A stretch of 64,000 bases of DNA, from positions 1-64,000 of the forward strand of contig JAIOPP010000067.1 in assembly GCA_021413845.1 (NCBI GenBank), given 5' to 3'. Every line of letters begins with the position of its first letter. Position 1 is the stretch's first letter. Positions 1-64,000 of this stretch are shown in pieces. Below the pieces are notes generated by a model. The model made no database searches, was not told the origin of the DNA, and saw nothing but the letters and a program-made list of their open reading frames with translations. This stretch comes from Planctomycetia bacterium. Lineage in GTDB: Bacteria > Planctomycetota > Planctomycetia > Pirellulales > PNKZ01. The position numbers and the translations under genes are program-made.

Positions 1-1383
1 GTCGAACTGCAATTGCAGCAGCATTCCTTTGACGTCGGTCATCGCGACGGCGTCGCGTTCGAGTGCGCGATGTGAGGAAATGAACACCGGGCCGTCGCTC
101 GCCTCGCGGCCTGCGATCGGCAGACGGCCGTGGCTGCCGCGAACGATCGAGGCATCGAGGCCGATGACGTCCATGTAGTAGCGGAAGCCGAGCAGCTTGC
201 GCGCGAGTCGGCGGGCGACCTTCAACTTCGGGAACTTCAACGTCGGATCGACGAACAGCTCGACCGGATCGTAGCCCGGCTTCCGATGGATATCCACGGT
301 GCGGGCATAATCGGGAGCCACGGCATCGTCGAGCCAGAAGTAGTAGGTGAACCAGCTCCGGGCGTCGGCGACGACGACGAGCTCGCCGCTCCGCTCATGG
401 TCGATGCCGAACTCGCGCTGCGCCGCGCGATCGAGTACTATTTCGACGCCCGGTGTCTTGCGCAGCAGCTCCGCGACGGGGCGCACGTCTTCCGCACGTT
501 GCACATAGACGTGCGCCACTTGATGATCGGCGACCGCGAACGCTCGGCTCGCTCCGCTATCGAGCGTTTCCCAACCGAGCATCTCGTTGCGAACGGTCAG
601 GTAGCCTTGCTCGCGCAGTACGCGATTGAGATGCACCGGTCGATCGACGGCTGTGATGGCGTACTCCGAAAGCACGACCACCTCGGCGCCGCGCGCGAGC
701 GAAGCGTCGATCAACCGGCCGGCTTCCGTGTCGACTTCTTGGAGATCGCGCCGACAGCGAGCATCGTCGGGCCCGAAGCGCTGGAAGTTGTAATCCAAGT
801 GCGGGAGATAGACGAGCGAGAGGGTCGGCGCATGCTCGCGCTGTGTGTCTATTGCCGCGTCGACGATCCAGCGCGTGCTCGAAATATCGGTCCCCGGTCC
901 CCAGAACTTCAAGAGCGGGAAGACGCCGAGTTTCGCTTGCAACCGGTCTTTCAAGTCGGCCGGGTTGCTATAGCTATCGAACACCTTCCGGCCGTCCGAC
1001 GGGTAGCTCGGCCGAGGCGTGAGCGACCACTCGACCGGTGCGTACATGTTGTACCACCAGAAGAGTTTCGCGGTCGTGTAGCTCGGGTCGCGGCGGCGCC
1101 CTGCTTCGTACACGCGCTCGCCGGCGACCAGGCGATTCGATTGTCGCCAGAACATCGTCTCGGCGAGATCGCGCAGGTACCAGCCGTTGCCGACGATCCC
1201 ATGGTCGCGCGGCATTAAGCCTGTGAGCAGGGTCGACTGAGCGGAGCAGGTGACGGCGGGCAAGATGGTCCCGAGCGGACGCATAAAGCCTTGCTTCGCC
1301 AGTCGCGAAAGATTCGGCGTAAGCTCGCCGACCTGGCTCGGAGCAAGGCCGACGACGTTGATAACCACAAGCGGCTTGGTCAT
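1..1383 (-). CDS. Alkaline phosphatase superfamily protein (type I phosphodiesterase/nucleotide pyrophosphatase-like), 3' end missing
   Basis: A stop-free frame of 461 codons begins at an ATG (complement of 1381-1383) and leaves the window at base 1, so the C-terminus is not seen. The protein starts MTKPLVVINVVGL and has no signal peptide. Around residues 30-60 it carries AVTCSAQSTLLTG followed by PRDHGIVGN, the nucleophile region and HG turn of phosphodiesterase/pyrophosphatase members of the alkaline phosphatase fold. Later segments include YLPHLDYN, VVLSEY, VADHQVAHVY, a second SHGRLP and DGPVFISS, which fit the metal-ligand D/H pattern of this family. Members hydrolyse phosphodiester or pyrophosphate bonds; the substrate here cannot be told. 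It is divergent from the downstream lipoprotein gene. The large plus-strand frame over the same bases (130-1218) is a mirror of this gene. Confidence 0.85.
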   Translation of the reverse strand, partial: MTKPLVVINVVGLAPSQVGELTPNLSRLAKQGFMRPLGTILPAVTCSAQSTLLTGLMPRDHGIVGNGWYLRDLAETMFWRQSNRLVAGERVYEAGRRRDPSYTTAKLFWWYNMYAPVEWSLTPRPSYPSDGRKVFDSYSNPADLKDRLQAKLGVFPLLKFWGPGTDISSTRWIVDAAIDTQREHAPTLSLVYLPHLDYNFQRFGPDDARCRRDLQEVDTEAGRLIDASLARGAEVVVLSEYAITAVDRPVHLNRVLREQGYLTVRNEMLGWETLDSGASRAFAVADHQVAHVYVQRAEDVRPVAELLRKTPGVEIVLDRAAQREFGIDHERSGELVVVADARSWFTYYFWLDDAVAPDYARTVDIHRKPGYDPVELFVDPTLKFPKLKVARRLARKLLGFRYYMDVIGLDASIVRGSHGRLPIAGREASDGPVFISSHRALERDAVAMTDVKGMLLQLQFD

Positions 1384-1553
1384 GGAGTCGAACGTAGGAT
1401 TGTGGTTAGAACGGCGATGACGAGACGAGTGTGGAGCGGACCCAGGCCCGCTCCGTACGGCTTTTGTAGCATACTCGGGGGCGAACTGTCCTTGTCTACG
1501 AAGCCCGCTCCCCCAACAATACCCTGAAGTCTATCTGCTGGGGGGAATCGAAT

Positions 1554-2840
1554 ATGGCTCGCGCAAACGTCGGCATCTCGTTGCTGTTGCTTTCGTGGTC
1601 GCTCGTTGCGCAAGCCGGATGCGACACGACGCAAGCCGATCCGGGCCGCGTGCGCGAAGCGGCGGCCGCGAGCGCTCCGCCGGCGACGATCGATTGGCCG
1701 GGCTTTCGGGGCCCGAACCGCAACGGCATCTCGACCGAGACCGAGTGGTTGAAGCAGTGGCCGGCCGAAGGGCCGAAGCGACTGTGGTCGGCGCAGGTCG
1801 GCCTCGGCTATAGCAGCGTCGCCGTGGCCGACGGCAAGGCGTATACGCTCGGCAACCGCGACGGCAACGAAACGGTTTACTGCTTCGACGCGGCAACGGG
1901 ACGGGAGCTTTGGAAGTATTCCTATCCTTGCGACTTGGTCGCGAACCTGCATCTCGGCGGGCCGGGGGCCACGCCGACGATCGACGGCGACCGCGTGTAC
2001 ACGGTGAGCAAGCAAGGGCAGCTGCATTGCTTCGCGACCGGGACCGGCAAGCTGCTCTGGACGGTGCTGCTGACCGAGGCGCTCAGCGCCGTTCAGCCGG
2101 AGTGGGGCTTCACTTCGTCGCCGCTGGTCTACGGCGAGCTGTTGGTTCTCGACGCCGGAGGGCTCGTCGCGTTCGATAAGCTGACGGGGAAGCAGGCCTG
2201 GCGCTCGATGCACTATCGCGCCGGCTACGGTTCGCCGGTCGTCTACACGGCGCCGACCGGCGAGACGTTGATCGCGGCGATTACGAACGACGCTTTCGTC
2301 GTGGTCGAGCCGCGCAACGGCCGCGAGGTCGCGAAGTATCCGTGGGAGAGTCAGTATACGACGGCGAGCACCACGCCGGTCATCAGCGGCCGAACGTTCT
2401 TCCTGAGCACCGGCTACGGCGGCGGTTGTGCGCTCGTGGAGTTGGTCGGCGAGAAGTTTCGCGAGCTGTATCGCAACGAAGAGATGTCGAACCATATGTG
2501 TACGTCGGTGCTGCGCGACGGCCGGCTGTACGGCATCCACGGCAACTCGCATACGGCTCGGCAATGCAAGCTCGTCTGCCTCGACTTGGCGACCGGCAAG
2601 CGACTCTGGGAACAACGCGGCTTCGGCTGCGGAGCGCTGACGATGGCCGACGACAAGTTGTTGATTCAGAGCGACGAAGGCTTCCTCTCGGTGGCCGAGG
2701 CTTCGCCGAGCGGGTACGTCGAGCTGGCGCGGACGCGCGTCTTCGACGGGCCGACTTGGACCATGCCGGTGCTCTGCCGCGGGCGGATCTATTGCCGCAG
2801 CGAAGCGGGCGAAGTCGTCTGCATCGACGTGCGCAAATAG
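1554..2840 (+). CDS. Secreted PQQ-like beta-propeller repeat protein, probable lipoprotein
   Basis: The 428-residue product has an N-terminal hydrophobic leader ending VAQAGCD, so Cys23 could be lipidated, although Gln at -3 is not ideal for a lipobox. The body consists of PQQ-type propeller blades: FRGPNRNG near residue 52, then repeated units of the form DAATGRELWKY, GTGKLLWTV, KLTGKQAW and DLATGKRLWEQ, each being the A-x-T/D-G-x-x-x-W blade signature. Family members include BamB-like scaffolds and quinoprotein-like domains. No dehydrogenase catalytic residues are obvious, so a non-enzymatic extracytoplasmic binding role is more likely. It stands alone, with a hairpin terminator just downstream. 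The start ATG follows a gggggaatcg stretch, a weak ribosome site. Confidence 0.85.
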   Translation: MARANVGISLLLLSWSLVAQAGCDTTQADPGRVREAAAASAPPATIDWPGFRGPNRNGISTETEWLKQWPAEGPKRLWSAQVGLGYSSVAVADGKAYTLGNRDGNETVYCFDAATGRELWKYSYPCDLVANLHLGGPGATPTIDGDRVYTVSKQGQLHCFATGTGKLLWTVLLTEALSAVQPEWGFTSSPLVYGELLVLDAGGLVAFDKLTGKQAWRSMHYRAGYGSPVVYTAPTGETLIAAITNDAFVVVEPRNGREVAKYPWESQYTTASTTPVISGRTFFLSTGYGGGCALVELVGEKFRELYRNEEMSNHMCTSVLRDGRLYGIHGNSHTARQCKLVCLDLATGKRLWEQRGFGCGALTMADDKLLIQSDEGFLSVAEASPSGYVELARTRVFDGPTWTMPVLCRGRIYCRSEAGEVVCIDVRK

Positions 2841-2854
2841 CCCACAGCCGGCCG

Positions 2855-2881
2855 CTTCGCGATTTTCGCGAAAGATTTTTT
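2855..2881 (+). terminator. Rho-independent terminator after the propeller lipoprotein gene
   Basis: TTCGCGA and TCGCGAA form a 7-bp perfect stem with a 3-base loop (2856-2872), followed shortly by six T residues, 15 bases after the stop codon. Confidence 0.7.
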
Positions 2882-3226
2882 CGTGCGGCTCCGCGTGCCG
2901 TTCGCGGAAGCGATTATTGAAGTTCGCTCTCAAACCGCGTAGTCGCAGCGGTTTCCTTGCTCTCTCGCACCGTTCTCTTTTGCCGCTCGGATGAGACGTG
3001 CCGACGGTCTGCGGTCGCTCGGCTTGTAATCGCGTATCAACTAGCGATTTCGGGCATTTCGAGATGGCCGGCTCGAAGGGAACGTCTAGACGAACCCTAC
3101 GCGGCCCACCTAGAATCGTTCGCAGCGGCCGACATGCCGCGACTTCCCGAACAAGTATGAACCCGACATATCCACTCGCCCGCCGGCCTCGTTAGCGGGG
3201 TCTGCCGAACACAATAGGAACCCGCC
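2882..3226. other. Intergenic region upstream of bacterioferritin
   Basis: About 345 bases without a convincing gene. Short open frames here lack ribosome sites and coding character. It must hold the bacterioferritin promoter; an AGGAA ribosome site sits about 10 bases before the ATG at 3227. No clear Fur-type palindrome was seen on this side. Confidence 0.5.
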
Positions 3227-3712
3227 ATGAAGGGCAACCAACAAGTCGTCGACGCTCTGAACGCCGCGCTGACGATCGAGCTGACCGCGATCAACCAGTA
3301 CTTCATTCAAGCGAAGATGTGCAAGAACTGGGGCTTCTACAAGCTCGGCCAAAAGCACTACCACGAATCGATCGGCGAAATGAAGCATGCCGAAATGCTC
3401 ATCGATCGGATTCTCTTCCTCGACGGCGTGCCGGAGATCGCCCGCTACGATGTGATTCGCGCCGGCTCCGACGTGAAGGAGCAGTTTCAATTCGATCTCG
3501 CGCTCGAATCGAGCGGCGTGAAAGCCTACAACGAAGCGATCAACCTCTGCATCCAGGTGAAAGACGGCGGCAGCCGGGAACTAATGGAAAAGATCCTCGT
3601 CGAAAGCGAAGAGCACGTCGATTGGTTGGAAACGCAGCTCAACGTGCTGAACGAGATCGGCCTAGCCAACTACCTGCAATCGCAACTCGGCGAAGGGGAA
3701 GAAGGACACTAG
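3227..3712 (+). CDS. bfr: Bacterioferritin with an altered ferroxidase ligand
   Basis: The 161-residue product aligns without gaps over most of its length to E. coli bacterioferritin (MKG start, INQYF, EMKHAE, RILFL, DWLETQL). It stores iron in a 24-mer shell, oxidising Fe(II) at a di-iron site in each subunit. Visible ligands are Glu18, Glu51, His54, Glu94 and His130, and Met52 matches the axial haem ligand. The residue at position 127, normally the bridging Glu of the second E-x-x-H, is Ser (VESEEH); Glu126 and Glu128 flank it. The length is typical. The gene converges on a bacterioferritin-associated ferredoxin gene, its usual partner for iron release, with a terminator between. Confidence 0.95.
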   Translation: MKGNQQVVDALNAALTIELTAINQYFIQAKMCKNWGFYKLGQKHYHESIGEMKHAEMLIDRILFLDGVPEIARYDVIRAGSDVKEQFQFDLALESSGVKAYNEAINLCIQVKDGGSRELMEKILVESEEHVDWLETQLNVLNEIGLANYLQSQLGEGEEGH

Positions 3713-3755
3713 GCCCGACGAGGGCTCGCAGCTCTATTTAATACCGGCGCTTCTT

Positions 3756-3790
3756 AAAACCGCGGTCGTGAACACGGCTGCGGTTTTTTT
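3756..3790 (+). terminator. Rho-independent terminator after bfr
   Basis: AAAACCGC pairs with GCGGTTTT across a 16-base loop (3756-3787), and the right arm runs into seven T residues. It lies 44 bases after the bfr stop. The A-rich left side could also stop transcription arriving from the opposite gene. Confidence 0.8.
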
Positions 3791-3833
3791 ATGCGCCTTT
3801 TTTCATGCGCTGTGCGAGCGAGAACCGGCTCGA

Positions 3834-3867
3834 TCTAAGAACCGCCAATATCTAAGAACCGCCAATA
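3834..3867. repeat. 17-bp direct tandem repeat, two copies plus partial third
   Basis: The unit tctaagaaccgccaata occurs at 3834-3850 and exactly again at 3851-3867. A diverged third copy (tctaggagccgcactta) begins at 3868 and contains the stop codon of the BFD-like gene, so the repeat extends from its coding end. Confidence 0.85.
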
Positions 3868-3868
3868 T

Positions 3869-4156
3869 CTAGGAGCCGCACTTATCGGCGGCTTGCTCGA
3901 GGGCCGCGTGGCGGCGATCGGCGAAGTATTGCCGCAGCTTGCGATGGCAGGCGGTGCAGCCGCTTCCAGCTCCCGTGCTGCAAGCGAGTTGGCAAAGCGA
4001 CTGGCAGCCCGACACTTCCACGGCTTCGACGACGGCCGACTCGCGCACTTGCAAGCAACGGCAAATCACCGGATCGGCCTCGCTCACGGGGCCGACGAGC
4101 GGCGCGGGAGCGAATACCTCGAAGACCAGGCTCTCGATGTCGTAAGAGACAACCAT
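3869..4156 (-). CDS. bfd: Bacterioferritin-associated ferredoxin-like [2Fe-2S] protein
   Basis: A 95-residue cytoplasmic protein with an N-terminal extension of about 28 residues and then a BFD-type domain: VICRCLQV (the C-x-C pair) followed about 35 residues later by GSGCTACHRKL (the C-x-x-C pair). BFD proteins are roughly 60-70 residues and deliver electrons to bacterioferritin haem to release stored iron. Extra Cys residues occur between the pairs (SGCQSLCQLAC). The neighbouring convergent bfr supports this role. A 7-1-7 palindrome resembling a Fur box lies about 50 bases upstream of the start, which suggests induction under iron starvation. The exact physiological partner is inferred. Confidence 0.85.
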   Translation of the reverse strand: MVVSYDIESLVFEVFAPAPLVGPVSEADPVICRCLQVRESAVVEAVEVSGCQSLCQLACSTGAGSGCTACHRKLRQYFADRRHAALEQAADKCGS

Positions 4157-4205
4157 CGGCGTGATTTGTGCGGAGGGCGTGTCGACTGGGCGGGAAGCGG
4201 AACTG

Positions 4206-4220
4206 TGAGACTGAGTCTCA
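4206..4220. promoter_or_regulatory. Fur-box-like operator upstream of bfd
   Basis: TGAGACT-G-AGTCTCA is a perfect 7-1-7 inverted repeat, the layout of Fur operators, whose consensus begins TGA and ends TCA. It lies 50 bases upstream of the bfd start, where a repressor would cover the promoter. Identification rests on symmetry and context only. Confidence 0.6.
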
Positions 4221-4349
4221 TTCCGTGGAATTGAATCTAAACGCTCGGGAGCCCTGCTGTCAAGAATATTCGTAAGAATCGGCGAAGTCCCCGGTGGCGC
4301 GAACCCGCAGGGGGCTCTTTCCGGGGCGAGCGGGGCGCCGTGAGGCCCC

Positions 4350-5384
4350 CTACCACTCCAGGATCACTTTGCCCGACAGGCCCGAGCGCATGACTTCGAA
4401 GCCGTGCTCGAATTCGTCGATCGGGAAGCGGTGGGTGATGACGCCCGAGATGTCGAGGCCGCTTTGGAGCATGCTCGTCATCTTGTACCAGGTCTCGAAC
4501 ATTTCGCGGCCGTAGATCCCCTTGAGGTGCAGCCCTTTGAAGATGATCTGGCTGAAGTCGATCGACACCGCCGAAGGGAAGATTCCCAAGATCGCGATGC
4601 GGCCCCCGTGGTTCATCCCTTCGAGCATCGATTGAAAGGCCGCGGCACTGCCCGACATTTCCAGACCGACGTCGAAGCCTTCGGTCATGCCGAGGTGCTG
4701 CATCGCTTCTTGCAAGTTCTCCCGTTTCGGGTTGATGACGTAGGTCGCGCCGATCTTCGCCGCCAGCGCCAAGCGATAGTCGTTCACATCGGTCACGACG
4801 ACGTAGCGCGCTCCGACATGCCGTGCCACCGCGGCCGCCATGATGCCGATCGGGCCCGCGCCCGTGATCAGCACGTCTTCGCCGATCAAGTCGAACGAGA
4901 GGGCCGTGTGTACGGCGTTGCCGAACGGATCGAAGATCGCCGCGAGATCGTCTGAGATGACGCTCGGAACTTTGAACGCGTTCCCCGCCGGCAAGCTGAG
5001 ATACTCGGCGAACGAGCCGGGCCGGTTGACGCCGACGCCGAGCGTCTTGCGGCAAAGGTGGCGTCGGCCTGCGCGGCAGTTGCGGCAATGACCGCAGGTG
5101 ATGTGCCCTTCGCCGGTCACGCGGTCGCCGGGCTTGTAATCGACGACATCACTGCCGACCTCTTCGACGATGCCGACGTATTCGTGCCCGACGACCATCG
5201 GCACCGGGATCGTCTTCTGCGACCATTCGTCCCAGTTGTAGATATGGACGTCGGTGCCGCAGATCGCGCTCTTCTTGATGCGAATCAAGACGTCGTTCGC
5301 GCCGATCGTCGGCACGGGGACTTCCTGCATCCAAAGGCCCGGCTTTCGCTCGGCTTTGACCAAGGCTTTCATCGTGCGGGGCAT
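4350..5384 (-). CDS. tdh: L-threonine 3-dehydrogenase
   Basis: A 344-residue zinc-dependent medium-chain dehydrogenase that oxidises L-threonine to 2-amino-3-ketobutyrate with NAD+. The catalytic zinc site is visible as Cys42 (ICGTDVHIY), His67 and Glu68 (VVGHEYVG). The structural zinc site is Cys97, Cys100, Cys103 and Cys111 (CGHCRNC...LCR). The Rossmann segment [15 protein letters not shown] follows. Length and motifs match Tdh rather than sorbitol or alcohol dehydrogenase. It lies just downstream of kbl on the same strand, so the two give the Tdh-Kbl threonine breakdown route to glycine and acetyl-CoA. A 60-base hairpin element separates them. Confidence 0.95.
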
Positions 5385-5408
5385 GCTATAGATCTCTCGA
5401 TAGATTCG

Positions 5409-5468
5409 ACCGGGGGCTAACGCCCCGCGGCTGATGGGTCCATTAGCCGCAGGGCGTTAGCCCCCGGT
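5409..5468. repeat. Long imperfect palindrome between kbl and tdh (REP-like hairpin)
   Basis: The outer arms accgggggctaacgcccc and gggcgttagcccccggt are complementary. The inner arms gcggct and agccgc continue the stem with one mismatch on each side, and the tip is nearly self-complementary (atgggtccat). About 60 bases fold into one hairpin with no T-tract. It sits inside an apparent operon, so it may modulate or protect mRNA rather than end it. Confidence 0.75.
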
Positions 5469-5505
5469 TAATAACGTCGGCGACCGGACCACTCAATTAT
5501 ACGCA

Positions 5506-6696
5506 TCACGAAATCACGCCGAGCGAGCGCCCGACCTTCGCGAACGCAGCGACGGCGAATTCGAGATCCTCTCGCGTGTGCGCCGCCGACATTTGCGTTC
5601 GGATGCGGGCTTGCCCCTGCGGCACGACGGGATACGAAAACCCGACGACATAGACCCCCTCGGCGAGCAACGCCGCCGCCATGCGACCGGCCAGCTTGGC
5701 ATCGCCGAGCAGCACGGGAATGATCGCGTGGTCGCGGCCGAGCAGCGTGAAGCCGAGCGCGGTCATCGCTGCGCGGTAGAACCGCATGTTGTCTTGCAAC
5801 TGGGCTCGGAATGCATCGCCGTGGGCCAGCATGTCGACGACGGCGATCGAAGCGGCTGCGATCGGCGGCGCGAGCGAGTTCGAAAAGAGATACGGCCGCG
5901 AGCGCTGCCGGAGCCAATCGACCACGGTGCGCCGTCCGGAAGTGTAGCCGCCCGAGGCTCCGCCGAGCGCTTTGCCGAGCGTGCCGGTGAGGATGTCGAC
6001 CCGCTCGGCGACGCCGCACAGCTCGGGCGTGCCCCGGCCCTGCGCACCGACGAAGCCGACGGCGTGCGAGTCGTCGACCATGACGAGCGCTTGATACTTA
6101 TCGGCCAAGTCGCACACGGCGGCTAAGTCGGCGATGATGCCGTCCATCGAGAAGACGCCGTCGGTGGCGATCAAGCGGAAACGACAATCGGCCGCGGCTT
6201 GCAACTGCCGCTCGAGGTCGGCCATGTCGTTGTTGGCATAGCGTAGCCGACGGGCTTTGCAGAGCCGCACGCCGTCGATGATGCTCGCATGGTTGAGCGA
6301 GTCGCTGATGACGGCGTCTTCTGCACCGAGCAGCGTTTCGAAGAGGCCGCCGTTGGCATCGAAACAGGAAGAGTACAGGATCGTGTCTTCGGTGCCGAGA
6401 AATTGCGAGAGCTTCGCTTCGAGCTCTTTGTGAACCGATTGCGTGCCGCAGATGAAGCGGACACTCGCCATGCCGTAGCCGTAGCGCTCGAGCGCGGCCT
6501 TGGAAGCGGCGACGACGTCGGGATGATCGGCGAGGCCGAGGTAGTTGTTCGCGCACAGGTTGACGACCTTGCCGGCCTGCGCCGTCGCGATCCAAGCGTT
6601 CTGCGGCGTCGTGAGGATGCGCTCTTCCTTGTAGAGCCCGGCCTCGCGTACTTGGCGGAGTTCGTTTTCCAAGTGGTCGAGAAAGCGTGCGTCCAT
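5506..6696 (-). CDS. kbl: 2-amino-3-ketobutyrate CoA ligase (glycine C-acetyltransferase)
   Basis: The 396-residue protein is a PLP enzyme of the alpha-oxoamine synthase family. Seen motifs are [22 protein letters not shown] (typical of Kbl), the cofactor segment [11 protein letters not shown], and [10 protein letters not shown], in which Lys242 would hold PLP. It cleaves 2-amino-3-ketobutyrate with CoA into glycine and acetyl-CoA, following Tdh. Length matches the E. coli enzyme (398). It starts 28 bases after the stop of the Nramp-like transporter gene and is followed by tdh, so these are probably co-transcribed. The [11 protein letters not shown] motif and tdh linkage argue against KAS/BioF paralogues. 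Confidence 0.95.
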
Positions 6697-6724
6697 TTCA
6701 TCGCTCCCGGTTGCCGCGGTCGCC

Positions 6725-8509
6725 CTATTGCGGGTGCTGCGATTTGTATTCCGCTCGGGCCTCGGGCGTGGCCGCGGCCTTGTATTTGTTGTCGGCGATC
6801 ATGCCGACGACTTGCGCCGTCGAGACGCACATGAAGAACACGCCGGCCAGCACCATCATGATGCGAACCTTCCACGTCGGTCGCAGCTCACGCGGCAGCA
6901 ACGCCAAGTTCAAGTAGAGGACGTGAAAGCAGCTGAATCCTAGTGCGCAATTATAGATCGTCGTCGCGATCGGCAGGATCTTATCGCCTTTGACCACGGT
7001 GAGCATGATGAGCCCCCCGCCGACATAAACGCAGAGGAAGCCGAAATAGATTTGGCCGGCGCGACGTGGGTCCCAATTTCGCAAGGCGGGGAGACCGGTC
7101 CAGACGACGTCGACCCAACGGCGGAAGTAGCCGTCGGCGGTCGTCGTGTTGCTTAGGGCTAGAATGATGAAGCCGCAGAAGAGAGTGAGGAACCAGAAGG
7201 TCGGACCCCACGACGGCCCGATCGCGTTCTCGACGCCGACGGCGGTCATGCCGGCCGCGGTCCAAGTGCTCGCTTCCAGACCGCGCGGCAGGAATTGCAC
7301 CGAGAGCATGCTCGGGAGCGCCAGGCCGACGAAGCAAGCCGGCATCCAGACGACAAGCTGATCGCGCAGCACATGCCGATACCAACCCTGAAAGCGGGCG
7401 ATCGAATCTTTGTTGATCGGAAAGACCATCCCCATGTGCGAGAGCTTCACGGAGTGGCCGCCGAAGGCGCTCGGGATTGCGCCGACGTGCGCTCCCATGC
7501 CCCAGCCTTGATCGCGCGTGTAGCCCGAGATGTTCGTATTCGTGAGGCCGCCGGTACCGGCCAAGCCGGCCATGGCGCCGAGCACGGCGAACATGCTGAG
7601 ATCCATCGCGGGAAACGGTTGCCCAGCCCACCAGCGCTCGAAAATGTTGGCGGTTCGGAAGCCGTCGTAGCGACCGTCGCCGTCGACATCGACGAAGTCC
7701 TTGGGATCGTTCGTCCAGCGTTTCTCGACTCCTTCGGCACGGCCGTCGCCGTCCCAATCGGATTCGCCCGGATCGAACTTGCCGTTGCCGTTCAAATCTT
7801 CGGCTTCGACGACGGGGAACGTGCCGAACTTGAAGAAGCCGGAGCTGATGTCTTTCCAGGTCGCGGCGCTGGAGTAGCGGGCCGCGATGAAAATGAGAAA
7901 GCCGATCACGAACACGAGCTTGAACGACATCGCGGCCTTGAGCGAATTATAAACCTTGCCGCCGAAGATGAGCGGGATCACGGTGAGCAGGAAGATCGCG
8001 TAGCTCAAATAGAGCAGCAGCATCTTGTGCTTGACGGGGTCGAGAGTCTCACCGTGCATATTCAGATAGACCATCGCGACGGGGGTCGCCGCCGAGGTCG
8101 CGAGATACGGCAAGATCGAGCCGAAGTCGAGCACCAGATATACGAACATCCAAAACAGCGGCCCGGGAAGCGAGCGAAATTTGCCGGTGAAGATCGGCTC
8201 GCCGCTATAGAGCGTGTAGCGGCTGATCTCCATGTTGTAGATCACTTGGCCGAAGATGCTCATCGTGGCGAGCCAGAAGAGCGCGCCGCCGTACTTCGCC
8301 GTGACGAGCGGCCCGGTGAGCCATTCACCGCCGCCGATCGCCGACGCGCCCGACACCAGGCCCGGCCCGAGAAACGCCAACCAGTTTTGCCATCGAAACA
8401 ACGGCGGCGCGGGCAACTCTCCCCCTTGCCATCGGGGCATGATCTTCGAGCCCGGATGCGGTGGGACGAAGTCGGACTTCGCAGGAGGTGCGTCGTGGGT
8501 GGCGGACAT
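6725..8509 (-). CDS. Divergent Nramp-family membrane transporter with EF-hand-like loops
   Basis: The start is taken at ATG 8509 (MSATHDAPP); the frame continues upstream without sense. The 594-residue protein has about 11-12 hydrophobic segments and an Nramp-like first helix region ([18 protein letters not shown]). The canonical metal motif DPGN of helix 1 is replaced by GGGE, and no MPH motif is seen in the helix-6 region ([14 protein letters not shown]), so the cargo may differ from Mn/Fe. Between membrane segments, residues 238-285 hold three calcium-loop signatures: [24 protein letters not shown] and [12 protein letters not shown]. It precedes kbl by 28 bases. Family membership is fairly sure; substrate is unknown. 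Confidence 0.8.
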
Positions 8510-8592
8510 GAGCGAGCATCCGGGCAGGAGAGAGACAGTGCGTGGCCCTCCATGATGCCGTGGTCGCCGGCTGCTTGCAAGCGTCGAGAAAG

Positions 8593-8634
8593 CCGAACGA
8601 CCGCGAAACCACGCAGGGCTCGGCGGTCGTTCGG
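8593..8634 (-). terminator. Hairpin terminator after the Tat-leader oxidoreductase gene
   Basis: CCGAACGACCGC (8593-8604) and GCGGTCGTTCGG (8623-8634) are perfect 12-base complements around an 18-base loop. In the minus-strand transcript the stem is followed by a short CTTTCTC stretch, a weak U-tract. It lies between the oxidoreductase stop (8683) and the transporter start (8509). Confidence 0.55.
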
Positions 8635-8682
8635 CGAGTGGCAATCCGTTTCCGCAGAAGCGGGGTCGATTAATGGAGTCGA

Positions 8683-10053
8683 CTAAACCGTGTCGACGGC
8701 CGGCAAGATGTACGGCTTTCGGTACTCGGCGCGAGTTCGGAACTTCTCCGCCTCGGAGTCGCCGGTGAACTTGTAGGCGTCGTAATCGAACTTCACCGTC
8801 CGGCCTACGCGCCACGCGATGTTGCCGAGGTGACAGAGCAAGCTCGACACCCGGCCGACGTTTTCGAGATCGGCATTCGGCTTCCCGCGGTTGCGCATGC
8901 AATCGAGGAAGTTGTTCACGTGAGCCATCTCGGCCGCGGTGCCGCGCGGCACTTCCTTGACCAACTCCGCCTTACGGCCGGCATAGTGGCGCCAGCGCTT
9001 ATTGCCGACGATGACGTAGCCCTTATCGCCGAACACGGCTGCCCCTTCGTCTTCGCCGTCGATCGGATACGGCGCCCAGACGCGCATTTCGTACGACAGC
9101 AGCCGGCCCGGATAGTCGTAGGTGACGAGCATCGTGTCGGGCCATTCTTGGGCATCGTCGAAGTAATACTTTCCGCCCGAGGCCGACACGGAGCGCGGTA
9201 GCCCGATCGGCTTCTCGCCCGACGCTTCGACCGCGGTCTCGAGCATCCAGCGAGCGATATCGAGCCGGTGGACGCCGTCGTTGCCGAGGTCGCCGGAGCC
9301 GTAGTCGAAGAACCAGCGCCAATTGCCGTGGAACCGCAAGGGGTTGAACTGCCGCTTCGGCGCGGCCCCGAGCCACACGTCGTAGTCGATCGTCGACGGC
9401 GCTTCGGAGTCGGGCGGGTTGCCGAGGTTTTTCTGCGGCGAGCTTTCCCAAGCCTTCGCCATCACGACGCGACCGAGATGCCCTTGCTTGATGTATTCAG
9501 CGAGCTCAAGCAGTTGCGGGTCGCTACGGGCTTGCGTGCCGAGCTGCACGACCCGGCCGTATTTCTTCGCGGCCGCCGTCATCACTTGGCCTTCTACCAA
9601 GTTGTGGCCGTCGGGCTTTTCGCAGTAGACGTCTTTGCCCCCTTGGCAGGCATGGATCGTTTGCAAGGCGTGCCAATGGTCGGGCGTGCCGAGGACGAGC
9701 GCGTCGATGCTCTTGTCGTCGATCAGGCGGCGATAGTCGGCGACCGGTTCGGGACGACGATCGAAGCGTTTTTCGAACTCGCCGTTGCGCCGGCCGAGCA
9801 CTTCCGAATCGATATCGCAAACGTACTTCACGTCGACCTGCTCGCTTGCGAAGCCGAAGTGGTTGAAGAGCGCATTGCCACGCCCTTTCACTCCGACGCA
9901 GCCGACCGTGATCTTGCCGTTCGCGAGGTCTTTGGCTTGCGCTCGGGGCCGGGGCAGTAAACTTGCCACGGTTAGAGCCGCTCCGGCTTGCGATGTTTGC
10001 GCGAGGAAGTCGCGACGATTCAAACCCTTCGTATCCGTATGTTTACCGCTCAT
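8683..10053 (-). CDS. Tat-exported Gfo/Idh/MocA-family oxidoreductase
   Basis: The 456-residue product begins with a twin-arginine leader (LNRRDFLAQTSQAGAAL, cleavage near RAQA, residue 40), so it is folded in the cytoplasm and exported. A Rossmann NAD(P) segment follows (ITVGCVGVKGRGNAL). The family signature is DVYCEKPDGHNL, with the catalytic EKP lysine, preceded by LGTPDHWHALQ. The C-terminal half is the alpha/beta dimerisation domain (GNWRWFFDYGSGDLGNDGVH). Such enzymes act on sugars and sugar derivatives, and planctomycetes carry many of them. It is divergent from a second Tat-type paralogue at 10357 and ends at a hairpin. Substrate unknown. Confidence 0.9.
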   Translation of the reverse strand: MSGKHTDTKGLNRRDFLAQTSQAGAALTVASLLPRPRAQAKDLANGKITVGCVGVKGRGNALFNHFGFASEQVDVKYVCDIDSEVLGRRNGEFEKRFDRRPEPVADYRRLIDDKSIDALVLGTPDHWHALQTIHACQGGKDVYCEKPDGHNLVEGQVMTAAAKKYGRVVQLGTQARSDPQLLELAEYIKQGHLGRVVMAKAWESSPQKNLGNPPDSEAPSTIDYDVWLGAAPKRQFNPLRFHGNWRWFFDYGSGDLGNDGVHRLDIARWMLETAVEASGEKPIGLPRSVSASGGKYYFDDAQEWPDTMLVTYDYPGRLLSYEMRVWAPYPIDGEDEGAAVFGDKGYVIVGNKRWRHYAGRKAELVKEVPRGTAAEMAHVNNFLDCMRNRGKPNADLENVGRVSSLLCHLGNIAWRVGRTVKFDYDAYKFTGDSEAEKFRTRAEYRKPYILPAVDTV

Positions 10054-10356
10054 GCGACGTTATCTCCCGCTGATGAATTCACTCCGATCGAACGGGCGGG
10101 CGAAGGGGATTTCGCTCGACCGTGATCTGCCTGACGAAAGCCTATGATGAACGTGCGGCGAGCGGGAGGCAAATAAAATAGAATCGCACATTGCGGTCGC
10201 CGGAGAGTGCGTGCATTTCGCTGAGTCGCCGGGTAGAATACTGCTCCGCATCCGTCAGGCCTTTGCGCGCTCGAGCACGGCACCTTTTCTAACGCCGTGT
10301 CGTGTTGCAGACCTGACGATCGAAAATTCAATCACGCTCGTTAGGAGATCTGATCC
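10054..10356. other. Divergent promoter region between two Tat-type oxidoreductase genes
   Basis: About 300 bases separate two divergent starts. An AGGAG ribosome site lies about 9 bases upstream of the ATG at 10357. No repeat or convincing operator palindrome was found, and short frames inside look non-coding. Confidence 0.5.
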
Positions 10357-11868
10357 ATGCCTCAAGACGCCGGTTCTTCGGATAACGTTTCACGCCGCAA
10401 CTTCATGAAGACCTCGGCCGCGACCGCTGCTGCCGCGGGAGTCGTGTCGAGTTTCGCGGCCCCTGCTCCGGCGAGCGCCGCCGACGCCAACGGTCGGATT
10501 CGGATCGGCTTCATCGGCCCTGGCGGACGAGGCTTCGGCGCGCATGTGAAGTCGCTCGCGAAGCTGCGCAGCGAAGGAGCGAACATCGATCTCGTTGCCG
10601 TCTCCGAGGTTTATAAGAACCAAGAAGACATGGTTTGCGACTACATCAAGAAAGAGACCGGAGTCGAAGCGAAGCGGTACGTCGACTACAACGACTTGCT
10701 CGCCGATCCGACCGTCGACGCCGTGTGCATCGGCACGCCCGACCATTGGCACCATCGGCAGATCATCGACTCGCTCAAGGCCGGCAAGCATGTCTATTGC
10801 GAAAAGCCGATGACGAAGAAGGTCGAGGAAGCGCTCGACGTCGTGAAGGCTTGGAAGTCGTCCGGCAAGGTGATGCAGGTCGGCGTGCAATCGACGAGCC
10901 TTCAAGTGTGGGACCAGGCTCGCAAGTTGATCGATGAAGGCAAGCTCGGCAAAGTGCTCGGTTTCCAAACCGAATACTTCCGCAACTCTAGCGTCGGCCA
11001 ATGGCGCTACTACAAGCTCGACAAAGATATGTCGCCGAAGACGGTCGACTGGAAGCGTTGGCTCGGCGTGAAGGAAGGCTTGGCCGAAAACATGGATTTC
11101 GATCGGGCCGTCTACGCTCAATGGCGCTGCTATTGGCCGTTCGGCTCGGGCATGTTCACCGACTTGTTCGTCCACCGCACGACCTCGATGCTCAAGGCGA
11201 CGGGCCTCCGCTACCCGGCGCGCGTCGTCGGCGCCGGCGGCATCTATCTCGAACTCGACACGCGCGAAGTGCCGGACGTCGCGACCGTCGTGGCCGATTA
11301 CAACGAAGGCTGCCAAGCGATCATCACCGCGACGATGTGCAACGAAAACTCCCGCATCAAGCAAGTCATTCGCGGGCACAACGGCGCGTTCGAGTTCGGC
11401 AACGGCGAACAGTTCAGCGAGTTCAAGTTCATGGCCGAGCGTCCGCAAGTGACGTTCGATAGCGCGCTGGTCGACGAAACGATCAAGACCGACTTGAACC
11501 CGGAAGACTTGAAGAAGTACGACACGACGTACCTGCACTTCAAGAACTGGCTCACCGCGATGATCGACAATAAGCCGGAAGCGTGTAACAACACGCCGGA
11601 CCTCGGAGCCGCGGCCGTGGCGACCGTGATCCTCGGTGCGCAGAGCTACCGGACCGGCAAGGTCTTCCACTTCGATGCCGAAAGCGGCACCTACAAAGAC
11701 GGCGACTCGTCGTGGGCCACGAAATGGGAAACCCTCTCGAAGCAACGCGGCAAGCCGACGCAAGTGCCGGGCTGGGCCGCCGGCGACAAAGGAAGCACGC
11801 TCCGACCACCGGAGTACATGTCGCTCGCCGGCCCATGGAAAGACGGCGTCGATCCAGCGGGAGCGTAA
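10357..11868 (+). CDS. Tat-exported Gfo/Idh/MocA-family oxidoreductase
   Basis: The 503-residue protein has a twin-arginine leader (SRRNFMKTSAATAAAAG, cleavage near ASAA, residue 45). It then has a glycine-rich NAD(P) loop (IGFIGPGGRGFG) and the family core CIGTPDHWHHRQ and HVYCEKPMTKKVEEA with the EKP lysine. The C-terminal domain contains FGSGMFTDLFVHRT and ends with a region rich in GDSSWATKWE. It is longer than cytoplasmic family members (about 340-390) because of the leader and C-terminal tail. It is divergently paired with the gene at 8683 and followed by a strong terminator. The ATG at 10357 has an AGGAG site. Substrate unknown, likely a carbohydrate derivative in the periplasm. Confidence 0.92.
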   Translation: MPQDAGSSDNVSRRNFMKTSAATAAAAGVVSSFAAPAPASAADANGRIRIGFIGPGGRGFGAHVKSLAKLRSEGANIDLVAVSEVYKNQEDMVCDYIKKETGVEAKRYVDYNDLLADPTVDAVCIGTPDHWHHRQIIDSLKAGKHVYCEKPMTKKVEEALDVVKAWKSSGKVMQVGVQSTSLQVWDQARKLIDEGKLGKVLGFQTEYFRNSSVGQWRYYKLDKDMSPKTVDWKRWLGVKEGLAENMDFDRAVYAQWRCYWPFGSGMFTDLFVHRTTSMLKATGLRYPARVVGAGGIYLELDTREVPDVATVVADYNEGCQAIITATMCNENSRIKQVIRGHNGAFEFGNGEQFSEFKFMAERPQVTFDSALVDETIKTDLNPEDLKKYDTTYLHFKNWLTAMIDNKPEACNNTPDLGAAAVATVILGAQSYRTGKVFHFDAESGTYKDGDSSWATKWETLSKQRGKPTQVPGWAAGDKGSTLRPPEYMSLAGPWKDGVDPAGA

Positions 11869-11901
11869 GTTGCTCGCGGTTGGTTGATCGATTGAGATAG
11901 A

Positions 11902-11945
11902 ACAACGACGCCCGGCATTGCGAGATGCCGGGCGTTGTTTTTTTT
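11902..11945 (+). terminator. Strong rho-independent terminator
   Basis: CAACGACGCCCGGCAT and ATGCCGGGCGTTG pair with a short loop, and the right arm runs into nine T residues. It sits about 35 bases after the oxidoreductase stop. Confidence 0.9.
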
Positions 11946-12031
11946 GAGCGGCGAGTAACTGCGACGAGTATAAGCGGTGAGGAACCGGCCGGCTTACACC
12001 GGCCGCTCGCCTCGGAGGTTTTCGTCGTGCG

Positions 12032-13042
12032 CTAGAACTCTAAGAACACGCGGCGGTTTTCGGTGAAGCTGTCGTTGGCTGCGCGGACGACGGTGAGTGC
12101 GCGGTAGGTGTCTTCCAGGCCGCCGGCGTTACGCACGAGGCTCGTTACCGCGCGGTGGAACTGGCCGATCATCATCTCGCCGACCGGCCGCTCGCTTTCG
12201 AGCGACTCTTGATGTCGGCCGGCGTTGTCGAACCAGACGAGCGTCGACGGAAGATCGATGAACGCGATGCCGTTTTCGCACGCGACCTGCAGCGCCGCCG
12301 GCGGGCGGTAGGCCACGGCTTCGGCCCAGGCCGAAGGCATGTAGCGCCCGCAACTGATCTGCGCCGTGGCCGACGTGCCGGGGCCGTTCTTCAGGTCGCC
12401 GAAGTCGAGGCTCATCATCTGGTAGTCGTCGTGCTTCGGCTCTTCGCCCCGATAATGCCGCACGCCGACGACCGAAGTCGGCTCGCTGCCGACCACGTAG
12501 CGGCACCAATCGATCAACTCCATCAAGTCGTTCGACGGCGACTGGTTCGAGCCCGGCTTTCCTTGCTGATGTTCGGCCGGCACGCGGGCATGGCAGAACA
12601 ACAGCTTCGGCTTGCCGAGCCGTGTGGCGATCAGTTCCTTAAGCCGCAGCGTGGCCGGGGCGTGGCGGCGCGGGAATTCGGTCATAAACGCGACGCCCGA
12701 CTCATCGACCCGCTGCTTGACGAGCTGCGCCTGTTCGGGATCGAGTTGCAGGCTGTTTACGCAGTAGATCGCCTTCCCGGCATCGCAAGCGGCGAGAATC
12801 GGCAGATAGCCGTACCATTGCGGAGCGAGCATCAGCACGGCATCGATATCGGGCCGCTGAGCGAGCGAGCGGAAGCCGTCGCAAGCCTGAGCGTTCCATT
12901 CGCGCGCGGCCTGCTCGGCCCGGAGCGCAATCTGGTCGCAGACGGCGCAGACCTCGAACCGGTCGCTCAGCGTACGCAACGCAGGCCGGTGGCGCGACTC
13001 CCATTGGTTGCCGAGCCCGATAAGACCGACGCGAAGCTTCAT
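12032..13042 (-). CDS. Gfo/Idh/MocA-like protein lacking the EKP motif
   Basis: The start is set at ATG 13042 (MKLRVGLIGLGNQWESRH), giving 336 residues and no leader. The N-terminus is a Rossmann NAD(P) fold (GLIGLGNQW, later CAVCDQ) and the layout follows the family (DAVLMLAPQWYGYL). Where relatives read EKP, this one reads AIYCVNSLQLDPEQA, so the catalytic lysine is missing. The C-terminal domain has FPRRHAPATLRL and SNDLMELIDWCRYVV. It may have lost dehydrogenase activity or use other residues. It lies among three canonical paralogues in tail-to-tail or divergent order and is divergent from the thioredoxin-like gene. Function unknown. Confidence 0.85.
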   Translation of the reverse strand: MKLRVGLIGLGNQWESRHRPALRTLSDRFEVCAVCDQIALRAEQAAREWNAQACDGFRSLAQRPDIDAVLMLAPQWYGYLPILAACDAGKAIYCVNSLQLDPEQAQLVKQRVDESGVAFMTEFPRRHAPATLRLKELIATRLGKPKLLFCHARVPAEHQQGKPGSNQSPSNDLMELIDWCRYVVGSEPTSVVGVRHYRGEEPKHDDYQMMSLDFGDLKNGPGTSATAQISCGRYMPSAWAEAVAYRPPAALQVACENGIAFIDLPSTLVWFDNAGRHQESLESERPVGEMMIGQFHRAVTSLVRNAGGLEDTYRALTVVRAANDSFTENRRVFLEF

Positions 13043-13433
13043 GCTGGTTGCCGTGATAAGGTGCGCCGGCTCGGTAATTCCCTGGACATTCGTGCGCGAT
13101 CGACTCGGGCGAACGGGAAACCCTAGGCTCAGCTTGGTTCGACGTCGGGGCGGATTATAGCCGGCAGAAGACGTAAAGCCAAAAGGAAAAATAGTTTCGC
13201 TCGATAACTCGCGCCCGAAAGTTTCCGGCTTCAGCGGCAGCGCTAAAACAAATCGATCGGAAATACCGAATCGGTTGCGGACACGGACGCTTGCACTGTC
13301 AAGCGATGCCGGTAAACTGGCGAACTCTTGTCGATCGCGCAGATTTTGACGCTCCGCTTTTATGCGGGTCGATCTTCGCCGAACGAGGCAAGTTTTCCTC
13401 CGTTTTCCAACGTTTTCCGAACAAGGAACAGAC
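13043..13433. other. Divergent intergenic region upstream of the thioredoxin-like gene
   Basis: About 390 bases with no good gene; frames entering from both sides are upstream extensions lacking start signals. A possible sigma70-type promoter reads TTGCAC (13291-13296), 16-base spacer, TAAACT (13313-13318), pointing toward the thioredoxin-like gene. An AAGGAA ribosome site precedes the ATG at 13434 by 5 bases. Confidence 0.45.
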
Positions 13434-13844
13434 ATGATTCACGCGGCATTGGCGGCCCTTTTGCAAACTGCGGTCCTTTCGGCGAGCCCGCTCACTTACG
13501 AACAAGCCTTCGAAGAAAACGCGAAGACCGGCAAGCCGCTCGTCGTGTTGATCGGAGCCGAATGGTGCCCGGGCTGCGTGACCATGAAGCGGTCGTCGAT
13601 GCCCGCGGTCGCCAAAGATGCCGTTTTCGGCGAAGTCGCCTACACGGTGCTCGACACCGACAAGCAGACCGCGATCGCGCAGCAAATGATGCAAGGGGGC
13701 TCGATCCCGCAACTGGTCATGTTCCACAAGACCGCCGCCGGCTGGCAGCACGACCGACTCGTCGGAGCCCAAAGCCCGACGGCGATCATCCAGTTTTTGC
13801 GCAAGGGGATTAAAGCCGCGACGGGAAAGATCGCGTCGAACTAG
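13434..13844 (+). CDS. Secreted thioredoxin-fold protein
   Basis: The ATG at 13434 has an AAGGAA site 5 bases upstream and yields a signal peptide (MIHAALAALLQTAVLSASP); the frame continues upstream but that part reads as non-coding. The 136-residue product has the thioredoxin active site WCPGC at Cys45 and Cys48 after LVVLIGAE, then SIPQLVMF, which contains the cis-proline. This points to a small extracytoplasmic thiol-disulfide or reductase-like protein. The CPGC dipeptide is unusual for thioredoxin (CGPC). Its specific partner is unknown. Confidence 0.85.
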   Translation: MIHAALAALLQTAVLSASPLTYEQAFEENAKTGKPLVVLIGAEWCPGCVTMKRSSMPAVAKDAVFGEVAYTVLDTDKQTAIAQQMMQGGSIPQLVMFHKTAAGWQHDRLVGAQSPTAIIQFLRKGIKAATGKIASN

Positions 13845-13888
13845 CTCGCGCAGCTTCGATGGCGCTACCGAGCTAATGTTTCTAAAGA

Positions 13889-13922
13889 CCGAGAGCCGCG
13901 AGATGAAACTCGCGGCTCTCGG
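13889..13922. terminator. Bidirectional hairpin terminator
   Basis: CCGAGAGCCGCGAG and CTCGCGGCTCTCGG form a perfect 14-bp stem around the loop atgaaa, between two convergent genes (stops at 13844 and 13944). The plus side is followed by a weak GTTT. Confidence 0.8.
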
Positions 13923-13943
13923 CGTTTACTGCTCTCGGTGTTT

Positions 13944-15044
13944 TTAGAGCAACGTGAGCGGGTTCACGCGCGTCTTGAGCGGCAGCGGCACCGGCCCGCC
14001 GACTCGTTGCGACTCGAAGATCGCGTTGATCATTTCGATCGTGCCCCGTCCGTCATACGCGCTGCAGAGCGGTTGCCGATCTTGTTCGATCGCGGCGACG
14101 AGGTCTTTCACCGCCGCGACGTTGCCGCCGTGCATATCGCTTACGTCGGTTTCCGGCTTTCCGATTCCTTGCGTCGAGACCGGAACCCACTTCGAGCCGG
14201 TTCGGCCCGGCGACCAAGCGCCGTCGTCGAGATAGTTGGTCGTCGGGTGATAGCCGGTCGTCATCTCGAAGATGCCGGCCGAGCCGAGGATCTGAATAGC
14301 GAAGCGCGACTTCTTCGCGCCCACACCGCGCTGTGAGCCGAAGTATGCCGTTGCGCCGCCGGGCAAGCCGAACATTCCCGCGACGTTGTCGCCGCAGAGC
14401 GGGCCGATCTGCTCCGGGCCATCGATCACATCCGACTTCGTGATCGCATGCCCCCCCTGCTCCACGCGGCCGAAGCACCACGTGGGATCACCGCCGAAGG
14501 TGCGGACCAGGTTGAAGAGGTGTGAGCCGAGCACCCACATGTCTTCGGCACCTCCCCGATGATCCTCTTTGCCCCGTGCGCGGATTTCCAAGAGCTTCCC
14601 GATCTTGCCGTCGGCGATCGCCTGCTTCACGACGTCGATCGTCGGGCTGTAGCGCGTCTGATGCGCGAGCGCCAGCTTCACGTGTCGCTGTTCGCAGGCC
14701 GCGATGATCGCGTCGGCCTCGGCGAGCGACCGGCAAAACGGCTTCTCCATATACATATGAATGCCGCGCTCGGCGCAAGCCAAGGCCATCTCTTGATGAC
14801 GATCGAGCCAGCGCGGCCCGATGCCGACGATCTCGGGCTTCGCTTTGTCGAGCATTTCGCGATAGTCGGTGAAGCTCTCTTTCGCGTGCGTGAGCTTCAT
14901 CATCTTCGGGATGGCGGCCTTGTTGTCTTCGGCCAAGGCGACGACTTCCATGCCCGGCACGTCGTGCCACACGGTATCGACTCCGTGGCCGTAGTTGCCG
15001 CGGCCGGTACTGCCGATCACGGCGACGCGATAAGTTTTCGCCAT
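13944..15044 (-). CDS. Cytoplasmic Gfo/Idh/MocA-family oxidoreductase
   Basis: A 366-residue protein without a leader. It opens with an NAD(P) Rossmann motif (YRVAVIGSTGRGNYGHG) and has GIGPRWLDRHQE, then HMYMEKPFCRSLAEAD with the catalytic EKP lysine. The substrate domain contains MWVLGSHLFNLVRTFGG, with a His in the usual active-site position. It is the only canonical soluble member of the four paralogues in this stretch. It probably oxidises or reduces a sugar or cyclitol; the substrate cannot be told. It ends at a shared terminator with the thioredoxin-like gene. Confidence 0.9.
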   Translation of the reverse strand: MAKTYRVAVIGSTGRGNYGHGVDTVWHDVPGMEVVALAEDNKAAIPKMMKLTHAKESFTDYREMLDKAKPEIVGIGPRWLDRHQEMALACAERGIHMYMEKPFCRSLAEADAIIAACEQRHVKLALAHQTRYSPTIDVVKQAIADGKIGKLLEIRARGKEDHRGGAEDMWVLGSHLFNLVRTFGGDPTWCFGRVEQGGHAITKSDVIDGPEQIGPLCGDNVAGMFGLPGGATAYFGSQRGVGAKKSRFAIQILGSAGIFEMTTGYHPTTNYLDDGAWSPGRTGSKWVPVSTQGIGKPETDVSDMHGGNVAAVKDLVAAIEQDRQPLCSAYDGRGTIEMINAIFESQRVGGPVPLPLKTRVNPLTLL

Positions 15045-15190
15045 CAGTGAATCTCCGAAACGGTGGGGTGTGCGAGGCGGGATGAGCCGGGCCGGCAGAG
15101 AGAGAGGCGGCGTCAGAGAGGCTCAGTGTAGCTAAGAGGGCCGGCCGACACCAGAATTTTGCGTCGCACCAGGCGGAGAGTTGCGCGAGC

Positions 15191-17221
15191 CTACGACACG
15201 CGGTTCGGCGGCTGATCTTGCAACTCGTAGCGACGAATCTTCCGATCGAGCGTCGAGCGCTCGATGCCGAGAATGGTCGACGTTTGGCTTTTGTTCCAGT
15301 TCGTGCTCTTGAGCACCGCGAGGATATGTCGGCGTTCCATCTCGGCGAGCGAGCAAGGCTTGAAGTCGGGAGCCGAGCCCGGCACGTCGATCGTATCGCC
15401 CGACGTGGGCAGCTTCGAGAGGAGCAAATCCCCTTCTTCGATATACTCGCCGCTGCAGAGCACGATCGCCCGCTCGACGACGTTCTTCAACTCGCGCACG
15501 TTGCCGGGCCAGCGATAGCGGACCATCTGCTCCATCGCCTTCGGCGTGAAGCCCTTCAGCTTGCGACCGGTCTCGCCCGTAAAGCGATTGAAGAAGTGAT
15601 ACGCGATTTCGGCGATGTCTTCCGGTCGCTTGCGCAACGGCGGAACGAGGATCTCCAACACATGCAAGCGGAAGTAAAGATCGCGGCGGAAGATGCCGTC
15701 GGTCACGGCTTTCTCGAGATCGCGATTCGTCGCCGCGATCACGCGGACGTCGACCTTCACCGGCTCGCTGCCGCCGACGCGCTCGAACGGATGGCCCTCG
15801 AGTACGCGAAGGAACTTGGCTTGAATCGCCGGACTCATCTCGCCGATTTCGTCGAGCATGAGGGTCCCTTGGTTCGACGCTTCGAACTTGCCGATCTTGC
15901 GCCCGACCGCTCCGGTGAACGCCCCCTTCTCATGGCCGAAGAGCTCGCTTTCGAGCAGCGTTTCCGAGAGCGCCGCGCAGTTTAAGCAGACGAACGGACC
16001 TTTGCGTCGAGGGCTGGAGAAATGGACGGCCCGCGCGACGAGCTCTTTGCCGACTCCGCTTTCGCCGCGGATCAAGACGGTGGCGTTGTTCGGTGCGGCC
16101 CGCGCGATTTCATCGGCGACGCGCTGCATCGTCCGGCTCGTGCCGACGATTTCGCTTTCCGCACCGAGGCGTTGCCGGAGCTGCACGTTTTCATCGCGCA
16201 CCGTACTGAGATTTTCGGCGAGTTCTTGCCGCCGCTTCAAATTCTGCAGCGCGACGCCGACCGTATCGGCAACCGCCAGCGTAAACTCGAGGTCGTCCGG
16301 GTCGGGCATCCGTTCCGGCTTCGTCGAATATAAATGGATGAGCCCGACGATCTTATCGTTGCGACGAATCGGAGCGCACATCACGCTCACGGCGTGAATC
16401 TCTCCTTTGCTGTCGCGGCTCGTCACCGTGCTGTCGCCGATTACGTTGCGCGCGAGCACCGCCTCTCCTTCGCGCAACACCGTGGCCGCGAGGAACGGTG
16501 AAATGCGATGATACGGCAATTCGGTCGTGCTTTCCGAGGCGACGACTTCGAGATCGGCATCGCGCGGCTCGTTCGAAGCGTTGCGCCGCAACAGTAAGAC
16601 GGCCCCGGCATCGACTCCCGCACTCTCGAACACTCCGGCCAAGGCGAGCTGCGCCACCGAAAACGGATCGGTCGCCTTCGCCAGCTCGAACGCCAAGCGG
16701 CAAAGCTTCGCTGCGGCGCGGCCTACCTTCGGGATGTTCTCCGGATCTTCTTTGTCGGGATCTAAGAACTTCGTCTGCATCCGACGATGCGTGATCATCG
16801 TCGGCTCGTGGATATTGAGCGACGAATCGCTATCGCTGAGCGGGGCCTGCGTGATCGCGGAGCCGACGAGCGGCAGCGTCCGCACCATCGGGCTCGATTC
16901 GGGAAACGCTTTCGTCAGATCGTAGACGAAGGCGAGTTGCGAGTTGCCGATCCGAATGACGTCGCCGGGATTGAGCAATTGCTCGGAGCGAACCGTGGCC
17001 TCGCCGAGTAGCGTGCCGTTGCGGCTCTCTAAGTCACGCACGAACCAATGGTCGTCGCGGAAGAACACTTCGGCGTGGCAACGACTACACCGATCGTCTT
17101 TCATGACGATCTGGTTCGTCGGCGCTCTGCCGATCGTGGCGGTTTGCCCCGGCACCAAACGAAAGACGTCGGTCCACTTCGCCCCTTCGCGGATTACTAA
17201 GTAGGCAAGACTTGGGGGCAT
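15191..17221 (-). CDS. FHA-GAF-sigma54 activator with Fis-type HTH
   Basis: From ATG 17221 the product has 676 residues; a GTG at 17275 would add 18. Domains in order: FHA (about 5-105, GRAPTNQIV and SRNGT), GAF (about 180-325), sigma54-interaction AAA+ (about 355-590), Fis-type helix-turn-helix (about 625-665). The AAA+ part has Walker A GESGVGKE at 386-393, the sigma54 loop GAFTGA at 433-438, Walker B LMLDEIGE at 454-461, and [10 protein letters not shown]. It should drive transcription from -24/-12 promoters. The FHA domain suggests control by a phosphothreonine partner, hence by Ser/Thr kinases, instead of a receiver domain. No target promoter was identified. Confidence 0.93.
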
Positions 17222-17612
17222 AACGCTCAAAGAAGGGCCCCGAGGGTTCGTTCGTTTAGGTCGGTTTTTCGGCACTTCTCGGTGAAGATCGAGGGTCCGA
17301 CCGCCGAAAACCGCTCCATTGTTACCTTAGTCTTCGCGACCCCGGACATGCAAGCCTACCCCCGAGTTCCGACAAAAAGCCGAGGAAGTGCCCGCAAGAG
17401 CCCCCTTTCTTGTTCGTCGTATCACTATGGAAATCGAGGCTCTGTAAGGGATATTCGGGTTTTTCGCGATGCTTCGGTTTGGAACATTACGTTTTCCGAA
17501 GCCGAGTCAAAGTTAACGTAGAAAGAATTGTTGGCCGGCGAAGAGTGGGTATCATGGGATGTAAGTAACGCCGGTCGGCCATTCTCAACACCTCTTTTCG
17601 TGCTGAATCACC
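17222..17612. other. Intergenic region between the sigma54 activator and a secreted protein gene
   Basis: About 390 bases (340 if the activator starts at the GTG) with no convincing gene. A possible promoter for the plus-strand gene is TTGTTG (17528-17533), 16-base spacer, TATCAT (17550-17555). Overlapping it, ttggccggcg and cgccggtcggcca form an imperfect inverted repeat (17531-17581). Confidence 0.4.
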
Positions 17613-18437
17613 ATGAGCTTGCTTCGTCATTGCGGTCTGGCGTGCGTCGTGTTCGGGCTCTCGGTTTTGGAGTTCGGCGTAAGCTCCAGTGCTTTCGCGC
17701 AAGCCGACGCGAACAACCCTTATAAGCAATTGGAATCGACGAAGGGGGTCTGGCCTCCTTTCTATAAGCCCGATCCGCAAGACGAGACCTATACGAAGTT
17801 GATGGCCGAAGGCTGGTGCAAGCCGAACGGCAAGCGCGCCCAAAATTACTATCTCTCGAAGATGGTCGACGTAAACAAGCTCCCCGAGTTTGCCTTCGAG
17901 GGGAAGATTACGGGCATGCACAAGGGCTCGATGTCCGCCACGGACAGCCGCAGCGGCGAGTCGATGCTCGTCATGATTCACGAAGATCCGTCGATCAGCC
18001 AAGTCATCGTGCATGGCAAAGGGACGAAGGAAATGCTCACGACCGGCAAGTTCGTCCGGTTCGTAGGCCGGGTCGATGCGACCGGTGCCTGCGCGGAAAA
18101 GATCGAAAGTATCGAGCTCACCACCCCCGGCGTTTCGCTGATCACTCCGGTCGAGCCGAACAAGACGCAAAATCTATTCGGCAAGATCGTGCGTCGCGAC
18201 GGCGAGCGCATGGTCGTCTTGGCCCCGACGGGCAAAGTTCATCGCCTCACCTTCGAGCTGGCTCCCGAGGCGGCGGTGGAAACGCGCGTTTCCGACTACC
18301 GTTCCGCCGGAGTAGGCGACACGATCAAAGTGAAATGCCGAATCTTCCGGTCGACGACCCCGGTACAGGCTTTCTGCTTCGCCGACGAACTCGATGTCGT
18401 GGCAACCACGAAGGTTCAAGTCGCGAAAACCAAATAG
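17613..18437 (+). CDS. Secreted protein of unknown function
   Basis: The 274-residue product has a signal peptide (hydrophobic to about residue 25, cleavage near AFAQA at 30). The mature part has no motif I recognise. It starts with an acidic/aromatic stretch (PPFYKPDPQDE), contains a single GWCKPNG cysteine and two more later (GACAEK, VKCRIF). The C-terminal half (VGDTIKVKCRIFR, FVRFVGRVDATG) looks like short beta-strands in small barrel or OB-like units. It stands alone between the activator and a DUF1598 gene. No function is proposed. Confidence 0.75.
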   Translation: MSLLRHCGLACVVFGLSVLEFGVSSSAFAQADANNPYKQLESTKGVWPPFYKPDPQDETYTKLMAEGWCKPNGKRAQNYYLSKMVDVNKLPEFAFEGKITGMHKGSMSATDSRSGESMLVMIHEDPSISQVIVHGKGTKEMLTTGKFVRFVGRVDATGACAEKIESIELTTPGVSLITPVEPNKTQNLFGKIVRRDGERMVVLAPTGKVHRLTFELAPEAAVETRVSDYRSAGVGDTIKVKCRIFRSTTPVQAFCFADELDVVATTKVQVAKTK

Positions 18438-18788
18438 GACTTCCGGCGGCGGCTATGAAGGTCGAAGCAGCCTCTTAGCGACCCTGGCCGGATTGCCGGC
18501 AAGGAGCCCGCTCGGTGCCGTCTGCTTGGGGAAATCGGCTGCAAACCGGCCTGACTTACCGAATAAAGTGATTGCAGCGAGGCCGCCGGCACCACCTTTT
18601 CGGCACATAAGCTGCGGAAGCGTCTTCTCGCTCGAAGCGGTCGGATTAAAGTGGTAAGGATGCTAGACGTATCTGTAGCAGTCGTCTTTAATCCGGCGTT
18701 TTTACTTGCCTGATCGTAAGCTTCATCCGACAATCGATAGAGATAGTCGCTGCGCATTTCTACACACGCGATTCCGTCCACCCTTCTC
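18438..18788. other. Intergenic region with a probable terminator hairpin
   Basis: About 350 bases without a gene. CGGATTAAAG (18642-18651) and CTTTAATCCG (18686-18695) are perfect 10-base complements; the enclosed 34 bases have a smaller internal stem (gcta/tagc). The right arm is followed by GCGTTTTT. It may terminate the upstream gene, although it lies about 200 bases after its stop. Confidence 0.5.
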
Positions 18789-20189
18789 ATGGTCGTTATG
18801 CCGATGTTTTTAGCTCGCTTATTCCTCGACCGTCGCACTCCTTACGCCCTCTTTGCCGCCGCTATGGTAGGAGGGCTGCTCTTCCTAGAAGGTCCGCAAA
18901 AGGAGTTGCCGCGTTCGGCAGGATGCTTTAATCAACAGCAAGCGGTGGGAGGCGTGCGCGTCGACGCCTCGGGTGCGATCCGTCGTTTGGAGTTGGACGG
19001 TTTGAACGCGTTGGCTCGTGAGCGCGCAGACGTGGCGGCGTCGATCGCTCCGGAGATGAAGCGTGCGCACGGGATGCGTAAGATTTCGTTACGGGCGTTG
19101 GAAGCGGCGGTGGCGAAGAACCTGAAGACGGGGAATCCGATCTCGGACGAGATGAAGCTGTTGGCGGGCCTGCAAGAGATCCGCTACGTGTTCGTGTACC
19201 CGGAGCAACAAGACATCGTGTTGGCGGGCTTCGGCGAAGGCTGGAAGATCACGGCTCGGGGAGACATCGTCGGAGCGACGACGGGTAAGCCGGTCATGTT
19301 TCTCGACGATCTGCTGACGGCGCTGCGGCACGCGGAGCAAGCGGCGCAAGGGGATATCTCGTGCTCGATCGATCCGACCCCCGAAGGGCTCGAACGTCTG
19401 CGTCGTCACGTGGCGACGTTGACCGAGATCGGCGATCCGCAAGCGACGAGCCAAGGAATCGAGAAGGTGTTGGGTCCGCAGATGGTCACGGTGTCGGGCT
19501 TGGCTTCGACGTCGCACTTCGCGCACGTCATGGTGGCGGCCGACTATCGGATGAAGCGGATCGGGATGAACTTAGACCCGAGCCCTGTGCCGGGCCTGAC
19601 GAGCTACGTGCAATTGTTGAGCGGCGGCGGTCGAGGCATGTCGGCGGTAGCGCCCCGTTGGTGGCTGGTGCCGGACTTCCAACCGGTGCTGACGGACGAA
19701 GCGGGCTTGGCGTTCGAGTTGCGCAGCAAGGGGGTGAAGTGCCTGACGGAAGACACGGTGTTCACGGCCGGCGGCGTCAAGGCGCAAGCGGGCAAGTCGA
19801 GCCCTGCGGCGCAACGTTGGGCGGACATGCTGACGACGAAGTACGCGGAACTCGCGCAGAAAGAACCGGTGTTCGCGGAGTTGAAGAACGTGATGGACTT
19901 GGCGGTGGTGGGGGCCTTGATCCACAAGGAAGAGTTGGCACGCAAGGCGGGCTACAGCTTCCCGCTGTTACTGAACTCGACGGAATTGCCGACGGACAAG
20001 CTCCCTGAGGTGAAGCAGACGGACAGCGTGGCGAGCATGTTGAAGAAGGGTACGAACTGGATCATCTCGGCCTCGGGCGGGGTGCAGATCAACGCTTGGG
20101 CATTGGCCTCGGAGAAGCAAACCGGCCCGGAACTCGACTCCCTCCGCCCCAAACTCGCCGAACCCGCCAAACATTGGTGGTGGGATTAA
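18789..20189 (+). CDS. DUF1598-type secreted/membrane-anchored protein
   Basis: A 466-residue protein with an N-terminal hydrophobic segment (about residues 18-33) and then a conserved-looking body: LQEIRYVFVYPEQQDIVLAG (at about 128-147), EGWKI, GKPVMFLDDLL, CSIDPTPEGLERL and VAADYRMKRIGM. This pattern matches the planctomycete DUF1598 family as I remember it; its function is not known. The C-terminus ends KHWWWD. An alternative start is Met4. Its 3' end overlaps the convergent mfnE-like gene by 4 bases. Confidence 0.8.
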   Translation: MVVMPMFLARLFLDRRTPYALFAAAMVGGLLFLEGPQKELPRSAGCFNQQQAVGGVRVDASGAIRRLELDGLNALARERADVAASIAPEMKRAHGMRKISLRALEAAVAKNLKTGNPISDEMKLLAGLQEIRYVFVYPEQQDIVLAGFGEGWKITARGDIVGATTGKPVMFLDDLLTALRHAEQAAQGDISCSIDPTPEGLERLRRHVATLTEIGDPQATSQGIEKVLGPQMVTVSGLASTSHFAHVMVAADYRMKRIGMNLDPSPVPGLTSYVQLLSGGGRGMSAVAPRWWLVPDFQPVLTDEAGLAFELRSKGVKCLTEDTVFTAGGVKAQAGKSSPAAQRWADMLTTKYAELAQKEPVFAELKNVMDLAVVGALIHKEELARKAGYSFPLLLNSTELPTDKLPEVKQTDSVASMLKKGTNWIISASGGVQINAWALASEKQTGPELDSLRPKLAEPAKHWWWD

Positions 20190-20827
20190 GCGAACGAGGA
20201 TGTCGCGCGATAACGCGTCTCGGGGAAACCCGGCTCGCGAAAGTTGACGAACCGCACGTGAGGAATCCCTCGCGCCGCCGTATTGAAATAGTGATCGACG
20301 TAGTCGTTCGCCGTGGCTGAGTGAAACGTTGAAGCCGGCGTCGTCGACTTCAGCAGCACGAGCTCCTCGGCACCCAAGAGCGTTGCGGCCCGGGCGGCGA
20401 TCGAATCGCTCGACACGCTCCAATCGGCCGGCAAAGGATCGCAGCCCTCAACCGCTTGCGAGCACGTCGCATCGTGCTGCATGAAAGCCCAAGGATCGAT
20501 CCATGCCAGACCGGGGCTCGACGCGCGCTCGCTGGTCGTGCGAGCGTCGAAGCTAGTGATCCTCGCGCATTGCGGCATGAGCGCCGCCAGCATTTCGTAG
20601 TGGATCTGCATCGCGCGAATGCAAAGCCAATGCGCGGCTCGGTCGTCGAAACCGAGCGTTCGTTGTTGCTCGGCAATGGCATCGACCAAAGCTCCGCCGC
20701 CGGCAAGAAACAGCGTCTGCGCGGGAACTTGCTCGGCGGTCCAGCGTTGAAGATCGTCGACGAGCGTCGGGCTCGTCAGCAAGCTTCCGCCGACTTTGAC
20801 GATGCGGCGCATCACGTCGCGCGCCAT
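20186..20827 (-). CDS. mfnE: MfnE-like amino acid kinase family protein (methylofuran biosynthesis)
   Basis: A 213-residue protein of the amino-acid-kinase fold: RIVKVGGSLLTSP at the N-terminus, FLAGGGALVDAI for the second glycine-rich loop, and WSVSSDSIAARAATLLGAEELVLLK in the C-terminal half (the S-D-S-x-A and L-x-x-x-K features). In archaea MfnE phosphorylates the aminomethylfuran phosphate to its diphosphate, the activated half that MfnF joins to the glutamyl-tyramine half. The gene begins one base after the stop of the MfnD-MfnF fusion gene, so the two are translationally coupled. Other kinases of this fold are possible by sequence alone; the neighbour makes MfnE most likely. Confidence 0.8.
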   Translation of the reverse strand: MARDVMRRIVKVGGSLLTSPTLVDDLQRWTAEQVPAQTLFLAGGGALVDAIAEQQRTLGFDDRAAHWLCIRAMQIHYEMLAALMPQCARITSFDARTTSERASSPGLAWIDPWAFMQHDATCSQAVEGCDPLPADWSVSSDSIAARAATLLGAEELVLLKSTTPASTFHSATANDYVDHYFNTAARGIPHVRFVNFREPGFPETRYRATSSFA

Positions 20828-20828
20828 G

Positions 20829-22877
20829 CTAACGATCCTCGCCGATCAAGCGGGCCAGCGCATACGCCGGGCCGACCGTGGACGCATCCGTTCCCAGTTC
20901 CTCGGCCAAGGAGATGATCGCGCCGGCCCAGCCTCGGCGCGCGAGCACTTCGCGCGCGAGGAACTCTCCTTGTCCGCAGACGACGAACAGATCCGTCGTC
21001 GACGAGCGTCGTTGCTCCACTTGATCGAGCGCCGCGGAGATCGTCCGCACTTGCGCTTCGCGCACCGCTTGCGCCATGGCTTGTGCATCGTGAGCGTCGA
21101 ACGACGTGCGATCCGCGCAGACCATGCGCGCCAAGCGTTCCAGTGCGAATTCCTTCGTCGCAGGTCGGCCGTCGGCCGTGGCGACGTCGTCGCCATCTTC
21201 GGCGAGGTTGCCGAGAATCAAATAGGCATCGCGTGTCGTGGCGAAGAGCTCTTGAGCGGTGCCGCAAAGCCGGCCGCTCCAAGGCAGCGCCTGCGCAACG
21301 GCGCAAATCGGGCTTCGCACGACTCCCGTGTAGACCAATTCGCCGCTTGCCAAGCGATCGGAGTCGGTGCGTCCTTCGACTTCGGGCTTGCCGGCGACGA
21401 AAGGAATCAGATCGGTCGTGGTCGAGCCGATGTCGATCAAGATCCCCGTCAGCTTCGAGAACTTTCGCGCCGCAAAAGCCGCCGTGGCATACCAATTCGA
21501 CGCCGAGGCTTCGAGCCACCGGAGCTTCGCCTCTGCCGGCGCGACCATCGCGCCATCGGTCAACAAGACTCGCACCTCGACCGCCTTTCCCGTTCCGGAG
21601 AACGCCGTTTCGACGGCGTCGACGATCGCCGCGACCCCTGCTTGTTTCGTGCGAAAGCAATCGGCAAGCTCGCCGGTCATCGTCACGGCCACGCGTCTAA
21701 ACTCGGGCGCGTCGGCAAGGAGCGCGATGAGCGCTGCGGTCAGTTGTGCCGGCCGTTGCCACAACGGAAACGCTTGCGAGCGCACGAAGCCGGCGCCATC
21801 CGAGGCCTTGAGGTTCGCTCCGCCGATATCGAGTGCGAGCACGCGCGTCGTGGCGTCGCGCACGTTGCCGTCGGCATCGAACTCGACGACCTCGGAGCGA
21901 AACGATAACGTCGGCGGTCGTCCTTGCGCCACGTCGAGCATCGCGCGGGCCAGGCTCGCCTCGGCGAGGGCGCGCAGTCCGACGTACGAAGTGGTCAGCC
22001 GCGGGTTCACTTCGATCACGTAATCTTCCGAGCCGTCTTCGGCCGCGCCGAGAACGAGATCGAGTCCGATGAAGCCGGTCCATGCGGGCATCGCGTCGCC
22101 GGCCGCGAGCGCTAAGCGTCGGGCACGCGCGGCGAGGTCGGTCGTCAGCGGAACCTTGCCGCCGAGATATTCGAAGCGCCCTTCCTCTTTGATGCGCTGA
22201 GTGCAGGCCGGCAGTGCGAAGGTGCCTGCAGGGCCGCGCAGCAGGCCGATGCTCGCCGCTTGCCCGACGACGTAGCGCTCGAGCCGCCAAGTGCGCGGAG
22301 ATTCGCCGCGCGCATCTTGCCGGGTTTCATTCAAGCGGCGTACGTCGACGGAGCCGCAACCGTCGATCGGCTTGAGCACCGCCGGGGCCAGGAAATGCTT
22401 CGGCCACAAGTCGTCGGGGGTCAGCCGGATGCCCGTCGGGGTCGGGATATTGCCGGCGCGCAACGTCTCGGCGACGGCGTGCTTGTCCGAGGCCCAAGCG
22501 ATGAACTCGGCCGAAGGGGAAGCCAGCCGTCCGTTCAGTTGTTCGACGCGGCGCGCGAGCCCAGCAAGCACGCCATCGGTTTCCGGCGCAATCAGCAGCG
22601 CAAGGTCGGCCGCGGCCGCCAGGCGATCGAACGCTTCGGCCCGTTCCGCTTCGGAGTCGACGAGAATCGCGTTTTGAAAGTCGGGCGTTTGCGCGGCTAG
22701 CGCGGAGTCGAGCAGCCAGGAGACTTCGATCCCGTCGAGGGCTGTGAAATCGGCGACCAAGGTGTGGCGCATCGCCGCGGCTTCCGCCAGCAGCGGGCCG
22801 TGGTCGTCGAGTTCTCCCGTGTGCCGATTCGCGATGAGCCCGCCGCCGGTGACATGTTCGTAAACGAAGATTCGCAT
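20829..22877 (-). CDS. Fused MfnD-like ATP-grasp ligase and MfnF-like synthase (methylofuran biosynthesis)
   Basis: The start is ATG 22877 (MRIFVYEHVTGGG), giving 682 residues; the open frame extends upstream but reads as non-coding. Residues 1-335 are an ATP-grasp ligase: AWASDKHAVAETL, PAVLKPIDGCGS, and the metal-binding end YVIEVNPRLTTSYVG. This resembles MfnD, which links glutamate to tyramine (tyrosine in bacterial methylofuran). Residues 346-682 are an ASKHA/hydantoinase-A-like domain: VLALDIGGANLKASDG, GILIDIGSTTTDLIP, and VVCGQGEFLAREVL. This matches the MfnF family, formerly an uncharacterised H4MPT-linked C1 protein. The two enzymes act in sequence on the same intermediate. No stop or ATG lies at the junction. 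Confidence 0.85.
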   Translation of the reverse strand: MRIFVYEHVTGGGLIANRHTGELDDHGPLLAEAAAMRHTLVADFTALDGIEVSWLLDSALAAQTPDFQNAILVDSEAERAEAFDRLAAAADLALLIAPETDGVLAGLARRVEQLNGRLASPSAEFIAWASDKHAVAETLRAGNIPTPTGIRLTPDDLWPKHFLAPAVLKPIDGCGSVDVRRLNETRQDARGESPRTWRLERYVVGQAASIGLLRGPAGTFALPACTQRIKEEGRFEYLGGKVPLTTDLAARARRLALAAGDAMPAWTGFIGLDLVLGAAEDGSEDYVIEVNPRLTTSYVGLRALAEASLARAMLDVAQGRPPTLSFRSEVVEFDADGNVRDATTRVLALDIGGANLKASDGAGFVRSQAFPLWQRPAQLTAALIALLADAPEFRRVAVTMTGELADCFRTKQAGVAAIVDAVETAFSGTGKAVEVRVLLTDGAMVAPAEAKLRWLEASASNWYATAAFAARKFSKLTGILIDIGSTTTDLIPFVAGKPEVEGRTDSDRLASGELVYTGVVRSPICAVAQALPWSGRLCGTAQELFATTRDAYLILGNLAEDGDDVATADGRPATKEFALERLARMVCADRTSFDAHDAQAMAQAVREAQVRTISAALDQVEQRRSSTTDLFVVCGQGEFLAREVLARRGWAGAIISLAEELGTDASTVGPAYALARLIGEDR

Positions 22878-22989
22878 GGAAACGAGACCGAGTCGGGGCG
22901 TCGGGCGGAGCGTGGTCGTGTGGGTAAACGGCCGTCGAAGGGGCAAAATTCGACGGCGGAACAGGCATCGGTTATCATCGAAAAGGAAA

Positions 22990-24093
22990 TTGCCCGCAAC
23001 CTCGCTCTCGAGATCGATCGTGCTGCGCTTAAATCCGATATTCCTGTTCGCCGCGATCGTGTGCGGTGGATCGTTCGCCGAACGGCCCGCGCACGCCGCG
23101 GAAGACGGCAAGCGCACGGTCGACGTGCCGCGCTACGGCGTGCGAACGCGCGTGCCGCAAGCATGGAACCTCATCGATTGGGGGACCGACGATCGGGCTT
23201 TCGAGTTGCAGTTGCCGCAAGACCGCGGGTCGAAGGTCGGGCATGTGCGCTGCACGTTGAGCATTGCCCCGGCGAGCTTGGAAGATGTGCAAAGTCGGGC
23301 TCGCGTCGCGATCGTCGACCCGAACGCCAAGCCGAAAGTCACGCGGAAGTTGCGCGTCGACGAGATTGCCGCGCTCGCCTCGCCGGCTTGGCCGGAAGAG
23401 TTGGTAAAGAAGTTTGCGCGGCGCTTAGTGATCGAATGGGAATGCGAAGACAGCGAAGGACGGCGCTGGTTCGAGCGGAGCGTGCATGTCATCGGCGACG
23501 GCATGATGTACGTGTTTTCGATCGACTCCGATGAAGCTCACTACGACGCTTTCTCGCTCGACTTTACCGACATGTGCGCCGAGTTGAAGATCAAGACGCC
23601 TGACAACAAGCTGCAACCGCTCGAAACGGGCCACTGGCTGCAACGCGACTTCCGCTTCGGCTTCAAGTTGCCGGAGAAATGGCGGCCGGTGTTCAGTTTA
23701 AACGCCCGCGTGCTGTTTCTGGCGACGGGCACGGCGCACGGCACCTTCAACGACGCACTGACCGTACATGCTTCGTTGCCGCAGCCGTTGAACCTCGAAC
23801 AGCTCAAGCTCGACATTCCGGAGCAAGTCAAGAAACGAGACGCCGCCGCGACGGTCGAGTGTCGCATCGTCGAGCAGGGGAACATCAAGATTTTGGAAAC
23901 GCTCGTCCGCTCGAAGCGGCGCGACTTGGAAATCACGACGCTGGAACGTCGCTTCCAGACCCGCACGCGGAACTACGACGTGAAGCTCAGCTGCGCGACC
24001 GAGGAGTTCCAACGACGCGAAGCGGAATTTCGGGCCGTACTCGACAGCTTCATCGAGTTGCCGCCGAAAGACCTAACCGGCAACGCCACTTAA
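22990..24093 (+). CDS. Secreted protein of unknown function
   Basis: The start chosen is TTG 22990, which has an AAAGGAAA ribosome site immediately upstream. It gives a signal peptide (hydrophobic LNPIFLFAAIVCGG, cleavage near AHAAEDG). GTG 23020 is the alternative, and the frame further upstream lacks coding character. The mature part, about 340 residues, seems to hold two similar halves: PRYGVRTRVPQAWNLIDWG early and RDFRFGFKLPEKWRPVFSLN later, each followed by charged strands and ending near LDFTDMCAELKI and AVLDSFIELPP. This suggests a duplicated domain of the kind that follows the pattern aFsvalPegW. No enzyme motif is seen. It is divergent from the methylofuran genes. Confidence 0.75.
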   Translation: MPATSLSRSIVLRLNPIFLFAAIVCGGSFAERPAHAAEDGKRTVDVPRYGVRTRVPQAWNLIDWGTDDRAFELQLPQDRGSKVGHVRCTLSIAPASLEDVQSRARVAIVDPNAKPKVTRKLRVDEIAALASPAWPEELVKKFARRLVIEWECEDSEGRRWFERSVHVIGDGMMYVFSIDSDEAHYDAFSLDFTDMCAELKIKTPDNKLQPLETGHWLQRDFRFGFKLPEKWRPVFSLNARVLFLATGTAHGTFNDALTVHASLPQPLNLEQLKLDIPEQVKKRDAAATVECRIVEQGNIKILETLVRSKRRDLEITTLERRFQTRTRNYDVKLSCATEEFQRREAEFRAVLDSFIELPPKDLTGNAT

Positions 24094-24139
24094 GCCGCAC
24101 GTGGCATAACGGCGGCGGCTCTTAATGCAGCCGCGTTAT

Positions 24140-24967
24140 TTAGAAGATGCCGAGCTGGTCGCGGGCCGCTTCCGTCATTCGGTCGGGTGTCCACGGCGGG
24201 ATCATGACGAGCTTCACTTCCACTTCTTCGACCCCCTCGATCCGCTTCAAAACATCCTTCGAGTTTTGAATCAACTGCGGGCCGGCCGGGCAAGCCGGGC
24301 TCGTCATCGTCATGTCGATCGCGATGTGCGATTTGCCTTCCGGCCGTTCGTTGAGCGTCACGCCGTAGATCAGCCCGAGATCGACGATGTTGACGAACAG
24401 TTCCGGATCGATCACTTGCTTGAGGGCCTCGCGAATCGAATCTTCGCTGATCGCGGTCGAGCCGGCTTCGCCGGGCTCGGCGATCGTCGGGACGGGCGAA
24501 GCTTCCGAAGCGTTGACCACCGTGGCTTGCGGCGCGGTCGCCGCTGCGGCGGAGCTATCGGGAACCGAGCGCTTCGACTCGACCGGCGCGCCGGCCGTGG
24601 CCGGAGTCGGGGGCGCGGAGGCAACGGACGTCGGGCCGTGGCCGATGCGAACGAAGATCCCCTGCCCTTCGACCTTCACTTCGTACGAGCCCGTGGCTCG
24701 GGTCGCGGGCATGGTTAGTGCGTGGCCGTTGCGAATGTCGAACTTCGCGCCATGGCGCGGGCAAGCGATGGAAAAACCTTCGAGCGTGCCGTCGCTCAGG
24801 GGGCCGTCGTCGTGTGTGCAGACATCATCGATCGCGAAGATCTGCCCGTCGACGTTGAAGAGCGCGAGTAGTCGGTCGTCGAGCTCGCAGATGATGCGCG
24901 CGCCGGGCGGAAGCTCGGCGAGGACGGCTGCTTTTTGCCACGTTTCTTGCGTAATGGTATCGCTCAT
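24140..24967 (-). CDS. Rieske ferredoxin fused to a SufT/MIP18-type domain
   Basis: A 275-residue protein in two parts. Residues 1-110 are a Rieske-type [2Fe-2S] domain with ligands Cys50-x-His52 (DVCTHDDG) and Cys69-x-x-His72 (ACPRHGAKF). An Ala/Pro/Ser-rich linker covers about 112-170. Residues 173-275 are a DUF59/MIP18 (SufT, PaaD-like) domain: IREALKQVIDPELFVNIVDLGLIYGV, here cited in pieces as VIDPEL, NIVDLGLIY and MTSPACPAGPQL with its conserved Cys. SufT domains help iron-sulfur maturation. It is last in the SUF run, 5 bases after sufD, so a role in cluster assembly or in electron supply to it is likely. Confidence 0.9.
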   Translation of the reverse strand: MSDTITQETWQKAAVLAELPPGARIICELDDRLLALFNVDGQIFAIDDVCTHDDGPLSDGTLEGFSIACPRHGAKFDIRNGHALTMPATRATGSYEVKVEGQGIFVRIGHGPTSVASAPPTPATAGAPVESKRSVPDSSAAAATAPQATVVNASEASPVPTIAEPGEAGSTAISEDSIREALKQVIDPELFVNIVDLGLIYGVTLNERPEGKSHIAIDMTMTSPACPAGPQLIQNSKDVLKRIEGVEEVEVKLVMIPPWTPDRMTEAARDQLGIF

Positions 24968-24972
24968 ATAAG

Positions 24973-26325
24973 TTAGGCGTATTCTCGAATGCGGCGGCTG
25001 ATGGCGAGCCCGAGGGCTTCGCGAACGCTCTCGATCTCGATCCGATCGAAGACTTGTTGAAAGAATCCGGAGACGATCATGCGAACCGCTTCTTTGCGCG
25101 TGAGGCCCCGCGAGCGGGCATAGAAGATCTGATCTTCATCGACCCGCCCCGCCGTGGCTCCGTGCGTGCAGCGGACGTCGTCGGCTTCGATCTCGAGGCC
25201 GGGAATCGAATCGGCGCGGGAGTTGTCGGAGAGCATCAGGTTGTCGTCGCGCTGATAGGCGTCGGTCTTTTGCGCGTCTTTGTCGACTCGGATCATACCG
25301 CGCCACACGAGCCGGGAGTCGTCTTGCAGAGCCCCCTTATAAAGCAGATCGCTCTTGCAGTTCGGTTGTTCGTGGTGTTGGAGCGTGTGGTACGACAAAT
25401 GTTGCCGGCCTTCGGTAAACATCACGCCGTTCACTTGTGCGCGAGCATGCGAGCCGGCGAGCGCGACGTGTTGGTTCACCTTCGCCAAGCGTGCGCCGAG
25501 TGCGCCGATCGTCCATTGCAGATCGCCGTCGTCGGCGACCGTCGCCTTTTGATGGGCGAAGTGCCAAGTGCCCGAGCCCCAGTGTTGCAAGTTGACGTAC
25601 CGCAGCCGAGCGGCGCGGCCGACGAAGAGCTCGATCGAACCGCAATGCAGCGCGAGGCTGTCGTCGCCGGCGGTCTCGGAGAGGAACGTCGCTTGCGCGC
25701 CGTCTTCGAGAATGACGAGCGTCTTACCGAGATCGACCGTGGCGAAATTGCTCGTAGCGGCATCGGCCGCCATGACGGAAAGACTGTGCAGCGGCAGGCG
25801 GGCCGTGACGTTGCGCGGGACGTACAGCAACGTGCCGCCGGTCCAGAACGCGGCATGCAACGCGGCGAATTTATCGGCCCCGATGTCGACGAGCTTGCGC
25901 TCGAAATAAGGACGGAGCAAGTCGCCGTGCTCGACGACGAGCGCATCAAGACTGCCGAACAGAATTCCTTGCTTAGCCATTTCGTCGGTCAGAAAGCTCG
26001 TGACGTGTCGGCTGTTGGCAACCGTCATCGCGCCGCCGAGCTCGACATCGGCCGAAAGCCGGGCCGCGGTGGAAGCGTAGTTCGCTAAGTCGGGGCTCGT
26101 CGTCGCCGCGGCCGAATCGGCGAGGCGGGCGAATTTATCGAGCTTGAACATGCGAATGTCGGTTCGCATCCACTCTTCTTCCTTGCGCGACGGCAGCGGC
26201 AATTCGGAGAACTTCTGCCACGCGCTGCGGCGCAGGTCGACAAGCCAAGCCGGCTCACGACGTTCGGCGAGAAACGCTTCGAACGAAGCGGCGGTAAATC
26301 CAGTCGGCATCATCGTGGTTGACAT
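24973..26325 (-). CDS. sufD: SUF Fe-S assembly protein SufD
   Basis: From ATG 26325 (MSTTMMPTG) the protein has 450 residues; a TTG at 26361 is less likely. The N-terminal part has RREPAWLVDLRRSAW and LPLPSRKEEEWMRTD, typical of SufD. The C-terminal half is the beta-helix core shared with SufB: YVPRNVTARLPLH, VALAGSHARAQVNG, VWRGMIRVDKDAQKTDAYQ, SIPGLEIEADDVRCTHGATAG and DEDQIFYARSRGL. SufD forms the scaffold complex with SufB and SufC. The gene lies downstream of sufC and sufB but is separated from sufB by two small unrelated genes. Confidence 0.93.
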   Translation of the reverse strand: MSTTMMPTGFTAASFEAFLAERREPAWLVDLRRSAWQKFSELPLPSRKEEEWMRTDIRMFKLDKFARLADSAAATTSPDLANYASTAARLSADVELGGAMTVANSRHVTSFLTDEMAKQGILFGSLDALVVEHGDLLRPYFERKLVDIGADKFAALHAAFWTGGTLLYVPRNVTARLPLHSLSVMAADAATSNFATVDLGKTLVILEDGAQATFLSETAGDDSLALHCGSIELFVGRAARLRYVNLQHWGSGTWHFAHQKATVADDGDLQWTIGALGARLAKVNQHVALAGSHARAQVNGVMFTEGRQHLSYHTLQHHEQPNCKSDLLYKGALQDDSRLVWRGMIRVDKDAQKTDAYQRDDNLMLSDNSRADSIPGLEIEADDVRCTHGATAGRVDEDQIFYARSRGLTRKEAVRMIVSGFFQQVFDRIEIESVREALGLAISRRIREYA

Positions 26326-26400
26326 GGGGAAATCAGCGGAAGTCGAAAAAATAGAAGGCAAACCGGCGACGCATGCGATCGAATTCGATCGGACGTTCTT

Positions 26401-26814
26401 CTACGATCCGGTAGCGGAATTAGGGGCGGAGTTCGCGGACGAATGCGTCGGCATCGGAATCGAGGATAGCGGGTCTTGCGCGACGGAGATGGGTAATCCT
26501 AAGACACAACGAGTTTGAACTAAATCGCTCCCGCTGCCCGACAGTGAAAGCCGGCCGGTCATGCCGGAGCCCAACTCCTTGAGATCATGCTCGTATGCCG
26601 TGATCGCTTTGATTTCGAGTCGGATCGGCTGAGGATCAATTCGAGTTGCGGTTTCGCTCCCGTCTTTCGAGGTGTTGAAGGAATAGCGATACATCGATTC
26701 GAAAACATCTCCGATTCGTAGAGCGACATCGCCGCACCGGCCGACCACATGCAGGAACTCCGTCGGACCTTCGTCGACAAGGCCGCTTACGGTGAACTCC
26801 AGGTTGCGATTCAT
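26401..26814 (-). CDS. Small protein of unknown function, beta-barrel-like, partner of the upstream gene
   Basis: A 137-residue protein whose start overlaps the stop of the upstream gene (ATGA at 26811-26814), so both are translated together. The segment GRCGDVALRIGDVF, the strand LEIKAITAYEHDL and the loop GSGMTGRLSLSGSG are spaced like the beta-barrel of elongation-factor domain 2, a fold also found in small stand-alone and immunity-type proteins. The C-terminal 30 residues are Ser/Ala/Pro-rich. It has no membrane segment. Codons are more AT-rich than those of sufB and sufD on either side. Function unknown; an antitoxin or immunity role for its neighbour is a guess. Confidence 0.6.
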   Translation of the reverse strand: MNRNLEFTVSGLVDEGPTEFLHVVGRCGDVALRIGDVFESMYRYSFNTSKDGSETATRIDPQPIRLEIKAITAYEHDLKELGSGMTGRLSLSGSGSDLVQTRCVLGLPISVAQDPLSSIPMPTHSSANSAPNSATGS

Positions 26815-27287
26815 GATCGATCGTCTTCGCTGGAAGACGCCTCGCGATTAAAAAAGTCGATCTGCTCGTCGGTCAGGTAGGAAAAAGCGGTCGTGACTTG
26901 TCCGAAGTCGTCTTGAAGGTAATTTTGCAGTCGGGTGTTGTTGGCGATGGTTTGCGGCAACTCAAACTTCAGACGCGATAATATTTCCTTCGCTCTTGTT
27001 GCGGAGAGCACGATCACATCGGGATTCGCAGCAAACTCACTCGGAACCATCGGAAGAACGACTTCCTTCTCGTACTCCTTCATGCAATTCGATTCGTTCA
27101 GCGGAGTCGGCAACGATTCGATCGGTGCCATATACAACACGCCTTGACCGAAACGGGAAGCGGCAACGGCAAATAACGTTGCAACTAAAGGATCCGTCGA
27201 TGTCGGCGTATGCCTTAGTGCGACTAAACCTGGATTGCCGGGCCAACCAAGCGAAGTACCTCGGTAAAGATATCTAGAAACCGTCAT
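26811..27287 (-). CDS. Small protein with ADP-ribosyltransferase-like R-S-E pattern
   Basis: A 158-residue cytoplasmic protein starting 30 bases after the sufB stop. The N-terminus reads YLYRGTSLG (Arg9). Then comes HTPTSTDPLVATLFA (Ser30 within an STS-like strand followed by a helix), and then EYEKEVVLP with an E-x-E pair (Glu73, Glu75). R-x, STS and E-x-E in this order and spacing are the hallmarks of arginine-type ADP-ribosyltransferases. No closer family was recognised. Base composition is lower in GC than the suf genes, which suggests transfer. The downstream overlapping gene could be a protective partner. Assignment is motif-based only. Confidence 0.55.
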   Translation of the reverse strand: MTVSRYLYRGTSLGWPGNPGLVALRHTPTSTDPLVATLFAVAASRFGQGVLYMAPIESLPTPLNESNCMKEYEKEVVLPMVPSEFAANPDVIVLSATRAKEILSRLKFELPQTIANNTRLQNYLQDDFGQVTTAFSYLTDEQIDFFNREASSSEDDRS

Positions 27288-27317
27288 GCAAATAAAGAGA
27301 ACGTGGCAGCTGCGGCG

Positions 27318-28733
27318 TTAGCCGACCGAGCCTTCCATTTGCAATTCGATCAGCCGATTCATCTCGACGGCGTATTCCATCGGCAGCTCTTTCACGAGCG
27401 GCTCGATGAAGCCGTTGACGATCATCGTGCTGGCCTCGGTCTCGGAAAGGCCGCGGCTCTTCAAGTAGAACAGTTGTTCTTCGCCGATCCGCGAGACGCT
27501 CGCTTCGTGGCCGACGGAGACGTCTTGATTTTCGATTTCGATGTACGGATACGTGTCGCTCCGGCTCTTCGAGTCGAGTATCAACGCGTCGCACACGACG
27601 CTCGACTTCGACTTCCGCGCATCCTTTTCGACGCGCACCAAGCCGCGGTAGCTGGAGCGGCCGCCGTTCTTCGAGATCGACTTCGAAATGATCCGGCTCG
27701 ACGTGTTCGGCGCACAATGCACGACCTTCGCCCCGGCATCTTGGTGTTGGCCGGCCGAAGAGAACGCGATCGAAAGGATCTCGCCCCGCGCGCCGGGCTC
27801 CATCATGTACACGGCCGGATACTTCATCGTGAGCCGGCTGCCGAGGTTGCCGTCGATCCATTCCATCGTCGCGTTTTCATACGCCATCGCGCGCTTCGTG
27901 ACGAGGTTGTAGATGTTGTTCGCCCAGTTTTGGATCGTCGTGTAGCGGCAGCGAGCATGCTTCTTTACGCAGATCTCGACGACGGCCGAGTGCAGGCTTT
28001 CGGTGCTGTACATCGGAGCCGTGCAACCTTCGACGTAATGCACTTGCGAGCCTTCGTCGCAGATGATCAGCGTCCGCTCGAACTGCCCCATGTTCTCGGC
28101 ATTGATGCGGAAGTAGGCTTGCAGCGGGAACTCGATCTTCACCCCCTTCGGGATATAGATGAACGAGCCGCCCGACCACACGGCCGAGTTCAACGCGGCG
28201 AACTTGTTGTCGGTCGGCGGAATAATCGTGGCGAAGTATTGCTTCACCAAGTCGGGATACTCGCGAACCGCGGAATCGGTGTCGGTGAAGATCACCCCTT
28301 GATTGCTGAGCTCTTCGCGCAACGAACCATACACCACTTCGCTTTCGTACTGCGCCTTCACGCCCGAGAGAAATTTCTTTTCCGCTTCGGGAATGCCGAG
28401 CTTGTCGAAGGTGCGCTTGATGTCGTCGGGCACGTCGTCCCAACTCCGGCCTTGGCGATCGGAGGGCTTGATGTAGTAGAAGATCTCGTTGAAGTCGAGG
28501 CTGACGTCGCCGCCCCACTTCGGCATCGGCTTCGAGTTGAAGATTTCCAAGCTCTTGAGCAGGAAGTCGCGCATCCATTGCGGCTCGTTCTTCATGTCCG
28601 AGATCATATGCACGATCTCGGCATCGAGCCCGCGACGGCTCTTGAACGAATACTTCTCTTCGTTGCGGAAGTCGTATTTATTGATTTCGCCGACGACGCT
28701 GGAGAAGTCGTCGGTCTTGATGTCGGTTGCCAT
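27318..28733 (-). CDS. sufB: SUF Fe-S assembly protein SufB
   Basis: The 471-residue product is a full-length Suf[16 protein letters not shown] and [17 protein letters not shown] at the N-terminus, [28 protein letters not shown], the core [42 protein letters not shown], and [12 protein letters not shown]. The C-terminus is the SufB/D helix [16 protein letters not shown]. With SufC and SufD it forms the cluster-building scaffold. It lies about 90 bases after sufC on the same strand. Key conserved features are intact, so the locus looks functional despite the inserted gene pair downstream. Confidence 0.97.
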
Positions 28734-28825
28734 ATCGTTAACCGTTTCTGCTGGTCGATTCTTACAGTTCTATGCGTGCCGAAGTCTTCTCTCGTCTCGA
28801 AGCCGAACGTCCTGCGTTCGCTCGC

Positions 28826-29704
28826 TTACACGGCTGCCGCTTGTCGCTTCTCCGTCATCTTGCGTTCTTCTTCGGCGGCGTCGGGATACGCGGCGCGGAT
28901 CCGGTCGTAGCCGCTGCGGTGTAGTTCTTCGGCGAGTTCGCGACCGCCGGTTTCGACGATCCGTCCGCCGAGCATCACGTGCGTGAATTCCGGCACGTTA
29001 TGCTCCAGTAGTTTGTCGTGATGCGTGATGATGATGATGCCCATGTCGGCCCCGCCGATTTCGGCGATGCTCTGGCTCGCCAACCGCACGGCATCGACGT
29101 CGAGACCGGAATCGGTTTCGTCGAGAATCGCGAACTTCGGTCGGAGCATCGCCATTTGCAGGATCTCGGCCCGCTTCATTTCGCCGCCGGAAAAACCTTC
29201 GTTCACGTAACGGCGGGCGAACTCCGTATCCATGCGCAGCTGTTCCATCTTCGCTTTGAGTTCCTTGCGAAACTCGCGCATCGGAATCAGTTCTTCCCCT
29301 TCTTTGCGATCGGGCCGGCGCACGTTCGTCGTGGCGTGCCGCAAGAAGTCGGCCAGCTTCACGCCGGGGATCGTCATCGGGCGTTGGAACGCGAGGAAGA
29401 TTCCGCTCCGCGCACGCTGGTCGGCTTCGAGCGCGAGCAGATCGTGTTCGACGCCGTCGACCGTCAGCGCGATCGAACCGCCGGTCACTTCGTAGCCCGG
29501 ATGGCCGGCGATCGCATAGCCGAGCGTGCTCTTGCCGGAGCCGTTGGGGCCCATCAGCGCGTGCGTTTCTCCGCGGCGAACGAGCAGGTCGACCCCCTTG
29601 AGGATCTCCTTCCCTTCGACGCTCACCTGGAGGTTCGTGATCTTCAGCGTGTCGCTTTTAACCGTATCGTTCTTTTGCATCGCGTTCTTCGTAGTGGAAA
29701 CCAT
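28826..29704 (-). CDS. sufC: SUF Fe-S assembly ATPase SufC
   Basis: An ABC-type ATPase of 292 residues (from ATG 29704; Met9 is a possible alternative). Motifs seen: Walker A MGPNGSGKST, the Q-loop FLAFQRPMTIPGV, the SufC-type signature FSGGEMKRAEILQM, Walker B FAILDETDSGLDVDA, and the switch His in ITHHDKLL. The E-T-D-S-G-L-D-V-D-A string is characteristic of SufC. It energises the SufBCD scaffold. The C-terminus has a longer charged tail (DAAEEERKMTEKRQ) than E. coli SufC (248). It follows an orphan nuoB and precedes sufB. Confidence 0.96.
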   Translation of the reverse strand: MVSTTKNAMQKNDTVKSDTLKITNLQVSVEGKEILKGVDLLVRRGETHALMGPNGSGKSTLGYAIAGHPGYEVTGGSIALTVDGVEHDLLALEADQRARSGIFLAFQRPMTIPGVKLADFLRHATTNVRRPDRKEGEELIPMREFRKELKAKMEQLRMDTEFARRYVNEGFSGGEMKRAEILQMAMLRPKFAILDETDSGLDVDAVRLASQSIAEIGGADMGIIIITHHDKLLEHNVPEFTHVMLGGRIVETGGRELAEELHRSGYDRIRAAYPDAAEEERKMTEKRQAAAV

Positions 29705-29830
29705 GGCTTTGAGTGGCAGTTTCTAAGAAATGACTAATGACCAATGTCTAATGACTAATAGGATGACTTCGATGTTCGATGGATTGCGCCCCACACTCCT
29801 CTTAGTTATCAGGATTTAGGCCTTAGTCAT

Positions 29831-30448
29831 TTACCCGGTGATCTTCTGGTGGTCGAACAGCGGTTGTTTTTCGTCGACGGCGACGTAGCCGCTGTGGTGC
29901 GGCAGCGGGAGATCGTCTTCCATCGTCGGGCCGGCTTGCAAAAACGCCGCCGAGCCCCGTTGCTTCGCGATCTTTTGACCGCGGATCTTGTCTTGGATGC
30001 GCATCAAACCTTCGAGCAGCGCTTCCGGGCGAGGCGGGCAGCCCGGCACGTACACGTCGACCGGGACGACGAGATCGACCCCCTTCACGACATGGTAGCC
30101 GTACTTGAAATAAGGGCCGCCGCCGACGGTGCAGGCACCCATCGCGATGACGAACTTCGGATCGGGCATCAAGTTGTAAAGGCGGCGAACGCGGCTCGCC
30201 ATTTTGTAGGTCACCGTGCCGGCGACGATCATCAGGTCGGCTTGCCGCGGCGTGGCGCGAAACGCACCGGCGCCGAAGCGGTCCATGTCGAAACGGCTCG
30301 CGCCGGTCGCCATCATCTCGATCGCACAACACGCCAGGCCGAACGTCATCGGCCAGATGCTCGCTTGGCGAGCCCAGTTGATGGCCTGTTCGACCGACGT
30401 CATGATCATGTTTTCTTCGAAACGGCCTTCGATCCAAGGCTTCGTCAT
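29831..30448 (-). CDS. nuoB: NADH-quinone oxidoreductase subunit B, isolated from other nuo genes
   Basis: The 205-residue protein matches Nuo[57 protein letters not shown] and [13 protein letters not shown]. The four ligands of cluster N2 are visible as Cys40, Cys41, Cys106 and Cys137. NuoB carries the last iron-sulfur cluster before quinone in respiratory complex I. No other nuo gene lies nearby; the gene sits between a SufR-like regulator and sufC, with about 130 bases on each side. It may be the only nuoB, a spare copy, or a module of another complex. The C-terminal 45 residues ([17 protein letters not shown]) extend beyond the core. Confidence 0.93.
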
Positions 30449-30583
30449 AGCAGTAATTCCATTAACGACTTACGATTTCTTCGGTCGGGGTTTTGCAACG
30501 CCACGTCGTTGCAGCCAAGCCGACTATTGTAATGTTCCGGCCGCAGTGTTGAAGCCCTGCCGGCGGGTTTAACCTCTTACTTG

Positions 30584-31201
30584 CTAACGAGTTTGAAACT
30601 GACAGCATTCATGGCCGTCGAGGCGGCATTGCGAGAGCCGCACCGGCGTCTCCAGCAGCTCCGACAACATCATCTTCTCCATCGAGCAAACGCTCCGATC
30701 GCGGGCCGCTAGTTCAGGGTACGGGCAGGCCATCACGGTGAGCACCGGCAAGGCGTTGATCTCGCCGACCGTCGCCGGAACGCGCCGCTCGTCGAGCAAT
30801 TCCTTCACCGATTCCAGTCGCGCCAGAGGCGTTGAACCGGTCACTTCCCCGCGGTAAAGCTGTGTGAGGTGGTCGGCCACGCGCTGCAATAGCCCGCGGC
30901 GAACTTCTTCATCTTTCAAGTTCCGTAGCTCGGTCCAAAGCACCTGGGCCAAGTCGGCGTAGTTGTTTCCCGACTGGCGACGGGCCTTGTCGGTAAGCGA
31001 GTAGCGGTGTTCCGGGCGACCGCGACCTTGCGAGTTCTTGATTCGCTGGATAAGCCCTTGCTCCATCAGGCGCGTCAGCCGTTGGCGCACGGCCGTGGCG
31101 GTAACTCCGCATTCCTGAATGAGATCGGCAATGCTCAGCGATTCGCGGCGACCGATGAGGTCGAGCAAGCGAGCGTCGGAGATTTCTTGGGGGCTACTCA
31201 T
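30584..31201 (-). CDS. sufR: SufR-like iron-sulfur winged-helix transcription regulator
   Basis: From ATG 31201 the protein has 205 residues. Residues 8-75 form a winged helix-turn-helix (SIADLIQECGVTATAVRQRL, then wing GRGRPEHRYSLT), the DeoR/SufR type. The C-terminal region has Cys159, Cys172, Cys192, Cys199 and Cys200 (MACPYPELAARDRSVC, LSQCRLDGHECCQF), a ligand set of the kind that binds a cluster in SufR. SufR represses suf genes when clusters are plentiful. It heads the minus-strand SUF run. A perfect inverted repeat lies 30-54 bases upstream and is a candidate autoregulatory site. Confidence 0.87.
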   Translation of the reverse strand: MSSPQEISDARLLDLIGRRESLSIADLIQECGVTATAVRQRLTRLMEQGLIQRIKNSQGRGRPEHRYSLTDKARRQSGNNYADLAQVLWTELRNLKDEEVRRGLLQRVADHLTQLYRGEVTGSTPLARLESVKELLDERRVPATVGEINALPVLTVMACPYPELAARDRSVCSMEKMMLSELLETPVRLSQCRLDGHECCQFQTR

Positions 31202-31230
31202 GGCTACCTGCATCATACCGGTGGGAAGGG

Positions 31231-31254
31231 TTTTGACAATTGTAAATGTCAAAA
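31231..31254. promoter_or_regulatory. Perfect inverted repeat, candidate SufR-like operator
   Basis: TTTTGACA (31231-31238) and TGTCAAAA (31247-31254) are exact complements around 8 bases; a nested ACAATTGT palindrome lies at 31236-31243. It sits 30 bases upstream of the sufR-like start and about 100 bases before the NSS transporter start on the other strand, so one site could affect both. Confidence 0.55.
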
Positions 31255-31356
31255 AGAAGGCCGTTCGCGTCGTGAGTCGTAAGTTATTGACAGCTTATGA
31301 CTTTGCGCGATAGCCTAGCGGCCGAAACGGCCCTGCTAGCAGGATTTAGGTGCGAG

Positions 31357-32916
31357 ATGGCGAAACCGGAAAGTTGGGGATCGCGAATCGGCGTGATTAT
31401 GGCCGTGGCCGGGTCGGCCGTGGGGCTCGGCAACTTCCTCCGCTTTCCGGGCCAAGCGGCTCAAAACGGCGGCGGGGCCTTCATGCTCCCCTACTTCACG
31501 GCCCTCTTCCTCTTGGGCATCCCGCTCTGCTGGGCCGAGTGGACGATGGGGCGCTACGGCGGCGTGCGCGGCTTCAACTCGGCACCCGGCATCTATAGCG
31601 TGCTCTGGCGCCGCCCGATCGCGAAGTATTTCGGCGGGCTGGCGCTCTTGGTCCCGTTGATCATTTACATGTACTACGTGGTCATCGAGTCGTGGTGCTT
31701 GGCTTACGCTTGGCACTATGTGACCGGCGAGCTGATGCTCGGGAGCGATCCGGCCGCTTATTCCGCCTTCTTCGATCGCTTCGTCGGCAAAGAGGCCGAT
31801 GGGGCCCTGCTCGGCTCGTCGGGCCGAGGGCTGCTCGCGACGATCGCGATCGTCTTCGCCATGAACTTTCTGTTGATCTACCGCGGCGTGAGCAGCGGCA
31901 TCGAGCAGTTTTGCAAATACGCGATGCCGCTGATGGCCGTCTTGGCCGTCGTCGTGCTGGTACGCGTCCTCTCGCTCGGCACGCCCGACCCGGCGCACCC
32001 GGAGCGGAACGTGCTCAATGGGCTCGGCTTCATGTGGAACCCGAACTACGAGGCGCTCCGAAGCCCGAAGACCTGGCTCGCCGCCGCGGGGCAGATCTTC
32101 TTCAGCCTCTCCGTCGGCTTCGGCATCGTCATCAACTACGCGAGCTACTTGAAGAAGAACGACGATGTCGTGCTGAGCGGGCTCACGGCCTCGACGATGA
32201 ACGAATTCTTCGAGGTTTGCCTCGGCGGGCTTATCACGTTGCCGGCCGCCTTCGTGTTCCTCGGCGCCTCGCTCGGCACGATGACGACCTTCGGGCTCGG
32301 CTTTCAGGCTTTGCCGAACGTGTTTGCGGCGATGCCCGGCGGCCGAGTGTTCGGAGCGCTTTGGTTTTTCATGCTCTTCCTCGCCGCCATTACGAGCAGC
32401 ATCGCGATGTTGCAACCGGTGATCGCGTTCTTCGAGGAAGGGCTCGGGCTCAAGCGGCGTTCGTCGGTGGCTCTGCTCGCGGCGCTGACAGGAATCGGCT
32501 GCGGATTCGTCGTCTATTTCTCAAAGGGAATGGAAGCGCTCGACACGCTCGACTTTTGGGTCGGCAGCTTTCTCATCGTCTGCCTCGCGTTCTTTCAGGC
32601 GATTCTCTTCGGCTGGATCTTCGGCGTCGAGCGCGGCACGGAAGAAGCCCATCGGGGAGCGCACATGCGGATTCCGAAGTTCGTACAATGGATATTGAAA
32701 TACGTTGCGCCGGTTTATCTCGGGGCGATGCTGATCGCGTTCCTCTTGGAAGACGTGCCGGCGTATGCTGCGAAAATCGGTGGCAGCCCGGTCGCGCAGC
32801 TGAGCATCGCAGTCGTCGCGGCGATCGGGTTGCTGCTCACCGTGATGATCGCCGTGGCAAGCAAGCGTTGGAAAGCCGAAGGTCGTCTCGATCGAGCGTC
32901 GCGTACTACGGAGTGA
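31357..32916 (+). CDS. Sodium-dependent (NSS/SNF family) amino-acid transporter
   Basis: The start is set at ATG 31357 ([12 protein letters not shown]); an ATG at 31297 would add 20 residues that read as non-coding. The 519-residue protein has the NSS helix-1 signature [20 protein letters not shown] and [10 protein letters not shown], about 12 hydrophobic segments, [10 protein letters not shown], and [18 protein letters not shown] (helix 6 region). It imports an amino acid with Na+. A 54-residue hydrophobic protein follows 8 bases later, as in MetP-MetS systems, so a methionine or neutral amino acid substrate is possible. A leader stem (ggccgaaacggcc, about 31320-31332) precedes it. Confidence 0.92.
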
Positions 32917-32924
32917 GGTCGCAG

Positions 32925-33089
32925 ATGAATGCTGCCGGGTGGGTGATTATGATCGTGTCCGTGACGACCGTGTTCGTCGGTTGTGCTTACTGCGTTTATC
33001 GCGTACTAGCGCTGCCGCCGCTCGACGCCGAGGCTCATCTGCACGCCCCGCTGGAGATCGATTCCGGCAAGCAGTCCGCTCGCGATTGA
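32925..33089 (+). CDS. MetS-like small membrane subunit of the NSS transporter
   Basis: A 54-codon gene with GGAGTGAGG upstream and only 8 bases from the transporter stop. The product has one hydrophobic helix (AGWVIMIVSVTTVFVGCAYCVY, residues about 4-24, cited as WVIMIVSVTTVFVGC) and a polar, acidic tail. Small subunits of this size and layout accompany bacterial NSS transporters such as MetP-MetS, where both are needed for transport. The assignment rests on size, helix and position. Confidence 0.7.
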   Translation: MNAAGWVIMIVSVTTVFVGCAYCVYRVLALPPLDAEAHLHAPLEIDSGKQSARD

Positions 33090-33145
33090 AGTTCGTTTTC
33101 GCTCCGGCTTATCTTTCTCCGGCTCATAATTAAGGAGCAGCTCGC

Positions 33146-33574
33146 ATGCCCTGGCTTCCAAAGAAGTTCGTCGTCGTTCCGGTCGACTTTTCCGATGAAT
33201 CGTTCGCCGCCATTCAGACGGCGTTGCAATTCGTGGAAGAGCCGGCGCAGTTGCATGTGCTCAACGTGTTGCCTCTGATCGAGCCGTCGGATCCGGAGTA
33301 TCTGTGGACTTCGGCCGATGCCCCCGCGCGGGAGATGCACGCCGTGCAGGCGCTCAACGAGCGACTCGCCGCGCTGAAGATCACCGGCGTAAGCATCCAC
33401 ACGGCCGTCGGCGATCCCGGGCACAAAGTGGCCGACTTCGCCGCCGAAAACCACGCGGAGCTGATCATCTTGCCGTCGCACGGACGAACCGGCATCAGCC
33501 GACTACTGATCGGCTCGACGGCCGAGCGGGTCGTTCGACTGGCACACTGCCCGGTTCTAGTCCTGCGGAAATAG
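33146..33574 (+). CDS. Universal stress protein (UspA family)
   Basis: A 142-residue single-domain Usp: VVPVDFSDESFAAIQTAL at the N-terminus and LPSHGRTGISRLLIGSTAERVVR at the C-terminus (cited as HGRTGISRLLIGST), followed by CPVLVLRK. The nucleotide loop is normally G-x2-G-x9-G-S; here the first Gly is Pro (PSHG), the rest fits. An AAGGAGC ribosome site precedes the ATG. Its last 80 bases overlap the end of the convergent Dus gene, so the two mRNAs are antisense at their 3' ends. Confidence 0.92.
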   Translation: MPWLPKKFVVVPVDFSDESFAAIQTALQFVEEPAQLHVLNVLPLIEPSDPEYLWTSADAPAREMHAVQALNERLAALKITGVSIHTAVGDPGHKVADFAAENHAELIILPSHGRTGISRLLIGSTAERVVRLAHCPVLVLRK

Positions 33575-34676
33575 GGGCCGACAGCCGTTCGTCGGTCGGC
33601 ACGGGATCCGTATCGCGCGGGAAATAGTTCTCGACGATTTCGTAGAACTCGGCCGGAGTGGAAACCTTGGCCGCGTAGGTGCGGAAACTCCGTGCTCCGC
33701 GCCGGCCTTGCGCATAGCAGCAGGCGAACTTGCGCATCAGGAACGTCCCCTTCTCGCTGCCGAAGCGGCGCAGGACGAGCTCGAAGTGATGCAGCAGGAT
33801 TTTGCGTTGTTCTTCCAGCGATGGGTCGCTCGGCACCGGCTCGCCGCGCAGCGCGATCGCCGACTGTTGAAACAACCACGGCTTGCCGAGCGCGGCTCGC
33901 GCGATCATCACGCCGTCGACGTCGTACCGCTCGAACGCCGCAACGACTTTCTCGGCCGAGTCGATATCGCCGTTGCCGATGAGCGGGATCCGTTTCAGAT
34001 GCGGCTTGATCGCGGAGATCAGGCTCCAATCGGCGGCGCCGCTGAAGAAATCGGCGGCGACTCGGCCGTGGCAAGTGAGTGCCGAGGCGCCGGCCCCTTC
34101 GACGACCTGCGCCACGTCGATCGCGTTGATGCAGTCGCGCGCGCAGCCGAGACGGATCTTCGCCGTCACCGGCACCGGCGCGCAAGCGGCGACGACCCGT
34201 TCGATGATCCGGCCGATCCGGTCGGGATCGCGCAGTAGATACGAACCGCTATGCGCATCCTTCGTGATCTGCTTCACCGGGCAGCCGAAATTGATATCGA
34301 CGACCGACACCTTGAACTCATGCGCCAGCCGCGAGCCGACTTGCGCGAGCGTCGCAGGATCGTTGTCCCAGATCTGCACGGCGAGCGGACGGGCTTCGTC
34401 CTTCACCCCCCAGAGCCGATCGGGAAACTCGCTGTGGTTCTCTTCGATCGCGATAAAGCCGCGCGCGCTGATCATCTCGGTAGCTTGCAGGCCTGCGCCG
34501 CCGAATTCGCGCACGACTTGGCGATAGACGTAGTTCGTGAAGCCGGCCATCGGGGCTTGTAAGATCGGCGGATCGATCGTGAGGGGCCCGATCTTCAGCG
34601 GCTTGACTTCCGACAACGCCCGGCGCGGCTTTTCGGGAGCGGTCTCGACGGCGGAAAATTCAGTGCTCATATCCAC
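33495..34676 (-). CDS. dus: tRNA-dihydrouridine synthase (DusB-like)
   Basis: The 393-residue protein is an FMN-dependent TIM-barrel Dus: QAPMAGFTNYVYRQ, ATEMISARG, QIWDNDP, and DINFGCPVKQITK with catalytic Cys132. Then TAKIRLG, LTCHGRVAADFFSG and IPLIGNGDI for FMN and substrate. It reduces uridines in tRNA D-loops. The alternative start is Met3. The C-terminal 35 residues (after FPRDTD) form a Pro/Arg-rich tail that lies entirely in the stretch overlapping uspA on the other strand, so the tail may be a by-product of the overlap. Confidence 0.93.
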   Translation of the reverse strand: MDMSTEFSAVETAPEKPRRALSEVKPLKIGPLTIDPPILQAPMAGFTNYVYRQVVREFGGAGLQATEMISARGFIAIEENHSEFPDRLWGVKDEARPLAVQIWDNDPATLAQVGSRLAHEFKVSVVDINFGCPVKQITKDAHSGSYLLRDPDRIGRIIERVVAACAPVPVTAKIRLGCARDCINAIDVAQVVEGAGASALTCHGRVAADFFSGAADWSLISAIKPHLKRIPLIGNGDIDSAEKVVAAFERYDVDGVMIARAALGKPWLFQQSAIALRGEPVPSDPSLEEQRKILLHHFELVLRRFGSEKGTFLMRKFACCYAQGRRGARSFRTYAAKVSTPAEFYEIVENYFPRDTDPVPTDERLSAPISAGLEPGSVPVERPARPSSRSVVG

Positions 34677-34694
34677 GTTCGTCGGCCGCTTCGT

Positions 34695-34833
34695 AACCCT
34701 TCTCCCGACGGGAGAAGGTGGCCGAAGGCCGGATGAGGGGCATAGTTCTTCCAGGACGCGGGCTGCATCCCGCTTCGTAGTCGCCCCTCATCCGTCGGCT
34801 GCGCCGCCACCTTCTCCCGACGGGAGAAGGGTT
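34695..34833. repeat. Dispersed palindromic element, copy 1 (about 139 bp)
   Basis: Both ends carry aacccttctcccg/cgggagaaggtt type inverted arms, each of which is itself a hairpin (cttctcccgacgggagaag). Inside are the paired blocks ggatgagggg and cccctcatcc. A related copy is at 48475-48584, with the same outer and inner blocks. It has no open frame. It lies between dus and a secreted protein gene. Confidence 0.85.
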
Positions 34834-34859
34834 GAATGCGGCGCTCCGCTGGAGCGGGG

Positions 34860-37661
34860 CTAGCGGCGCGCCGTCGTGCGGTTCACGACCAGCGCCCCGA
34901 CCAGGGCATCGCGCGGCGCGCTTCCGGGAAGCACCGCCAACGCATACTCGGCAATGTCCAGATTATAGCGGGTCACCGTCGCCAGCAAGTCGTGCGTCGT
35001 CCGAGCTTCGCGCGAGAGAGCGTTTAAGGCCGTGGCGACGGTCGTTTGGCCGGCGGCATACTTTTGCAATACCTGATCCGAAGCCGCATCGGCCGACGTT
35101 ACGGCATCGGCTCGCAGCAGCATCGTTTCATGCAAAACCGGAATCCGCTCGGCCGCTTCTTGCAGTCGGGGCGACTTCGCCGAGCCGGCGGGCAGCCCTT
35201 CCAGTTGGGTCTTATAGCTCCCCGCGTGCGGCAACGTCGAAGGAATGATCCACGCCGAGTCGAGCGGGCGACGGGCGTCGTTCGTCAGGTTCCATTGCGC
35301 GATCGCCAGGTCGGCCATCGTCGAGAGGCGATTCGCTTCGACCGACAGTTTCGCGGCGCGGATTTGCAGCATCGCGATGCTCCCGGCAGGCTTGTCGCGA
35401 AATTGCAGCGCCGATTGCCCGAGCGCGTCGAGTCGTTCGAGCTTTTGCGTCCAAACTCGATAGCGGGTCGCATACTCGGCGGTTCGCCAATAGGCCTGAA
35501 TGATCTCGCGTCGATGCGACGGCTCCGAGCCGGTCATGCATTCGTCGAGCGTGGCGGCGTGGAATTGATTCGCCGGCAATGCGCGGGTGCCGTGCAGCAA
35601 CTCGACGAGCTCTTGCGTCCGTCGCGCGGCGGGGAGTTGCGTGAGTTGGGTGTAGTATCCAGCCGGCTCGACTTCGGGATCGAACCGCATCTCGCCGGTC
35701 TTTGCTTCGACCGGCGAGGCCTTGATCGATTCTAACGCTGTTGATTCTGCCCCGATGAGCGTGCCGGTGCGCGGTTCGCTCAGTAGCGGCGCGGTCGCTG
35801 CCGGAGCGCCGGCCGTGTTCTCCGGCTTCGGCTTCTTTTTCGGATGCGTGCCCGAGGAATAGGGCGACTGCGGATTGAGCGGCTGGGCTTCGTGTTGCAC
35901 ATAGTCCGGCAGTTGCCGCGGTGCGCGCTGCGCGTCGAAGTCTTCCGTCGGCAGTCGATTGACTTTGAACTTCAGCGGCGCGTCGCCGGCCGGCTTTTGC
36001 GGCGGAGCGAGCGTCGGCTCGCCGCGCACCGGTGCGGCTGCGCCGGAGTTCGGGAACGGCGACGGCGGGCCCGGCATCGGCATCGCCGCAGGAACGGGCT
36101 GAAAGAAACTCGGCGGCACGCCGACGGTCGGCAGCGCTTGGGGGATCGGTGTTTGCGGAATCACTGTTTGCGGCATCGCCACGGGCAGATCACGCGCTGG
36201 AGGAACCGGCGCACCGGCGCTCGTCTCATCGACGTTCGCGATCGGCAGCGTCGCCGACATCAGGTTGATCGTGCTCGGCTTCGTCGCGGCTTGCGGTGGG
36301 AGGAGCGTCGGCTCCGCCGCCGGCAGTTCCGTCGCACGTGCCGCGGGTTCCGAGTTCGAGAACGCTTCTGCGGAGATCGTGTTGCCGAACTCGTCGACGT
36401 AGGTCACTTGCTCGATCTCGCCGCCGCTATTGGGAACGATGGCTCGTCCGAGCTTCGGCGTATGCGAGTTCTTAATCAACATGCCGACGAGCGTCTCGCG
36501 GCTCGTGCCGTCGGGAGCGCTGGTCAGAGCGTATTCGGCGATCTCTTCGTTGTAGCGCCGCACGGCCCCGATGAACTCGCTGCGTCGTTCGCGCAGTTCT
36601 TCCACGGCGATGAAGACGTCGTCGACTTCGAGTTGTCCTTTGCGATAGGCGTCGAACGCGGCATCGTAAGCGTCTTGCGAGGCCCACACCGTTTCGGCTC
36701 GCATCGCGATAATTTCGCGCCAGAGCGGCAACGTGCGGTTCAGCAAGTAGGCCCGAGCCGGAGGGGTTCGTTGCGCATAGACCTTCTCGAAGTGGGTGTT
36801 GTAGACGCCGACATGCGGCAAGTCACGCGGCAGCGGTTGCCGATTCGCCGTCGGCAACGAGGCCCGATCGGCGAGTTCGTGCTGTGTGGCGGCCAGCCGC
36901 AGCTCTGCTTCGCGCCGGCGAGCTTGCGCTTCGGCGTAGCGCGACGTGGTTTCCGTTTTGGCTCGTTGTAGGTCGGGCCCCTTTTCGACACTGTCGATCA
37001 CTTCGCTGAGCAACTTGAGAAACTGCGTTTGTTGCCAAGCGAAGTGATAGTCGGCGACATCGGCCGTTAGTTTCCAGTAGGTGCGTACGGCATCGATCTG
37101 CCGCCGCCGATCGCCGACGTAGCCGAACAACTCATCGAGCGACGTCGTCCGGCCAGGGAGCGCGAGCGACTTCGGCAACACCAGCGACTCGCGCACTAAG
37201 TCCCCTGCCCCGGACTTGTCTTCGTTTTGCGCGGGCGGTGCCGAGGCAGCGTTGTTCGAAGCGGGAACGGTTTCGTAAGTCGGCGTGGAGTAGCCGGGCT
37301 GCGCGTTGTTGGAGAATGAGTTCTTCGGGAGCGTGTTGCTCGGCAGTGTATTACTGGGCAGCGCAGTGTTTATCGGCGGAGTATTAGGTGCCGCGTAGCC
37401 TGACGGAGCTGCGTAGTTCGGCGTGGTCGGCGCTTGGGGTTGTTGCGTTTGTGCGTAACGTTCCGTCGGCGCGCCGGCCGGGCGATCGGCGAAGCTCGGC
37501 GGCGGCTGCATCGGTTGTCCGTTTGCAGGCGCGGCACCGTAGCCGGGACGCGCAGAAAGAGGAGCCCCGGCCGTGGGAATCGGCGGCGAAGGGGCTCCGA
37601 GCGAATCGACCGAAGTTTGGCCGATCAGACTCCACATCATTACGAACGACACGACATCCAT
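34860..37661 (-). CDS. Large secreted protein with duplicated TolC-like helical domain
   Basis: A 933-residue product beginning with a hydrophobic segment (VSFVMMWSLIGQTS). Residues 20-160 are Pro/Ala/Asn-rich. Two related helical domains follow, at about 165-415 and 680-933, joined by a Pro/Ala-rich linker of about 260 residues. Matching segments are RRRQIDAVRTYWKLTADVADY with RREIIQAYWRTAEYATRY, LPHVGVYNTHFE with LPHAGSYKTQLE, and EIAEYALTSAP/ETLVGMLI with DIAEYALAVLP/DALVGALV. The long alternating helices and the tail resemble the TolC outer-membrane efflux fold, but no pump genes are adjacent. Function unknown; an envelope role is likely. Confidence 0.75.
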   Translation of the reverse strand: MDVVSFVMMWSLIGQTSVDSLGAPSPPIPTAGAPLSARPGYGAAPANGQPMQPPPSFADRPAGAPTERYAQTQQPQAPTTPNYAAPSGYAAPNTPPINTALPSNTLPSNTLPKNSFSNNAQPGYSTPTYETVPASNNAASAPPAQNEDKSGAGDLVRESLVLPKSLALPGRTTSLDELFGYVGDRRRQIDAVRTYWKLTADVADYHFAWQQTQFLKLLSEVIDSVEKGPDLQRAKTETTSRYAEAQARRREAELRLAATQHELADRASLPTANRQPLPRDLPHVGVYNTHFEKVYAQRTPPARAYLLNRTLPLWREIIAMRAETVWASQDAYDAAFDAYRKGQLEVDDVFIAVEELRERRSEFIGAVRRYNEEIAEYALTSAPDGTSRETLVGMLIKNSHTPKLGRAIVPNSGGEIEQVTYVDEFGNTISAEAFSNSEPAARATELPAAEPTLLPPQAATKPSTINLMSATLPIANVDETSAGAPVPPARDLPVAMPQTVIPQTPIPQALPTVGVPPSFFQPVPAAMPMPGPPSPFPNSGAAAPVRGEPTLAPPQKPAGDAPLKFKVNRLPTEDFDAQRAPRQLPDYVQHEAQPLNPQSPYSSGTHPKKKPKPENTAGAPAATAPLLSEPRTGTLIGAESTALESIKASPVEAKTGEMRFDPEVEPAGYYTQLTQLPAARRTQELVELLHGTRALPANQFHAATLDECMTGSEPSHRREIIQAYWRTAEYATRYRVWTQKLERLDALGQSALQFRDKPAGSIAMLQIRAAKLSVEANRLSTMADLAIAQWNLTNDARRPLDSAWIIPSTLPHAGSYKTQLEGLPAGSAKSPRLQEAAERIPVLHETMLLRADAVTSADAASDQVLQKYAAGQTTVATALNALSREARTTHDLLATVTRYNLDIAEYALAVLPGSAPRDALVGALVVNRTTARR

Positions 37662-37845
37662 GACGATTCCCCCGATACGAATCCTTTCGTAACGAGGGTA
37701 AGTTGACCTTTCGCGACGTTTGAGTCAATCTCGACCGCCGATGGCGCGAGACGTCGTGCTTCGTCGATGTTCGCGCTCGCATTGCTAGCGTCGCGGTGCG
37801 TGGTAGACTGCGACGAGATTCTCTTTCGTTGAGTTCATTGCGTTT

Positions 37846-38475
37846 ATGAAGCGCTTGCTTAACTTCGTCGCGCTCGTCGGTTTCTCCGCGATTTCGCTGG
37901 CGGCGGTAGTGCGCGTCGTGCGAACTGAGCTGGCACCGCAAGACCCTTTCGACCACGCGGCGCTCGAAGCGTGGCTGATTGGCGGCGAGGCCGGAGCGGA
38001 AGATGTCGCGCTCGCTACGCCGAAGGCGCGCCGTGCGGCCAGGTTGCTCGAGCGCGACTTTCACGACGATTTCGATTGGCGGCCGTTTTACGAGCAACTC
38101 GACCCTGCCGCGCGGGATCGCTTCAATGCCCACGTCGCGGCCCTCGGGCTGCTTCTCTTCGAGCAACGAGCCGAGCGGTACGCGTCGCTGCCGCGGCACG
38201 ATCGCGAGCGCTATCTCGACGGCCAACTCAACGACTTCGCCCATTGGTACCTCTTCGCTCCCGACGGCCGCAAGATCCAAGGGATCGAACTTTTTCAATC
38301 GAGCGCATTCGCGTCGACCTTGCGCGCCGAAAAGTCGAGCAACGAGCAAAAAGGTTCACCTGCGCTACGGAGCGCATCGGCGGCGTTGTTACGCGATTTG
38401 CAAGCGCGCGTCGTTTCCCGAGCGCTGCAAAGATTCGTTCCCTCGGCTCGCGAGAAGAAACGGAGAGAAGATTAA
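37846..38475 (+). CDS. Membrane-anchored or secreted protein of unknown function
   Basis: A 209-residue protein with an N-terminal hydrophobic segment (LLNFVALVGFSAISLAAVV) that may be a signal anchor. The rest is Arg/Asp/Glu-rich and mostly helical by appearance (RAARLLERDFHDDFDW, ARDRFNAHVAALGLLLFEQ, HDRERYLDGQLNDF) and ends in a basic tail. No family was recognised. It converges on mfnB, with 19 bases between the stops. The frame has normal codon use and looks real. Confidence 0.65.
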   Translation: MKRLLNFVALVGFSAISLAAVVRVVRTELAPQDPFDHAALEAWLIGGEAGAEDVALATPKARRAARLLERDFHDDFDWRPFYEQLDPAARDRFNAHVAALGLLLFEQRAERYASLPRHDRERYLDGQLNDFAHWYLFAPDGRKIQGIELFQSSAFASTLRAEKSSNEQKGSPALRSASAALLRDLQARVVSRALQRFVPSAREKKRRED

Positions 38476-38494
38476 GCGAGCACGATAGCTTCGC

Positions 38495-39202
38495 TTAACG
38501 GCGGACCGTGAGTTGCGGTAGCAGTGCGCGAATGGCGCGAATGCGGTCGGCAGCGATCTTCGCGGTTCGGCCCCCTTGGCAAGCCGCGCCCCGAACGGCG
38601 ACGTAATCCGCTCCGCAATCGACGACCGTGCGGATCGTTTCCAATGTCAAGCCTCCGCCGACGACGGCGAGCATTCCTCGTGCCTGAACCTCGACGACGA
38701 ATCGACGCAGCCGCTCGACGTTCCAATGGTCGAGCAACGTCCGGCCGTCTTTCACTCCGGTGTCGACCAGCACGGCGCGGGCTTCGAGCGAGATCGCTTC
38801 CGCGACGATCTCGTCGGTTTCCGGTGCGGCCGTGGCATCGGCGTCGGCATACGCGACCGCTACGAAGTCGACGCCGGCGGGTAAGCTGCGCCGCCACGTG
38901 CGCAACTGGGCGGGCCATTCCGTGCGTGTGCGGCAGCCGGCGAGGCCGACTTTGACGAACGCGATCCCCTCGGGCACATTCGGCAACGCATCGGCGAGCT
39001 CGCCGAGCGCCATGCTCAGCGGAACGTGGCGCCGTTCGCCGTGGCTCTCGTCGCGCAGCCGTACGATCTCGGCGGCGGTTTGGAAATCGACCGCACCGAG
39101 CGCTCCGCGCGTCGGTTCTTTCAGATCGATCAGGTCGACGCCGGCTTCGAGCGCGATCCGGGCTTCCTCGACGTCGCGTACGCTGACCAAGAGCCGCGTC
39201 AC
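38495..39202 (-). CDS. mfnB: (5-formylfuran-3-yl)methyl phosphate synthase, methylofuran biosynthesis
   Basis: The start is GTG 39202; its GTGA overlaps the stop of the upstream gene. The 235-residue protein is an aldolase-like barrel: TRLLVSVRDVEEARIAL and VDLIDLKEPTRGALGA at the N-terminus, FVKVGLAGC, VLVDTGVKDGRTLLDHW and VVGGGLTLETI at the C-terminus. Lys28, Lys84 and Lys151 match the three conserved lysines of archaeal MfnB, which condenses two glyceraldehyde-3-phosphate molecules into the furan ring. It supplies the furan half of methanofuran/methylofuran, used in the bacterial formyltransferase/hydrolase C1 route. The ligase/kinase genes are 18 kb away at 20.2-22.9 kb. Confidence 0.9.
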   Translation of the reverse strand: MTRLLVSVRDVEEARIALEAGVDLIDLKEPTRGALGAVDFQTAAEIVRLRDESHGERRHVPLSMALGELADALPNVPEGIAFVKVGLAGCRTRTEWPAQLRTWRRSLPAGVDFVAVAYADADATAAPETDEIVAEAISLEARAVLVDTGVKDGRTLLDHWNVERLRRFVVEVQARGMLAVVGGGLTLETIRTVVDCGADYVAVRGAACQGGRTAKIAADRIRAIRALLPQLTVRR

Positions 39203-39756
39203 GTCGCGCCCTTCGCGCCGGCCTGCGCTTGCTTGAGGTCGTAGAGGCGTTGATTGAGGCGGTTCACCAAGTCGACGCCGAGGGGCTCGGTCCAGGTCCC
39301 CCGAAGCGTGGCGAAGTTGCCGCACCAAGCGGCGAGCAGCGGCGCCGTCTCGACGTGCGAAAATTCTTCCGCCTTCTCCGCGATCCGGACGACGAGCGTC
39401 GTCGTCTCTTTGGTTTCGGTGCGATCGTCGGTGAAGAAGATCGGGCCGCGCCCCAAAAGAAACGCCTCGACATGCTCCAGCGGCACTTCCACCGGCGGGC
39501 CGAAGCGAACGTAGAACCGCACGCGACCGTCGTGATACGAAATGCGCGGGAGCCGCGCGATCAGCAGCAAAACCACGCCCCCGACGAGCGCGACGGAGAA
39601 TGCGGCCAGCAGCACGTAGAAACCGGTCGAAGTTCCGGTTTCCGAACGACGCCCGAGGGAAACGGCACCGATCACGCAAGCTACGGCGACGACGGCCGCC
39701 GCCGCGATGGGCAGCGCGAACGCGCGTCGATTCGCCTGTAACCAGGTTTCGGCCAT
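39199..39756 (-). CDS. Membrane protein of unknown function co-transcribed with mfnB
   Basis: A 185-residue protein with two membrane helices (about residues 13-34 and 46-67) followed by a soluble domain: PRISYHDGRVRFYVRFGPPVEVPLEHVEAFLLG (start cited as PRISYHDGRVRFYV). The soluble part has short beta-strands and a late helix (VNRLNQRLYDLKQ), the general look of PH-like or membrane-anchored small domains. Its stop codon overlaps the mfnB start by 4 bases, so the two are coupled. Whether it has any part in C1 metabolism is not known. Confidence 0.7.
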   Translation of the reverse strand: MAETWLQANRRAFALPIAAAAVVAVACVIGAVSLGRRSETGTSTGFYVLLAAFSVALVGGVVLLLIARLPRISYHDGRVRFYVRFGPPVEVPLEHVEAFLLGRGPIFFTDDRTETKETTTLVVRIAEKAEEFSHVETAPLLAAWCGNFATLRGTWTEPLGVDLVNRLNQRLYDLKQAQAGAKGAT

Positions 39757-40081
39757 ATTAACGGGTTCTTAACTGAGGGCGGTGTCCGTCTGCGAGGGCT
39801 GAATTTAAGCGAATTGCCGATCGTATCAAAGGGGCTGCCACGGTGCGGCACCTTGGAATCGGGCATTGCTCCGTGGGAATCGGACGCTTGGAGTCGGAGC
39901 GACCCGATTGTTTTTGTCGACCGGTCGGCCCCTCTAGCCCATAGCTTCCCCGCAACCAGATCGATAAGCTATCGCTGCATGTCGATCGCTGGAACGACCG
40001 TTGGTCTCCTGAGGTCCGGTCGGCTGCCCCTATGGTTCTAAAATCAGATTGATCTCGCGCACTCGGCAATAAGGTTTTTCC
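39757..40081. other. Intergenic region upstream of the antiporter gene
   Basis: About 325 bases between divergent genes. It holds a small hairpin (atagctt at 39941-39947 with aagctat at 39966-39972) and an AGG ribosome site about 8 bases before the ATG at 40082. No gene or clear operator was seen. Confidence 0.5.
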
Positions 40082-41680
40082 ATGTCCGATCATCCCGTCT
40101 CCGGTAGCGCGCCCTCTCCGAAAGGGGTCGTGGCGGCAATCTTGGTCGTGCTCTTGCTTTATATCGTCGCCGCCGCGATGGGCTGGCCGCAACTCGGCAC
40201 GGAGCTCTCGAACGGCGTCGGCCACGATGCCGCGGGGCACGCGCTGCCGCACGATCCGGGCGTCACGGCCACGGCCCGAACCAACGCCGGCCATTTCGAC
40301 GCCGACGTCGAGCATGGCAACATGGAGCCGCACCCTGCGGTTTTCATGGTCTTGCCGTTCTGCTTGTTGCTCGCCGCGATCGCCATCTTTCCGTTGTCGC
40401 ATAAGACGGAGCACTTCTGGGAAAGCAACCTCAACAAGTTGCTCGTCGCCGGCGGGCTCGGTCTGCTCACGCTGGCCTACTACGCGTTCGTCTATAAGGC
40501 TCCGCTCGATCGCCATTTTCTCGGCCATGCCGTAATCGAGCAGAGTACCTTCTGGTCGTTGCCGTGGGTCATCATTCAAAACTCGATCTTCAACGACTTC
40601 GTGCCGTTCATCATTTTGCTGTTCGCCCTCTATACGATCTGCGGCGGCATTCGCATTAGCGGCGACTTGCCCGCGCATCCGATCACGAACACCGCATTTC
40701 TTGCGGTCGGTGCGCTTTTGGCGAGCTTCATCGGCACGACCGGCGCTGCAATGCTTTTGATCCGACCGGTATTGGAAACCAATGCCGAGCGCAAGAAAGT
40801 CGCGCATACGATCGTATTCTTCATCTTCATCGTCTGCAATTGCGGCGGCTGCTTGCTGCCGATCGGCGACCCGCCCTTGTTCCTCGGGTATCTCAAGGGG
40901 GTCGACTTCCTCTGGACGCTCCAACTGTGGAAGCAATGGGCGCTCGTCAACGGTGCGCTGCTCGCCATCTATTTCGTTTGGGACACCTTCGTCGCGTATC
41001 CCAAGGAGAAGTTGCAAGACGTCCGCCGCGATGAAACTCAAGTCCGCAAGCTCACGTTCGAAGGGCTCTGGCCGAACGTTCTTCTCTTGCTCGGCATCGT
41101 CTTCGCCGCGGCGCTCTTGAGCCCGTCGAAGCTGTTTCCCGGCACCCAGTGGTATCCGTGGCTGTTCTTGCGCGAAGCGGTGCAACTCGGCTTGGTGTTG
41201 CTCTCGCTGGTCTTGGGCTCGTCGCGCGTACGAGAAAAGAACTCGTTCAACTACGGCGCGATCGTCGAAGTCGCGGCGTTGTTCATCGGCATCTTCATTT
41301 GCATGCAGCCCGCGTTGCAGATTCTCGACATTCGCGGCGGCGAACTCGGCGTGACGAGTGCCGCGCAATACTTTTGGGCGACCGGATCGCTTTCCAGCGT
41401 GCTCGACAACGCCCCGACGTATGTCGTCTTCTACGAGCTTGCGAAGATCGATCCGTTGCACCTGAGCGAGCAAGCGGCGAAGCTCTTGGCTGCGATCAGC
41501 CTGGGGGCCGTCTTCATGGGTGCCAACACCTACATCGGCAACGGTCCGAACTTCATGGTGAAGACGATCGCCGAAAAGTCGGGCATCAAGATGCCGAGCT
41601 TCTTCGGCTACATGGCCTATAGCTTCGGGATCTTGATTCCGCTGTTCGTCGTGATCACGTTCATCTTCTTCCGCGGCTAA
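40082..41680 (+). CDS. NhaD-type sodium:proton antiporter-like membrane protein
   Basis: A 532-residue protein with one N-terminal helix, a polar loop rich in His/Asp (residues about 45-85), then about 11-12 helices. Features include HFWESNLNKLLVAGGLG, FNDFVPFIILLFALYTICGGI, FIGTTGAAMLLIRPVLETN, CNCGGCLLPIGDPPLFLGYL and SSVLDNAPTYVVFYELAK, with NTYIGNGPNFMVKTIAE near the end. These D/N-P loops and duplicated re-entrant-looking segments are typical of the ion-transporter superfamily (NhaD, ArsB, citrate-type). NhaD exchanges Na+ or Li+ for H+. Substrate is inferred from overall similarity only. Confidence 0.85.
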   Translation: MSDHPVSGSAPSPKGVVAAILVVLLLYIVAAAMGWPQLGTELSNGVGHDAAGHALPHDPGVTATARTNAGHFDADVEHGNMEPHPAVFMVLPFCLLLAAIAIFPLSHKTEHFWESNLNKLLVAGGLGLLTLAYYAFVYKAPLDRHFLGHAVIEQSTFWSLPWVIIQNSIFNDFVPFIILLFALYTICGGIRISGDLPAHPITNTAFLAVGALLASFIGTTGAAMLLIRPVLETNAERKKVAHTIVFFIFIVCNCGGCLLPIGDPPLFLGYLKGVDFLWTLQLWKQWALVNGALLAIYFVWDTFVAYPKEKLQDVRRDETQVRKLTFEGLWPNVLLLLGIVFAAALLSPSKLFPGTQWYPWLFLREAVQLGLVLLSLVLGSSRVREKNSFNYGAIVEVAALFIGIFICMQPALQILDIRGGELGVTSAAQYFWATGSLSSVLDNAPTYVVFYELAKIDPLHLSEQAAKLLAAISLGAVFMGANTYIGNGPNFMVKTIAEKSGIKMPSFFGYMAYSFGILIPLFVVITFIFFRG

Positions 41681-41708
41681 GGCCTCGGGGAGGAGCTTGC
41701 TACAGGAC

Positions 41709-41753
41709 CGTTTCAGTGAACACAGTTTTTGCGAACACCGTTTTTGTGAACGC
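41709..41753. repeat. Three 15-bp tandem repeats upstream of rnd
   Basis: Units cgtttcagtgaacac, agtttttgcgaacac and cgtttttgtgaacgc follow one another exactly, 20 bases upstream of the RNase D start. They differ at a few positions. They could be a small regulatory array or slippage product. Confidence 0.7.
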
Positions 41754-41773
41754 CTAACGATCGGACGAGCGAA

Positions 41774-42961
41774 GTGTCAGCGGACGTCATCACCACGCAA
41801 TCGGAGCTCGACGCCTTTGCCGGCCGGCTGCGCAAAGCCGATCGGATCGCTTTCGACACCGAGTTCGTTTCGGAGCATACCTACAAGCCGGAGCTCTGCC
41901 TCGTGCAAGCCGCTTCGGCCGACGAAGCGCTCTGCGTCGATCCGCTGGCGGATATCGATCTGACGCCGTTGTGGGAAGTGCTGACTTCGCCCAACCACAT
42001 GGTTATCGTCCACGCGGCGCGGCAAGAGCTGCTGTTCGCGCTCGATGCCACGGGGGGCAAGCGGCTCGGCAACTTGTTCGACGTGCAACTCGCGGCCGGC
42101 ATGATCGGCATGGAATATCCCGCCGGTTACGGCAACCTAATCTCGCGCCTGCTCGCAGTCGTTCCGCAAAAGGGTGAGACCCGTTCCGATTGGCGGAAGC
42201 GCCCGCTCACCGATCGCCAAATCGAGTACGCGGTGGCCGACGTGCGCCACTTGCTGCCGTTGCACGACAAACTGAAGGGGAAGCTCGCGAAGTTGAATCG
42301 GGCCGCCTGGTTCGACGTCGAAATGGAAGCGTTTCAAGTCGACTTGGAGAACTCGCTGACGCGCGATCGTTGGCGCCGCGTCGCCGGCAGCTCGGGCATG
42401 TCGAGCCGGAGTCAAGCGGTGTTGCGCGAGTTGTGGATGTGGCGCGAGCGCGAAGCCGAGCGGCGCAATCTCCCGGCCCGCTTGGTGCTGCGCGACGATC
42501 TGCTCGTCGAGATGTCGAAGCGGAAAGTATCCGATCCGAAACACCTCGGCGCGATCCGCGGCATGGAACGGCCGGAGCTTCGTCGCGCCGTGCCGGAGTT
42601 TTCGCAACTGATCGAGAAGGCGCTGCGACTTCCCGATGAAGCCTGCCCGCCGATGGTTCGCACGGATACGAACCCGCAGCTTTCTATGCTCGGGCAGTTC
42701 CTCTCGTCGGCGCTGACGAGCATCTGCCGAGCCGCCGAGATCTCGCCGAGCTTGGTCGGCACGGCGAACGACGTGCGCGAGCTGGTGAACTATCGGCTCA
42801 ACGGCGTCGCCGATTCCGAAGGAGAGATTCCGATCTTGGCTCGCGGCTGGCGCGCCGAAGTGGTCGGGCATCTCATCGAAGAGCTCTTAGCGGGCCGGAT
42901 GTCGATTCGCATCGCCGACCCGAATTCCGAACACCCGCTGGTGTTCGAGCCGCAGAAGTAG
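41774..42961 (+). CDS. rnd: Ribonuclease D
   Basis: A 395-residue 3'-5' exoribonuclease of the DEDDy group, starting at GTG 41774. The exonuclease domain (1-165) has Asp28 and Glu30 (AFDTEF), Glu85 (HAARQELLF, where E. coli has Asp85), and Tyr152/Asp156 (QIEYAVADVRHLLPL). The HRDC-type helical domains follow (about 200-380): LRELWMWREREAERRNLPA and HLGAIRGMER. RNase D trims tRNA 3' ends and other RNAs. Length fits the family (375 in E. coli). The third metal ligand is a conservative Asp-to-Glu change, so activity is probably kept. It is followed by a convergent secreted protein gene. Confidence 0.93.
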   Translation: MSADVITTQSELDAFAGRLRKADRIAFDTEFVSEHTYKPELCLVQAASADEALCVDPLADIDLTPLWEVLTSPNHMVIVHAARQELLFALDATGGKRLGNLFDVQLAAGMIGMEYPAGYGNLISRLLAVVPQKGETRSDWRKRPLTDRQIEYAVADVRHLLPLHDKLKGKLAKLNRAAWFDVEMEAFQVDLENSLTRDRWRRVAGSSGMSSRSQAVLRELWMWREREAERRNLPARLVLRDDLLVEMSKRKVSDPKHLGAIRGMERPELRRAVPEFSQLIEKALRLPDEACPPMVRTDTNPQLSMLGQFLSSALTSICRAAEISPSLVGTANDVRELVNYRLNGVADSEGEIPILARGWRAEVVGHLIEELLAGRMSIRIADPNSEHPLVFEPQK

Positions 42962-43029
42962 AGTCCGCTGCGGGTTTTCATACTCCGGTTCACACGGAGT
43001 TCGTTAGCAGAGTCGCTTAGCAGTGTTCT

Positions 43030-45780
43030 TTAGCGAAGCCCGTTCGTGCGATGGCGTTGTGGGACGGCGGCCGGGAAGACGGTGCCCGGCGCGTTCGCCG
43101 CGCCGACCGAAGCGGCCGGCCGAACGGGTTCGGCCATCTGCGGAATGTTGGCGGGAATCGCTTGCTCGGCGTTGCCGTAGCGATTGTCCGAAGCCGGCGT
43201 CGCACCGGTGTTCGCCGGCGGAACGCTTTGCAGGCTTGCGCCGTTGCTGCGCGTCGTCGAACGTAAGGCCCGAGCGTGCTCGACGGTCGAATTCGTCGAG
43301 CTGCCGTTCGCCGAACCATTCGACTGCGAGTTGCTCGAGGTCGAGCCGTTGGAAGGCGTCCCGTTCTCGGAGACTGTGGAGTTCGGTGCCTCGTCGAGGT
43401 AGAAGAACGTGGCGTCTTCGTGCGACAACTGCGTTTGCGGAGTCCGGCTGTGCAACTCGACGCGCAACCGATGGTTGCCGGCCGCGGTCGCCCGAGCGGT
43501 GACGCGAAGCACGCGGTCTTGTCCGGCTCCGACGATCGAGAGGGACTTGAACACGACCATGCCGGGTTGAAGCTCGTGCGCTTGGCCTTCGGCCTTTTCC
43601 GGCTCGATGCCGTCGGAGAAGTAAGCCACGATGTCGACCCCTTCGGCACTCTTCATGCCGCGATTCTTGACATGGATTTCGTACGTGACCGGTTGCCCGA
43701 CGGCGACCGGCCCCGGCGTGTCGATGACGTCGAGCGCGAGATCGGCGACCGATTGCACGTCGGTCGAAGCCTGGGCGGTCTTACGCAAGTCGCCGTCGGC
43801 CGAAGTCGTGGCGGTCAGCTGTTGTGCGCCGCCGCTTTCGAGCGAGCAACGAAGCGAGAAGACTTGCTCGGCACCTGGAGCGAGGCGTTCGATCGTCCAA
43901 TGGGCTTGGTTTCCTTTGACTTCCGTTTTCGGTGCGGGCAAGGCCGTGAGCAGCTTCGTGCCGTGCGGCAAGTCGACCGTCAGACGGAGATTGCGAGCTT
44001 GGTCGTCGCCCGTGTTGCGGACGCGCACTTCGTAGTTCCCCGGCACACCGGCGAAGACGACCTTCGGAGCGACGATCGCGACGTCGAGCGCCGCGCGATG
44101 CACGACGACGTCGGCCGCGGCTTCCGTCTTGAGATTACCGTCGGCCGAGGCCGCGGTGCGGATCTTCAAGTTACCGGCTTGGCGAGCCGTGAGCTCGACT
44201 TCGACGGAAGTGTCTTGCCCGGCCTTGAGGTCGCCGATCTTGTGGCTCACGGCTTCACCGTCGTTCGGCGACAGCGGCATGAGATGCAACACGACGTTTT
44301 CGGCCGTCCCCGTGCCCGGATTCGACACGGTGAGCTTGTAGAGGCGTTGTTCGCCGAACGAGACTTCGCTCGGGCCGTTGATCGCCATCTGGAGCCGCGG
44401 TTCTTCGACTTCGATCGCCGTAGCCACGGCGGCCGGCGAGCAGGTCCAGCGCACACCGAGATCGAAGGTCTCGCTCTTGCGCGGGATGAGAACGAGCGTA
44501 AGCTCTTCTTCGCCACCGCCGTCGAGGACGTCGAGTTGCCATTGAAGCGGCGTGTTGGCTTCGTGTTCGTCGGCCGATGTGGTGTTGCCCGACGTGCCGT
44601 GCATCTCGACGACTTCGGCCCACACCGGGATGTTCAACGAGACGACGACTTGCTGCGCCGCAGACTTGCCACGATTGCGCACTTGCACCCGATACGTGGC
44701 TTCACGCCCGATCGAAATGCGGCGCGGGCCGACGGTCTCGACCGTCACTTCCGGGCTGGTGAACGCCGCGAGCACGGCCGAGCGATCGACTTCGGCGCTC
44801 GCCGGAGGAGTCGAAGTGGCGACGGCGGAATCTCGCATCGGCGATGGCGCGGCCGGCGGAGCGGATGGAGTGGAAGCCTTCGGCTGGGCGGCGAGCGGAC
44901 GCGAAGCGGTCGTCGTCGTCTCGACCGGCAAAGTAGCCGGAGCGTTCGAGGTCGAACTCTTCGACGAAGCAGTGTTCGAGGAGGTCGTGTTCGGCGAAGT
45001 CGGTGTCGACTGTGTCGGGATCGACGAAGGGGTGCCGCTCGCACGTCGATCGGCCATCATCGGGATCGAAGGAACGAAAACTTCTTCGGCGGCCGGAGTC
45101 GGCTTCGCGGTTGAGTTAGCAGTTGTATTCGGAGCGCTCGGCGTTGTGGCTACCGGGACTTCTTCGACCGGCGGGGCCGCATTTTCCGTGAGCGGTTCGG
45201 TCGTCGTTCGTTGCGAAAGCGGGCGGCGTCGCGAGCCGTTCACCGGGGCTTGCATCACCGGGGCATTCTCGGAAGCCGCTTCGCTTGCGGCGGTGGGAAC
45301 CGGTGCGGCGGCGGTCGTCGGCTTGTTGGCCGCAGGTCGAATCGCCGGCGCGGCCTGGCCTGCTCCGGCACGCGATTGCATCAAGATGCTCGACTTCGGA
45401 GCCGCTTGAGTGTCTTGCGTGTCCGGCAGCGGTTCTTCTGCCGGCGTGGCGGGAGTTTGCGCTGCGCCGTTGTCGCGGCGCGGCACCGGCGGTTGCACAC
45501 CGCCGCTCGAGTAAGCCGCGTTGTGCGGAATGCTCGACGTGTTCGCCGGTTGTTTGCCGTTCGGCACGGTCGTGTGTTGCGGTCGGCGTTGGCCGTAGTT
45601 CGGTGTGTTCGGCGGTGGTGGCGGCGGCGGAGCGTTGGCGCCTGTGTCGACGAGCCCGAACATCGAGTTCATCCGTTGCCCGAACGTCATTCGGGAACCG
45701 GGCTCTTCTTTGCCGAACACGGCGGAGCAAATGAAAACGAATCCCAAGCCGCTTATGCAAACGATCGCTGACTTACGCAT
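43030..45780 (-). CDS. Large secreted protein with DUF11/CARDB-type beta-sandwich repeats
   Basis: From ATG 45780 (MRKSAIVCISGLG) the protein has 916 residues, a signal peptide (cleavage near VFGKEE), and a Pro/Thr/Ser/Ala-rich low-complexity region to about residue 330. Then follow four related beta-sandwich units of about 110 residues, each with the pattern GxxxxYxVxVxNxG: TYRVQVRNRGKSAA, LYKLTVSNPGTGTA, NYEVRVRNTGDDQA, TYEIHVKNRGMKSA. These are DUF11/CARDB-like modules used in bacterial surface proteins. The C-terminus is a Ser/Asn-rich tail (NGSTSSNSQSNGSANG). No enzyme domain is present. A role in the cell envelope or surface is inferred. Confidence 0.85.
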   Translation of the reverse strand: MRKSAIVCISGLGFVFICSAVFGKEEPGSRMTFGQRMNSMFGLVDTGANAPPPPPPPNTPNYGQRRPQHTTVPNGKQPANTSSIPHNAAYSSGGVQPPVPRRDNGAAQTPATPAEEPLPDTQDTQAAPKSSILMQSRAGAGQAAPAIRPAANKPTTAAAPVPTAASEAASENAPVMQAPVNGSRRRPLSQRTTTEPLTENAAPPVEEVPVATTPSAPNTTANSTAKPTPAAEEVFVPSIPMMADRRASGTPSSIPTQSTPTSPNTTSSNTASSKSSTSNAPATLPVETTTTASRPLAAQPKASTPSAPPAAPSPMRDSAVATSTPPASAEVDRSAVLAAFTSPEVTVETVGPRRISIGREATYRVQVRNRGKSAAQQVVVSLNIPVWAEVVEMHGTSGNTTSADEHEANTPLQWQLDVLDGGGEEELTLVLIPRKSETFDLGVRWTCSPAAVATAIEVEEPRLQMAINGPSEVSFGEQRLYKLTVSNPGTGTAENVVLHLMPLSPNDGEAVSHKIGDLKAGQDTSVEVELTARQAGNLKIRTAASADGNLKTEAAADVVVHRAALDVAIVAPKVVFAGVPGNYEVRVRNTGDDQARNLRLTVDLPHGTKLLTALPAPKTEVKGNQAHWTIERLAPGAEQVFSLRCSLESGGAQQLTATTSADGDLRKTAQASTDVQSVADLALDVIDTPGPVAVGQPVTYEIHVKNRGMKSAEGVDIVAYFSDGIEPEKAEGQAHELQPGMVVFKSLSIVGAGQDRVLRVTARATAAGNHRLRVELHSRTPQTQLSHEDATFFYLDEAPNSTVSENGTPSNGSTSSNSQSNGSANGSSTNSTVEHARALRSTTRSNGASLQSVPPANTGATPASDNRYGNAEQAIPANIPQMAEPVRPAASVGAANAPGTVFPAAVPQRHRTNGLR

Positions 45781-45955
45781 TACCACGTTCCTCAAAAAGG
45801 AAATGCCGACCGAGGTGCGAATCCTCCGCACGTCGTCGATCGTAGTAATTCGGCTGGGGGGACTTTGCGGGTTGAGAAAACCTTGTCGAATGTTCGGAAA
45901 ATTCCGTGGCGCGACGGCGCTGCGGTCGCTGCCGGCTATGTGAGCTCGACGAATG

Positions 45956-46540
45956 CTACTGCTTCGTCGAATGTCGTTCCGCGGCGCGCCAGGCTTTGGC
46001 GGTGACTTGCAAGCAGCTCGCCGCGAGGAAGCAGAGAAACGCGCCGATGATCGCCGAAGAGAACGCCGCGAGCCCGAGCGCCGGCCAAGCGAGCGTGCGA
46101 TCGTTGTGAATCCAGACCAGCGACGTGCCGATGATCGAGCCGCAGACGCCGCCGCCGGCGACGATCATCGCCAGGCGCATGCCGAGGGCTCCGTTGGTGC
46201 CGAGCGTCGTCGTCGGTGCGGCCGCGCCGCGCGCGTCGACCGGTTGCCCGGCGGGAATCGGCGGGGCTTCGTCGCGCCGGCGTCGGCCCGAGACGTAGGC
46301 CGTGGCGCGCGAGCCCAGTGCGTTTCCCAGCACATGCCCGGCCACGAGCAGAGAGACCCAAATGACGATCGCAGCCCAAACCCCGCCGACGCGCGACAGT
46401 ACCGCGAACAAGATCGCCGCGAGCATCATCGTCGCGAGCAGCGTCTTGAGGCGGAATTGAATCGGCGGAGGGCCGGGATCGAGATCCTCGCTCGTTTTTC
46501 GGGGGGCGTGATTTTCTGCCGGCAGGTTCATCCGAAACAT
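45956..46540 (-). CDS. Membrane protein of unknown function, four helices
   Basis: From ATG 46540 (Met 46531 is an alternative) about 194 residues. The N-terminus is Pro-rich (NLPAENHAPRKTSEDLDPG) and then FRLKTLLATMMLAAILFAVL begins a pair of helices, followed by a loop of about 55 residues rich in Arg, Ala and Thr, and another pair near the C-terminus (GMRLAMIVAGGGVCGSIIGT, AFSSAIIGAFLCFLAASC). QFRLKTLLATM resembles a short motif often seen at the start of planctomycete membrane proteins. Function unknown. It is divergent from the small gene at 46726. Confidence 0.7.
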   Translation of the reverse strand: MFRMNLPAENHAPRKTSEDLDPGPPPIQFRLKTLLATMMLAAILFAVLSRVGGVWAAIVIWVSLLVAGHVLGNALGSRATAYVSGRRRRDEAPPIPAGQPVDARGAAAPTTTLGTNGALGMRLAMIVAGGGVCGSIIGTSLVWIHNDRTLAWPALGLAAFSSAIIGAFLCFLAASCLQVTAKAWRAAERHSTKQ

Positions 46541-46725
46541 TTTTTCTGCGGGTTCGCGCAAGTAGCGACGCTATGAATCATAGCGAGGCGCACTCGTTCG
46601 GCAAAAAAAGCGGCGTGGTAAAACCGCTGCTTTATAAAAACACTTTACAGAGTCGATGCCGAGCGGCTATGTTTGCCTTCGCTACCAGGGACTAGGTACG
46701 CCACTTCTTCACGGAGGTCTCGGCC

Positions 46726-47079
46726 ATGAAAGCCGACACGACCCACGCTGCTGTCTGTAGTTCCGCAGCCTGCAATTCTGCGGTCTGCGGCATTTGGATT
46801 GAGTTTTTAGACGAGAGCGGAAACACGCTCGCTCGCCACATCGTCGACGAATGGCACGGCCGCCCCGTACCTGCGCGCGGTGATCGATTCCATGTCGCCG
46901 ACATTATCGGCGTCCGGAATCATCAAGGGATCGTCGTCGACCGACGCTACGAACTGCAACATACGGCCGAGGGTGAGCCTCGCCTATGGGTGCAACTCGT
47001 CGTCCGCGTGCTGACCGGCGTCCGGCCGAGTTCGCTGGCGATGAGCTACTCGAACGCGCTGCTCACTTCGCCGAACTAG
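46726..47079 (+). CDS. Small protein of unknown function
   Basis: A 117-residue product with a good GGAGG ribosome site about 11 bases before the ATG. The N-terminal 22 residues contain three cysteines (AAVCSSAACNSAVCG), then strands IWIEFLDESGN, RHIVDEWHGR, DRFHVADIIGVRN, GIVVDRRYE and LWVQLVVRVLTG, a small beta-rich domain. No family recognised. The cysteine-rich start might bind metal; this is only a suggestion. Confidence 0.65.
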   Translation: MKADTTHAAVCSSAACNSAVCGIWIEFLDESGNTLARHIVDEWHGRPVPARGDRFHVADIIGVRNHQGIVVDRRYELQHTAEGEPRLWVQLVVRVLTGVRPSSLAMSYSNALLTSPN

Positions 47080-47136
47080 CTAGTCACCGAACTAGGCTAG
47101 CCAACTCGCCGAGTTAAGCCGGGTGACGTGTCGTCG

Positions 47137-48204
47137 TTATACGGCCTCGGCATTCGCCGTTGTTGCTTCGAGCGCCGAGAAGCGGATCGCCGCTTCTTCT
47201 CCCTTGGTTACGACGAACCCGAGGTCTTCGATCATCTTATAGTCGGCGTCGGGGGCTTGCCCCTTCGTCGTGAGATAATCGCCGACGAAGAGCGAATTCG
47301 CGGCGTACATGCCGAGCGGTTGCAGCGACCGGAGATGAATCTCGCGCCCGCCCGCGATGCGTAGCTCGCTCGTCGGGTTCGCCAAGCGGAACAAACAGAG
47401 CACCTTCAAGCAGTACCGCGGGTTCAGGTCGGTCTTGCCGGCCAGAGGCGTGCCGTCGATCGGGTTCAAGAAGTTTACCGGAATCGACTCGACCTTCAGA
47501 TCACGCAGCGAGAAGCACATCCGCACGACATCGTCGTCGGCTTCGCCCATGCCGATGATGCCGCCGGAGCAAAGCTCCATGCCGGCCGCTCGAACCGCTT
47601 TCAGCGTGTCGACGCGGTCTTGATAGGTATGCGTCGTGCAGATCGTGCCGTAATGCTCTTCGCTCGAGTTGAGGTTGTGGTTCACCTTATCGACGCCGCA
47701 CGCTTTCAAGCGCTGGGCCTGCTCGGGCGTGAGCAATCCGAGGCAGGCGCAGATGCTCAGGCCGTATTGTGCTTTGATTTGCGGCACGATCGTTTCGACC
47801 GCTTTGATCTCGCTTTCGTTCGGGCCGCGGGCCGAGATGACGATGCAGTAGGTCTTGCTTCCCCGCTCGGCTGCTACGCGGGCCCCGTCGAGCAGCTTGT
47901 TCTTGTTCAATAAGTTGTAGCGCGGAATTTCGGCGTCGGACACTTTCGACTGCGAGCAATAGCTGCAATCTTCCGGGCAGAGGCCGCTCTTGGCGTTCAT
48001 CAAGAAATACAGCTGCACCGTGTTGCCGAAGTACCGACGACGGACCCGATAAGCCGCCGCGAGCAACTCGGGCAGATCCTCATCGGGAGCCTTGAGAATC
48101 GACAGGGCTTCGGCGTGCGACAGGGGGTGCCCGTCGAGCACGCGCTCGGCCAAGTCGTGCCAGCAGGGAGACGCAAGCTGTTCGGTTTCGGTTCGTTGAA
48201 TCAT
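47137..48204 (-). CDS. bioB: Biotin synthase
   Basis: From ATG 48204 the protein has 355 residues (a GTG at 48213 adds three). It is a radical-SAM enzyme: GLCPEDCSYCSQ has the cluster cysteines Cys76, Cys80 and Cys83. The [2Fe-2S] site and other BioB features appear as TYCIVISARGP, YGLSICACLGLL, VDKVNHNLNSSEEHYG, GMELCSGGIIGMGE and IPVNFLNPIDGTPL. It inserts sulfur into dethiobiotin. No other bio gene is adjacent. Upstream lies a small hairpin (gtctccgac/gtcggagac, 48270-48305), which could be regulatory, though no BirA-type site was recognised. Confidence 0.97.
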   Translation of the reverse strand: MIQRTETEQLASPCWHDLAERVLDGHPLSHAEALSILKAPDEDLPELLAAAYRVRRRYFGNTVQLYFLMNAKSGLCPEDCSYCSQSKVSDAEIPRYNLLNKNKLLDGARVAAERGSKTYCIVISARGPNESEIKAVETIVPQIKAQYGLSICACLGLLTPEQAQRLKACGVDKVNHNLNSSEEHYGTICTTHTYQDRVDTLKAVRAAGMELCSGGIIGMGEADDDVVRMCFSLRDLKVESIPVNFLNPIDGTPLAGKTDLNPRYCLKVLCLFRLANPTSELRIAGGREIHLRSLQPLGMYAANSLFVGDYLTTKGQAPDADYKMIEDLGFVVTKGEEAAIRFSALEATTANAEAV

Positions 48205-48616
48205 AACGCTCACTCAAGCTCGGTAGGCAAACCCGGTAGGCGGCGCGCGACGGCCGCTCGTTCGTCAGTGTCTCCGACCTGCGCATCGCAGCCGAAGTCG
48301 GAGACCTCTAAGTATCGTCAGGTCGGGCGGTCGCACAAGACGTTTTCATTTCGGCATCTTCCGCTCGAATCGCCGTGGCACGGCCCGAAAACCGTTCCGC
48401 GAGCGGATCGGCGCAACTTGGCAGCAACCCTCCCTGCTGCAACAATGTCATTGCCGTCTGCTTCACCGTCTCAAACCCTTCTCTATCGGGAGAAGGTGGC
48501 GGCGCAGCCGACGGATGAGGGGCGCACCGCGATCCGCTTCGCCCCTCATCCGCCCTTCGGGCACCTTCTCCCGGCGGGAGAAGGATCACCGTCACACCGT
48601 CCGGAGCGTGCCCCTA
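48205..48616. other. Divergent intergenic region between bioB and the PSP1 gene
   Basis: About 410 bases. It contains a 9-base inverted repeat (GTCTCCGAC 48270-48278, GTCGGAGAC 48297-48305) near bioB and the dispersed palindromic element at 48475-48584. No gene was identified between. Confidence 0.6.
48475..48584. repeat. Dispersed palindromic element, copy 2 (about 110 bp)
   Basis: Arms aacccttctctatcgggagaagg and ccttctcccggcgggagaagg each fold on themselves and pair with each other; ggatgaggggcg and cgcccctcatcc form inner arms. The inner part (gtggcggcgcagccgacggatg) is the reverse complement of the right part of copy 1 at 34695-34833. Confidence 0.85.
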
Positions 48617-49165
48617 ATGACTGCCATGCATCACGTTCGTTGGGGAGCGCTGGGGTTCGTTGCTTCGTTCGCCGCTGCCGATTCCGTTCGCTATCCGCGC
48701 GGCTCGCGCGTCGTCGTCCGGACGCAACGCGGGCTCGAGCTCGGCGAAGTGCTTGCCCCGCACGACGACGCCGTCGGCGCACCGCGCCAGGGGCAGATCT
48801 TGCGCGGCATGACCGACCAAGACGGCCTCCTCGAAACGCGGCTGCTGAAGAATCGCGACGATGCGTATCAGGCTTGCCTTCGCAAGATCGACGAGCATGG
48901 GATGGACGCGATCCTCATGGATGTCGAGCACCTGTTCGACGGCCAATCGTTGATCTTCTACTTTCTCGGCGAACAGCCGGCCGGTTGGGACGACGTCGTG
49001 CAGGAACTCGCCGAGACCTACGACGCGCAAGTGCAGTTTCGCGCCTTTACCGATGCCGTGGTGCAAGGTTGCGGGCCCGACTGCGGCTTGGAGAGCGGCG
49101 AAGGCTGCGGCAGTTGCACGACCGGCTGCGCGGTCGCCGAATTCTGTTCGACGAAGAAACACTAA
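48617..49165 (+). CDS. PSP1-domain protein with Cys-rich tail
   Basis: From ATG 48617 the product has 182 residues (Met4 is an alternative). The central region is a PSP1 domain: VRYPRGSRVVVRTQRGLELGEVL, cited as YPRGSRVVVRTQRGLEL, then DAYQACLRKIDEHGMDAILMDVEHLFDGQ (cited as MDVEHLFDGQ) and LIFYFLGEQPAGWDD. This is related to YaaT/RicT. The last 34 residues hold six cysteines (GCGPDCG, EGCGSCTTGCA, FC), which could bind a metal or cluster, as Cys residues do in the Ric complex. Function here is unknown. The palindromic element lies just upstream. Confidence 0.82.
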   Translation: MTAMHHVRWGALGFVASFAAADSVRYPRGSRVVVRTQRGLELGEVLAPHDDAVGAPRQGQILRGMTDQDGLLETRLLKNRDDAYQACLRKIDEHGMDAILMDVEHLFDGQSLIFYFLGEQPAGWDDVVQELAETYDAQVQFRAFTDAVVQGCGPDCGLESGEGCGSCTTGCAVAEFCSTKKH

Positions 49166-49200
49166 ACGCATCACAACGTTAAGCGACTGCGGTCTAAGCA

Positions 49201-50589
49201 TTGAAGGTGTCTCCCTTGAGTTTTCCGACCACGATCGCCGAGGCTGCCCGACAACTTCGCGCCGGCACGGTTTCTTCCGTCGACTTAGTCGAAGCATGCC
49301 TTGCGCGCATCGCAGCGCTTGAGCCGCAGGTTAGGGCCTGGGTCTTGGTCGACGAAGCGGGCGCCCGCCGTGCCGCCGCCGAAGCCGATAAGGAACTCCA
49401 GAGCGGCATCGACCGCGGATCGCTGCATGGGATTCCGATCGGCGTGAAAGACATCATAGATCTGGCCGGTCGGCCGACATTGGCCGGCAGCCGCGTGCGC
49501 CCGCCGGTCGCTGCCGAGCGGAATGCGCTGGTCGTCGATAAGCTGCTTGCCGCCGGTGTCGTCGTGCTCGGCAAAACCGTGACGACGGAGTTCGCCTCGT
49601 TCGATCCGCCGCCGACGCGCAATCCTTGGAACTTCGAACGGACGCCCGGCGGTTCCAGCAGCGGCTCGGCCGCGGCATCGGCCGTCGGCATGTGTTTCGC
49701 CGCGCTCGGTTCGCAAACCGGCGGCTCGGTCATTCGCCCGGCGAGCTACTGCGGCGTCGCGGGGATCAAGCCTACCTACGGCCGGCTCGGGCTCTCGGGC
49801 ATCGTGCCGCTCGCGTATCATCTCGACCATCCGGGAGTGCTCGCTCGCACGGTCGATGATCTCGCCGTCACCTATCGCGCCATGCAAGGGGTCGACCACG
49901 CCGATCCGTGCTTCGTGCGCAACCTTACGGAAACCGATCGCCGGCCGTTCGTTGCCGGCCGCGACGATGCGCAAGCGCCGGCCTCGCTACGGCTTGGGCT
50001 CGTGCGAGGTTATTTCCACGAATTCGCCTCCGACGACGTGCGCACGGGCATCGCGCGCGCGGTCGAGCGTTTGCGCAGCGCGGGAGCCGTGGTTCGTGAG
50101 ATCAAGTTGCCGGAGTCGTTCGTCGGCGTACCGGCCGCGCATCGGATCATCATGGCGGTCGATGCCGCGGCGTATCATCGCGAGGTGTTCGCCGCGCGCC
50201 GGGCCGAGTATGGTCCGCGGGTCGCTTCGCTGCTCGACGAAGGGCTGGCCGCGAGCGCCGTCGACTACGCGCAAGCTTTGCATTTGCAGCGCCGTTTTCG
50301 TCGCGAGATGGAAGCGCTCCTCGCGGCCGCCGACGTCGACTCGCTTATTATGCCGGCCGTCGGCAACACGGCCCCGCCGCGCGAAACGACCGGCGACGTC
50401 CGGTTTCAGGCCCCGTGGAGCCTCGCCGGCTTGCCCGTAGTCTCGCTGCCGTGCGATGTGGCGAGCGACGGCCTGCCGGTCGCCATCCAATGCGTCGGGC
50501 AAGCGTGGTGCGAAGACTCGCTCTTGCGCACGGCCGCCGCTTGCGAACGGGCCATCGCGTTCACGGCCCGCCCGCCGATCGCGGTTTAA
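49201..50589 (+). CDS. Amidase (amidase-signature family)
   Basis: A 462-residue member of the amidase-signature family. The Ser-cisSer-Lys triad is seen as Lys83 (IPIGVKDIID), Ser152 (TPGGSSSGS) and Ser176 (SQTGGSVIRPASYCG), at the family's usual spacing. The YGRLGLSGIVPLAY segment follows. The start used is TTG 49201; GTG at 49207 is an alternative. It hydrolyses an amide, but it is not in a gatCAB context, so the substrate is unknown. It ends 4 bases into the convergent gene at 50586. Confidence 0.9.
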   Translation: MKVSPLSFPTTIAEAARQLRAGTVSSVDLVEACLARIAALEPQVRAWVLVDEAGARRAAAEADKELQSGIDRGSLHGIPIGVKDIIDLAGRPTLAGSRVRPPVAAERNALVVDKLLAAGVVVLGKTVTTEFASFDPPPTRNPWNFERTPGGSSSGSAAASAVGMCFAALGSQTGGSVIRPASYCGVAGIKPTYGRLGLSGIVPLAYHLDHPGVLARTVDDLAVTYRAMQGVDHADPCFVRNLTETDRRPFVAGRDDAQAPASLRLGLVRGYFHEFASDDVRTGIARAVERLRSAGAVVREIKLPESFVGVPAAHRIIMAVDAAAYHREVFAARRAEYGPRVASLLDEGLAASAVDYAQALHLQRRFRREMEALLAAADVDSLIMPAVGNTAPPRETTGDVRFQAPWSLAGLPVVSLPCDVASDGLPVAIQCVGQAWCEDSLLRTAAACERAIAFTARPPIAV

Positions 50590-51323
50590 GGCTTCGGCTT
50601 GTAGTTTCCTTTCAACGGGCTGCCGACCGACGGCTCGTTGTTGCCGCCGGTTTCTTTCGACTTGTAGAGGAAGCCGCTGAGTTTTTCGAGCGCCGAAACG
50701 TCGGACTTATACGCACCCGCTTCGTTCGTGTCGTCTTGGCCTTCGTAGCCGATCACGGTGCCGTCGAGTCCGTGACGATTGATCGAGGGCTTCGCGACGG
50801 TGCCGTAGTTGCGGACGTCGAAGTTGCTCATCGCCAGATAAGTCGAGTAGCCCCCGCCGCCGTCGGCCCGATAGCCGAGCAGCCAGATGGGAACCTTGCG
50901 GCGGTTCATCAGAATGATTCCGTCGGCGCGATCGAGATATAAGCGATTGTCGACGCCGATCACGCGCGGGTCGGCTTTGCCGCCGAGCCATTCGGCCTCG
51001 AAGAGTTTCTTGCGTTCGTCGCCGAAGCGATTGAAGTCGTGGCCGATGACGATGATCGCGAAGTCGCCCGGTTTGATCGTGGCTTCGGGAATCAAGACGA
51101 GATCGTCCTTGCCGTCGCTGATCGAGAACCCTCGGAGATCGACCGGTTCCTTGCCGAAGTTGTAAAGCTCGATCCAAGTCCGACCGTCCGATTCGCCGAT
51201 CGGGGTGTTCATGAACTCGGTGATCGCCACGGTTTCATACACGGGCTGAAATTGCGCACTCGCGAAATCCGCAACGCCGAACACCGCAAACGCGGCGATG
51301 ATCGCCGGAAGAAACCGACTCAT
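50586..51323 (-). CDS. Secreted lamin-tail-domain (LTD) protein
   Basis: From ATG 51323, with GAGGAG upstream, the product has 245 residues, a signal peptide (cleavage near ASAQF), and an LTD fold: VAITEFMNTPIGESDGRTWIELYNFG (cited as TWIELYNFG), VDLRGFSISDGKDDLVLIP and TIKPGDFAIIVI, which is the bacterial lamin-tail signature. The later part has RADGIILMNRRKVPIWLLGY and a SLKG-like C-terminus (SVGSPLKGNY). Such proteins are extracellular; some accompany nucleases. No catalytic motif is seen here. Role unknown. Confidence 0.82.
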   Translation of the reverse strand: MSRFLPAIIAAFAVFGVADFASAQFQPVYETVAITEFMNTPIGESDGRTWIELYNFGKEPVDLRGFSISDGKDDLVLIPEATIKPGDFAIIVIGHDFNRFGDERKKLFEAEWLGGKADPRVIGVDNRLYLDRADGIILMNRRKVPIWLLGYRADGGGGYSTYLAMSNFDVRNYGTVAKPSINRHGLDGTVIGYEGQDDTNEAGAYKSDVSALEKLSGFLYKSKETGGNNEPSVGSPLKGNYKPKP

Positions 51324-51515
51324 AACGGGAACTCCTCGAAATGCGCGGGGGTGAGATGCTGCGAATGCAGAAATCATTAGAGCAAAACAAGCGACCGTTT
51401 CCAGCGCCGGCCGTGGTCGCGTCGTGCTTATGCGGCGCGCTTTAACGAAGTTTTAACGGCCGACGAGCGGCGATGCTTCGTTCGCTCGGTGATTCGAGAA
51501 CCCCCATCGATCGGG

Positions 51516-51839
51516 TTACTCGCCGAGGTTGCCGAGGCCGGCGAGAAACTCGCTCATTTCCCCGGCTGCATGCGAATTTCCCTGGCGGCGGGCTTCTTCG
51601 ATCCCATCGCGAAGTACGCCGCGGGCCTCGACGACGCGGGCCAGTTTCGCGAGCTGTTGCGCCTGCATGAAGTACGCCGCGACATACGGCGGCGAGTCTT
51701 TCGTAAGGCCTGCGAGCAACTCCAAGCTCCGGTCGTGTTCGCCGGCTTTTTCGAGTTCTTGCGATAAGCCGTAGCGTAGGAACGAGTCCTTCGGATCGGC
51801 GGCGAGCATGGCTTCGAGTTTTTCGCGGCGTGATGCCAT
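51516..51839 (-). CDS. Small tetratricopeptide-type protein
   Basis: From ATG 51839 the product has 107 residues. It looks like two to three TPR helices: DPKDSFLRYGLSQELEKAGEHDRSLELLAGL (cited as SFLRYGLSQELEKAGEHD), and YVAAYFMQAQQLAKLARVVEARG. It would be a cytoplasmic helical adaptor. It stands alone between a secreted protein gene and a beta-propeller gene. Function unknown. Confidence 0.8.
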   Translation of the reverse strand: MASRREKLEAMLAADPKDSFLRYGLSQELEKAGEHDRSLELLAGLTKDSPPYVAAYFMQAQQLAKLARVVEARGVLRDGIEEARRQGNSHAAGEMSEFLAGLGNLGE

Positions 51840-51878
51840 TGCGTGGTGCTCTCGTATCAAGAGGTGACGGAAATCAAA

Positions 51879-51920
51879 CAGGGCGGAACGTAAGCCGCAG
51901 CCGACTTACGTTCCGCCCTG
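51879..51920 (-). terminator. Hairpin terminator after the secreted propeller gene
   Basis: CAGGGCGGAACGTAAG (51879-51894) and CTTACGTTCCGCCCTG (51905-51920) form a perfect 16-bp stem around a 10-base loop. In the minus-strand transcript TTTGATTT follows, a broken U-tract, about 54 bases after the stop at 51974. Confidence 0.85.
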
Positions 51921-51973
51921 ATGGTTCATCGCGCCGGAGCAATCGCTCGCGGCGGACTTTCAATATCGGCGCT

Positions 51974-53002
51974 TTACAGGTCCCCTTCGACCTTCACGAG
52001 CTTGCCCGGTCGAACGTCCGACCCTTCGGCTTTCGTGCCGAACACCGAGATGTACAGCTTGCCGTCGGACCCGAACGCCATAGCGGCCGGCTTGTCCAAC
52101 GAGGCGAGCTTCTCGGTCTTCACGGTCGCGGCTTTCCCTTCGCCGCTGAGCTCGATGCTGTAGAGACCGCCGGCCTTCGGGTCGACCCACGAGAAGTCGA
52201 CGCCGTAGAGCTTGCCGGTGCGCGGGCTGTAGGCTAGGCCGACGAGATCACTGAGACCGGTCTTCACGCTCGTGACCAGTTCGCCGCTCTTGGCGTCGTA
52301 GATCGTGAGCAAGCTATCGCCGGCGACGTTGACTTCGCCCATCTGGCCGACAATCAAATGTCCTTGCTTGTCGACCGTGATGGCGGCGGGAGCGTCGGTT
52401 TCGACCTTGGTCTTGGTCGCGATGAACGGCTTGAGCGCGCCGGCTTTCCCGTCCTTAATGTCGGCCTTGAGGATCCAGCCCTTGGTGTCGTCGCCGTTGC
52501 TGGTGACGTAGATCGCGTTCTGAGTGGCTGCAACGCCGAAGAAATTGCCTTCTCCCTTGCCGGTGTCGGGGCCGGCCGGAATCGGGCCGAGGGTCGTCCC
52601 CTTGTCGGCCGTGATCGATTCGCCGTGCGGAGGGAGCGTGTAGATGTGCATCACTTCCTTGCCGTCGACCTCTTCACCGCCGCCGACGACGAGTTGGTTC
52701 TTGCCCATGAAGGCGAGCCCTAGAGGGCCGATGTCGTACATCGGACCCTTGCCGTAAACGTCTTTGCCGAACTTCGTGATGACCTTTTCGTATTCGCCCC
52801 CGTTGGTGTGGAAGCACAAGATGCGACCCGCACCGCTATCGGAAACGAGCAAGTGCGTGGTGCCCGGCTGAGCGGCCAAGCCGCTGGGGTTCAAGAGCCC
52901 GAGCAACACTTCCGTGACCTTCACTTTATCTTCCGCTTGCACCGAGCCGACGCTCGGAACGGCGAGCGACGCGGCAAGCAATAACGACAACGACCACTTC
53001 AT
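51974..53002 (-). CDS. Secreted beta-propeller protein (NHL/SGL-like)
   Basis: A 342-residue product with a signal peptide (MKWSLSLLLAASLAVPS, cleavage near VQAED). The body has repeated strands with pattern xGLAxxPGxxxLxVSDxG and similar: NPSGLAAQPGTTHLLVSDSG, GPLGLAFMGKNQLVVGG, FFGVAATQNAIYVTSNG, PAAITVDKQGHLIVGQ, LVGLAYSPRTGKLYGVD and PAAMAFGSDGKLYISV. That gives about six blades. Some conserved Asp/Glu suggest metal binding. Function unknown; it likely acts outside the membrane. A GAGG ribosome site precedes the start, and a strong hairpin follows. Confidence 0.85.
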   Translation of the reverse strand: MKWSLSLLLAASLAVPSVGSVQAEDKVKVTEVLLGLLNPSGLAAQPGTTHLLVSDSGAGRILCFHTNGGEYEKVITKFGKDVYGKGPMYDIGPLGLAFMGKNQLVVGGGEEVDGKEVMHIYTLPPHGESITADKGTTLGPIPAGPDTGKGEGNFFGVAATQNAIYVTSNGDDTKGWILKADIKDGKAGALKPFIATKTKVETDAPAAITVDKQGHLIVGQMGEVNVAGDSLLTIYDAKSGELVTSVKTGLSDLVGLAYSPRTGKLYGVDFSWVDPKAGGLYSIELSGEGKAATVKTEKLASLDKPAAMAFGSDGKLYISVFGTKAEGSDVRPGKLVKVEGDL

Positions 53003-53114
53003 AACTCTCTCCTCAATGAATGAACATCAATCCTTGAAACGTGAATCGTAAGCAACGAGAAATCGACAAGACGCCGGAGCGCCTTGATACAGGCAACTTC
53101 TATTCGGGCAGCTG

Positions 53115-54245
53115 CTATTCGGGCAATTTCGGCGGCGCGACCATCGGATATTTCGACGACGCGAGCCCGTCTTTCAGGAACGTCACGAGATCGGCCTTCT
53201 CTTCTTTCGTGAGTTGCAGAGGGAAAATCTCTTCATCAAGTTGCGGATTGGGCGTTCCCCCTTTGTCGTAATGGTCGACGACCGCTTCGAGCGTCTTCAA
53301 GCTGCCGTCGTGCATGTAAGGGTGCGACTTGGCGATATCGCGCAAGCCGGGTGTTTTGAACGAGCCTCGATCGCCGAGCAACTTGCTGATGATATACCGC
53401 CCTTCGTCCGGCTTCTCTCGCTCCATGCCGACGCCGATGTTGTGGAACGCGGCATCGCTGAAGTTCGAGCCGGAGTGGCATGCGCTGCAATGCGCTTTGC
53501 CGAAGAAGAGGTCCATGCCGCGCTTCGCAGCCGGCGCTAAGGCCGTTTGGTCGCCGGCTTTGAAACGGTCGTACGGCGCGTCGCCGGAAAGGATCGTGCG
53601 CTCGAAGGCCGAGATCGCCTTGGCGATCGTGTCGTTCGTGGCGTTGCTACCGAACACCGCTTGGAATTGTTTCTTGTAGCCGTCGATGTGGTTGATGCAT
53701 TCGACGCACGCTTCGAGCGTGTGCCCCATTTCGATCGGGTTCGCGATCGGGCCGAGCGCTTGGCCTTCGAGATGCGCCGCGCGCCCGTCCCAGAATTGCA
53801 GCGGGAAGTAAGCGGCGTTGAGGATCGTCGGCGAGTTGCGACCGCCCCGTTGTCCCTTGATGCCGGTGGCGAAGTTGTCTTCGTTGCTCCAGCCCTTGGC
53901 GGGGTCGTGGCAGCTGGCGCAACTGATCGTGCCGTCGTACGACAGGCGCTTGTCGAAGTAGAGCTGCTTGCCGAGCTCGACCTTCGCCGCCGTCTGCGGA
54001 TTGTCGGCCGGAATCGCGACCGGTTCGAGCCCGAGCGGCGGCTTCGACGGGTCGAAAGTTTGCGACGGAGCGGGCTCTTTCGCGGCAACCGGCTTGTCCG
54101 CTTTCGTCGCGGCCGGCTTCGCGGCATTCGGCTTTTCTACGGTTGGTTTTTCTACAGTCGGCTTATCGGCAGCACCGGCCAACCCGAACGCCAACGCAAC
54201 CAACGCGGACGGTAAGCAACATCGAACGACGGATCCAAAACGCAT
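53115..54245 (-). CDS. Di-haem cytochrome c peroxidase (CcpA/MauG-like)
   Basis: From ATG 54245 the product has 376 residues and a signal peptide (AFGLAGAADK). A repetitive Lys/Pro/Ala/Val linker follows (KPTVEKPTVEKPNAAKP, about 28-60). The enzyme part has two haem sites, Cys109-x-x-Cys112-His113 (SCASCHDPAKGW) and Cys253-x-x-Cys256-His257 (HCSACHSGSNFSD). It also has QLYFDKRLS, GGRNSPTILNAAYF, FWDGRA, TPGLRDIAKSHPYMHDG and LVTFLKDGL, the standard CcpA/MauG set. Such enzymes reduce H2O2 or carry out oxidative modification in the periplasm. It is preceded by a GGGAG ribosome site. The partner protein is not identified. Confidence 0.92.
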   Translation of the reverse strand: MRFGSVVRCCLPSALVALAFGLAGAADKPTVEKPTVEKPNAAKPAATKADKPVAAKEPAPSQTFDPSKPPLGLEPVAIPADNPQTAAKVELGKQLYFDKRLSYDGTISCASCHDPAKGWSNEDNFATGIKGQRGGRNSPTILNAAYFPLQFWDGRAAHLEGQALGPIANPIEMGHTLEACVECINHIDGYKKQFQAVFGSNATNDTIAKAISAFERTILSGDAPYDRFKAGDQTALAPAAKRGMDLFFGKAHCSACHSGSNFSDAAFHNIGVGMEREKPDEGRYIISKLLGDRGSFKTPGLRDIAKSHPYMHDGSLKTLEAVVDHYDKGGTPNPQLDEEIFPLQLTKEEKADLVTFLKDGLASSKYPMVAPPKLPE

Positions 54246-54473
54246 GGAGCAAACTCCCTCGGCAGGGCCGCAACAAGAAACCGCAACGCTTGTTCGGCGG
54301 CATGCGCCAAGCAAGTCGTTCGGTATTGTTGCCGATGCCGTGATGCGCGGCAAGTCGCCGGACGCATCGCAGAGAGATTCGGTTCCGATCCGGTAAACAG
54401 GCCGCACGCCGCGCTAGGGAACTAACGCGACGGCGTTACACGTCGTACTTCCGGGGCTCACATGCGGCTTCGT

Positions 54474-55067
54474 TTAACCGATGCCGTGCGCGAGTTCGTA
54501 CCGCGTGATCTCGGCTTCGTTTTCCAACGTGAGGCCGATGTCGTCGAGACCGTTGAGGAGGCAATGTCGGCGGAATGGATCGACTTCGAATTTCCACGAC
54601 AAGCCGTAGTCGTCGCTGAGCGTGCTGGTTTCCAAGTCGACCGTGAGCCGGTAGCCCGCGTGCTTAGCGCAGCGTTGAAAGAGCTCGTCGACCTGCTCTT
54701 CGCTGAAGCGGAGCGGGAGCATGCCGTTTTTGAAGCAGTTGTTGTAGAAGATGTCGGCGAAGCTCGGGGCGATGACCGAGCGAAAACCATAGTCTTCCAA
54801 GGCCCAAGGAGCGTGCTCGCGGCTCGATCCGCAACCGAAGTTGCGCCGCGCGAGCAGGATGGTCGCTCCCTTCGACTCGGGCCGATTGAGCTCGAAGCTC
54901 GGGTCTTCCGAACCATCGGGCTTCTTACGCCAATCCCAAAACAGGAACTCGCCGAAGCCGGTTCGCTCGATCCGTTTGAGGAACTGCTTCGGAATGATCT
55001 GATCGGTGTCGACGTTGGCCCGGTCCATCGGAGCGACGAGACCGGCGAGCTTGGTGAAGGCTTTCAT
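54474..55067 (-). CDS. leuD: 3-isopropylmalate dehydratase small subunit
   Basis: A 197-residue Leu[42 protein letters not shown] and [17 protein letters not shown] are diagnostic. It is the swivelling small domain that works with LeuC in isomerising 2- to 3-isopropylmalate in leucine synthesis. Length is typical (201 in E. coli). It lies at the end of the leuC run but is separated from leuC by two unrelated genes (55086-56438). The coding spacing is 18 bases after the TPR gene's stop. Confidence 0.97.
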
Positions 55068-55085
55068 GGATGGATAATCTTGTTT

Positions 55086-55994
55086 TCAGGCGGCAGTTGA
55101 GAATGCCGAGGAGTTGATTGAAGAAAGTGTTTCTCGAACGAGTACTAAAAGTTCGTCTCGTGAATGGCCGCCTTTGCCGCGGCTAAGTAGGTCGTGAAGC
55201 TTGTTGGCGATCTCGCTCGTCCGATCTAAACGCAGTGAGTATTCACAAGCGGCCATCGCTTCATTAGACATTTCGAGTTGGTCGTAAGCCATGCTGCGCC
55301 ACACGTTGGCGGCAACATCTGCTTTTGGAGCGATGGTCGTTGCGATTGGGTCGCGAAAGATGTTTGCGCTTTCAACGCACTTAATGGACGCTTGTAGTAG
55401 TTCGACGTTCTTCGATCCGGAATGGGAAAAAGCACAACGAAATAGAATCATTCCCGCGAAGTACAAAAGTAAGGGATTCTTGTCATTGCGTGCGATGGAG
55501 AGAGCAATGCTTTTCCCCTCCTCGTGGCGATCCGTAAGTAGAAGTGCCTGCAAAAAAACGTACTCATGAAGACCATTGTCCGGGTCTATTCGTAGCGCTT
55601 CCTTGAAAAACGGAATGCCGGCATTCGGGTTCTGCAGTGTCGCCCAACAAAGTCCGCGCCAGTGGGCCAAGAAAGCCGACGGGAGATTCGCCTTATTGTT
55701 TCGGAGAATAGCAAGAACTGCGGGATAGTCATCGTCGCGCGAAGCTGATTTTATTTCGGCTTCGATTTGATTGGGTATCGTATTCACTTGATTCGGAGCC
55801 GCATCGATCGTGTATAGATCTTCGGAAAGACCGCCAACAAGTTCTTGCTCGTCATCCGACATCTCGTACCAAGGCTTTTCAGAGTCCGCACGAAGGCAGT
55901 TCGTTTTCGTGTCTTCGCCCCTTCCAACTCGCATTAACTCGTGGACGCGGAGAACCAAATCGACCGATTCGTGGAAGGCAGTGGAATATGGCAT
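55086..55994 (-). CDS. TPR-type protein of unknown function inside the leu operon
   Basis: A 302-residue cytoplasmic protein. Residues 100-270 hold TPR-type helices, for example NKANLPSAFLAHWRGLCWATLQ, then AGIPFFKEALRIDPDNGLH, EGKSIALSIARNDKNPLL, and NVWRSMAYDQLEMSNEAMAACEYSLRLD (cited as YDQLEMSNEAMAACE). The ATG directly follows the TAG of the preceding gene, with a very strong AAGGAGG site inside that gene's end. Base composition is lower than leuC/leuD. The pairing with the 147-residue gene upstream suggests a functional unit; the role is not known. Confidence 0.75.
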   Translation of the reverse strand: MPYSTAFHESVDLVLRVHELMRVGRGEDTKTNCLRADSEKPWYEMSDDEQELVGGLSEDLYTIDAAPNQVNTIPNQIEAEIKSASRDDDYPAVLAILRNNKANLPSAFLAHWRGLCWATLQNPNAGIPFFKEALRIDPDNGLHEYVFLQALLLTDRHEEGKSIALSIARNDKNPLLLYFAGMILFRCAFSHSGSKNVELLQASIKCVESANIFRDPIATTIAPKADVAANVWRSMAYDQLEMSNEAMAACEYSLRLDRTSEIANKLHDLLSRGKGGHSRDELLVLVRETLSSINSSAFSTAA

Positions 55995-56438
55995 CTAAAA
56001 AGCCTCCTTGGAATCACCTTCGGCCATTGACCATGAGTCGCGCGTTGCGGCTAAGGATGACTGATATGCGATAAGCGGCATGGAATCAATCGGCTCTATC
56101 GTGCCATGATGACTCGCGCCCCAACGTAAGAAAAGTCCATTTGAAATGGCTTCGCTGCCGTATTCGCGTTTGCCGAACCGAAAGATCGCGTATGTATTTG
56201 ATCCGCGTGCTTTGGGAAATAGAGGACGCAGCCGTTCCGGAATTAATAAGACAGGCAGTGTCGTCCAGTCTTTGGAAACGGATACTCCCCCTTTCCTTTT
56301 CTGGTTCGGGTGAACTGTCTGCACTTCGTTATGGTCCGGTTCGATGTCGATTGGCACACGCGCGCCCAGCATGTTTCGATCCGTCCCTACCACCGGCAAT
56401 CCGCCGTCACTAATCATTGAACGAAAGACGTTTGGCAT
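55995..56438 (-). CDS. Small protein with possible ADP-ribosyltransferase (Tse2-like) pattern
   Basis: A 147-residue protein starting 15 bases after the leuC stop. It reads MPNVFRSMISDGGLPVVG (Arg6), LGARVPIDIEPD, KGGVSVSKDW (Ser53 in a GGxSV turn), LLIPERLRPLFP, FRFGKREYG, HHGTIEPIDSMPLIAYQ (Glu115) and LAATRDSWS. The Arg, GG-x-S-V and late Glu in this order recall Tse2-like ADP-ribosyltransferase toxins as I remember them, but the match is loose. It is coupled with no gap to the TPR gene. AT-richer than the leu genes. Function unknown; the toxin reading is a hypothesis. Confidence 0.5.
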   Translation of the reverse strand: MPNVFRSMISDGGLPVVGTDRNMLGARVPIDIEPDHNEVQTVHPNQKRKGGVSVSKDWTTLPVLLIPERLRPLFPKARGSNTYAIFRFGKREYGSEAISNGLFLRWGASHHGTIEPIDSMPLIAYQSSLAATRDSWSMAEGDSKEAF

Positions 56439-56453
56439 TGTTAGAAATAGGTC

Positions 56454-57875
56454 CTACGCTTGATATTCCCAGCCGCGAATATCGACGAAGTGCCCCGCCA
56501 CGGCCGCCGCGGCCGCCATTGCCGGGGAGACGAGGTGCGTGCGGCCACCCTTGCCTTGCCGGCCTTCGAAGTTGCGATTCGAGGTCGAAGCGCAGCGTTC
56601 GCCCGGCTCGAGCTTGTCGGGATTCATCGCGAGGCACATGCTGCAGCCGGCTTCGCGCCAGTCGAACCCGGCGGCAATGAAGATCTTATCGAGCCCTTCG
56701 GCTTCGGCTTGCCGCTTCACTTGGCCTGAGCCCGGCACCACCATCGCGCCGACATGGCTCGCCACGTGATGCCCCTTCGCGACGGCCGCCGCGGCCCGCA
56801 AGTCTTCGATGCGGCTATTGGTGCATGAGCCGATGAAGACGCGATCGAGCTTCAAATCGGTAATCGGGGTGCCGGCCTTGAGGCCCATGTATTCCAGCGC
56901 GGCCGCGGCGGTCTTGCGCTCCGATTCGTCTTTCATCGAAGTCGGGTCGGGAACCTTGTCGACCACGGCGGTCACTTGGCCCGGGTTCGTGCCCCAGGTG
57001 ACTTGCGGCGCGATGTCTTTGGCTTGCAGGATGAGTACCTTGTCGTAGATGGCGCCCGGATCGGAAGCGAGCTGCTTCCAACGCGCCACGGCTTCGTCGT
57101 ACTTCGCATCCTTGGGAGCGAACTCGCGCCCCTTGAGGTAGTCGAACGTCGTTTGATCGGGAGCGATCATCCCGGCTCGTGCGCCGGCTTCGATCGACAT
57201 ATTGCAGACGGTCATCCGCTCTTCCATGCTCAGGTTGCGGATCGCTTCACCCGTGTATTCGATGCAGTAGCCGGTGCCGCCGTCGGTCGTGAGCTTCCCG
57301 ATGACGTAGAGCACCAAATCTTTCGCGGTGACGCCCGGCAGCAACTTCCCTTCGATGCGGATCTCGAACGTCTTCGCCTTCGATTGCAAGAGGGTCTGCG
57401 TCGCGAGCACATGCTCGACTTCGCTCGTGCCGATGCCGAACGCCAACGCGCCGAACGCGCCATGCGTCGCCGTGTGGCTATCGCCGCACACGATCGTCAT
57501 GCCGGGTTGCGTCAGGCCGAGTTCCGGGCCGATGACGTGGACGATTCCCTGTTGCGGGTCGTTCAAGTCGTACAGCCGGATGCCGAACTCCTTGCAATTG
57601 TTCCGCAGCGTGTCGATCTGTTGTTTCGAGATTGGGTCGGCGATCGGCAGCCGGCGATCAGAGGTCGGAATGTTGTGGTCGGGCGTGGCGACCGTAAACT
57701 CCGGCCTGCGCACCTTGCGCCCCGCGATGCGCAATCCCTCGAAGGCCTGAGCGCTCGTCACTTCGTGAACCAAGTGGCGATCGATGTAGAGGACCGCTTG
57801 CTTCCCTTCTTCGGCGAGAACCACGTGCTGGTCCCAGATCTTGGCGAACATCGTGCGTGGGGTGCTGCTGACCAT
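56454..57875 (-). CDS. leuC: 3-isopropylmalate dehydratase large subunit
   Basis: From ATG 57875 ([17 protein letters not shown]) the protein has 473 residues. Diagnostic parts are [24 protein letters not shown] (cited as [13 protein letters not shown]), [39 protein letters not shown] (cited as [12 protein letters not shown]), and the cluster cysteines in [12 protein letters not shown] and [12 protein letters not shown], with [16 protein letters not shown]. It holds a [4Fe-4S] cluster and isomerises isopropylmalate with LeuD. Its usual partner leuD is 1.4 kb downstream, after two inserted genes, so coordinate expression probably continues through them. Confidence 0.97.
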
Positions 57876-58070
57876 ATTCGTTCCGATAAAGCTGCGATGG
57901 AGACCGCCGGCAAAAGCGAGCGGCGAAAACAACGAGACACGCGGCCTGGCTCCGACGTTCGGAGCCGTGGCTGCGAGGAATATCTAATAATACTCCACGG
58001 CAATTCTTTTGGGGAGTTCGCGCAGCCGCTCCCTAGCGAAAGTTTTAGCTCGTCTCGGCTTACGTCGAGC

Positions 58071-59735
58071 CTAGGTTACGACCGGTTCGGCGACTTCGCG
58101 GCCGGCCGCAGTCCACCACCGGGCCGCATCGTCGCGCGTCCATTTGCCGCTACAATCGCACTCGCGCAGGGCGTGCCGCAGCGCCATGGCGCTTTGGTAA
58201 CGGTCGCCCGGCCGCTTCGATAAGCAGCGGAGGATCACTTCTTCCAAGTCGGCCGGAATGCCCGAGTGCAGTTGCGACGGCGGCACGACCGGATCGTTGG
58301 CGTGGGCAAACAGCACCCGCAACGGCTTCTCGCTCTCGAACGGGGGGTGTCCGGTCAGCATGAAATAAGCGACCGCTCCGAGCGCGTAAATATCGCTGCG
58401 GGCGTCGGGCTCCCCTGCCCCGCTGGCTTGCTCGGGCGACATATACAGCGGCGAGCCCGTGATCGTGCCGTCGAGCGTGAGATGCATCCCTTCGTTTTCA
58501 TCGGCGGATTTCACCAAGCCGAAATCGAGCAACTTGGCGACGTCGTAGATGCCGCCGCGCTTCGCCGCGAAGATGTTGCCGGGCTTTACGTCGCGATGCA
58601 CAAGCCCGATGTTGTGCGCTTCGCGCAGCGCATCGCAAACTTGTTCGAGCAAGTAAGCGACGCGCGCCGGCGGCAGCGGGCCATGTTGCTCGATCAGGTC
58701 CGAGATGCTCAGGCCGGGCAGATACTCCATCACATAGTAGAACGTGCCGTCTTCGGTTCGGCCGTAGTCGAAGATCTCGACCGTGTTCCAATGCGAAAGC
58801 GTAGCGATGCTTTGCACTTCGCGCTCGAAGCGGGCCAGCGTGCGCGGGTCGTCGGCCTTCGAGGCGCGGATGAGCTTCAGCGCACAAGGCCGCTTGAGAA
58901 ATCGATGTTCGGCCAGATAGACCTCGCCCATACCGCCGGAACCGAGGAGCCGCTTGAGTTTGTATTGGCCGAACTCACGCGCCTCGAACGCTTCTTGTCG
59001 CAACGAGTTGATCAGATAGGTGCCGTACACGCTCGTGCCGTAGCCGATGGTTCCCATCAAGAGCATCGACGAGAACGGTTCGTGTTGCAGCGCGATCTCG
59101 CTGATCCGCGAGAATTGCACGAGGTCGAACACATAGCCGCCGACGGCAGCCATGAACATGCCGCCCATGACGAGCGCCGCGCGTTGCCAAGTGTTCGGAA
59201 TATAGATCGCGTAAGTGAAGATCAGCACGAACCACAGCCCGACCGTGCTGGGAATGTAGTTGCGCAGGCTCGCCGTGAAGATGATGTCGAAGTGCTGCAC
59301 GTTGACGAAGAACGTGGTCGTGAGGCCGAAGACGCCGAGCTCCATCCAACGGAGCGTGCGTAAGCAGAACGAGCAAGTGCGCCAGAGCATGAAGGTGAAC
59401 ACGCCCAGCCCGATCATCTGCAGCAGATGACACCACTTGAGCACGGCTCGTTCGTCTTCGAGAAACTCATGGCCGCGATAATCGAGCGGGCCGCGGAGCC
59501 AGCCCCAGATGAAGAAGGCCGCCGAGCCGAGAAACAACACCAACGCAGCGCTGCGCAGCCGGACGCGCAAGAGCGATTGCGTTTGCGAGCCGATGCCCGA
59601 CTCGCTCCCTTGCATGAAGTGGAGATGGCACCCCGGCCCCTTCGCGTTCAACGGCGCAGCGGTCGGCAAGCTCGCCGCATCGAGCGTTTGGTCCTGCGGT
59701 GAAATCGGCACCAACTTACGTCCGGGCCCGGTCAT
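58071..59735 (-). CDS. Membrane-anchored Ser/Thr protein kinase
   Basis: A 554-residue protein. Residues about 60-241 contain six hydrophobic helices (for example AALVLFLGSAAFFIWGWL, MLWRTCSFCL, FVLIFTYAIYI). The kinase domain is at 257-535: Gly loop LLGSGGMGEVYLAEHR, ALKLIR (Lys287), HRDVKPGNIF (His380-Asp382), LDFGLVK (Asp404), YMSPEQASGAG, and DIYALGAVAYFMLTG. It looks catalytically complete. The membrane part comes before the kinase, unlike the PknB layout with a C-terminal extracellular part. Substrates unknown; the FHA-type sigma54 activator in this window is the sort of target one might test. Confidence 0.92.
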   Translation of the reverse strand: MTGPGRKLVPISPQDQTLDAASLPTAAPLNAKGPGCHLHFMQGSESGIGSQTQSLLRVRLRSAALVLFLGSAAFFIWGWLRGPLDYRGHEFLEDERAVLKWCHLLQMIGLGVFTFMLWRTCSFCLRTLRWMELGVFGLTTTFFVNVQHFDIIFTASLRNYIPSTVGLWFVLIFTYAIYIPNTWQRAALVMGGMFMAAVGGYVFDLVQFSRISEIALQHEPFSSMLLMGTIGYGTSVYGTYLINSLRQEAFEAREFGQYKLKRLLGSGGMGEVYLAEHRFLKRPCALKLIRASKADDPRTLARFEREVQSIATLSHWNTVEIFDYGRTEDGTFYYVMEYLPGLSISDLIEQHGPLPPARVAYLLEQVCDALREAHNIGLVHRDVKPGNIFAAKRGGIYDVAKLLDFGLVKSADENEGMHLTLDGTITGSPLYMSPEQASGAGEPDARSDIYALGAVAYFMLTGHPPFESEKPLRVLFAHANDPVVPPSQLHSGIPADLEEVILRCLSKRPGDRYQSAMALRHALRECDCSGKWTRDDAARWWTAAGREVAEPVVT

Positions 59736-59973
59736 CGACCGCCCCTTTTCGCATTAAAGAGAAGCGAAATTTCGTTGCCCCCATGATACCCCGACGGTCA
59801 ACAACTGGCGACTGTCGAGGCCGAAAAGTAATCTTTGCCGATGCGCAGAGCGACCAGCGCCGGACCTCGGTTTCGGCCGAGAAAGCCTTCGATTCGCCTT
59901 GCCGGCGATAGCCGACCCCCTCGAATGTCGAGGGTTCGGCCGGCGAACGCAAAACCCTGTTTCCCGAAGGGGA

Positions 59974-60513
59974 TTATGCCGCGCGGCGGCCTTTTCCGGG
60001 CGGCTGTGCGAGTTTCGCGATCTCGTCGTGCGAGACAGTGCGCAAACTCGAAACTCCCTCGCTCTTTTCTTCCAGCAAGACCGTCGTGGTTTCATGCAGC
60101 ATGCGCGGCACGTAGAACCACGCCTTCGCGAGCGATTCCCGATCTTGATCGGCCGAGATGATCACCAAGTCTTGCTTGCCGATCGCGTTGGCCGAGCGCG
60201 AGAGCGCCCCGAACGGATCGCCGGGCACCAAGCGAACCTTCGCCCCCGAAGCAGCCAGCAACTTATGCGCGGCCTTGAGCGACAGGCCCGCACCATCTCC
60301 GTTTTGCCGCGCCTCGAACAAGTCGATCCCGGTGTACGACGTTTCGTCGCTCGCGGGGCAATGTTCCAACACGCGCAGGGTTCGCTCGCCGGTGCCGATG
60401 CCGAGCTCCAAAAACTTCCGCACCGGCTGCTTCTTCAGCAGCTTGTAAACGGCCCGATCGGCCTTCGGCTGCGAGAAATAACGGAGATAAAGCGAACGAA
60501 GGAAGCCGGCCAT
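59974..60513 (-). CDS. Class I SAM-dependent methyltransferase-like protein
   Basis: From ATG 60513 (MAGFLRSLYLRYF) the product has 179 residues. The SAM-binding motif FLELGIGTGERTL and the following acidic TGIDLFEAR are seen, as well as ARNG-like polar segments. The C-terminal part has DLVIISADQDRES and VLLEEKSEGVSSL. The fold is short for a complete methyltransferase and lacks a clear catalytic motif. Substrate unknown. The frame extends upstream in sense but without start signals. Confidence 0.78.
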   Translation of the reverse strand: MAGFLRSLYLRYFSQPKADRAVYKLLKKQPVRKFLELGIGTGERTLRVLEHCPASDETSYTGIDLFEARQNGDGAGLSLKAAHKLLAASGAKVRLVPGDPFGALSRSANAIGKQDLVIISADQDRESLAKAWFYVPRMLHETTTVLLEEKSEGVSSLRTVSHDEIAKLAQPPGKGRRAA

Positions 60514-60777
60514 GGTAGTGCTGCAAACCAGTGGGAGGTGCGCTGCCGGCAGACATCGGAACAGACGCAAATGCGTCGGATAGTCCGCCTAACAACACCA
60601 TCGGCATCACGAGTCCGGCTCTGCGGAAAATTCGTCGCTTAACATTTGGGTTAGGACAGGTGAATTTCGGGACGTCATGAGCCGATAACATTCAGGTAGG
60701 ACTGCGCTTCGAGCGCTCGACGCGCGGTTGCTCGGCCCTGCTTGCGACTTCGCCCACGAAACGGCAGACGCCCCGAA

Positions 60778-61206
60778 ATGCGCGATCGACGAATGCCCGC
60801 CGCAGTTCGTAAGACGACGCTCGCGTCGGCGGCCTGGCTCGCGATGCAGTTGGTCGCCTCGGCCGAGGCTCCTCCCTCGTTGCCGCCGCTGCCGTTCGAG
60901 CCGTTCGGGTTTCAGCAGCAACTCTTGCCGGGAGCCGGCAATCCGTCGTTTCAACAGCCCCGGCCGATCGGGTCGATGAACTCTCTCTTCTCGCTCCCGG
61001 CCGAACCGTTCGGCGAGCTCGGGCACAACCTTTCAGGAAGCCCGACGCAGTCGGTGCCGCATCGCCAGCCGATTCCCACCGGCTCGACACTCGGCGGCGC
61101 CGGCAAGAAGGTAGCAGGCGCAGCCGCCGGCGGGCGCGGCCCGATCTCGGTGCCCGACCCCGGCTATACGAAAGTCCCGTTTCATCGCCGCCCGCTAGGC
61201 TGGTAG
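60778..61206 (+). CDS. Short secreted Pro/Gly-rich protein
   Basis: From ATG 60778 (Met at 60793 is an alternative) the product has 142 residues. A basic start (MRDRRMPAAVRKT) and a hydrophobic stretch (LASAAWLAMQLVAS, cleavage near AEA) form a signal peptide. The rest is Pro-, Gly- and Phe-rich with no domain (PSLPPLPFEPFGFQQQ, FHRRPLGW). No family recognised. It is divergent from the methyltransferase-like gene and converges on the pseudopilin-like gene. Confidence 0.55.
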   Translation: MRDRRMPAAVRKTTLASAAWLAMQLVASAEAPPSLPPLPFEPFGFQQQLLPGAGNPSFQQPRPIGSMNSLFSLPAEPFGELGHNLSGSPTQSVPHRQPIPTGSTLGGAGKKVAGAAAGGRGPISVPDPGYTKVPFHRRPLGW

Positions 61207-61276
61207 CTCCGGGACCTTACTCCTGCGCGTCTGCCTCGCGTGAGAAGTGCCCGAGAGTGATGAAGGGGCGAGTCGC

Positions 61277-62314
61277 CTATTGCTCGACGGCCGCCGGTGC
61301 CGCTGTTTCCGCCGTGGCTGCTTCCGCCGCGGCTGCGGCTGCCGCAGCTTGAGCAGCCGCTTCGCCGAGAGTCGCGTCTGTCAGATTGGTAAGATTGTCG
61401 AATTCTTCCGCCGACAGTTCGCTGCCGTGGTACGTCGTGCCGTCGGTCGTCGCCCAGGTATGGCCCGAGGGGAAGGTGACGAATCGTCGCAGGGTGGCGT
61501 CGGCGGGACCGTAGCGATGGTCGGCGCCGGCGGCGATCAGTTGAAACGAATCGCTCTTGCTCCAGACCGTTTCTTGCGGCTTGTCCGGCGTGAACTTTTC
61601 GAGATACGGAAGCGCTTGGCCCCATACTTCGACCAGCGCGCTGCCGGTGGCCGGATAGCGGATCGTGCCGAGCCTCGCGACATCGAAGGCAACCTCTTTC
61701 GGCGGCTCTTTAGGAGGCTTACCGGCAGCGGTTTTGGCAGGGCTCTCGACAGCGCCTTTCGCCGGCATGCTTATCGCCGGCGTGCTCGTCGTGGCTCGAT
61801 ATGTGGCGGCATCGAAGTAGACGAACGGCGCCGAGACCTCTTCGTGCGTGAAGGCGTATTCCAGCCAGCCGTCGCCGTCGCGATCGACGAGGCGGCTTTC
61901 ATCGAATGCGTACAACGGCTCCGTGCGAAACCGAAGCGGGTCGCCCCCTTCTTCCTGCCGTGGATCACGTCGGAAGATCGTGGCGCTGTCGCGATAGAAA
62001 CCGAAGAGCTTGCTGGTATGAATCGGCACGCCGGAAGTGTCGTAAGGAGTCCCGTGGCTGAGGCGAAAATTTCTCGCGATCAGATGCCGCATGAGCCGCA
62101 CGCGCCGCTCGGTCCGAGCTTCTTCGCCGAAACACGGAGGATACTCGACATACATATCCTGATAGGCTTGCATCGCCAGTTCGATCGGCTTCGTCTCGGC
62201 GATCGGCTTCGCGGCGGTGGAACCAAAATTACCGTCGACCGCGAGGTACAGTAAAAGCATGCCCGCGAGCAGGCTGAACACAGCGACGACCGTGATGAAG
62301 AGAAAGCTGCGCAT
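61277..62314 (-). CDS. Membrane-anchored pseudopilin-like protein
   Basis: A 345-residue protein with an N-terminal hydrophobic segment (FLFITVVAVFSLLAGMLLLYL). It lacks a prepilin cleavage site (no G-F-T-L-x-E), but the ending SFQLIAAGADHRYG, with the shape of 'xxFxIxSAGxDGxxG', is common in planctomycete pseudopilin-type proteins. A central segment RDGDGWLEYAF with D-x-D-G-D resembles a calcium loop. The last 40 residues are an Ala-rich run (AAAQAAAAAAAAE). It is 15 bases ahead of the M24 peptidase stop, so they may form an operon with it upstream. Function unknown. Confidence 0.65.
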   Translation of the reverse strand: MRSFLFITVVAVFSLLAGMLLLYLAVDGNFGSTAAKPIAETKPIELAMQAYQDMYVEYPPCFGEEARTERRVRLMRHLIARNFRLSHGTPYDTSGVPIHTSKLFGFYRDSATIFRRDPRQEEGGDPLRFRTEPLYAFDESRLVDRDGDGWLEYAFTHEEVSAPFVYFDAATYRATTSTPAISMPAKGAVESPAKTAAGKPPKEPPKEVAFDVARLGTIRYPATGSALVEVWGQALPYLEKFTPDKPQETVWSKSDSFQLIAAGADHRYGPADATLRRFVTFPSGHTWATTDGTTYHGSELSAEEFDNLTNLTDATLGEAAAQAAAAAAAAEAATAETAAPAAVEQ

Positions 62315-62329
62315 CGGTCGATGAGTCTC

Positions 62330-63454
62330 CTAAGTCAACCCGAGCGGGAACGGGCTCAGCAGCTCGACCCCCGTTTCGGTCACGACGTAATCGTTCTCCA
62401 AACGAATCCCGCCGCGGAGCGTCGGATCGTAGAGCCCCGGCTCGCAGGTGAACACGTCGCCGACTTCGAACACGTCGTCCCATTGCGAATTCAAGTGGGG
62501 CGCTTCGTGCGGGAACAGCCCGATGCCGTGGCCGAGATGATGGAAGAATTTCGCCTCGGGAAACGTATCGAGATGGGTCTTCACCTGATGGAATAGCGCG
62601 CGGCAGCTTGCGCCGGGCTTCACCGTTCGTTCGACGAGCGGAAACACCTCGGCGATGTGCTTCCAGCAATCGAGTTGTCGCGGAGTCGGCCGGCCGTCGA
62701 CGGCGATCGCGCGGCAGTTGTCGGCGAAGTAGCCGCGGAAAGCCGGGCCGAGATCGAGCACGTACAACTCGCCGGCTTCGATCTTGCGATTGCGCGGCGG
62801 CCCGCCCGGCTCGCCGCTGGCGTAGTCGTTGCCGGTGCCGGTCAGCATCTCGCCGAGATATTCGACCGCCGTGGCTTGAAGCGTGTTGAACATCTCGAGC
62901 TCGTTCAATCCGGGCCGGACGATCTCGCGGGCCTTGGCGTACATCGCACCGGTCGCGCCGATGGCATGCTTGATCCGCGCCAGTTCGTCGGCATCTTTGC
63001 GACGCCGGAGCTTGAAGAGCGCCGGCTCGATATCGATGAGCTCGATCTTGCCGTCGCTCTCTTGTCGCAAGGCTTCGGCATAGTGTTGCGGAAAACAAGA
63101 GAACTCGACGCCGATCCGCCGCGCCTCCCCTTGGCCGGCGAGCGCCTTGCGCATGGCATCGACCGCGGCCTGACGCTGGTCGTTGCGAAGCGTGCAGAGC
63201 CATTGAGCTTCGTATGTCGCCACGGCGTCGGCTGCGTGAACCGCCGGCGCTTCGTTCGGAGCGACGAGCGTGAAGGAGCCGTCTTTCCACAACGCCCCGA
63301 GCGGCTCGAACACCCAGCCGAATCGCGGGCCCGCGAGCCATTGCACATGCTCGGTGCGCGCGACGATCACGAGATCGAGATCGCGCTTCCGCATCTCGAC
63401 CTGCAAGCGTTGTTGACGATGACGGCACGCGGAAGGATCGATTTCGAAAGCCAT
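62330..63454 (-). CDS. M24-family Xaa-Pro aminopeptidase/dipeptidase-like
   Basis: From ATG 63454 (MAFEIDPSACRHR) the product has 374 residues. The N-terminal creatinase-type domain (1-165) is followed by a pita-bread catalytic domain. Metal ligands are visible as Asp234 (VLDLGP), Asp245 (FADNCR), His309 (HHLGHGIG), Glu338 (FTCEPGLY) and Glu353 (RLENDYVV). It removes N-terminal residues before proline or cleaves X-Pro dipeptides with two metal ions. No signal peptide. The stop lies 15 bases before the pseudopilin-like gene start. Confidence 0.93.
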   Translation of the reverse strand: MAFEIDPSACRHRQQRLQVEMRKRDLDLVIVARTEHVQWLAGPRFGWVFEPLGALWKDGSFTLVAPNEAPAVHAADAVATYEAQWLCTLRNDQRQAAVDAMRKALAGQGEARRIGVEFSCFPQHYAEALRQESDGKIELIDIEPALFKLRRRKDADELARIKHAIGATGAMYAKAREIVRPGLNELEMFNTLQATAVEYLGEMLTGTGNDYASGEPGGPPRNRKIEAGELYVLDLGPAFRGYFADNCRAIAVDGRPTPRQLDCWKHIAEVFPLVERTVKPGASCRALFHQVKTHLDTFPEAKFFHHLGHGIGLFPHEAPHLNSQWDDVFEVGDVFTCEPGLYDPTLRGGIRLENDYVVTETGVELLSPFPLGLT

Positions 63455-63588
63455 GTGGTTCACTGTTCGGAGAGTGAGAAATAGTCGCCCGCGAGGGATT
63501 CGCTTCGTCAAAGAATAATAAATGCAAGCGAGTAGGCGTAGTCCTCAGGCACTATTCTTGCTACGAGCAACGGAACGTCGCTAGCCGC

Positions 63589-63783
63589 GTGATGAATATC
63601 CGCGGCGAAAACCCTACAATAAGATCCATGCAAGCGCTCATCGAATGGATCGAAACGGCTCCCTATCCGCAGGCGATTGCGGCGCTGCTGGTCGAGAATC
63701 TGATCGTCTTCTTCTTCGCATTCGGCACGCTGCGGCACGACTACTGGAAGACCTTCGGCACGTTGCCCAGCGATAAAAAGTAG
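63589..63783 (+). CDS. Small membrane protein, unknown
   Basis: A 64-codon frame (start ATG 63589; ATG 63631 is a better-looking alternative, giving MQALIEWIETAPYPQ). It has one hydrophobic segment (AIAALLVENLIVFFFAFG) and ends YWKTFGTLPSDKK. It resembles the start of larger fatty-acid hydroxylase-type proteins, so it could be a truncated gene. No partner known. Confidence 0.45.
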   Translation: MMNIRGENPTIRSMQALIEWIETAPYPQAIAALLVENLIVFFFAFGTLRHDYWKTFGTLPSDKK

Positions 63784-63956
63784 TAGGCACGTTCCACGTG
63801 CCGTAACCAAGCGGGCCGTGGAAGCGAAAGCGAGGTGCGAGCCGCCGTCTGTATTTAGCGACCGAAGGATTTTATCTGCGGGCCGTAAACCTACCGATTC
63901 CTTCAGAGCGGGGCCATCTCCACCGTGGCGGACGGCACGTGGAACGTGCCTGCTAC
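63782..63956. repeat. Inverted-repeat element of about 175 bp
   Basis: Arms agtaggcacgttccacgtgccgt (63782-63804) and acggcacgtggaacgtgcctgctac (63932-63956) are nearly perfect inverted complements; each arm is also self-complementary (ggcacgttccacgtgcc). The middle has no gene. Looks like a miniature mobile or REP-like element. Confidence 0.75.
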
Positions 63957-64000
63957 TTTGTCGGACAGCGATAGTGAATGTAATCGCCTTCGGGAAGCTT
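63953..64000 (-). CDS. C-terminal end of a gene entering from the right edge (tentative)
   Basis: The last bases on the minus strand read in one frame K-L-P-E-G-D-Y-I-H-Y-R-C-P-T-K and then TAG, with the stop inside the arm of the repeat element. The frame reaches the window edge open. Fifteen codons are too few to be sure. Confidence 0.3.
   Translation of the reverse strand, partial: KLPEGDYIHYRCPTK

Follow-up and report, generated by a model that had tools for sequence, protein, structure and literature searches.

The 682 amino acid product of a reading frame at positions 20829–22877 (-) of the window, by which we mean the whole 64,000-nucleotide stretch of DNA analysed, is probably a bifunctional enzyme of methylofuran biosynthesis in which an MfnD/Orf1-like ligase and MfnF were brought together by the loss of a stop codon. 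It represents a new architecture of known enzymes and not a new pathway. A preliminary description of this DNA had reported a one-polypeptide fusion of an ATP-grasp ligase with an MfnF-like protein of the hydantoinase-A type at 20186–22877, a span that takes in both the fusion gene and the kinase gene following it. The fusion is borne out by a single ATG-started frame without stops, and by the Pfam and TIGR03123 matches to its two halves. The features concerned are as follows.

21858–22877 (-): N-terminal half, residues 1–340, MfnD-like ATP-grasp ligase (domain matches, trees, model, conserved residues)
21843–21872 (-): short linker, about residues 336–345 (in-frame GTG codons, low pLDDT)
20829–21842 (-): C-terminal half, residues 346–682 plus stop codon, MfnF-like (TIGR03123), hydantoinase-A fold (profiles, motifs)
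20186–20827 (-): MfnE-like gene of the amino-acid-kinase fold, 1 nt after the stop codon of the fusion
38531–39193 (-): MfnB, 4-HFC-P synthase (PF04476), encoded once in the genome and about 16 kb away from the fusion

The junction

The source genome is a 7.08 Mb draft in 167 contigs, which is the one point in favour of regarding the fusion as a sequencing or assembly error. We give that explanation almost no credence. Codons 294 to 379, which surround the junction, are free of stops in both alternative frames, and a single-base error could therefore not conceal an ordinary short-overlap gene pair, nor would one indel restore two ordinary genes; it is hard to ascribe the open frame to a mistake at one base. 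Third-position GC is level across the join. Furthermore, the separately assembled genome of a congener (G297) carries the same fusion, stop-free over residues 2–680 and with 53% identity.

A different possibility is that MfnD and MfnF are both functional but not, or not only, as one chain, with MfnF being freed by an internal GTG start or by later cleavage, and with the stop having been lost in a near-neutral event that brought no channelling. In-frame GTG codons, possible internal starts, are located at residues 339 and 346, and in G297 at residue 351, where AAGG precedes the GTG. In the whole-protein model, for which the alignment was shallow over the N-terminal half, the C-terminal domain is well folded and the linker (residues 328–343) is of low confidence, with pLDDT below 50; such a poorly ordered linker would suit this explanation, as would the congeners with separate genes and the many relatives in which ligase and MfnF share a frame that is interrupted by just one stop. 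Against it, no Shine-Dalgarno-like sequence was found before the internal GTGs of our gene, though the main ATG likewise has none, and the fused frame recurs, probably independently. On balance we think it rather unlikely, and prefer the bifunctional protein.

The N-terminal half

Pfam analysis revealed preATP-grasp_3 (residues 50–123; 8e-14) and ATP-grasp_3 (129–297; 3.6e-21) domains, which is the architecture of MfnD, together with conserved residues of the ATP/metal-binding type. Among the latter, K132, K169, E289, N291 and R293 all lie in this half and show little or no variation among the ligases encoded next to MfnF. As proposed in the preliminary description, each half was compared with profiles of the MfnD and MfnF families, and both assignments stood: TIGR03123 passes its cut-off for the C-terminal half, and MfnD_Meth is the only NCBIfam model that matches the N-terminal half substantially. 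The match to NCBIfam MfnD (NF040722) spans residues 28–320 (62.4 bits, E 4.5e-17) and does not reach the curated cut-off of 400; the homologue next to MfnF in Azospirillum likewise scores just ~61–63 bits. The nearest solved structure is Archaeoglobus 3df7, both by profile (2.9e-33, with the runner-up at 3.8e-10) and by fold, the model of this half (pLDDT 95) giving it as the best Foldseek match (1.4e-18). With methanogen MfnD and 3df7, a possible homologue of it, the N-terminal half thus has preATP-grasp_3 and ATP-grasp_3 in common, and a role as glutamate ligase fits. It differs from methanogen MfnD in being joined to MfnF, in its low score, and in coming from a genome in which no archaeal-type MfnA was found, so that tyrosine may be its substrate.

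MyfA (OrfY) and MyfB (Orf5) are also ATP-grasp ligases of methylofuran side-chain synthesis. Were the N-terminal half of the MyfA/OrfY type, it would add the second glutamate after MfnF has acted, and the fusion would tie a later step to MfnF. MyfA is partly similar to MfnD (PMC8141765), and ATP-grasp_3 is common to both. In the C1 clusters of Azospirillum and Aquabacterium an ATP-grasp_3 protein is encoded at each of two sites, between mtdB and mch and directly upstream of the MfnF-like gene. The former site we take to be the OrfY/MyfA position of methylotroph clusters. The proteins encoded there have a different N-terminal domain, with neither preATP-grasp_3 nor a match to MfnD_Meth, align unconvincingly with our protein, and are split from the MfnF-adjacent group in the tree with 100/100 support. 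By contrast, the Azospirillum ATP-grasp protein encoded directly upstream of MfnF aligns with the N-terminal half over its full length (34% over 327 amino acids, 4e-26). On this alignment, the tree, the presence of preATP-grasp_3 and the MfnD_Meth match, we place the N-terminal half with the MfnD/Orf1-like, MfnF-adjacent ligases; a MyfA identity is rejected on the same grounds and is most improbable, and MyfB differs in being of the RimK type.

The C-terminal half and the adjoining kinase

The C-terminal half contains a Hydantoinase_A domain (residues 394–656; 2.9e-30) and matches TIGR03123 over its full length (residues 349–678; 298 bits), above the cut-off of 244.1. Its nearest solved structures are the archaeal 3c0b/3cet (1.7e-42), and the DIGGAN and GSTTTD motifs are unbroken. 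In these respects, and in having MfnE adjoining, it resembles the MfnF/TIGR03123 proteins, including Orf9 of M. extorquens. Unlike them, it bears a ligase at its N-terminus, and the MfnF equivalog NF040623 (residues 346–678) gives 207.7 bits, under the cut-off of 520.

The kinase gene begins one base past the TAG stop of the fusion ('CGTTAGCATGGCG'), exactly where the preliminary description had put an MfnE-like gene. Its product passes the AA_kinase cut-off (33 bits) and shows 30% identity to the Aquabacterium kinase encoded after MfnF, and its match to MfnE (NF040622) is weak (38.5 bits; cut-off 300). The equivalog cut-offs for MfnD, MfnF and MfnE, all far above the scores obtained here, look tuned to methanogens.

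Distribution and origin of the fusion

TIGR03123 was matched in 187 of the 247 genomes of the order that were sampled, and tblastn with the fused protein gave matches in 270 of 397. Among the matches listed in the order, only the source genome and G297 show the two domains within a single uninterrupted frame; weaker matches were listed incompletely, so that rarer fusions may be missed. One more, a 733 amino acid frame of Planctomycetales bacterium 71-10 (L116, 3899–6100), was discovered among the best 80 loci of a scan of 84,980 species. Fusions suspected from frame length in G298, G294, G323, G408, G359, G439 and G513 proved to be open extensions that either run in the wrong frame or lack a ligase domain. 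Frames of over 700 amino acids in, for example, G338, G341 and G380 are apparently read-through, a profile search giving MfnF genes of 350–384 amino acids (of these, the sequence of G380 was inspected). The open-licence literature yielded no account of MfnD fused to MfnF. The fusion is sporadic, rare yet repeated, and not general in planctomycetes, and since the congeners G298 and G299 keep ligase and MfnF as separate genes, it is not needed for function.

The unfused pair is far more common. Among loci with room to tell, some genomes contributing more than one, 115 of 142, including those of Proteobacteria, Bacillota and archaea, have the ligase gene immediately upstream of MfnF, and 88 of 141 have a kinase gene immediately downstream of it. 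The adjacent pair was seen in loci of Azospirillum, Desulfosporosinus, Bathyarchaeota, Nitrososphaerales and Heimdallarchaeota. The genes, their order and their adjacency are the same as here, with two polypeptides in place of one, in Azospirillum, Aquabacterium, Desulfosporosinus, archaea and most Planctomycetota. The preliminary description had methanogens and M. extorquens carrying D and F as separate genes; this does not hold for M. extorquens, for which the absence of an MfnD homologue is reported (PMC8141765).

Trees were built separately for the two halves, and a mixed alignment of separate halves with fused proteins, which was poor, was left out. The three fused proteins are not sisters in either tree. 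In the N-terminal tree the fused G297 protein pairs with the unfused one of G299 (support 97; 99/94 in a second tree); in the domain trees the protein of the source genome is placed next to unfused congeners or to G294, and that of 71-10 far away. The linkers also differ, the domain matches being about 8, 18 and 57 residues apart. Given the non-sister positions, the simplest reading of these sequences is an independent, recurrent fusion of operon neighbours, the gene presumably having arisen when the stop that separated two genes, neighbours in most relatives, was lost. A single old fusion followed by repeated splitting inside the genus is a less simple alternative.

C1 genes elsewhere in the genome

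The source genome contains one TIGR03123 gene and one preATP-grasp_3 gene, both being the fusion, which is consequently its only source of either domain; mfnB is also present once. Among 14 control genomes, TIGR03123, preATP-grasp_3 and FTR were matched in the two methanogens only. The preliminary description had looked to H4MPT and fhc genes for support, and mfnB, fhcD and mch were found, plus an fhcA-like sequence. Two diverged copies of fhcD, both past the cut-off, are located on separate contigs (L100, 9181–10077 (-) and L101, 9032–10060 (-); 387 and 293 bits). One adjoins a lipoate ligase-like gene and the other lies between genes for a biotin ligase and a 5-formyl-THF cyclo-ligase. The fhcA-like sequence (G000:C8:23132–24594 (-); L209, 3089–4604) consists of two pieces, abutting or overlapping and in different frames, which score 336 and 291 bits, each below the cut-off of 392.75, and cover profile positions 2–246 and 308–554; they would be explained by a gene that is split or by a frameshift. 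The mfnB frame (38495–39679 (-) of the window) has ~160 residues without a Pfam match ahead of the 4-HFC-P synthase domain, possibly just an over-long start.

The sole mch (methenyl-H4MPT cyclohydrolase, PF02289; 413 bits, or about 408 bits in another search) forms the C-terminus of a 5098 amino acid polyketide/nonribosomal-peptide-type synthase (G000:C34; L184, 3160–18456 (+); L103). The MCH domain is preceded by AMP-ligase, methyltransferase, KS, AT, DH, ADH, KR, condensation, adenylation, carrier and thioester-reductase domains, and the gene is followed by one for a MyfB/MptN-like RimK ligase. G294 has the same synthase-mch fusion as far as its contig edge; in G297 synthase, mch, RimK and AMP-ligase are separate adjacent genes.

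An archaeal-type MfnA (tyrosine decarboxylase) was not found in the genome past the cut-off, the best match having 33 bits against 299. The supply of tyramine, from which archaeal MfnD makes glutamyl-tyramine according to the preliminary description, is therefore unproven; tyrosine may be what the ligase couples with glutamate, and a tyrosine-form methylofuran is possible. That form is known from M. extorquens (PMC8141765).

Proposed function and significance

Drawing the domain roles from the established chemistry of MfnD, MfnE and MfnF, we suggest that the N-terminal ATP-grasp domain would convert glutamate with ATP into an activated acyl-phosphate and link this to the amino group of tyrosine or of tyramine. 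Aminomethylfuran diphosphate would be made by MfnB, an aminotransferase and then the adjacent MfnE kinase, and the C-terminal MfnF domain would couple it with the glutamyl conjugate to give methylofuran-Glu1. Homology supports the presence of both activities; translation as one chain, the substrate (tyrosine or tyramine), the order of the steps and any channelling are what we infer. In bacterial methylofuran synthesis the enzyme joining tyrosine and glutamate is not known and the coupling order is uncertain, glutamate addition after furan coupling having been left possible (PMC8141765). The fusion fits either order. The low-confidence linker of the model suggests two tethered domains rather than a defined tunnel, so that channelling stays conjecture.

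The preliminary description had seen here a candidate planctomycete route to methylofuran. The domain identities and the C1 genes agree with this; the fusion itself was seen, among the matches listed, only in the source genome, one congener and 71-10, and the route is not new, since planctomycete H4MPT/methanofuran C1 genes have been known since 2004, according to work cited in PMC5020050. With a widespread ligase-MfnF pair and a rare but repeated fusion, the link between the two enzymes is strengthened more than a new pathway is revealed. A natural MfnD-like/MfnF fusion in non-sister lineages is 'Rosetta stone' evidence that the ATP-grasp protein adjacent to MfnF acts at the same point of the pathway, and it makes the two steps, the order between them and channelling open to testing on one protein. 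Perhaps, and we put this forward only tentatively, the fusion is a channelling enzyme in which the ligase domain couples glutamate with tyrosine. If so, the MfnD-like group would supply the missing ligase for tyrosine and glutamate in the bacterial synthesis of methylofuran, at least where MfnA is lacking.
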